Shown here: positions 1 through 24,156 of the stretch, piece by piece
How the letters are laid out: each line of letters opens with the position of its first letter
How positions within the stretch are numbered: the first letter of the stretch is position 1
From: a virus
Reading direction: 5' to 3' (one strand)
Virus record (IMG/VR): IMGVR_UViG_3300046810_000291
Span: 1 to 24,156 of that record
Length of the DNA: 24,156 nucleotides
Notes under the pieces: generated by a model
The model's database searches: none
Seen by the model: only the letters and a program-made list of their open reading frames with translations
Told to the model about the DNA's origin: nothing
Translations under genes and position numbers: made by a program

Positions 1-127
1 TCTGCTGGAACCACTCGGCTATATACCGCCGGCCGAAGCTGAGGCAAACTATTACAAGCAACTGAGCAGTCAAGCCATCCCGGCCTGACTCACATAAACC
101 GGCCTCCACGAAAGCCGGGGCGGTTCA
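1..127 (+). mobile_element. Right end of an IS3-family insertion sequence (partial)
   Basis: The first 127 bases hold the last codons of an IS3-type transposase and, about 40 bases further on, the element's terminus. Read inward from the end, the terminus begins TGAACCGCCCCGGCTTTCG, a TG-starting inverted repeat typical of IS3-family elements. The boundary at base 127 is set by where homology to the toxin gene resumes on the other side. Only this end is visible; the left end, orfA and any target duplication lie outside. The family call rests on remembered transposase C-termini and terminal repeats, not on an alignment. Confidence 0.75.
2..88 (+). CDS. IS3-family transposase OrfB, C-terminal fragment
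   Basis: An open frame entering from the left edge encodes 28 residues, starting LLEPLGYIPPAEAEANYYKQ and ending in a TGA. This matches the characteristic C-terminus of IS3-family OrfB transposases (DDE integrase-fold recombinases), where a GYIPPAEAE-type segment precedes the stop. The catalytic residues lie upstream and cannot be checked. The stop is followed at once by the IS terminal repeat, as expected. It is incomplete only because the window begins here; whether the full gene is intact is unknown. Confidence 0.75.
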   Translation: MLEPLGYIPPAEAEANYYKQLSSQAIPA

Positions 128-356
128 TTCCGCCGGTTAGGAGTATCACGACTTCGTTACTGACCTGTTTGTAGTAGATTCTCCAGCCCGGTCCGTAGTC
201 AATCTTCAACTCCATCACCCCTTCACCTACTGATTTTGCTTTTCCGGGGTTTCCAGCGGCCAGCTTCTTGATACTGAATTGAAGCTTGGCTTTTGTTACT
301 GCATCCTTGATTTCACCGAAGAACTTCCTGAATCTTGGATGCTGCTTGATTTCCAT
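90..356 (-). pseudogene. RelE/HigB-like toxin gene, 3' end replaced by the IS terminus
   Basis: Residues 1-76 resemble the RelE/ParE-superfamily 'addiction module killer' proteins: a basic N-terminal helical part with FKKF-like character (FRKFFGEIKDA), then GVMELKIDYGPGWRIYY and VVILLTGG, the usual core strands. Family members normally continue with a GGDK/GGNK segment and a C-terminal helix. Here the frame runs straight into the IS end and finishes with 12 residues, MNRPGFRGGRFM, read from IS sequence. The product is thus a chimera of 88 residues lacking the native tail, which often carries active-site residues. In this subfamily the antitoxin (HigA-like) usually lies directly downstream; that position is occupied by the IS, so no antitoxin is visible. 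The promoter is intact. It may be inactive or weakened. Confidence 0.75.
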
Positions 357-401
357 TTACCTCCTTTCTCTTCAATCTGGTTTTGCTTAACCAGTGAAGC
401 T

Positions 402-430
402 ATTGTAATCGAGTGATTACACGCCGTCAA
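402..430 (-). promoter_or_regulatory. Promoter of the toxin gene
   Basis: On the minus strand a -35 TTGACG (430-425) and a -10 TACAAT (407-402) are separated by exactly 17 bases, a near-consensus sigma-70 promoter pointing into the truncated toxin gene. A perfect palindrome covers the -10 and most of the spacer, so a bound repressor would block polymerase. This is the layout of autoregulated type II toxin-antitoxin promoters. Confidence 0.7.
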
Positions 431-454
431 GCTATTTTTGATCGAGTGATTACA
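404..454. promoter_or_regulatory. Tandem palindromic operator, TGTAATC-GAGT-GATTACA
   Basis: Bases 404-421 form a perfect 7+4+7 inverted repeat, TGTAATCGAGTGATTACA. A second copy at 437-454 keeps the GAGT centre and the right arm GATTACA but has a degenerate left arm (TTTGATC). The centres are 33 bases apart, close to three helical turns, so dimers would bind on one face. The natural ligand would be the missing antitoxin, which usually represses its own operon. The second site lies toward the divergent TIR gene and could influence it. Confidence 0.65.
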
Positions 455-455
455 T

Positions 456-485
456 TTATTGTTAGAACGTCTTGCTTGCTATACA
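456..485 (+). promoter_or_regulatory. Possible promoter of the TIR gene
   Basis: TTATTG (456-461) and TATACA (480-485) are 18 bases apart, about 28 bases before the TIR start codon. The -10 is fair and the -35 is poor. The -35 abuts the second GATTACA operator half, so cross-regulation with the toxin locus is possible. A GGGGGCGG stretch just before the ATG can act as ribosome binding site. Confidence 0.35.
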
Positions 486-513
486 ATTAACTTAACTAAG
501 TGATGGGGGCGGT

Positions 514-1284
514 ATGAAGGTATTCATGAGCTGGTCTGGAGCGCGCAGCAAAGCGGCGGCCGAGCTACTTCACGATTGGATTAAGTGCGTCATCCAGGCA
601 TCGCGCCCTTGGATTTCCACGCGCGGAATCGGGCGAGGCGCGGTGTGGTTTTCGGAAATTAATAATGAGCTGAAAGACACCACTGTCGGCATCATTTGCC
701 TGACCCATCAGAACAAAAATGCCCCATGGATTCTCTTCGAGGCTGGAGCATTAGCCAAAGGCCTAACTACGACAAAGGTCTGCACCTTCTTGGTAGATCT
801 CTCTCCAACTGACATCCAAGACCCTCTCGCTCAATTTAACCATACGATGCCAACGAAGGATGGCATGATGAGTCTGGCAGCAACGCTTAACTCGGCCTTA
901 GAAACCCCCTTAGACACAGTGACATTGACGGCTGTCTTTGAAGCTTTTTGGCCGAAATTTGAGGAGAACTTCAGCAAGTTGCTTGAACAGCACCCACAAG
1001 AGGTGGTCGTTGAAGCTCGAAGTGAAAGCAGTATGCTCGAAGAAATTCTCGAAAGTACACGAGGCCTTGCTCAAAGGATGAGATCAATTGAAGACCAGCA
1101 AAGAAACTCGCTCACGCTTGGAAATCAGAGTGCATGGGACGCGGCTGCAAGCAGTGGCATCCGGAATGAGCCATCCGAATTGAAGAATCTCCCGTCGGAT
1201 GACGCGCGAGCAAAGATCAATGCCGCGCTCGAAGCCGCTCGTCGCGCTAGCAGGATGAACGCAAAATCGACTCCTAGTTCGTAA
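514..1284 (+). CDS. TIR-domain protein (predicted NAD-hydrolysing or signalling effector)
   Basis: The protein has 256 residues. Residues 1-130 look like a bacterial TIR domain: the opening strand MKVFMSWSG, an arginine/serine-rich first helix, a BB-loop-like stretch around ISTRGIGRG (35-43), the strand VGIICLT (58-64), and APWILFEAGALAK (70-82) with Glu76 in the position of the catalytic glutamate of TIR NADases. Residues 165-210 are a charged, probably coiled-coil segment, and the tail is disordered-looking. Bacterial TIR proteins often act in anti-phage defence (Thoeris, TIR-STING, TIR-Argonaute) by degrading or cyclising NAD. No recognised partner gene is adjacent, so this would be a stand-alone TIR or one whose partner was lost. 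It runs convergently with the DUF1064 gene, six bases away. The TIR call is firm; the role is inferred. Confidence 0.8.
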   Translation: MKVFMSWSGARSKAAAELLHDWIKCVIQASRPWISTRGIGRGAVWFSEINNELKDTTVGIICLTHQNKNAPWILFEAGALAKGLTTTKVCTFLVDLSPTDIQDPLAQFNHTMPTKDGMMSLAATLNSALETPLDTVTLTAVFEAFWPKFEENFSKLLEQHPQEVVVEARSESSMLEEILESTRGLAQRMRSIEDQQRNSLTLGNQSAWDAAASSGIRNEPSELKNLPSDDARAKINAALEAARRASRMNAKSTPSS

Positions 1285-1290
1285 CAATAG

Positions 1291-1635
1291 CTAGAATTCC
1301 TCAACACCCCAGCCGCCGCCCTCCTTCTTAGGTTTGGCCCTGATGGCCAAAAACCTCATCGGGTAGAGGTCGGCGGCGATCTTAATCTTCGCCCTGGCAT
1401 CGTCAGCCCAGAAACCTTTCACTTCGTGCATCTCCAGCGCCCCGCTTTCGAGCATCACTGCGAAGTCCGGCGTATAGAACGTGTTGTCCGCAAGCCGAAA
1501 CTTCATCCCTTCGAACTTGAACCAGGCGACCTCGCCGGCGTGCTGGCGCTGGGCGAGTGTCGCGGCGTAGGCCTCCTCTGTCTTGTTCATGGCGCCGACC
1601 TTCAGCCGGCCCAGGGCTTGCAAGCCTCGCTTCAT
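1291..1635 (-). CDS. DUF1064-family phage protein, PD-(D/E)xK nuclease-like
   Basis: This 114-residue protein has the DUF1064 pattern: an N-terminal MNKTEEAYA helix, a WFKFEGMKFRLADNTFYTPDF core and the strand HEVKGFWADDARAKIK. Glu20/21, Asp57 and Glu71-x-Lys73 fit a PD-(D/E)xK active site, so it is probably a metal-dependent nuclease, perhaps in recombination or Holliday-junction processing. No activity is established that I know of. The start at 1635 overlaps the stop of the upstream membrane-protein gene (ATGA), supporting coupling; an internal Met16 is the alternative start. It is the last gene of the leftward early operon in this window, a position where lambdoid phages carry nin-region nucleases. 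Confidence 0.8.
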   Translation of the reverse strand: MKRGLQALGRLKVGAMNKTEEAYAATLAQRQHAGEVAWFKFEGMKFRLADNTFYTPDFAVMLESGALEMHEVKGFWADDARAKIKIAADLYPMRFLAIRAKPKKEGGGWGVEEF

Positions 1636-1886
1636 CCGCGCGCCTCGATACGTGCTGCTGCTATGCTGGCCAGTCGGTGGAGCCTGGCGTTAAACCAGCG
1701 CCTCACGCAATACGATCGCACCACGCTGATGACGGTGTAGATGCAACCTAGGGCGAAGTTGGCGCCTGGAGAGATATGGAAGCCGAACATCGGGAAGATC
1801 AGCATATTGGCCGTGTAGTTGATTGCAAAACCAATGATCACGTTAATGATCGCTTCGATTCGGGAGCCGAGGCGGGTCTGGGTCAT
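1632..1886 (-). CDS. Small two-helix membrane protein (DUF7220-like)
   Basis: I place the start at 1886, not at the upstream in-frame codons, because the ATG there overlaps the stop of the preceding gene as ATGA and the longer frame is arginine-rich shadow sequence. The 84 residues contain two hydrophobic segments, about 11-33 (IINVIIGFAINYTANMLIFP) and 37-56, followed by RSYCVRRWFNARL and a basic tail. The pattern matches small phage membrane proteins annotated as DUF7220. Function is unknown. Insertion in the inner membrane with the basic C-terminus in the cytoplasm is likely. Confidence 0.75.
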   Translation of the reverse strand: MTQTRLGSRIEAIINVIIGFAINYTANMLIFPMFGFHISPGANFALGCIYTVISVVRSYCVRRWFNARLHRLASIAAARIEARG

Positions 1887-2362
1887 TGGTTGAGTCCGGT
1901 ATAGGTGATGGTGTAGTGGGTAGGGTTGCGGTCGGCGTAGCGGTCGATGATGGCGCCGGCGGCAGCATTGAGCGCGGAGTAGAACTCGCGCGAGCGTGGC
2001 GGACGATCGTCCGTGAACTTCCCTTGGATCATCGCGTCGCGCAGGACCACGAGTGATGTAATAGCCTTCGTGATGTGCGACATGCCGGAGTCTGGGTCTA
2101 GGTCCTGTCCTTCCCACCAGTCCATGAGGTGACGCATCGTGCCATCGTAGTAGACCGAGCCGCGCACGCCTACCGCCCGGTAGTTGTGGCGACCGTATTT
2201 AGATGCTCCTTCCAACATCGCCACACCAATCTCGGCGAGCACCGTTGCCGGCACAGTCGACATCGGTGCTTTGCGCACGCCAACCATATCCTTCGGATTC
2301 GTTGGCTTGGCATCCTCCAGCTGGTGAAACGTGAGCATTTCGTGCGTATCTTGCATTTTCAT
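1883..2362 (-). CDS. dATP/dGTP diphosphohydrolase-domain phage protein
   Basis: The 159 residues carry the segments typical of the phage dATP/dGTP diphosphohydrolase N-terminal domain: TNPKDMVGVRKAP (21-33), MLEGASKYGRHNYR (49-62), MRHLMDWWEGQDLDPDSG (76-93) and DDRPP (118-122). Related all-alpha MazG-like enzymes remove pyrophosphate from nucleotides, and acidic residues in the WWEGQDLD helix region would bind metal. A role in shaping the nucleotide pool during phage replication fits its place just after the replication gene. It overlaps both neighbours by ATGA. The start at 2362 is set by that overlap; a second ATG two codons later is also possible. Confidence 0.75.
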   Translation of the reverse strand: MKMQDTHEMLTFHQLEDAKPTNPKDMVGVRKAPMSTVPATVLAEIGVAMLEGASKYGRHNYRAVGVRGSVYYDGTMRHLMDWWEGQDLDPDSGMSHITKAITSLVVLRDAMIQGKFTDDRPPRSREFYSALNAAAGAIIDRYADRNPTHYTITYTGLNQ

Positions 2363-2619
2363 CCTTTCGTTTCGGTTTGGACTTCAGGTTGTTGCTTCGC
2401 TTGGCGCTTTTCGACCCAAGCCACGCGCTCTGCCCTGTTCGCCGGTCGTGCGTAACGCTTGCATGCCTTCGTGCCCCAGTTCACAAACGGATTGATCAGG
2501 GGCGCCATGGTGCTGTCATATCCCACGCATCGGCCCAGCCCTACCCGGGCGTGCTCCGGGTACTCCTTCATCTTGAAGTGCTGGCACAGGGCGCAGACTT
2601 CTTCACCTTCTGCGATCAT
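2359..2619 (-). CDS. Small cysteine-containing phage protein, unknown function
   Basis: This 86-residue protein lies between the replication gene and the nucleotide-hydrolase gene and overlaps both by four bases. It has a CALCQHF motif (Cys9, Cys12, His14), then GRC (Cys31) and ACKRYAR (Cys53), a spacing that could hold one zinc ion. The C-terminal third is highly charged (RAERVAWVEKRQAK). I do not recognise a named family. Small zinc-ribbon-like proteins of this kind are common in the replication operons of betaproteobacterial phages. A DNA or protein contact role is only a guess. Confidence 0.65.
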   Translation of the reverse strand: MIAEGEEVCALCQHFKMKEYPEHARVGLGRCVGYDSTMAPLINPFVNWGTKACKRYARPANRAERVAWVEKRQAKQQPEVQTETKG

Positions 2620-3782
2620 GCGGCCTGCCTTTCGTTCGATGCCGCTATGCCGGCCCGCGCGTTGCCGGCCTTCTCACTCATGGTCCTCATGGCCTCGCGA
2701 AGCTCGTCGCGGCGCGCCTGGCGCTGTTCGTCGGTCAACTGAACGCCTTCCGGAACGGTCGGGGGCATGTACGGCCGCTCGATCTTCTCGGGTGGAAGCG
2801 ACAGGGTGTAGCCCCTGACTTGGTCAGTTGGCATGTCTACCTCGCCCAGCGCGACCCGGATTCGCAGCGCAAATGCCTTCTGTCCTTCGCCAGGGCGCGG
2901 CTCGAGAGGCGGGTCCAGCATCAGGCCAGCAGCCTTGATGCTCTCCGGGGTTTCCCACCATCCGCCAGGCAGCTTTGGCGGCGGGGCTGCATAGGGACGG
3001 ACCTCATCGAGCCAGCGGCCAGCACGCAACCAGGTAGCCGGGTGCGGAATGAACTGCCCGTCATCCTTGCGCCAATCAGCGCCTTCCTTCTGCTTCTCGA
3101 TGGCGTGCAGGATCATCGCCAACAGCATGGCGTCAGGCTTGATCTTCGTCCAAGCTTTCAACGCATCCTGCTTGCCGACGCGCCGCGGGTAGGCAGCCCA
3201 AAACTGGTCGAATGGCTTTGCCTTCTCGGGCTCCGCCTCACCGGCGTCATCGCAGTCGGCGCCAGCTGACGAAGAGGGTTTAGGTTTTCCTTTTTCCTGC
3301 TCCTGTTCCTGCTCTTGGCTTGCAAGGGGCTTCGAAGGGGCTTCGAAGAGACTTCCTTGAGCCCTGTTGGAAAACATGCAGAACGCCTTTGCGTACATCG
3401 CGAAAAAGCCGCCGAGATAAGGGTTTTCCGGGAGCGAGTCGTACTCGTTCTGCACGCCCTTGATGCGCAAATCCTTGTCCTTCAGTTGGTCGGCAATCTG
3501 GAATCGCGCCATCTCCATCACCCAGACCATTTCGCTATCGTCGTCGTAGCGGCAAAACCCTGCTTCGATGCACCCTTGAAGGCCCTTCGAAGCCGCTTCG
3601 AAGCCCAAGCCTATCTCATGAGCGATGAAGGCTTTCGGCACATAGTAGAGGCCGAGCATGTTGGCGTGCGGGCTGGTCAGCAGGTACAGGGCGACAAGTT
3701 GAGCCTCCAAACCTTGCTTGCGCAGCGCCTTGCCGGTCTGGCCGATCCAGAATTTAGGCGATACCTTGCCGTAGTCACGCAT
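2616..3782 (-). CDS. O-like phage replication initiation protein
   Basis: This 388-residue protein has the architecture of lambda-O/DnaD-like replication proteins. The N-terminal part (1-135) starts MRDYGKVSPKFWIG and looks like a winged helix (LEAQLVALYLLTSP). A low-complexity linker follows, with a QEQEQEQEKGK run and a serine/acid stretch (155-190). Next comes the conserved block KPFDQFWAAYPRRVGK (189-204) to FIPHPATWLRAGRWLDE (244-260), shared by many phage replication proteins. The tail (300-388) is charged and helical. The likely role is origin recognition and recruitment of the host helicase; no separate P-like helicase loader is seen. It starts at 3782 and overlaps the antirepressor gene by 8 bases. 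The origin may lie inside the gene, as in lambda, but I saw no clear iterons. Confidence 0.75.
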   Translation of the reverse strand: MRDYGKVSPKFWIGQTGKALRKQGLEAQLVALYLLTSPHANMLGLYYVPKAFIAHEIGLGFEAASKGLQGCIEAGFCRYDDDSEMVWVMEMARFQIADQLKDKDLRIKGVQNEYDSLPENPYLGGFFAMYAKAFCMFSNRAQGSLFEAPSKPLASQEQEQEQEKGKPKPSSSAGADCDDAGEAEPEKAKPFDQFWAAYPRRVGKQDALKAWTKIKPDAMLLAMILHAIEKQKEGADWRKDDGQFIPHPATWLRAGRWLDEVRPYAAPPPKLPGGWWETPESIKAAGLMLDPPLEPRPGEGQKAFALRIRVALGEVDMPTDQVRGYTLSLPPEKIERPYMPPTVPEGVQLTDEQRQARRDELREAMRTMSEKAGNARAGIAASNERQAA

Positions 3783-4563
3783 GGGCGCCCTCCCCGCGCT
3801 GCTTCAGCTTCCACTTCGCCCACTCGCCAGCGACCCAGGTCACTCCTTTCGATGTGAAGCGCGCAGCGTTGTAGGCGTGACTGTTCTGCGCGGTACCGGC
3901 CTTGACGCAGAAGCGCCCTGCGTCGATGTGCTGGCCGTAGGGTGTGAGCGCGCCCGCAAGCCGGTACATGATCTTCTCGTCGAGCAGGAATTCCCGGAAC
4001 TGGCTCTCGTTGGCGTGCAGGAGCTTCGCGACCTCGCGGAAACCCTTGGTGCCGGTTGCGTCGGCGTAGCGCAGGACGAACTCTACGGCCGGCTTCGCAG
4101 CTTCCAGCTGGGCAGCCTGCTCCTCGATCACCTCCTGCTGCTCCGCCGCGAGGCGCAGCGCTGCGGAAAAGCTTTTCGGGATCGCGAAGCCGGCCGGCGC
4201 CGGGGCAACCGAATAGGAACCGGTCTGGCGTAACGCGGGCAACACCTCGCGCGTTACCCACTTCTTGAAAGCCTTCGCCGACGGCTTCCGGCTACCGAGC
4301 ACCAGGCTGTACAGGCCCGGCTCATTGACGGCAACCATCTGCTGGGCGCCGCTGGGGGTCTGTATTGAACGCAAGCCCTTCTCATCCTCGTCCAGACGGC
4401 GAGTCTGGTCGGCGCCGATGCCTAGCACCGCGCAGACGTCAGCTGCCACAAACCAGGGCGCGCCCTCATCATCGGTGACAATACGGATTTGCACGCCGTC
4501 GAAGTGGAACGGCATCAGACCGGCACTAGTCGTAGTATTTTGCAAATTCAGAATGCTACCCAT
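3775..4563 (-). CDS. BRO-family phage antirepressor (BRO-N plus C-terminal antirepressor domain)
   Basis: The start is taken at 4563 because AGGAGA (4576-4571) sits at good distance before that ATG. The 51 further in-frame bases upstream run back through a hairpin. The 262-residue product has a BRO-N domain at about 15-115: FHFDGVQIRIVTDDEGAPWFVAADVCAVLG, then VNEPGLYSLVLGSRKPSAKAFKKWVTREVLPALRQTG. A helical linker (AAEQQEVIEEQAAQLEA) leads to a C-terminal antirepressor-type domain with LLHANESQFREFLLDEKIMYR and YGQHIDAGRFCVKAG. Such proteins bind DNA or repressors and relieve repression. Here it would add a second switch besides the S24 repressor. Confidence 0.85.
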   Translation of the reverse strand: MGSILNLQNTTTSAGLMPFHFDGVQIRIVTDDEGAPWFVAADVCAVLGIGADQTRRLDEDEKGLRSIQTPSGAQQMVAVNEPGLYSLVLGSRKPSAKAFKKWVTREVLPALRQTGSYSVAPAPAGFAIPKSFSAALRLAAEQQEVIEEQAAQLEAAKPAVEFVLRYADATGTKGFREVAKLLHANESQFREFLLDEKIMYRLAGALTPYGQHIDAGRFCVKAGTAQNSHAYNAARFTSKGVTWVAGEWAKWKLKQRGEGAHA

Positions 4564-4576
4564 TTCGAATTCTCCT

Positions 4577-4597
4577 AAAAACGCCGCTTCAAGCGGC
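4577..4597 (-). terminator. Intergenic hairpin with T-run ahead of the antirepressor gene
   Basis: Read on the minus strand, GCCGCT-TGA-AGCGGC (4597-4583) is followed by GTTTTTA (to about 4577), the form of an intrinsic terminator. It sits in the only sizeable gap (40 bases) in this part of the operon, directly before the antirepressor ribosome site. It may act as a partial terminator or attenuator that reduces antirepressor expression until antitermination occurs. Confidence 0.5.
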
Positions 4598-4603
4598 ATC
4601 CTT

Positions 4604-5023
4604 TTACAGTCCAAGTGCAGCCGCCCAACCGCTTTTTGTCGCCTTTGCCTTCTTTTCCCAATGGCGGCTGCGGTGCCGGGCCTTGCGCTGGTCGTGCTTC
4701 TCAGTTCCCTTAATGCGCTTTTCGAACCGGTCGGCGATCTCTTTCTTCGTCAGCCGCGGCAGCGTGTCCGGAACGTCTTCACCTGGGCCGGCGTACCAGA
4801 CCGGCATCGACGGCCCGCGCACCGGGTGTGGCAACCATTTACCAATGTGCAGCTGGCGTTTTTCAGGCTCCTTTGGGTGCATGGCTGCAATCACCCTGCA
4901 TACGGTGGCGCGATGAAGCCCGGTCCTTTGCTCGATCTGCAGCTGGATCGCGGGAAGCGCCGCCACGATTTCCGCAATGGTCTGCGCGCGCTTCGGATTG
5001 ACATATGCCTCGCATTCCGTCAT
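4604..5023 (-). CDS. Phage protein with N-terminal helix-turn-helix
   Basis: This is a 139-residue basic protein. Residues 14-50 (TIAEIVAALPAIQLQIEQRT, then GLHRATVCRVIAAMH) read as a winged-helix or MarR/IclR-like helix-turn-helix with recognition helix near GLHRATVCRVI. The middle carries a WLPHPVRGPSMPVWYAGPGED segment, and the C-terminal third is lysine/arginine-rich (KHDQRKARHRSRHWEKKAK). It overlaps the methyltransferase gene by ATGA and is probably coupled to it. A DNA-binding or regulatory role is likely. I know no specific family name. Confidence 0.65.
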   Translation of the reverse strand: MTECEAYVNPKRAQTIAEIVAALPAIQLQIEQRTGLHRATVCRVIAAMHPKEPEKRQLHIGKWLPHPVRGPSMPVWYAGPGEDVPDTLPRLTKKEIADRFEKRIKGTEKHDQRKARHRSRHWEKKAKATKSGWAAALGL

Positions 5024-5799
5024 GCCGCCTCCCCGAAAATCAACAGACCCTGCGAATCTGCGACTGTCTCCAGGGGGCCCGACATTCGGCGCTCCGATGT
5101 GCCGAAATGCTCAACATCGCTTTCCATGCCGATGTACCCGCGCCCAGCTATGCGCGCAGCCATGCCGATGCTTGCCGAGCCCATGAACGGATCCAGCACC
5201 ACGCCACCCGGGGGCACTGAGTAGCGCACCAGTGGCAGGACTAGTTCGACAGGCTTCTGGGTCGGGTGTAGTGCGCGACCGTGTTCATTCGGCTGGTAGA
5301 TCACGCTGCGCATCATGCGCGGGCCTCCGTCCTCGCTTACGTAGTGCCCGACGTCGATGTGTCCGGTATGGGTCGGACGAGTTTTGCGGCGCACAGTCTT
5401 GGCTGTAGCGTCGTTCGTATACTGCGTGTCGTGGTAAACATCGGCCCAGGCGCCGCGGTAGAACATAACGGCATGCTCGTGCACGCGGCGGAAGCGGTCG
5501 CTATGAAAGCCAGTCCCGTTCTGCTTTTCCCAAACGACGTCCTGGCTGTACTTGAAGCCCAGCGCCTCCAAATGATCGAACAACTGGGCAAGGAAGCGAA
5601 AGCTTCCGAAAACCCAGATCGATGCCACCGGCTTCAGCACGCGCACCACTTCTTCCAGCCAGCCTTCAACTTGGCTATCCCAGTCCAGGCTGGTGTCACC
5701 ATACGGCGGATCGGTAATGCAGACGTCAACGCTGCCCGACGGCAGGACCCGGAGAATCTCCCGGCAATCGCCCAAGTGGAGACTAATTTCGTCGTTCAT
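5020..5799 (-). CDS. Site-specific DNA methyltransferase, beta-class amino-methyltransferase (N6-A or N4-C)
   Basis: The 259 residues carry the catalytic motif IV DPPYG at 30-34 near the N-terminus. The AdoMet-binding motif I, LDPFMGSAS (202-210), is near the C-terminus, preceded by HPTQKP (178-183). This order (IV, target-recognition region, I) defines the beta class. The region between about 95 and 170 should hold target recognition. DPPY is the usual signature of N6-adenine enzymes; N4-cytosine activity cannot be excluded. No restriction endonuclease is adjacent, so it is an orphan methyltransferase that probably protects phage DNA or alters gene expression. It overlaps both neighbours by ATGA. 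Confidence 0.88.
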   Translation of the reverse strand: MNDEISLHLGDCREILRVLPSGSVDVCITDPPYGDTSLDWDSQVEGWLEEVVRVLKPVASIWVFGSFRFLAQLFDHLEALGFKYSQDVVWEKQNGTGFHSDRFRRVHEHAVMFYRGAWADVYHDTQYTNDATAKTVRRKTRPTHTGHIDVGHYVSEDGGPRMMRSVIYQPNEHGRALHPTQKPVELVLPLVRYSVPPGGVVLDPFMGSASIGMAARIAGRGYIGMESDVEHFGTSERRMSGPLETVADSQGLLIFGEAA

Positions 5800-6329
5800 G
5801 CCGCCTCCTTTTCATTTCCGCGAACCTCAACGATTTCTTTCCCCAGCATGGCGAGGCACTCGGCCAGCAGCTCGCGCTGGGTGCCGTACCTCGCCTCGAA
5901 GCGCGCCTTGTCCGGATGAACCGCGATCAGCGACGGATTTGGCCCTGTGCCGGCTTGGTGGTGGCCGGCGCAGATCGGAAGCACGAGGAAGTGCGCGCAC
6001 GCTTTGGTGCGGCCGTCGATGTGATGCAAGCTAATCTCATGGTTCGTCCAGCCATCTTTCAGGCAGGCGATGCACGGCAGCTGTCCCATGCGATCCATGA
6101 AGCGCGCTTCCTCCGCGGTCGGTGGGCGGCCTTTCATCCCGCGCGATTTCATCGGCTTCGCCACCTTCGGCCGCCGCGATTCCCGGTTACGCGGGAATGC
6201 TACTTTCGCCTGGACCGCAGCTACGCGCAGTAGGCCAGCGCCGGCGGGCGGGGCCTTGCTGCCGGCGCGCGCGAGTCCGGTCTTGCGAAGCAGGGGCTTG
6301 CCCTGCTTGAGGGGCGAGCGGCGCATCAT
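5796..6329 (-). CDS. Ref-family RecA-dependent HNH nuclease
   Basis: The C-terminal half matches the P1 Ref (recombination enhancement function) family: LPCIACLKDG with a Cys pair, EISLHHIDGRTKACAHFLVLPICAGHHQAG with the HH and Cys/His zinc ligands, then AVHPDKARFEARYG. The N-terminus is long, basic and disordered, as in P1 Ref, where it serves DNA contacts. P1 Ref cuts DNA within RecA-formed displacement loops. I choose the start at 6329 because AGGAA stands seven bases before that ATG; an in-frame ATG seven codons upstream (6350) lacks such a site. This gives 177 residues. The 5' region faces, head to head, the plus-strand membrane-protein gene. Confidence 0.85.
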   Translation of the reverse strand: MMRRSPLKQGKPLLRKTGLARAGSKAPPAGAGLLRVAAVQAKVAFPRNRESRRPKVAKPMKSRGMKGRPPTAEEARFMDRMGQLPCIACLKDGWTNHEISLHHIDGRTKACAHFLVLPICAGHHQAGTGPNPSLIAVHPDKARFEARYGTQRELLAECLAMLGKEIVEVRGNEKEAA

Positions 6330-6343
6330 GTTAAGATTCCTAA

Positions 6344-7021
6344 ATGACAAGAATCGTTAGATGGCTTAATCTTCCCCAGGTTATTGCTGCGTTTTTGGCT
6401 TTCGGCCTGATAACAGACCTTATCCTCGTCGGCCGGGAGTGCGGTCTGAGCAAATCTGATTGGGCAGCTTGGGTCCAAGCTGTTGGCTCGATCATTGCAA
6501 TTGCCATCGCCATTTGGGTGCCTTACAAGCAAAAGCAGGATGCGGCGGCTGCCGATGTGAAAGACCGCCACGAAGAAGCGCGGCGAGTCTGTCTTGCAAT
6601 TCGTGACGAACTGACGATGCTTCAACGGCTTTTCACCGATGGTCCGAACGTATCCGCTCTGCTCGCCATTCCGCCTGGCGAAATATTCAACCGCGTCCTG
6701 CCGTCGGTCGATCCTATTGAGCGCTTCCCGATCTACGGCGCCGTGATCGGGCGCTTGACAATGATCGACGACGATCAGCTCAGGCAAGACATCATTAGCG
6801 CTTACGAGTGGGCGACTGGACTCATCCACGCAGGTATGCAAAATAATCGAATGCTTGCCGAACTCAGTGAGGCGGCGGCAAAGCGTGATGTTAGGCAATA
6901 CGATTTGCGACTGACACAACTTAAAGAATCCGCAGCTGGCATGAAGCATATCTGCAAGCAAACAATCGAACGTGTGACTGCGCTGCTGCCCGCTCTTGAC
7001 CGCGCTGCCGGCCGCGCTTAA
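6344..7021 (+). CDS. Membrane-anchored protein of unknown function, inserted against the operon
   Basis: This 225-residue protein has two N-terminal hydrophobic helices: about 10-29 (LPQVIAAFLAFGLITDLILVG) and 42-60 (AAWVQAVGSIIAIAIAIWVP). A cytoplasmic helical region begins with KQKQDAAAADVKDRHEEARR. The WxxWVQAxGSIxAIxxAIWV pattern occurs in many proteobacterial accessory membrane proteins with no assigned function. It lies on the plus strand inside the minus-strand early operon, starting 15 bases from the Ref start codon, so it behaves as a moron with its own expression. The ribosome site is weak. The gene ends 33 bases before the end of the next minus-strand gene. Confidence 0.75.
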   Translation: MTRIVRWLNLPQVIAAFLAFGLITDLILVGRECGLSKSDWAAWVQAVGSIIAIAIAIWVPYKQKQDAAAADVKDRHEEARRVCLAIRDELTMLQRLFTDGPNVSALLAIPPGEIFNRVLPSVDPIERFPIYGAVIGRLTMIDDDQLRQDIISAYEWATGLIHAGMQNNRMLAELSEAAAKRDVRQYDLRLTQLKESAAGMKHICKQTIERVTALLPALDRAAGRA

Positions 7022-7053
7022 CCGCACTGGGAAAATCATTTCTATTGCCATAG

Positions 7054-7455
7054 TCAGGCCCTTCGAAACGATACGCTCTCGCGTATTGACCATGCCGGCA
7101 CATCCCGACGTGGTCCCTTGCGATTCGGGATGTACCGCTTACTCAAGACCGGGCTGGCGAACACGCTCGGGCGATACTGCGCCGGCGTGATCTGGCCGAT
7201 CGGCTTTGCGCTCGGCTCCAGGTCGGCGAAGTGCTGCCGCGTCTTCTCGGTGACGCCGATGGTGCCGGCCGACGTCTCGCACAGCCAACCGATATCGAAG
7301 GCGTGATCGAGCTTGCCCTTGCGGGTGTGCTTCGGGCCGAAGTCGATTTCCGCCTGGAGTACTTCCATCGACAGTGGGCCGCGCTGCTGGATCAGAGCCG
7401 CGGCTTTGTAGATCGCGCTGCTCTTGATCGGGGTATGTGCTTTTTCGATAGTCAT
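7054..7455 (-). CDS. Conserved phage protein of unknown function, possible winged helix
   Basis: The 133 residues begin with a helix-rich part (KSSAIYKAAALIQQRGPLSMEVLQAEIDF) that could be a winged-helix DNA-binding fold. Later comes a tail with repeated aromatic/arginine positions (VLSKRYIPNRKGPRRDVPAW). I do not recognise a named family. It lies in the leftward operon after the cytosine methyltransferase. It is preceded by a short possible frame that overlaps its start by ATGA. Codon third positions are mostly G/C, as in its neighbours, which supports coding. Confidence 0.6.
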   Translation of the reverse strand: MTIEKAHTPIKSSAIYKAAALIQQRGPLSMEVLQAEIDFGPKHTRKGKLDHAFDIGWLCETSAGTIGVTEKTRQHFADLEPSAKPIGQITPAQYRPSVFASPVLSKRYIPNRKGPRRDVPAWSIRESVSFRRA

Positions 7456-7523
7456 GCGACCCTCTCGGTGGTGAATTTTCCATACGGCCAGACATCAACA
7501 GCGGCGACACCCTTAAATTGCAT
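7452..7523 (-). CDS. Possible 23-residue leader-like peptide
   Basis: A short frame on the operon strand, beginning MQFKGVAAVDVWPYGKFTTE, ends in a TGA that overlaps the ATG at 7455. The ATGA junction is the operon's usual coupling signal and is the main reason to list it. No strong ribosome site precedes it. An in-frame ATG ten codons earlier (7553) is an alternative start, and the frame stays open to 7817, but that upstream part reads like shadow of the plus-strand gene. Confidence 0.3.
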   Translation of the reverse strand: MQFKGVAAVDVWPYGKFTTERVA

Positions 7524-7592
7524 AAGAGCAACGCGACGATCTATTGAGTACATGCTAGGATTGGCTTTTGAACAAAAAATAAAGGACATCGC

Positions 7593-7799
7593 ATGGGGCT
7601 TTATGACCTTACGAACGAGCAGAAAGCAGCGCACAAACGCGCGGTCGAGATAACCGAGACCCAGGTTTTGGCAGCTGACAAAATCGTCAGCAAAATGCTT
7701 CAGTCGAGTTCTCCTGAGCGTCACAACGACATGGTTGCCGCTCTCGTCCAGGCGATGGCCACCAACTACCTGGCCGTGATTACCGAGGCCCATCGCTAA
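7593..7799 (+). CDS. Small helical protein of unknown function on the opposite strand
   Basis: This 68-residue frame begins MGLYDLTNEQKAAHKRAVEI and is predicted to be almost entirely helical, with a SSSPERHNDMVAALVQAMATNY segment. A good ribosome site (AAAGGA) lies 6 bases before the ATG. It is on the plus strand in the gap between the cytosine methyltransferase and the next operon gene, so any leftward transcript passes through it antisense. The competing minus-strand frame has less protein-like composition. No family is recognised. Confidence 0.55.
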   Translation: MGLYDLTNEQKAAHKRAVEITETQVLAADKIVSKMLQSSSPERHNDMVAALVQAMATNYLAVITEAHR

Positions 7800-7813
7800 C
7801 TGTTGATTGGTCA

Positions 7814-9376
7814 TCATGCTGCCCTCCCGACGAACTGCTGCTCATGCTTAAAGTTCGCCTCAATCAGCGCCTTAGCGAGCGGCGGGCACACCGAGTTACC
7901 GATCATGCGCACCTGAGATGCCTTGGACAGCGGCTTGCCGTTGTGCGTGGCTTCGAGGATGTACGTATCAGGAAAGCCCTGAGCGCGCGCCAGTTCGCGC
8001 GGCGTGAGCATGCGCATGCCGATATCTACGATCGCGTACGGCTCGCCGCGGACCATGACTAGACCAATGCGATCCTTAGTGGGGATCGTGTGCATCGGCT
8101 CATGCAGCGACTGATTTTGGCCACCTTCGCTGTAATACTTGATCAAGAAGGCCCGCACTTCACCGAAGTGGAATCCGCTGGCCGCGACGGTGTGTAGTGG
8201 TTCGTCGAGCGACTGCCCGGAGCAGTTGTTGCGGAGCTTGACCAGGTGCGAAGAGATCAACGCGTGATGATCGACCGAGGTGACCGTGCTGAATGGAGCA
8301 TCCATTGAGGCGCCCGGCGTCTCATGGCCGCCGTAGTGCTTGGCCAGGAAAGCGCAGACCAAGGCGAAGTGCCCACCCTTAATCTCGGCGCACTGAGTGC
8401 GCAGCGGCTCGTTGGTGTCAAAGACCCGCTGAGTCGAGCCGTTGGCGTGCTCAGTGATGAACGGCATCACAACTCCGCCGACGTCGACCGTGTATGGATC
8501 CTTCGCCTCGATGACAAACTTCTTCAGGCCTTTGGCAATGCGCGCCAAGGTCTTCTCGGCCAGAGGCTTGGTTCGGCCAAAGATGCTCGCGCACGGAATG
8601 GTCCAGTCAATGCACTCAGCCGCGGTGCGCCAGGGCAGCAGGCCACTTTTGGCGAAGCCGGGCGCCCTTGGGTTGCCATGGGTCGGCACGGGCCACCGGA
8701 TCGGCAGGCCGTCGCGGCGTGCGAAGACGAACAGGCGCTTCCGAATTGTCGGCGTGTTGTGCTCATAGGCGTGAAGAATGCGGTATTCGACCTTGTAGCC
8801 AAGTCCGGCGTGTAGACGCTCCATCGGGAAGTCCGCGCCGAGCGCATCGAAGATCTCCTGCTCGTCAGGATGCCCCTTCGGCAGGCCGGTCGACAGCGCA
8901 GCAATGAATGCCTGGAAGGTTCGGCCCTTCTCGGCAGGGATCGGCTTACCTTCGGCGTCGAGCGGCCCCCAATCGCGGAACTCCTCCACGTTTTCAAGCC
9001 CAATGCAGCGCGGCTTCTGGAAGGCGCCCCACTTCAGCGTGACCCATGCCAGGCCGCGAATCTTCTTTTCGCGTGGCTTGCCGCCCTTCGCCTTGCTGTG
9101 GTGCTTGCAATCTGGACTGAACCAAGCAAGCCCGATGGGGCGATTGTGCGTCACGAAGCCCGGGTGAACTGCGAACACATCCTCCCGGTAGTGTGCGGTA
9201 GCCGGATGGTTTGCTGCGTGCATTGCCAGCGCCTCACCGTCATGGTTGATCGCGACGTCAACCGGGCGGCCGAAAGCCTGCTCGATGCCCTCGGATGCTC
9301 CGCCCCCGCCGGCGAAGTTGTCGATGATGAGTTCGTGGCCCAAGTCGAGGCCCAGAGTCATGAGGTCGCGCTTCAT
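7814..9376 (-). CDS. dcm: DNA cytosine-5 methyltransferase
   Basis: The 520 residues hold the C5-methyltransferase motifs in order. Motif I is FAGGGGASEGIEQAFG (21-36). Motif IV is WFSPDCKHHSKAKGG (85-99), with Cys90 as the likely nucleophile but SPDC in place of the usual PPCQ. Motif VI is GLENVEEF (127-133), motif VIII RKRLFVFARR (212-221), and motifs IX-X are RELARAQGFPD and MIGNSVCPPLAKAL near the end. The long region 290-440 is the presumed target-recognition part and contains repeated (D/N/H)EP-x-x-T units. No cognate nuclease is nearby. It probably modifies phage DNA against host restriction. Start and stop overlap the next gene by ATGA at 9376/9373. Confidence 0.9.
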   Translation of the reverse strand: MKRDLMTLGLDLGHELIIDNFAGGGGASEGIEQAFGRPVDVAINHDGEALAMHAANHPATAHYREDVFAVHPGFVTHNRPIGLAWFSPDCKHHSKAKGGKPREKKIRGLAWVTLKWGAFQKPRCIGLENVEEFRDWGPLDAEGKPIPAEKGRTFQAFIAALSTGLPKGHPDEQEIFDALGADFPMERLHAGLGYKVEYRILHAYEHNTPTIRKRLFVFARRDGLPIRWPVPTHGNPRAPGFAKSGLLPWRTAAECIDWTIPCASIFGRTKPLAEKTLARIAKGLKKFVIEAKDPYTVDVGGVVMPFITEHANGSTQRVFDTNEPLRTQCAEIKGGHFALVCAFLAKHYGGHETPGASMDAPFSTVTSVDHHALISSHLVKLRNNCSGQSLDEPLHTVAASGFHFGEVRAFLIKYYSEGGQNQSLHEPMHTIPTKDRIGLVMVRGEPYAIVDIGMRMLTPRELARAQGFPDTYILEATHNGKPLSKASQVRMIGNSVCPPLAKALIEANFKHEQQFVGRAA

Positions 9377-9822
9377 GCCCGCACCTCGGCGCGCGCCATG
9401 CCGTAGAACGCCGCCATCATCGGGTGATGATCAGGAATGCCGCGCTGCAGCCGCACCTTGAACGGGCCGTCGTCCCGCATGATGTGGATATGGCGCGAAG
9501 GGTCCAGTGTGGCTGCATCTGGCTTCGGGCCCGGGTTCTTGGCTGGGCGTGCTAGGGCGCTGGCAATCAGGCCGGCGACGAATATCACCGCCTCTGACGA
9601 GTTGATCGTCAGGCGAATAAAATCCTCGCCAGCAGCTGCAGCGACCTCGTACTTGCCGCGCAGGTCGACCAGGTACTTGCGCACGCCGGAGGGCCCCACC
9701 TCCAACAACGCGCCGATCTCATCCCGCGTCATCGGCTTGAGCTGCAGCGCCGTGATGAGGGTGCGCATGCGTTCGATCCGGGCCGCGGTGTAGCTATGGG
9801 TTACGTGGTGGGCGCGGGTCAT
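9373..9822 (-). CDS. Phage protein with N-terminal helix-turn-helix, unknown function
   Basis: The 149 residues start with TAARIERMRTLITALQLKPMTRDEIGALLEVGPSGVRKYLVDLRGK, a clear winged-helix pattern with recognition helix near GPSGVRKYLVDL. The ending HIHIMRDDGPFKVRLQRGIPDHHPMMAAFYGM is of a kind seen in phage proteins of this region. It overlaps the methyltransferase gene and the clamp-like gene by ATGA on either side, so the three are coupled. It may regulate the operon or assist the methyltransferase. The family name is unknown to me. Confidence 0.65.
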   Translation of the reverse strand: MTRAHHVTHSYTAARIERMRTLITALQLKPMTRDEIGALLEVGPSGVRKYLVDLRGKYEVAAAAGEDFIRLTINSSEAVIFVAGLIASALARPAKNPGPKPDAATLDPSRHIHIMRDDGPFKVRLQRGIPDHHPMMAAFYGMARAEVRA

Positions 9823-10511
9823 GCCGATCCTCCAGCCGACATACTGGCGAGATCATCCACAACGGGCAGCCTTGCGACCCACGCGGGTGTGGCCGAAATC
9901 GGATCATCGCCGCGCATTGGCATCAATACGCCCACGAACTCTGGGGCGGCCAACATCCGGACAACGGCGCTCGATTGCGAGTCGCCATTCACCGTGAAGA
10001 ACTGCAGGCCGCTATAGCCCCGAAGCTTGATCGCACGCGTCTTGGCCGCCGCGCTCGCGGCTTTCTCGCAGAGAGCGATCAATGGGCCGCCATACAAGCC
10101 GACGAGCCCAGGCTGCAGCGTTTCTTCTTTCGGGATCACACGCTCATAGCGCGGATACTGCGCCTCGACATCAGGCCGGCCCGCCTGGATATAGACCTCA
10201 GCGCTGCCGTTTTCGACCACTGCAAGGCGATCGCCGATCATGACGACAGCGCGTTCATTCGCGAGTCCACTTGCGCAGGCCTGTTGCATCCGAGCGTCGA
10301 AGCGCAGGATCACCTCGTGCTCGCAGACGGCATCCCTGTCATGTATTGCACCCAAGGCATGACCATTCGTTGCACAGATTACAGCCCCGCCGTCGCTATG
10401 CGGACGAACATTGATGGCGTTGAGGTAATAGCGGATGTCGTTCTTCGCCATGAACGGCGCAATGATCGGCAGGAGCTTGGCAGTCAGGCGCAGGTTTGCA
10501 TGCTTATTCAT
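9819..10511 (-). CDS. Compact DNA polymerase III beta-clamp-like protein
   Basis: The start at 10511 is fixed by an ATGA overlap with the preceding gene; the upstream extension is arginine-rich shadow. The 230 residues contain a stretch very like the second domain of bacterial DnaN (NDIRYYLNAINV, then GAVICATNGHALGAI, compare RYYLNG...VATDGHRLA). Further on come AQYPRYERVIPKE (compare FPDYRRVLP) and FVGVLMPMRG near the C-terminus (compare YVVMPMR). The protein therefore appears to cover only domains II and III of the three-domain beta clamp. It would encircle DNA as a processivity factor or compete with the host clamp. Family resemblance is from motif recall, not alignment. Confidence 0.7.
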   Translation of the reverse strand: MNKHANLRLTAKLLPIIAPFMAKNDIRYYLNAINVRPHSDGGAVICATNGHALGAIHDRDAVCEHEVILRFDARMQQACASGLANERAVVMIGDRLAVVENGSAEVYIQAGRPDVEAQYPRYERVIPKEETLQPGLVGLYGGPLIALCEKAASAAAKTRAIKLRGYSGLQFFTVNGDSQSSAVVRMLAAPEFVGVLMPMRGDDPISATPAWVARLPVVDDLASMSAGGSA

Positions 10512-10810
10512 GCTGCACCGCCAGTCTCGAACATGTCGGGGACGCGCGGATCCCGCTGAGGCACGCGGCTCGCAACCGCTGCCGTGGCACAGGCATCCGA
10601 CAGCCCGGTGGCGTCGGCCCGGTCGATGGCGGCGAATAGGGCCCGAACAGATTGATGATGCTGGGCGCTGTCGCAAGCGCGGATGTCGTCGCGCTGCTTT
10701 TGCAGGTGGTCGTAAGCCAGTGTCTTTGCGGCGAGGATTAGCGCCGAAACGGCGGCTGAAGCCTGATCTTCACCGGCGTGCGCCGCCGGCGTGAGTTTTT
10801 CTGCTAACAT
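10508..10810 (-). CDS. Small alanine-rich phage protein, unknown function
   Basis: A 100-residue, mostly helical protein (SAAVSALILAAKTLAYDHLQ, HHQSVRALFAAIDRADATGL) preceded by GGAGAACGC ending at its ATG, an adequate ribosome site. It overlaps the clamp-like gene by ATGA, so it is likely co-translated with it. No known motif is visible. It is the first gene of the tightly coupled block that runs leftward to the cytosine methyltransferase. Confidence 0.6.
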   Translation of the reverse strand: MLAEKLTPAAHAGEDQASAAVSALILAAKTLAYDHLQKQRDDIRACDSAQHHQSVRALFAAIDRADATGLSDACATAAVASRVPQRDPRVPDMFETGGAA

Positions 10811-10841
10811 GCGTTCTCCATTAGTTGTACTTGCTTCACTA

Positions 10842-10865
10842 AGCCCGGTTGCAGCCGGGCTTTTT
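10842..10865 (+). terminator. Terminator-like hairpin, T-run on the plus strand
   Basis: AGCCCGG-TTGCAG-CCGGGCT is followed by TTTTT on the plus strand. The neighbouring genes all run on the minus strand, where the same hairpin is followed only by TAGTG, so it is a poor terminator for them. It would stop transcription entering the operon from the left on the plus strand, or act as an RNA hairpin in the leftward message. Confidence 0.45.
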
Positions 10866-10969
10866 CATTTCTGCTGCTCTTCCACCAGCTTTCGGTACCG
10901 CTCGCGACTCATTACGTGTCCGGGCTCGATCGGCGTCGGCTCCGGTTGTTTCTCTTCCTCTTGATTCAT
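10865..10969 (-). CDS. 34-residue charged small protein
   Basis: This short frame begins MNQEEEKQPEPTPIEPGHVM and ends SRERYRKLVEEQQK. AGAGGACAG directly precedes the ATG at 10969, a strong ribosome site, which is why I prefer it to the longer in-frame start. The N-terminal half is acidic and proline-rich, and the C-terminal half is a basic amphipathic helix. Function is unknown. The hairpin 3' of it overlaps the bases after its stop codon. Confidence 0.5.
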   Translation of the reverse strand: MNQEEEKQPEPTPIEPGHVMSRERYRKLVEEQQK

Positions 10970-10979
10970 CTGTCCTCTC

Positions 10980-11243
10980 TTATTGACGGGCCTCAGTCGT
11001 GCTGACCTGGCTGGGTTTATCGTGGTATTGCTGGGGAATCGACTGTTCCAGCAGCTGACGAATTTCAAAGACCGGCAGGCCCAGGTACTCGTGCACGCGC
11101 AGGATCATTCGATCGCTGATCTCGCCCTTCTTGCGGGCTTTGCTGATGTCCGACGAGGTGACGTCCAGCTCGCGCGCCAGGGCCGAATCGCTCTTGATCT
11201 GGTACTCCTGACGCAACTTATCGAACAGCGTTGAAGCGCTCAT
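10980..11243 (-). CDS. Small Cro-like helix-turn-helix DNA-binding protein
   Basis: The 87 residues start MSASTLFDKLRQEYQIKS and contain DSALARELDVTSSDISKARKKGEISDRMI, a five-helix Cro/C1-type domain with recognition helix near TSSDISKARKKG. The segment LGLPVFEIRQLL then suggests a short dimerisation helix. I choose the ATG at 11243, preceded by AAGAGAG, over an in-frame ATG 13 codons upstream because the HTH family normally begins here. It is the third regulator in the leftward operon after the YdaS- and YdaT-like proteins. Its target is unknown. Confidence 0.7.
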   Translation of the reverse strand: MSASTLFDKLRQEYQIKSDSALARELDVTSSDISKARKKGEISDRMILRVHEYLGLPVFEIRQLLEQSIPQQYHDKPSQVSTTEARQ

Positions 11244-11303
11244 CTCTCTTGTTCCCCGATTGATGGTTATTGGTGGCGACATGCCCTGTCGCCTGGGTCC
11301 TTC

Positions 11304-11888
11304 CTACTTCGATGCGGATTCCGATACGCGGGCGACGGTTTGGCGTGCGACTACCTTGGCCATCGCGTCGCGCGCCGCGTTCTCGCAGGCCTGCGCGGCT
11401 TCCGTCAGCTCTTTGTGTGCAGTGAGCAGATCGGCGTCGCTAGCGTCGGCCGGTAGGTTCACGAGAGCCAGCTGCGCCTCACCCGCCTCCTTCATCACTC
11501 GCGGCAGGTGGCTGGAGACGTCTATACGACTGTTCTCGCCAGAGCCCACCTGACGCACTTCGATGCCCATCGGGCAGAACATCTGGCCCAGGCAGCTCAG
11601 GCGCCGCTCGATGGGCAGCGCAGCCAGGATGGAAGGGATCATGTTGGCCGGCAGATTGCCTTCGTCCAGCCAGCGAAAAATCTTCTGCGCCGACTTCCTG
11701 GCGCGGTCGAAAGCGTCGCCGCCGAAGTCAAAAAGGATCTCGGTGGAAGCATCGGCCCCACTTGCCTCGTGCGCCTCAACGATCACGATCGCCACCGCCT
11801 CGCGACTCATGCGGCTGGCGGTGCGCCATGCCTCGATCTCAGCGCGCAGAAGTGCTGCCGGGGCTTGAGTTTGAGGCGCTTGTTTCAT
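11304..11888 (-). CDS. YdaT/CII-like phage regulatory protein
   Basis: The start at 11888 has AGGAAAGAG just upstream; the longer frame to 11957 lacks support. The 194-residue product carries MSREAVAIVIVEAHEASG and then DRARKSAQKIFRWLDEGNLPANMIPSILAALP. The QKIFRW block with the following proline/leucine pattern resembles YdaT of the Rac and CP-933P prophages, which acts as a CII-type DNA-binding regulator. The C-terminal half (LPRVMKEAGEAQLALVNLP onward) is helical and probably multimerises. As in those prophages it follows a YdaS-like Cro gene on the same strand, though a 215-base gap separates them here. Similarity is moderate. Confidence 0.65.
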   Translation of the reverse strand: MKQAPQTQAPAALLRAEIEAWRTASRMSREAVAIVIVEAHEASGADASTEILFDFGGDAFDRARKSAQKIFRWLDEGNLPANMIPSILAALPIERRLSCLGQMFCPMGIEVRQVGSGENSRIDVSSHLPRVMKEAGEAQLALVNLPADASDADLLTAHKELTEAAQACENAARDAMAKVVARQTVARVSESASK

Positions 11889-11949
11889 GACTCTTTCCTT
11901 TTTGAAATGTATTCTTTGCACATCTGAGAACAACAACTGGAAGGGCAAC

Positions 11950-12156
11950 ATGACCAACGCCGCCTTCGTACTGATGAACTGCGATCTGGTCGCTGTTCCA
12001 CTGCGGGTCGGCGCGACCGGCGTGATTACGGTCTACTGCGGAGCTCAGCGGGCGAACGACCTTTTAACTACCGCCGACGCGGAATCTCTGGCTGAGCGCC
12101 CGGCTAGTCCGTTGCACGGCGTCGCGGCGCCGATTCCACTATCCCTAGCGATATAA
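11950..12156 (+). CDS. Possible small gene antisense to the cro-cII gap
   Basis: A 68-residue frame beginning MTNAAFVLMNCDLVAVPLRV lies on the plus strand between the YdaT-like and YdaS-like genes. GGAAGGGCAAC precedes the ATG, a good ribosome site, and third codon positions are strongly G/C, as in real genes nearby. It fills a 215-base stretch with no minus-strand gene and runs 53 bases into the 3' end of the YdaS-like gene in antisense. The sequence shows no known domain. Confidence 0.45.
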   Translation: MTNAAFVLMNCDLVAVPLRVGATGVITVYCGAQRANDLLTTADAESLAERPASPLHGVAAPIPLSLAI

Positions 12157-12319
12157 AGGCCGCAGGGCGGGCCAGCTTCAGAAATTTGAGCCGCGCCTTC
12201 GGTATGCCTAACTTCCTCCACTCAGAGACGGAAGCTGGTTGAATCTCACAAAGGCGCGCTACTTCGGACGTCCCGCCCAGGGCGTCAATGATTTCGTCGG
12301 GCGATTTCTCAGTAGTCAT
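12104..12319 (-). CDS. YdaS-like Cro-type repressor
   Basis: The 71 residues contain DEIIDALGGTSEVARLCEIQPASVSEWRKLGIPKARLKFL, the typical YdaS/Cro-like helix-turn-helix with recognition helix QPASVSEWRKLG. It is divergent from the cI-like gene and separated from it by three operators, the place of cro in lambdoid phages. The ATG at 12319 has no ribosome site but lies seven bases after the -10 of the PR promoter, so the message may be leaderless. ATG codons at 12328 and 12337 overlap or precede that -10, which argues against them. It should repress the cI-like gene or its own promoter. Confidence 0.78.
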   Translation of the reverse strand: MTTEKSPDEIIDALGGTSEVARLCEIQPASVSEWRKLGIPKARLKFLKLARPAAFISLGIVESAPRRRATD

Positions 12320-12326
12320 GAACACC

Positions 12327-12355
12327 ATTTTAGGCATGCCTAAACATAAACGCAA
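12327..12355 (-). promoter_or_regulatory. Leftward early promoter (PR equivalent)
   Basis: On the minus strand TTGCGT (12355-12350) and TAAAAT (12332-12327) are 17 bases apart. The spacer ends with TTAGGCATGCC, so the first operator (12330-12343) lies between and over the -10. The same spacing and operator register recur at the 19905 promoter. Predicted start of transcription is at or next to 12319, the A of the YdaS-like start codon. Confidence 0.7.
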
Positions 12356-12400
12356 GCATTTTTAGGCTTACCTCAATCAAAAAGATTTAGGATTACCTAA
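12330..12400. promoter_or_regulatory. Triple operator between cro-like and cI-like genes
   Basis: Three 14-bp sites fit TTAGG-N4-CCTAA: TTAGGCATGCCTAA (12330-12343, perfect palindrome), TTAGGCTTACCTCA (12362-12375) and TTAGGATTACCTAA (12387-12400). Centres are 32 and 25 bases apart. The first overlaps the leftward promoter. The third ends on the first base of the cI-like start codon, so occupancy would block that gene. This is the three-site arrangement of lambda OR. The binding protein is presumably the S24 repressor at 12400, with the YdaS-like protein as competitor. Confidence 0.8.
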
Positions 12401-13128
12401 TGGAAGAATGGAAACAAAGACTGACTCAAGCGCGCAAAGCTAAAGGGCTTAGCAAGACCGCGTTCGCTAAAGCCGTAGGCGTGTCCAACCCGACCGCAAC
12501 AGATTGGGAAAAGAGCGTTGAGGACGGCGGCATCAAAGAGATTTCAGGCTCAAATCTCGCAAAAGCGGCAGAGACGCTTGATGTCGACTCAACATGGATC
12601 TTGCTTGGTAAGGGTCGCGGCCCTGGATCGCCTGACGCGTCCGAGGTAGATATTAAGCACCTGCTACCTGGGGCAATCGGAGTCCGGGCAGTGGATGAAG
12701 ATGACCCCTCTCTGACACACATCCCTAAGGTCAAACTCAAGCTTTCGGCGGGCATCACTGGCTTCGACGCCGAGCCGGAGCGTTTTGATGGCTCAACGCT
12801 CACGGTGCCGACCTCTTGGCTGAAGAGGCATGGGTACATCCGCGAAAAGCTGCTTGCCACTCGAGTTGGCGGCGAAAGCATGGAAACCACGCTTTACGAT
12901 GGCGACGTAGTGATCGTCAACACTGCCGACACCACAAAGGTCGATGGTGCGGTCTATGCGTTCAACTACGAAGGCGAAGCGGTGATCAAGCGCCTGGCAC
13001 GTGATGCCGGCCAATGGTGGCTAACCTCGGACAATCCGGATCAGCGGAAGTACCACCGCAAGCTGTGCAAGGGCGGCGATTGCATAATCGTAGGACGTGT
13101 AGTCCGCAGGGAAAGCGACAGGCTTTAA
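12400..13128 (+). CDS. CI-like repressor: HTH plus S24 self-cleaving peptidase
   Basis: The 242 residues have an N-terminal Cro/C1 helix-turn-helix (about 3-68; LSKTAFAKAVGVSNPTATDW holds the HTH) and a C-terminal LexA/CI-type S24 peptidase domain. Ser160 (GGESMETTLYDGD) and Lys197 (YEGEAVIKRL) form the catalytic pair. The Ala117-Gly118 bond in LKLSAGITGF is the probable self-cleavage site. RecA filaments should therefore trigger cleavage and induction. Its ATG overlaps the third operator; AGGA inside that operator could serve as ribosome site, or the message may be leaderless. It is the lysogeny master repressor and is followed, with a TAATG overlap, by a small companion gene. Confidence 0.92.
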   Translation: MEEWKQRLTQARKAKGLSKTAFAKAVGVSNPTATDWEKSVEDGGIKEISGSNLAKAAETLDVDSTWILLGKGRGPGSPDASEVDIKHLLPGAIGVRAVDEDDPSLTHIPKVKLKLSAGITGFDAEPERFDGSTLTVPTSWLKRHGYIREKLLATRVGGESMETTLYDGDVVIVNTADTTKVDGAVYAFNYEGEAVIKRLARDAGQWWLTSDNPDQRKYHRKLCKGGDCIIVGRVVRRESDRL

Positions 13129-13397
13129 TGCTTTATTCAGTTTTACGCCTGCGTGGGGAACGCATGGTGGTGGCACTTGTTGATCGTTGGCAGTTAGGCG
13201 GAAGGCATGCACCAAGTCTAGTCGAGCAGCTGCAGAGCCAGTTTCAACTACCGGCCATGCTCGTGGCGCCGGATGACTCAACCTGGCGCACGGCTCGCGC
13301 ATATGCCGAATTCGACTCGGAGAGGCCGCTATTCGAACTGCTTTCCACCTGTGCAGATATAGAGTGGAACGAGATGTCTGCAATGACCCTGATCTAG
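13128..13397 (+). CDS. Conserved small protein coupled to the repressor gene
   Basis: The start is the ATG in TAATG at the end of the repressor gene, giving 89 residues; the frame continues upstream within the repressor gene but only as shadow. The sequence (MLYSVLRLRGERMVVALVDR to LPAMLVAPDDSTWRTARAYAEFD) is a compact alpha/beta protein of a kind I recall directly after S24 repressors in betaproteobacterial prophages. No function is assigned. Stop-start overlap predicts expression in the lysogen together with the repressor. Confidence 0.7.
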   Translation: MLYSVLRLRGERMVVALVDRWQLGGRHAPSLVEQLQSQFQLPAMLVAPDDSTWRTARAYAEFDSERPLFELLSTCADIEWNEMSAMTLI

Positions 13398-13438
13398 TTA
13401 CCGTTTCAGGCCTCACGGCACACTTCAAAAATAACGAT

Positions 13439-14188
13439 ATGAAGATACCTTTTTTTGTACTGATGCTTGCTGCCTCGACGGCACATGCTCAGCAAGCCCA
13501 AGACTCTGAGGTATGGCAGTGCATAGGTTCGGATGGCAAGCGATACTCTTCGCCTAAAAACGTCAAGTCAGATCCCTGCCTGAACATCCGCGAGTCGGAT
13601 GTGGGCGCACCGCCATCTGCCGCTCCTGCGCCAGTTCTCGCGCCAAGTGAGCCATGGGGAATCATAGCCTTTTGCAAAGCTCAGAAGTCTCAAGCATGTG
13701 TGCCAAGTACCGATGGTAGCCAGTCAGGCACTTTAAACGGCGTTCCTTTTACACTTTATGCCGATAGCGCTTCGGTCGACGCAGTCAAAGACAAGCGCTC
13801 TGGATCGCTCGACCTTCGTGACGCATGGGACGTTGGTTGCAGGCGGGACAAGATGACCAATAGGAAGTCCTGCTCGGTCAATCGTGGCGATCTGTATGTT
13901 TTCGTTTATCAGTCGGAGCTCATCAAGGTGTCTATCGGAGCCGAGCACTTCCCAGGTAGCGCGACATCCATACGTGTCGGTTCGAAGCGATTCGACACTA
14001 CTGATCGCGATGGGGATTTCCCTCAAAGCACCGCCATCTTGACCTCCATGAAGGATGGAACTCAAGTTGTCACACGCTTCATGAAGTGGCCATATCGGCA
14101 GTGGGTCGACGATGAGTTCGACGTTTATGGGGCCCAGGTTGCCGTGAAAGTTGCTCAGTGGCTCCTCAAGACCGGAAAAGCGATTTAA
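13439..14188 (+). CDS. Exported protein of unknown function
   Basis: The start at 13439 gives a clean Sec signal peptide (MKIPFFVLMLAASTAHAQQA, cleavage after AHA); an earlier in-frame ATG would bury it. The mature protein, about 230 residues, starts with a short cysteine-containing segment (EVWQCIGSDGKRYSSPKNV) that resembles DUF4124-type N-termini. A proline/alanine linker (PPSAAPAPVLAPSEP) follows, then a C-terminal domain with paired cysteines (CKAQKSQAC, GCRRDKMTNRKSC) that may form disulphides. Location should be periplasmic. It is the first of a series of envelope proteins outside the repressed operons. The ribosome site is weak. Confidence 0.7.
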   Translation: MKIPFFVLMLAASTAHAQQAQDSEVWQCIGSDGKRYSSPKNVKSDPCLNIRESDVGAPPSAAPAPVLAPSEPWGIIAFCKAQKSQACVPSTDGSQSGTLNGVPFTLYADSASVDAVKDKRSGSLDLRDAWDVGCRRDKMTNRKSCSVNRGDLYVFVYQSELIKVSIGAEHFPGSATSIRVGSKRFDTTDRDGDFPQSTAILTSMKDGTQVVTRFMKWPYRQWVDDEFDVYGAQVAVKVAQWLLKTGKAI

Positions 14189-14202
14189 CTTATTAGGCGC
14201 CA

Positions 14203-14220
14203 CGGCACGCCTGGATGCCG
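14203..14220. repeat. Leader repeat, copy 1 (partly self-complementary)
   Basis: CGGCACGCCTGGATGCCG recurs at 15958-15975 with one mismatch. GGCA and TGCC at its ends can pair. Each copy lies 13-16 bases before an exported-protein start codon. The first nine bases are also approximated upstream of 13439 (CACGGCAC at 13414). It may be a regulatory or RNA element carried along with duplicated cargo modules. Confidence 0.5.
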
Positions 14221-14232
14221 CGCAGGAACTAC

Positions 14233-14802
14233 ATGAAACCATCGATCTACCTTCTATGTGCATTGCTGTGCGCAGCCTCCAGCGCACAAGCAGGGGCACC
14301 CGTCACTGTCTTGGGCCTACCGGTCGGCGGGAAGTTAAAGACTCCGGCCAAGCACTGTCCAGTCAAGCAGGATGCGTCTAACTATGGCCGCCTATGCTGG
14401 CTTGAATCGCCAGAGCTTTTAACTGATGGCACCAAGATGGGGAAGTTGGGCGTACCTGGATCTGACGAGCGGCCAAAATGGGCGTCATACGGAAACTTCG
14501 AAGTGCGCATAGGAAAAGACGGCATCCTTGAGGCTGTCAACGTAAGAACGCCGCGTGCAGAAGCCTTCATTGAAATCTTGAACTCGATCACTGGAAGGTT
14601 CGGGCAGTCAGATAAGGAGTCGCCACCTGGTGCCCGCATTCAATCGGCGTCCTGGGATCGGAGCGACATCAGCATTCGGTTGCTTTGCTCTGGGGAAGTG
14701 GGCTGCAGCACGACATTCGCCTCCCCCGCTTTGACAGCTTCAGTTGCGAGGGCGGCAGCTGCTGAGAAGGCAAAGGATGCGGCGCGACCTCCATCGCCGT
14801 GA
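14233..14802 (+). CDS. Exported protein of unknown function
   Basis: The ATG at 14233 follows AGGAACTAC, a good ribosome site, and opens a signal peptide (MKPSIYLLCALLCAASSAQA). The mature part, about 169 residues, has GLPVGGKLKTPAKHC...LCW and an FEVRIGKDGILEAVNV strand-turn-strand. A GRFGQSDK segment follows, resembling small secreted alpha/beta proteins annotated as hypothetical, and the protein ends in an alanine/lysine helix. Four cysteines could form two disulphides. It is probably periplasmic. It is separated from the upstream exported-protein gene by 44 bases that contain the leader repeat. Confidence 0.7.
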   Translation: MKPSIYLLCALLCAASSAQAGAPVTVLGLPVGGKLKTPAKHCPVKQDASNYGRLCWLESPELLTDGTKMGKLGVPGSDERPKWASYGNFEVRIGKDGILEAVNVRTPRAEAFIEILNSITGRFGQSDKESPPGARIQSASWDRSDISIRLLCSGEVGCSTTFASPALTASVARAAAAEKAKDAARPPSP

Positions 14803-14881
14803 TTTTTCGTGAGTATTCTGATAATTAGACAGCGTATGATTCCCGGTAGGAAATAAACCAAACTTACATACTGGGGAAATT

Positions 14882-15073
14882 ATGGGTTCGTTCAGCATCT
14901 GGCATTGGCTAATCGTTTTCCTTATCCTGAGCATTTATGTCGTCCCAGTCTGGAGAATTCTCTCGAAGGCAGGCTACTCCGGCGCTTGGTGCCTCGTTGG
15001 CTTCGTGCCCGTACTGAATCTCATCATGCTGTGGGTGTTCGCGTTCAGCCGCTGGCCGAGCGAACGCGCATGA
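14882..15073 (+). CDS. Small two-helix membrane protein with a TatA-like N-terminus
   Basis: The 63 residues begin MGSFSIWHWLIVFLILSIYV, closely matching the N-terminal membrane helix of betaproteobacterial TatA (MGSFSIWHWLIVL type). TatA's amphipathic helix is absent. A second hydrophobic helix follows instead (GAWCLVGFVPVLNLIMLWVFAFSRWP), of the kind found in small bacterial membrane proteins. GGGGAA lies just before the ATG. The stop overlaps the next ATG as ATGA. It could interact with Tat components or be an unrelated anchor; the sequence does not decide. Confidence 0.7.
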   Translation: MGSFSIWHWLIVFLILSIYVVPVWRILSKAGYSGAWCLVGFVPVLNLIMLWVFAFSRWPSERA

Positions 15074-15330
15074 AGGCCACGCTACTCTCGTTAGCGCTCG
15101 GGCTCACAGCTTTCTCTGCTCAGGCGCAGCGTGCGCCGGATCCTGTCCCGCCACCGCGGCACCAGCTGGCCGTGCCGGCCGACTCGAGATGTCGCATCAC
15201 AACTCATGAAGGAGATATACAATATGGTCAGCAACCAGATACCTCAGCAGCCGGTCCACAAGCCTACCGAGCAGCGCGGACATGTCCCGAGGCCCGCCGA
15301 GCACAAACCACCACCGCCGCCACCAGATAA
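15070..15330 (+). CDS. Small exported protein, uncertain 3' half
   Basis: An ATG overlapping the previous stop opens a signal peptide (MKATLLSLALGLTAFSAQAQ) followed by RAPDPVPPPRH. This resembles the N-terminus of the 16685 gene (signal, then AERAPDP). After about residue 45 the composition becomes irregular and the frame coincides with a second, well-signalled frame starting at 15224. Either the two genes overlap or a frameshift has lengthened this one. The export signal is convincing; the tail is not. Confidence 0.5.
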   Translation: MKATLLSLALGLTAFSAQAQRAPDPVPPPRHQLAVPADSRCRITTHEGDIQYGQQPDTSAAGPQAYRAARTCPEARRAQTTTAATR

Positions 15331-15337
15331 AAAATGA
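15224..15337 (+). CDS. 37-residue proline-rich small protein
   Basis: The ATG follows GAAGGAGATATACAAT, an unusually strong ribosome site much like that of T7 gene 10. The product begins MVSNQIPQQPVHKPTEQRGH and ends in a run of six prolines and DKK. Its stop overlaps the next gene's ATG (ATGA at 15334), which supports coupling. It lies inside the 15070 frame in another phase. No function is known; polyproline segments often bind SH3-like or membrane-peripheral partners. Confidence 0.55.
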   Translation: MVSNQIPQQPVHKPTEQRGHVPRPAEHKPPPPPPDKK

Positions 15338-15849
15338 CCTCCATCGACCCCGACCTGTGGAAGCATCTATGGAACAGACGCTGCGACATCCGTCAGCGAA
15401 CCCTGGTAAATCGTATGTACTACCAAGAGCGCCAGAGGATATTCGACGTGCGCGAGGGGTTTGTAAAGGTGATCTCCCTTCTCGCGGGTTCGGTAGCGCT
15501 CGCTAAAGTTGCCGACCCTGTTTTCGTTCAGTGGTGCGCTGTTGTTATCACGGCGGCGAGCGCCGCATCTCTCGTGTTTGGATTTGGCGCGAAGTCACGA
15601 GACAGCGCTAAGCGCAGCGCGGAGTGGGCACTTGTCGAACGGGACATCGCAGCCCTCGGCGAGCGCGGCTTCACCGAGGACGATGTCAACAAATGGGAAG
15701 CTCGGTGCAATGAAATTGAGGCCGGCGAACCTGCTGCGCACCCAGGACTATGGGAGCGTTGCAACATTCGAGCTTGCGAAGTAATGGGCAGCAAACCAGG
15801 GGCCGTGTCATTCTGGCAGAGACATAGGCCGGCAATTATTATTCACTGA
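15334..15849 (+). CDS. Two-helix membrane protein, SLATT-like arrangement
   Basis: The 171 residues start with a basic helical region (LWKHLWNRRCDIRQRTLVNRMYYQERQ), then two adjacent hydrophobic helices (about 43-58, FVKVISLLAGSVALAKV, and 65-82, VQWCAVVITAASAASLVFGF). A cytoplasmic helical domain follows (SRDSAKRSAEWALVERDIAALGE onward). Helix, two membrane spans and helix in this order recall SLATT-type proteins linked to nucleotide-signalling and defence loci, but I cannot confirm membership. It is coupled to the proline-rich gene upstream and followed by a strong terminator. Confidence 0.65.
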   Translation: MTSIDPDLWKHLWNRRCDIRQRTLVNRMYYQERQRIFDVREGFVKVISLLAGSVALAKVADPVFVQWCAVVITAASAASLVFGFGAKSRDSAKRSAEWALVERDIAALGERGFTEDDVNKWEARCNEIEAGEPAAHPGLWERCNIRACEVMGSKPGAVSFWQRHRPAIIIH

Positions 15850-15853
15850 TTCC

Positions 15854-15877
15854 AGCCCGCCGTGAGCGGGCTTTTTT
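15854..15877 (+). terminator. Intrinsic terminator
   Basis: AGCCCGC-CGTGA-GCGGGCT is followed by six T residues. It begins five bases after the stop of the 15334 gene and closes the 14882-15849 transcription unit. Confidence 0.85.
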
Positions 15878-15957
15878 CCGCCTTCTCATTTATGAGGGTG
15901 CGCGACAATTGGTGAGTATTGCCATGTCGACAGCGGGATATACTCGCGTGAGCGATA

Positions 15958-15975
15958 CGGCACGCCTAGATGCCG
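15958..15975. repeat. Leader repeat, copy 2
   Basis: CGGCACGCCTAGATGCCG matches 14203-14220 at 17 of 18 positions and again precedes an exported-protein gene. Further upstream, GTGAGTATT (15912) followed by GACAGCG (15929) is also found in the leader of 14882 (14809 and 14828), with two bases difference in spacing. A TATACT at 15939 is a possible -10. Confidence 0.5.
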
Positions 15976-15990
15976 CTCCTAGGGATGAGC

Positions 15991-16683
15991 ATGAAGAACA
16001 TAGTTATCGCGGTTGCACTGGCGATCGGCGCCACAGGCTGCGCCTCCGTCAGCGTCACGCAGCCTAGCCAAGTCACAGAAAAGGTTGGCCAACTCCCCGA
16101 GTTGAACTCTCCAGCCAACGTAACCGTCGGCAGCACAATGTTCTCGCAGTACCGATACTGGAGCAAAACCGGATATCGCTTGCTAGCTCCGCTGTCAATT
16201 AGCCTTGCTCTCGGCCGCATTCAGACAGAAGCGAACGATTTTGTCGTGCCGTCCGTAGCCGAGGGATCTGCGGCATACTGCACCGAGAAGGCAGCGTATA
16301 TCGATCCATTGGTAGGTCCGTACAGAACTGCCTGCTTTCTCGACAATAATGGCTCTGGATCATTTGGGATAGTCAAGGCAGCCCCTGGCATGGTCTGGTT
16401 CGAGAAGAAGCTCGACCCGGCGATTCAGTATGTACAGGGAGAGTTGCAGGTGCCGAGGCCAGACTCCAAGAAATACGAACTCCTCTACCAGGGAATCAGC
16501 GCAAAGACTCTTCGCCTTTCCTACCGCGAATACATGAACGACTTCGCAAGGCCGGCATTTTTCCAAGATGTGTCATACGAAATCACGGACTTCCCGGCAG
16601 AGATAACGTTCCGCACGGTACGCATCAGCGTGCTCAGCGCTGACAATAACGGAATTCGCTACAAGATCCTGTCGGGGTTCTGA
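15991..16683 (+). CDS. Predicted lipoprotein of unknown function
   Basis: The start at 15991 has AGGG seven bases upstream and gives MKNIVIAVALAIGATGCASV, a lipoprotein signal with lipobox ATGC (Cys18 in the short form). Upstream ATGs in frame only lengthen the basic end. The mature 213 residues include VTEKVGQLPELNSPANVTVG, a CTEKAAYIDPLVGPYRTACF cysteine pair and strand-rich C-terminal sequence. It resembles outer-membrane-anchored lipoproteins with beta structure, but no family is recognised. It could alter the cell surface of the lysogen. The next gene starts two bases after its stop. Confidence 0.75.
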   Translation: MKNIVIAVALAIGATGCASVSVTQPSQVTEKVGQLPELNSPANVTVGSTMFSQYRYWSKTGYRLLAPLSISLALGRIQTEANDFVVPSVAEGSAAYCTEKAAYIDPLVGPYRTACFLDNNGSGSFGIVKAAPGMVWFEKKLDPAIQYVQGELQVPRPDSKKYELLYQGISAKTLRLSYREYMNDFARPAFFQDVSYEITDFPAEITFRTVRISVLSADNNGIRYKILSGF

Positions 16684-16684
16684 A

Positions 16685-17113
16685 ATGATTCGCTCGCTCA
16701 TTCACAGCGTTGTCTGGGCTGCGATGCTCATGACATCGATCGCCCAGGCCGAGCGCGCTCCAGATCCAGCAACAGCACAAAAGCTGCGCGAGTTGTCTTG
16801 CCGCGAGCAAGCCGCGCGCGACATACAGAAGCCTGTTCAGCTCCAGCCAGGGACGACCCGCGCATGGGAGTTCGAGCTGGCCATGCGAGAAAAGCTGTGC
16901 ATGCAAAAGGCCGCGGAGGCCGATGAAGCACAGCTGACGTCGCATCGTCACTACACGAACAGCGCCGGAACTGAAGTGCACTCGCCAGCGAAGTCGACGC
17001 ATGACCAGGTGCCGGCCGGCGCCAGTGCGAAGTGCCGCGATGGGTCGTACTCTTTCAGCCAGCATCGCCGCGGTACGTGTTCACACCATGGTGGAGTGAG
17101 CATTTGGCTCTAA
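16685..17113 (+). CDS. Exported DUF3761-domain protein
   Basis: This is a 142-residue protein with signal peptide (MIRSLIHSVVWAAMLMTSIA, cleavage near AQA). A charged helical middle follows (LRELSCREQAARDIQ). The C-terminal domain of about 50 residues has TNSAGTEVHSPAKSTHDQVP and CRDGSYSFSQHRRGTCSHHG, the DUF3761 signature with its paired cysteines and GTCSHHGGV ending. Function is unknown; the domain is found in many secreted bacterial proteins. It follows the lipoprotein gene after two bases, so the two are one operon. Confidence 0.8.
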   Translation: MIRSLIHSVVWAAMLMTSIAQAERAPDPATAQKLRELSCREQAARDIQKPVQLQPGTTRAWEFELAMREKLCMQKAAEADEAQLTSHRHYTNSAGTEVHSPAKSTHDQVPAGASAKCRDGSYSFSQHRRGTCSHHGGVSIWL

Positions 17114-17169
17114 CGCTTACGATACAGTTAAGTTTGAGAGCCGCCTGAAGCTGCCCCTTCTCAAAGAAT

Positions 17170-18288
17170 ATGCCAACAAATTCGAATCTAACACTGCACC
17201 GCATCCGGGAGCAGAGAACTACTTACGAGCGAAGCAGGCGCAAACAGTTCCTGCATTCGAAGCGTCGCCCTGGACGTCAACCTGTTGGCGAGTACAACTG
17301 GCGCATCCAGCGTTTGGTCATCGACGTTCCGGAGGAGTTGGACTTAAAGCACCATCGCGATGCAACTCTCGGGCTTGCTGCAGCGTGCCGCACAAATTGT
17401 TTGGTTGCAAAGAAGCGAACACTACTTGATTTCAGCAATACTAAACTCATATCGTCAGCAGCAATCCTGTATCTAGTGGCCGAGTTTGATCGTTGTCGCA
17501 GGGTTGCTGGCGTTAGGATGTTGTCCGGCACATACCCGCAGGACCGGCGGCTTCATCGCCAGATGCGAGACAGCGGCTTCTTCGATGTGCTTGGAGTGAA
17601 GGCTTCGTTGGACGCGGCCCCAAAGGTATTCCCGTTGGAGTACATTAAGGTGCAGAGTGGCACGCAAGCAGATGGAAGGTTGGCGGTTGAGTTGAGGCGA
17701 GCGTTGTTTGGCCCTCGAGAGGAACTTCTACCAAAGGATAAAAAAGGTTCATTCTTCCGTTGTTTGACAGAGGCCATGACGAATGTGGCTCAGCATGCAT
17801 ACCCTGACGACTGGGATGTGGGAAGTATCAAGGTCATCAAAAAGGGCTGGTGGATGTTGGGTCACATCAACAAGCTCCGGAAGGAACTGAAGATTATGAT
17901 CGTTGACCAAGGCATCGGCATACCGAGGAGTTTGCCTCGTACTCACAAAGACATACTGCCTACGTTGCTTGCCGCTCTTCAGCTCGAAGTAAGCGATGGC
18001 GCGATGATTGAGGCTGCAATGGAAGTCGGCCGGTCACGGATGGGGCAGACCCATCGAGGAAAGGGGCTTAATGATCTCAAGCAAATCATTGACTTATGCA
18101 GAGATGGGACTCTACGGATTCTGAGCAAGAAAGGGGAGTACGTATATCGCGTGAGGGACGGTAGATCGGTTTCACTTGCGCGAGGCCATGATGTGAGCCT
18201 AAATGGTACACTCGTAGAGTGGACAATTCCACTTGATGCAATATCGCCCCTCTTAGCTTTAGACGAGGGCGGGACTGAGGAAAAATGA
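17170..18288 (+). CDS. STAS-GHKL ATPase fusion, first gene of a three-gene system
   Basis: Residues 1-45 are basic. Residues 80-145 read as a STAS domain: TLLDFSNTKLISSAAILYLV, then RCRRVAGVRML and the closing DSGFFDVLGV. Residues 190-355 are a GHKL/HATPase_c domain with N-box TEAMTNVAQHAYP (Glu201, Asn205), G1 box DQGIGIP (246-252) and G2 box RGKGLNDL (296-303). No histidine phosphoacceptor domain is seen, so it resembles anti-sigma-factor kinases of the SpoIIAB/RsbW type fused to their own antagonist fold. It overlaps the DUF4325 gene by ATGA. Such ATPases usually phosphorylate or sequester a STAS partner; here the partner would be the next gene product. Confidence 0.8.
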   Translation: MPTNSNLTLHRIREQRTTYERSRRKQFLHSKRRPGRQPVGEYNWRIQRLVIDVPEELDLKHHRDATLGLAAACRTNCLVAKKRTLLDFSNTKLISSAAILYLVAEFDRCRRVAGVRMLSGTYPQDRRLHRQMRDSGFFDVLGVKASLDAAPKVFPLEYIKVQSGTQADGRLAVELRRALFGPREELLPKDKKGSFFRCLTEAMTNVAQHAYPDDWDVGSIKVIKKGWWMLGHINKLRKELKIMIVDQGIGIPRSLPRTHKDILPTLLAALQLEVSDGAMIEAAMEVGRSRMGQTHRGKGLNDLKQIIDLCRDGTLRILSKKGEYVYRVRDGRSVSLARGHDVSLNGTLVEWTIPLDAISPLLALDEGGTEEK

Positions 18289-18623
18289 AAGTGATCAGCA
18301 TTGCGAAACAATTTTCGCCCTACCCTGTCGGTAGGTTTTATGAGGACGGCCCCGACAGCGGCCAACGATTCCGAGAGGAATTCCTTGAGCCCCCGTTGTC
18401 CGCCGGAGATAGCGTGGAAGTCCACCTAAGCGGCACAGAAGGATTCGGATCCTCCTTTCTGGACGAAGCCTTCGGCGGCGTTGTGCGAAAGTTCAGGTTC
18501 ACGGACGAAGATGTCCGTAAGCGCCTGATTTTGGTTGCAGATGATGATCCGGTTGACCAGAGCTACCTTAACGAGACGATGGAATACATAGCCGATGCCT
18601 GCCGCGACAACAGGCGCAAGTGA
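18285..18623 (+). CDS. DUF4325 STAS-like protein
   Basis: The 112 residues contain the DUF4325 pattern: KQFSPYPVGRFYEDGPDSGQ at the start, DSVEVHLSGTEGFGSSFLDEAFGG (42-65) and then VVRKFRF. In STAS-type partner-switching proteins a serine in the equivalent helix start is phosphorylated; Ser56 or Ser57 would be the candidates. DUF4325 genes commonly sit next to GHKL ATPase genes, as here, with an ATGA overlap. It is probably the direct substrate or partner of the ATPase encoded upstream. Confidence 0.8.
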   Translation: MKVISIAKQFSPYPVGRFYEDGPDSGQRFREEFLEPPLSAGDSVEVHLSGTEGFGSSFLDEAFGGVVRKFRFTDEDVRKRLILVADDDPVDQSYLNETMEYIADACRDNRRK

Positions 18624-18627
18624 CGGC

Positions 18628-19110
18628 ATGGAGTGGGTGAAGCTCGGAATTCAGGTCCTCGGCTATATCGTGACTTGGGGTATCGTATTTGCCGGCTGGA
18701 GGGTCAACAATGGCCAAAATAAGCAGAGAGATGAGAGAAAGGAACTGCGCGATCAGATTGGGGACATCACGGATGCAATTCGTGAGGTCGAGTCCAACGT
18801 TGTTGCATACTTGACCGATTCCGAAACGGCAAATGCCTCAAGCTACTGGACAGTTTACTTCGGCGTTCGCCAAGTCAATTCGTCAGTCGTCCTTTGCAGC
18901 CTCCTTGCTACTCAAGAGATCGACAAGCTCCTCCGCAGCTACCGTAAGGCCGTGACTGACGAAGCCATGCCAGGCCCTCAGGCAGCTAAGCCTACTGGAC
19001 ATAAGCTTGACGCCGCGCTTCGAGTGGTTGCCTCATCGGGCAATAGTTTGATACGTGGCCTCGAGAGTCGGTACCGGGAGTTGTACCCGTTTTCCAAGTT
19101 CGCCTCCTAA
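18628..19110 (+). CDS. Single-pass membrane protein, third gene of the STAS/GHKL system
   Basis: I take the ATG at 18628, four bases after the DUF4325 stop, giving 160 residues; an in-frame ATG at 18595 would overlap that gene. Residues 4-24 form one membrane helix (VKLGIQVLGYIVTWGIVFAGW). A charged coiled-coil-like helix follows (NKQRDERKELRDQIGDITDA) and then a helical cytoplasmic domain. The architecture is that of a membrane effector or sensor tethered by its N-terminus. No named family is recognised. A terminator follows immediately, so the three genes form a closed unit. Confidence 0.7.
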   Translation: MEWVKLGIQVLGYIVTWGIVFAGWRVNNGQNKQRDERKELRDQIGDITDAIREVESNVVAYLTDSETANASSYWTVYFGVRQVNSSVVLCSLLATQEIDKLLRSYRKAVTDEAMPGPQAAKPTGHKLDAALRVVASSGNSLIRGLESRYRELYPFSKFAS

Positions 19111-19496
19111 ATCAGCAGCCCGCTTCGAGCGGGCTTTTTTGCGTCCAGGGGTGCCGAGCTGCGCGATCGGTAGCGCCGGGCCTGGCGCAGCACAAAGCCA
19201 CGGAACAGCGCGGTCATCGCAACATGCGAGTCCGCGGCCGACTGCTCCGCCCTCACCTCGTCCGCGCTTGGCAGTCGGCAGTGGGTCCTACTCCGTGCCT
19301 CTTGCTTGGCTGCCTGAATGCGTGCCTGCGCATCCTCGATCATAGCCGGAGTAATTTCCATTGCCCCGTATCGCCATGGCCAGCCGGACTGGAGTGGGTA
19401 CGGAATCCCGAATGCGTCGGCCTCGCCCTTCTTCAGCGCCTTGGCCTTTTTACCTCGCTGCTCGAGGTAGGCCGACAGGGTCAAATTTTCCGGCAT
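19107..19496 (-). CDS. Conserved phage protein of unknown function
   Basis: The start at 19496 has AAGG eight bases upstream; a GTG eight codons earlier is the alternative. The 129 residues begin MPENLTLSAYLEQRGKKAKA and contain KKGEADAFGIPYPLQSGWPWRYGAMEITP, a block I recall from other betaproteobacterial phage proteins of unknown function. The rest is a helix (PAMIEDAQARIQAAKQEARS) and a basic tail. It is the only minus-strand gene between the repressor and the right end. Its last bases run antisense up to the terminator of the three-gene system. Confidence 0.65.
   Translation of the reverse strand: MPENLTLSAYLEQRGKKAKALKKGEADAFGIPYPLQSGWPWRYGAMEITPAMIEDAQARIQAAKQEARSRTHCRLPSADEVRAEQSAADSHVAMTALFRGFVLRQARRYRSRSSAPLDAKKPARSGLLI
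19117..19140 (+). terminator. Intrinsic terminator after the three-gene system
   Basis: AGCCCGCT-TCG-AGCGGGCT followed by six T residues lies six bases after the stop codon at 19110. It isolates the STAS/GHKL operon from downstream genes. Confidence 0.88.
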
Positions 19497-19520
19497 TTCG
19501 CGGGCCTTTTTATTCCGCAC

Positions 19521-19862
19521 CCTTTAAAGGTACTGTTTAGTTTCTAGTTCTTAGCTGATCTAAGAGAAAAACTAAGAGTTATAGGTATCTAGGAATACCC
19601 CAGCAGAGCTTCTGGTTCCGGATGGCACCCTCCCAGAAGGCCAGTCAAAAAGACTCGCTTTCGTGGAGAGCGCCGTACCCCGTGCTTTCGCTTTCGGACG
19701 CGCTTGGCGACAGACTTTCCAGGTGCTTCCACCTGTCCCCCGGCGCGCTCTATCCCTACCACCCACGCGTTGCCCTTCCGGCTTCCTTGGCTTCTTGGGC
19801 CTGGACGTCGGCGGTTTCCCCTCCCTACTCCAGGCTTGCAATCAACCGAAGTCGATCGATGG
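19521..19862. other. Stretch of about 340 bases without a supported gene
   Basis: Bases 19521-19605 are A/T-rich with short inverted motifs such as CTTAG-CTGAT-CTAAG and may hold the promoter of the minus-strand gene ending at 19107. Bases 19606-19862 are G/C-rich and open in several frames. The longest minus frame (19841 to 19572, TTG start, no ribosome site) is extremely arginine/lysine/proline-rich and I do not accept it. The stretch could be an untranslated leader, a decayed gene or a small RNA; nothing decides. Confidence 0.5.
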
Positions 19863-19930
19863 CCTAATTATACCTAATTTTTTAGGTATGCCTTAATAAT
19901 TTTGTTGACGGATAGCTTAGGCATGCCTAA
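19863..19930. promoter_or_regulatory. Second operator cluster (OL equivalent)
   Basis: TTAGGTATGCCTTA (19882-19895) and the perfect palindrome TTAGGCATGCCTAA (19917-19930) repeat the operator found beside the repressor gene; the second is identical to the first site there. Two more half-sites, CCTAA at 19863 and 19873, precede them, and ATACCTAA-TTTT-TTAGGTAT forms a larger inverted repeat (19870-19889). The S24 repressor should therefore also control this promoter, over 7 kb from its gene. Confidence 0.8.
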
Positions 19931-19933
19931 TAA
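19905..19933 (+). promoter_or_regulatory. Repressor-controlled rightward promoter (PL equivalent)
   Basis: TTGACG (19905-19910) and TAATAA (19928-19933) are 17 bases apart, and the spacer ends in TTAGGCATGCC exactly as in the leftward promoter at 12327. A repressor bound to the spacer operator would exclude polymerase. It faces the small-gene, RdgC and integrase operon, and the first start codon is about 35 bases downstream. Confidence 0.8.
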
Positions 19934-19968
19934 TGGACTCATCGCAGCGAACTCAACCAAGGATCGCC

Positions 19969-20124
19969 ATGCAGACCAGCAAGCCGAGCAACCAGCAGGT
20001 GCGTAGTTGGATGCAGCAGCGACAGGCGGACAGAACGCCACCGCCGAGCCCAGAAGAGATTCGGACGCAGCTGGGATGGCGGTGGGTTGGGGCGGAGCGA
20101 GAGACGACGAACAGGAGCAAGTGA
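19969..20124 (+). CDS. 51-residue phage protein, unknown function
   Basis: The ATG at 19969 follows AAGGATCGCC. The product begins MQTSKPSNQQVRSWMQQRQA and continues PPPSPEEIRTQLGWRWVGAE; the PSPEEIRxQLGW block is familiar from the first genes of betaproteobacterial phage early operons. It is basic and probably helical. It is the first gene behind the repressor-controlled promoter and overlaps the next by TGATG. Confidence 0.65.
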   Translation: MQTSKPSNQQVRSWMQQRQADRTPPPSPEEIRTQLGWRWVGAERETTNRSK

Positions 20125-20249
20125 TGAGCACGATGAACACGATCAAAACCACCAAGTACAAAACCCATGACCACATCCTCGCCGGCCTGTTCCTGGCTTG
20201 CCTGGGCTGCGTCGCCCTCGGCCTGCTGAGCCTGCTGGGGAGCTTCTGA
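20124..20249 (+). CDS. 41-residue single-pass membrane protein
   Basis: The frame starts in a TGATG overlap with AGGAGCAAG upstream, a strong signal. It encodes a basic N-terminus (MSTMNTIKTTKYKTHDH) and one membrane helix (ILAGLFLACLGCVALGLLSL). Function is unknown; its position recalls small superinfection or host-takeover membrane peptides of phage early regions. Confidence 0.65.
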   Translation: MSTMNTIKTTKYKTHDHILAGLFLACLGCVALGLLSLLGSF

Positions 20250-20251
20250 TC

Positions 20252-20677
20252 ATGATCCCGGTTCCGAAGCAATGGGATGAGGCCTATCTGAAGGAAGCGA
20301 TCGCCGACGAAATCGAGCTGGCGCGCGTGAAGCTGCGCCACAAGGTCTCGATGCCGCGCCAAGTCGACATGGAAACCACGTTGACGTCAGACGCGCCTGG
20401 CTATGGATCGCTGAACGCGCGCTTTGCACGCACGACCACTTCGTATCCCCTGCCCCGGTGGCGCCGCACTTGGCTTGCAGCCGGCCCATTGATCGCGGAG
20501 TTGGGCCTACGGCCGCGGCCCGATGACGAGGAGGGAAACGTCTCGGTCGGGTTCGGCAGCGGCCGGCGCAATGTCACCGAGTCGTATGTGGATCACCCGA
20601 GTAAAGACGCGGCCGTGATGGCCGCCCTAGTGCGCGCAGCCATCCAAGCATGTACCGAAGCGCGCGACAACTACTAA
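20252..20677 (+). CDS. Phage early protein, possibly NinX/DUF2591-like
   Basis: The ATG at 20252 lies two bases after the preceding stop, with GGGGAG upstream. The 141 residues begin with a charged helix (MIPVPKQWDEAYLKEAIADE). The C-terminal half has WLAAGPLIAELGLRP and KDAAVMAALVRAAIQA, which faintly recall the WxxGGPIIE and AAMRxxV segments of NinX/DUF2591 proteins. I give that only as a possibility. It sits in the early operon between two tiny membrane-protein genes. Confidence 0.55.
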   Translation: MIPVPKQWDEAYLKEAIADEIELARVKLRHKVSMPRQVDMETTLTSDAPGYGSLNARFARTTTSYPLPRWRRTWLAAGPLIAELGLRPRPDDEEGNVSVGFGSGRRNVTESYVDHPSKDAAVMAALVRAAIQACTEARDNY

Positions 20678-20708
20678 CCAAGCTAGCCGCCAATTTTAGG
20701 AGATCAAC

Positions 20709-20831
20709 GTGATCCGTTTCCTTCTGCTGCACCGCATTGAAGAGACCGACAGCCAGCCTGGCTTAATCCTCGCACTGCTGATCGCAACGATCGCATTCGC
20801 GTCGGCCATTGGCCCTTCGGTGCCGCAATGA
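20709..20831 (+). CDS. 40-residue single-pass membrane peptide (GTG start)
   Basis: TTTTAGGAGATCAAC precedes a GTG start, a textbook ribosome site. The peptide begins MIRFLLLHRIEETDSQPGLI and has a membrane helix near GLILALLIATIAFASAIG. Its stop is overlapped by the next ATG (ATGA at 20828). It is too short and non-ATG for routine gene callers. Confidence 0.6.
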   Translation: MIRFLLLHRIEETDSQPGLILALLIATIAFASAIGPSVPQ

Positions 20832-20950
20832 AGACTGCGTACATGAATCGTCGCCAGATCTCCGCCCGGGTGTTTGTCTACATGATCGAGTGCATTGCCG
20901 GTGCAGTGCTGGCAGCCGTGATCATCGCAAACCATCTGGGCCACGCATGA
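20828..20950 (+). CDS. 40-residue single-pass membrane peptide
   Basis: It starts in an ATGA overlap with the previous gene. The sequence begins MKTAYMNRRQISARVFVYMI and runs into IECIAGAVLAAVIIANHLGH, one membrane helix with a basic N-terminus. Its stop is again overlapped by the next ATG (20947). No function is known. Confidence 0.6.
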   Translation: MKTAYMNRRQISARVFVYMIECIAGAVLAAVIIANHLGHA

Positions 20951-21087
20951 TCCGCCGGCTCGCCCTCTTCCTCGTCGGCTTTTGCGTCTACCTGATCTTG
21001 CTGGCCGAAGTGCAGCGTCAGGACGAAGTGGCGCAAGACCAGATCGAGCGACTGCAGCTGGAACGCATTGCACGCGTTGCCCAATAA
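20947..21087 (+). CDS. 46-residue membrane peptide with coiled-coil tail
   Basis: It starts in an ATGA overlap. The N-terminus is a membrane helix (MIRRLALFLVGFCVYLILLA), followed by a charged amphipathic helix (EVQRQDEVAQDQIERLQLER). The architecture resembles small phage proteins placed before recombination genes. The three overlapping peptides are likely made in step. Confidence 0.62.
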   Translation: MIRRLALFLVGFCVYLILLAEVQRQDEVAQDQIERLQLERIARVAQ

Positions 21088-21116
21088 CGAAAACGACAAT
21101 ACAAGGACCCCAAGAG

Positions 21117-22013
21117 ATGTTCAACAATCTGCAGCTGTACCGCCTTCCTGCCCCGTACAGCCTGACCGCTGATCAGCTGGCAACCGCTCTGCTCCCACAG
21201 ATGTTCACCCCGGCGTCGAGCAATGAACTGCTCCGCCAAGGCTGGGACCGTCCGCGCGGCGAAGACGGCGCCCTTGTTCATGTAGTGAACGGCCAATACC
21301 TGCTCAAACTGGTGACCGAAAAGAAGATCCTGCCATCGAAAGCGGTGAAGCAGCGCGCCGACGAGATGGCAAACAAGCTCGAAGACGAACAAGGCTTCAG
21401 GCCCGGGAAGAAGGCCATGAAGGAACTGCGAGAGCGCGCCGCCGATGAGATGCTCCCGAAGGCCTTCCCTGTGCGCTCGGCCCTGAATGTCTGGATTGAT
21501 CCCACGAACGGATGGCTTGCCATCGACGACGGTAGCCCATCGAAGGCCGATGACGTGATTAAGCTGCTGCTGGAGGCGGTCGACAAGCTGCCGCTGGAAT
21601 CGCTGCGCGTCCAACGCTCACCAGTCGCAGTGATGACCGGCTGGCTGGAAGCGGACGAGGCGCCGTACAACTTCACGATCGACCAGGACGCAACCCTGCG
21701 CGCGACCGGCGAGAGCAAAGCGCAGGTCGGGTACAAGCGGCACACCCTGGATCCCGACGAAATGCGCCGCCACATTGCGGCCGGCAAGCAGTGCTCGCGT
21801 CTGGCGATGACTTGGAACAGCCGCATTTCTTTCGTACTGACCGACACCCTTGCGATCAAGTCGATCAAGCCGCTCGACGTCCTCAAGGAAAACGAAGCCG
21901 TCACTTTCAACGAGACCGATCGCTTCGACAACGATTTTGCCCTGATGACTGGCGAGCTGGCAAAGCTGCTGGCCGACCTGGTAGAAGCCCTCGGCGGCGA
22001 GGCTCAAGGATGA
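21117..22013 (+). CDS. rdgC: Recombination-associated protein RdgC
   Basis: The 298-residue product, starting MFNNLQLYRLPAPYSLTADQ, matches RdgC along its length: GWDRPRGEDGALVHVVNGQYLLKL, KILPSKAVKQRADEMANKLE, RSALNVWIDPTNGWLAIDDGSPSKAD, LDPDEMRRHIAAGKQCSRLAM and the helical end. RdgC forms a ring dimer on double-stranded DNA and blocks RecA filament formation and strand exchange. Length is standard (about 300). AAGGA lies nine bases before the ATG; the longer in-frame start is rejected. In a prophage it may temper RecA during replication and recombination. Confidence 0.95.
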   Translation: MFNNLQLYRLPAPYSLTADQLATALLPQMFTPASSNELLRQGWDRPRGEDGALVHVVNGQYLLKLVTEKKILPSKAVKQRADEMANKLEDEQGFRPGKKAMKELRERAADEMLPKAFPVRSALNVWIDPTNGWLAIDDGSPSKADDVIKLLLEAVDKLPLESLRVQRSPVAVMTGWLEADEAPYNFTIDQDATLRATGESKAQVGYKRHTLDPDEMRRHIAAGKQCSRLAMTWNSRISFVLTDTLAIKSIKPLDVLKENEAVTFNETDRFDNDFALMTGELAKLLADLVEALGGEAQG

Positions 22014-22195
22014 CCGACAAGGCCGGGAAGACGCCGCGGGAGTCGGTTCGCGAAAGACTCGCTCGGCTTGGCTTCAAGTACGACCCGGCCTGCAGCTCAC
22101 CACGTCGCGTGGTCCGCACCGTGCGATACCGACGCGAGCTGGACGAGATCACCTTCAGCAAGCCCTACAAACCCGATACCGATAAGTCAAAGTAA
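22010..22195 (+). CDS. 61-residue basic protein, unknown function
   Basis: The ATG overlaps the rdgC stop (ATGA). The product begins MTDKAGKTPRESVRERLARL and continues GFKYDPACSSPRRVVRTVRYRRELDE; it is strongly basic with a short helical N-terminus. Coupling to rdgC suggests a related DNA role, but no motif confirms it. Confidence 0.6.
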   Translation: MTDKAGKTPRESVRERLARLGFKYDPACSSPRRVVRTVRYRRELDEITFSKPYKPDTDKSK

Positions 22196-22207
22196 CTGGA
22201 GAGCACC

Positions 22208-22732
22208 ATGGCAATCGACCGCGAGAACAAGCCGCAGCGCCGCATCGAAGATCATCACCAAGCCGCAAAGATCGACTGGTCCAAGCCTGAGGTACCTGCT
22301 GTCGTCCAGCCAGCCCCGGCATTGGCGACCGTGCTTACGAATGAGCAGATCGACACGCTAGCCAAGCCTTTCGCAAGCGTAGGTGGGATTGCGGACTACC
22401 GCGCCTTCGTTCGCTCTGTTCTCGCACAGGTTGGCGACCCACTGCGCAGCGCAGTTCAGCAGATGGCGCGCGCCCTAGCTGATGGCGAATGGGCGGACTT
22501 GCTCACAACCGACCGCGACGCCGCCGCGTTGGAAGCGGAGATCGGCAAGCTAATTGAGCGCGCACAGGCTGGCGTACGAGCAGAGCCGGTGGGCTGGGCC
22601 ACTTTCGGCACGAAGGATGGTAAGCAGAAATTGGACCAGGCATGCCTTGCATCCAACCCGGCTTACATCGCCGAGCACAAACAATGGATCTGGCAGCCCG
22701 TCTATCTCGGGCAAGTACAGAGGAAGGAATAG
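22208..22732 (+). CDS. Phage early protein of unknown function
   Basis: A ribosome site (GGAGAGCACC) precedes the ATG of this 174-residue protein. The N-terminal 45 residues are polar and proline/alanine-rich. Residues 50-135 are helical (TLAKPFASVGGIADYRAFVR, then LRSAVQQMARALADGEWADL). The C-terminus has VGWATFGTKDGKQKLDQACL, ending WQPVYLG. The last part resembles short domains in phage early proteins, but I cannot name a family. Confidence 0.6.
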   Translation: MAIDRENKPQRRIEDHHQAAKIDWSKPEVPAVVQPAPALATVLTNEQIDTLAKPFASVGGIADYRAFVRSVLAQVGDPLRSAVQQMARALADGEWADLLTTDRDAAALEAEIGKLIERAQAGVRAEPVGWATFGTKDGKQKLDQACLASNPAYIAEHKQWIWQPVYLGQVQRKE

Positions 22733-22734
22733 TA

Positions 22735-22962
22735 ATGGAGGGAATGTTTTTGGATGACGACGAGCTGCGGAGCATGACGCATCGCGTTCAGCGGTCAGCC
22801 CAAGCGAAGATGCTACGATCGATGGGAATCGCCTTCAAACAGCGCGCTGACGGCACTCTCGCCGTCCTCCGCTCTCATGTCGAGAAGGAGTTCGGCGTCG
22901 GCGACGAGCGAAAGCCACGGGCGAAAGAGTTTCAACCGAACTGGAGTGGGCTGAATGCCTAG
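22735..22962 (+). CDS. DUF4224-family protein beside the integrase
   Basis: AAGGAATAGTA precedes the ATG at 22735. The 75 residues carry FLDDDELRSMTHRVQRSAQA and MLRSMGIAFKQRADGTLAVL, the DUF4224 pattern (FLxDxELxxLTxxxxxxAQxxxLxxMGI). Genes of this family lie directly before phage integrase genes and overlap them, as here by 8 bases. A recombination directionality or accessory role has been suggested by position only. Confidence 0.82.
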   Translation: MEGMFLDDDELRSMTHRVQRSAQAKMLRSMGIAFKQRADGTLAVLRSHVEKEFGVGDERKPRAKEFQPNWSGLNA

Positions 22963-24022
22963 GAAGCGCAACAAGGAGAACGCCGGGCTGCCGGCGCGCT
23001 GGAAGATCGAGCACGGCGCGGTGTATTACCAAGTGCCAGTCGGTCTCGAGGACCGGTGGGATGGGAAGAAGAAGTTCCGGCTCGGCGCGACTCTGCCAGA
23101 AGCTTACAAGGAGTGGGCCCGGCGCCTTGAATCGGTCGACCAAGCCAAGACCATAGGCGCCCTACTCGACCGGTACGCGCTCGAGGTAGTGCCGACGAAG
23201 GGGGCTCGGACGCAGGTCGAGAACCAGCGCGCGATACGCAACCTCCGTGCGGTGTTCGGCGCGGCGCCATTGACTTGGATCAAGCCACAGCACGTCTATC
23301 AGTATGCAGACAAGAGAAAAGCAACGCCGGTCGCAGCGAACCGCGCTATCGACGTTCTGTCCCACGCGTTCACGATGGCAGTGAAGTGGGGATACATCGA
23401 CAGGCACCCTTTCAAGGGCGAGGTCAGACTCGACGGCGAGAAGCCGCGAGACCGCTACGTGGAGGACTGGGAGCTGATCGAAGCGCTGTCGCTCGACAGC
23501 AAACGCAAGAAAGGCAGCGTGCTCGTCCTGCAGGCCTACATCCGCATCAAGCTGTTGACCGGCTTACGCCGCGGCGACCTGCTGCGACTCACGAGCACCG
23601 ATCTGAAGGATGATGGTATTCACGTCACCCCAAACAAGACGCAAGGCAGCTCTGGCAAGCGAGTGATCATTGAATGGTCGCCAGAGCTTTACGCAGCCAT
23701 TGATGCGGCGAAAGCCGTGCGCCCGGTCGACATATCGCCGTGGCTCTTCTGCACCCGTAAGGGCGAGGGCTATATCGACGAGGTGAAAGGTACGGCGAGC
23801 GGCTGGGATTCGATGTGGCAGCGCTTCATGGAGCGGATTCTCGAAGAGACGAAAGTGAAGGACCGGTTCACCGAGCACGACTTGCGCGCCAAATGCGCCA
23901 GCGATGCGGAAAGCCTGGAGCACGCTCGCGCCCTCCTCGCTCATGCTGACAGCCAGCTCACGCAGCGGGTTTATCGCCGGCGGCCGGAGCGGGTAAAGCC
24001 AGGGAAATTGGCGTTTGAATAG
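22955..24022 (+). CDS. int: Phage tyrosine integrase
   Basis: The 355 residues have a basic N-terminal arm-binding part and a core-binding domain (about 65-150). The catalytic domain shows the tyrosine-recombinase set: Arg205 (TGLRRGD), Lys228 (NKTQGSSGKR hairpin), His308-x-x-Arg311 (EHDLR), His330 (LLAHAD) and the nucleophile Tyr340 (QRVYRR). All key residues are present, so it should be active. It catalyses integration at, and excision from, the tRNA-Arg gene 82 bases downstream. It shares the repressor-controlled operon with RdgC and DUF4224. Confidence 0.93.
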   Translation: MPRKRNKENAGLPARWKIEHGAVYYQVPVGLEDRWDGKKKFRLGATLPEAYKEWARRLESVDQAKTIGALLDRYALEVVPTKGARTQVENQRAIRNLRAVFGAAPLTWIKPQHVYQYADKRKATPVAANRAIDVLSHAFTMAVKWGYIDRHPFKGEVRLDGEKPRDRYVEDWELIEALSLDSKRKKGSVLVLQAYIRIKLLTGLRRGDLLRLTSTDLKDDGIHVTPNKTQGSSGKRVIIEWSPELYAAIDAAKAVRPVDISPWLFCTRKGEGYIDEVKGTASGWDSMWQRFMERILEETKVKDRFTEHDLRAKCASDAESLEHARALLAHADSQLTQRVYRRRPERVKPGKLAFE

Positions 24023-24046
24023 CGCAAGCCGAGTTTAATAGCGCAA
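24018..24046 (+). repeat. Direct repeat downstream of int, possible arm-type sites
   Basis: AATAGCGCAA occurs at 24018-24027 and 24037-24046, 19 bases apart. The first covers the int stop codon. Short direct repeats near the attachment core are typical integrase arm-binding sites. The assignment is by position only. Confidence 0.4.
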
Positions 24047-24103
24047 TGGCAGAAATTCGGGTGCGGACACATGCTCGCAAGATGCTGAATCGATTGAATA
24101 TTT

Positions 24104-24156
24104 TGGCCTGCCCAGCTGGGTTCGAACCAGCGACCCTCAGCTTAGAAGGCTGATGC
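24104..24156 (-). tRNA. tRNA-Arg(TCT), 3' part; probable attachment site
   Basis: Read on the minus strand from the window edge: anticodon stem-loop TCAGC-CTTCTAA-GCTGA (24153-24137, anticodon TCT), variable loop GGGTC, T-arm GCTGG-TTCGAAC-CCAGC (24131-24115), acceptor strand TGGGCAG, discriminator G and an encoded CCA ending at 24104. The D-arm and 5' acceptor strand lie beyond the window. Its 3' end faces the integrase gene at 82 bases, the classic arrangement for integration into a tRNA 3' half. The attachment core cannot be delimited without the other junction. Confidence 0.88.

Follow-up and report, generated by a model that had tools for sequence, protein, structure and literature searches.

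A phage-encoded relative of the bacterial beta clamp with a largely intact docking pocket and no known ring interface, a candidate ringless pocket mimic

We describe a short phage protein, here called the mini-clamp, which belongs to the family of the bacterial beta sliding clamp (DnaN), appears to keep most of the groove in which clamp-binding motifs dock, and has lost both known ring-closing interfaces. A ring is the feature usually held essential to a sliding clamp. The gene lies in a 24,156-base virus record, the whole of which was analysed and is called the window below. The explanation that we favour, and to which we give about an even chance, is that the mini-clamp is a non-ring pocket mimic that would titrate or recruit clamp-binding proteins off DNA.

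A shortened relative of the bacterial beta clamp

The window protein is a relative of DnaN, and the kinship is not due to chance. The protein (P0002) is encoded by an open frame of 230 aa on the minus strand, running from 10511 to 9819. The scores of the single sequence were modest, with matches to NCBIfam TIGR00663 (E 9.5e-5), the PHROG processivity factor phrog_947 (E 1.6e-6) and the Pfam clamp central domain (E only 0.16). A profile of 46 aligned relatives matched the E. coli beta clamp (b3701) at E about 9e-24, bearing out the DnaN homology proposed earlier in a sequence-only reading of this DNA, and its best match among solved bacterial beta clamps reached 2.6e-24. The clamp central domain (PF02767) was matched individually by 30 of the 46 members. 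AlphaFold predicted a clamp fold for the monomer (mean pLDDT 93.6, pTM 0.87), and the matches listed for this model in Foldseek and VIA-align were beta clamps. The fold-search rows listed were bacterial beta clamps, and PCNA was absent among the matches listed, which excludes nothing. The three motifs quoted in the sequence-only reading were found at residues 27-56 (RYYLN...ATNGHALGAI), 119-129 (YPRYERVIPKE) and 195-201 (VLMPMRG) of the 230-aa protein.

The gene was found to be under purifying selection. The comparison of the window gene with its relative in record L002 gave dN 0.06 and dS 1.20, more distant relatives gave dN 0.15-0.25 with dS near or past saturation, and dN/dS was about 0.05-0.1. 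In an unrooted tree of 48 sequences, the short proteins and DnaN fell on opposite sides of one 100/100 branch, and this split is consistent with a single origin of the truncation.

Models and alignments indicate that the mini-clamp consists of domain II, only the C-terminal half of domain III and a 30-residue tail; the proposal of domains II and III of DnaN thus stood for domain II and for one half of domain III. Domain II of the clamp fold is predicted at residues 8-118 (10158..10490, minus strand) from the AlphaFold secondary structure, and it aligned to E. coli beta ~130-240. The linker between domains II and III (YPRYERVIP) leads in the model into a single strand-helix-three-strand unit, which the tail follows, whereas DnaN has two such units. 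This beta-alpha-beta-beta-beta unit (residues 132-201; 9909..10118, minus strand) corresponds by model and alignment to E. coli ~318-366. In an alignment of the relatives with 12 DnaN sequences, including that of E. coli, the relatives were empty over E. coli 1-120 and most of ~251-317, and were filled again from ~318 to 366. VIA-align placed residues 1-201 of the window model over E. coli 121-366 (chain 6fvl_D; 178 aligned, Z 15.2, rmsd 3.1), and residues 1-178 of the model of a 178-aa Yersinia prophage relative (AlphaFold, pLDDT 91.3) over E. coli 126-366 (165 aligned, Z 13.4, rmsd 2.8). In both runs the aligned residues were fewer than the span, and therefore ~70 target residues had been skipped. 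In domain II and the C-terminal half of domain III, the mini-clamp resembles DnaN both in fold and in sequence, and it shares the pocket residues; DnaN itself has ~366 aa in three domains, and the mini-clamp lacks domain I, the first half of domain III and the seven interface residues considered below.

The tail (residues 202-230, PAW...DDLASM; 9822..9908, minus strand) forms two short helices in the model and has no counterpart in DnaN; many mini-clamps carry such an extra C-terminal tail. It may cap the edge exposed by the deletions. A recurring P-x-W motif was seen after MPMR in relatives, where the tail is predicted to be ordered, and the shortest members have no tail. Because the 230 residues are made up of a core of ~200 and this tail, the PCNA-like length pointed out in the sequence-only reading is a coincidence.

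Docking pocket and ring interfaces

The pocket and dimer-interface residues of E. coli beta, as catalogued in a review (PMC11139829), were located in the alignment. All seven dimer-interface residues (I78, R103, F106, I272, L273, E298 and E304) were missing in 36 of 36 aligned relatives, and all seven fall in the deleted parts, namely domain I and the first half of domain III. The 18 pocket positions were all aligned, with a mean identity to E. coli of 73% compared to 17% elsewhere (all columns, 36 relatives). Peptide patterns that include R152, L155 and T172 had served to retrieve the relatives, and the contrast was recomputed without these columns. Pocket identity to E. coli was then 68% compared to 14% elsewhere, and this contrast was reached by 0 of 200,000 permutations, a number that is only indicative, as columns were treated as independent. 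Pocket conservation as a search artefact was rejected, since the contrast held after the three columns had been dropped. The equivalent contrast in the DnaN set was 88% for the pocket and 37% elsewhere.

In the window protein, 14 of the 18 pocket residues were identical to those of E. coli. On the minus strand, RYYL (10422..10433) supplies R27 and L30, equivalent to E. coli R152 and L155; ATNGHAL (10353..10373) supplies T48, G50, H51 and L53, equivalent to T172, G174, H175 and L177; YPRYERVI (10134..10157), in the domain II-III linker, supplies the residues equivalent to P242, R246 and V247; and VLMPMR (9912..9929) forms the C-terminal pocket strand, equivalent to V360-R365. The alignment supports a largely intact clamp-binding-motif pocket. 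Members of the window clade have an almost complete subsite I, while subsite II has been altered in part (N320 to G, Y323 to L), and these changes make the affinity or specificity for the full motif uncertain. The sequence-only reading had named two grounds for giving up a clamp, the lack of its fold or the joint absence of the pocket and of ring assembly; the fold and, by alignment, the pocket are present, and the known ring interfaces are absent.

Genomic setting and distribution

The mini-clamp gene belongs to an early operon with translational coupling, located behind CI/Cro/CII-type regulators. Its start overlaps the stop of an upstream 100-aa ORF (10508..10810, minus strand) in an ATGA, in agreement with the ATGA-coupled start noted earlier, where the minus strand had been left unstated; a relative of this ORF adjoins the mini-clamp in L002. 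Further ATGA overlaps join the mini-clamp gene to a downstream 149-aa ORF (9373..9822, minus strand), winged-helix-like by eye, and that ORF to a C5-cytosine DNA methyltransferase gene (7814..9376, minus strand; PF00145, 1.1e-21). Relatives of the 149-aa ORF adjoin the mini-clamp on its 3' side throughout the close clade, and a cytosine methyltransferase is also found two genes 3' of the mini-clamp in Pseudomonas TC7 and CP137442. The operon was placed as early because of a lysogeny switch at 11304..13128, comprising a CII-like gene (11304-11957, minus strand), a Cro-like gene (12104-12355, minus strand) and a CI-like S24 repressor (12400-13128, plus strand). The record also encodes an integrase, an N6/N4 DNA methyltransferase (5020..5799, minus strand; PF01555, 1.7e-37), a replication initiator/helicase-loader-like protein (2616-3782, minus strand) and RdgC (20982..22013, plus strand). 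The window is part of a temperate phage. A split gene with a separate domain I was considered and rejected, the upstream 100-aa ORF having no Pfam or PHROG match.

Two further loci of the window were recorded. A TIR-domain protein at 514-1284 (plus strand) matched the PADLOC TIR-TM model (2.8e-58) and is a possible prophage-carried defence gene. At 17170-18623 (plus strand), between CI and the integrase, a gene for a STAS and histidine-kinase-like ATPase protein is followed by a DUF4325 STAS-like gene.

The family is present in hundreds of phages. A profile search of viral contigs gave 279 matches, some of them perhaps full-length clamps, and one query found relatives in 278 phage records. Bacterial genomes also hold relatives, and several weaker matches there were ordinary DnaN. 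Carriers include Dhillonvirus TheodorHerzl (E. coli K-12; gp07), Skatevirus Salmonella LPST10 (gp37), Hafnia yong1 (gp27), Pseudomonas TC7 and Riah, Burkholderia BcepC6B and Xanthomonas Rb1. Family members are already on record, by automatic annotation only, either as 'DNA polymerase III beta subunit' or with a RusA label. The literature searched yielded no account of the halved domain III, of the ring interfaces lost throughout the family or of what the protein does, although an older viral-replicase census may mention the family.

The gene order in yong1 is cI-cro-cII-miniclamp-O-like-P-like. In Rb1 the mini-clamp lies between RdgC and SSB, and in BcepC6B directly 3' of a phage DNA polymerase. 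RdgC was found in 11 of 24 mini-clamp records, and several divergent ones have it close to the mini-clamp (L010, L035, L039, L023, L008 and L020 are listed as RdgC records besides the window). A ParB-like gene was seen a few genes 5' of the mini-clamp in Salmonella Skatevirus and Pseudomonas phages (L129, 23181-24914; L009, 5077-7660; L013, 1928-4660). Searches of 23 carrier records, in which the controls were detected, gave no clamp-loader match and no DnaN match over the cut-off; some of these records are fragments, and absence is not proof. A search for family A polymerase was positive in 1 of the 23.

Candidate functions of the mini-clamp

In the favoured explanation, evolution would have preserved the docking groove for clamp-binding motifs (consensus QL[SD]LF) and dropped both known ring-closing interfaces, and the mini-clamp would act off DNA as a ringless mimic of the clamp pocket, binding proteins that carry such motifs. 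Its partners might be titrated from host clamps, with clamp-loader delta, Pol III alpha, Hda, MutS/MutL and Pol IV as candidates, or clamp-binding proteins might be handed to phage replication complexes; the gene belongs to the early operon, in phages that rely mainly on the replisome of the host. The affinity of monomeric beta for delta is about 50-fold that of the dimer, and the monomer gives no processivity (PMC11139829); on this ground a pocket outside a ring should compete well. Strong titration of delta or alpha would harm phages that replicate with host Pol III, which makes a pure poison unlikely. We infer the monomeric state, the binding to clamp-binding motifs, the identity of the partners and the benefit to the phage. 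The sequence-only reading had offered a phage clamp or a decoy for clamp-binding proteins, and the decoy has survived every test run, whereas its PCNA/gp45-like trimer is not supported. The mini-clamp would share with the clamp inhibitor Gp168 of phage Twort (PDB 7evp) a target in the clamp network of the host; Gp168 binds the clamp, whereas the mini-clamp resembles the clamp's own docking pocket.

Clamp-binding-like motifs were found at the C-termini of phage methyltransferases. The window N6/N4 methyltransferase ends in ...DSQGLLIFGEAA, with QGLLIF near its C-terminus (5035..5052, minus strand), and homologues in other mini-clamp phages end in ...PQLSLFEEVA, ...PQRDLFEEVA, ...RQIDLFAEAP, ...RQSDMFAEPA and ...AQLDIFRDAKEQIA. 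The methyltransferases listed with that of the window for near-perfect motifs (QLSLF, QRDLF, QIDLF, QSDMF) are those of L003, L004, L016, L018, L138, L141, L057 and L033. After dereplication, 11 of 12 N6/N4 methyltransferases of mini-clamp phages carried the motif in their last 22 residues, compared to a shuffle expectation of 0.23. The same motif was present in 11 of 84 relatives from contigs without a detected mini-clamp, where one could lie beyond the fetched flanks (Fisher p about 1e-7, with a regular expression chosen after the first examples, queries drawn from the mini-clamp set and related sequences). Motif and mini-clamp are thus linked by association only. The occurrence of the motif in phages without a detected mini-clamp suggests that the host clamp is also a target, and the tails suggest that phage DNA methylation may be coupled to replication through the host clamp or the mini-clamp. 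Over all ORFs of the carrier phages, 54 clamp-binding-like motifs were seen compared to 44.6 expected by shuffle; a general enrichment was rejected on this count, barely above shuffle, and the argument is therefore confined to the methyltransferase tails. The linker of the initiator/helicase-loader-like protein contains QGSLF (3345..3359, minus strand). As a general feature of the initiators this motif was rejected, being kept in L132 (81% identical) and missing in the 30%-identical L133.

These motifs bear on an alternative in which the pocket mainly binds the phage's own clients, the N6/N4 methyltransferase tail and the QGSLF initiator, and serves as a scaffold linking methylation or initiation to recombination proteins like RdgC. 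The frequency of the motif in the methyltransferases of mini-clamp phages, QGSLF in the initiators of the window and L132, and the RdgC genes of nearly half the carriers speak for it. However, the methyltransferases with the motif and without a detected mini-clamp indicate that it may serve the host clamp, motifs over all ORFs are barely above chance, and many carriers have no such methyltransferase nearby; we hold a scaffold to be rather unlikely. A non-ring processivity factor resembling herpesvirus UL42, a monomer touching DNA directly and tethering a polymerase through the pocket, would suit a clamp fold with a pocket and no known ring interface. Non-ring viral clamps such as UL42 exist (PMC9690074), offering a possible parallel of a viral clamp-fold protein without a ring, DNA binding is retained by monomeric beta (PMC11139829), and the polymerase neighbour in BcepC6B fits a processivity role equally well. 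Unlike UL42, the mini-clamp has no strong basic bias as judged from sequence: the window protein has a net charge of about 0 and a pI of 7.0, many relatives are neutral or acidic, and the inner helices have no consistently basic set. Moreover, no DNA polymerase partner was found in most carriers (22 of 23, family A only searched), and we consider this role quite improbable.

A ring seems improbable, given the loss of the two known interfaces and the lack of any phage loader among the carriers searched. The sequence-only reading had expected a two-domain subunit to close as a trimer in the manner of PCNA or T4 gp45, with which the mini-clamp would share the general clamp fold and, by coincidence, shares a similar length; the mini-clamp instead has 1.5 domains and is kin specifically to bacterial beta. 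A loaded ring might still form as a trimer, or as a non-canonical tetramer (4 x 1.5 = 6 domains), with half-domains pairing in trans, as the open edge of the half domain could pair with a second copy and the tail is ordered in the model. Against this stand the deletion of the seven listed interface positions in every aligned relative and the lack of a clamp-loader match in the 23 carriers, though a host loader could serve, and we regard such assemblies as very improbable. The remaining reading follows from a database name. The window protein matched PHROG 3007 (E 2.5e-21, positions 7-188 of 190), as did 46 of 46 aligned members, and this family is named "RusA-like Holliday junction resolvase"; the label is carried by many phage records, such as NC_054645 gp37 and PQ569993 gene 78. 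None of the 46 members had a Pfam RusA match, whereas the majority matched the clamp central domain, the listed matches, by sequence and by structure, are beta clamps, and the conserved residues are those of the clamp pocket. The name is very probably wrong, and a resolvase can be practically dismissed.

For the family as a whole, we tentatively propose, at somewhat below an even chance, that a single ancestral truncation gave rise to a ringless pocket mimic that is now found in hundreds of temperate and lytic proteobacterial phages, where it would vie with the host clamp for clamp-binding-motif proteins of every kind and thereby steer host replication and repair phage-ward, with the methyltransferases bearing C-terminal clamp motifs as co-evolved clients. 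The analysis corrects the resolvase label in many phage records. In a large, conserved phage family that keeps the pocket and has lost both known ring interfaces, the clamp's role as a hub would be uncoupled from processivity. If the mini-clamp binds clamp-binding motifs, it would be a natural, genetically encoded competitor for the target site of griselimycin-type antibiotics and would represent a new route by which phages manage host replication.
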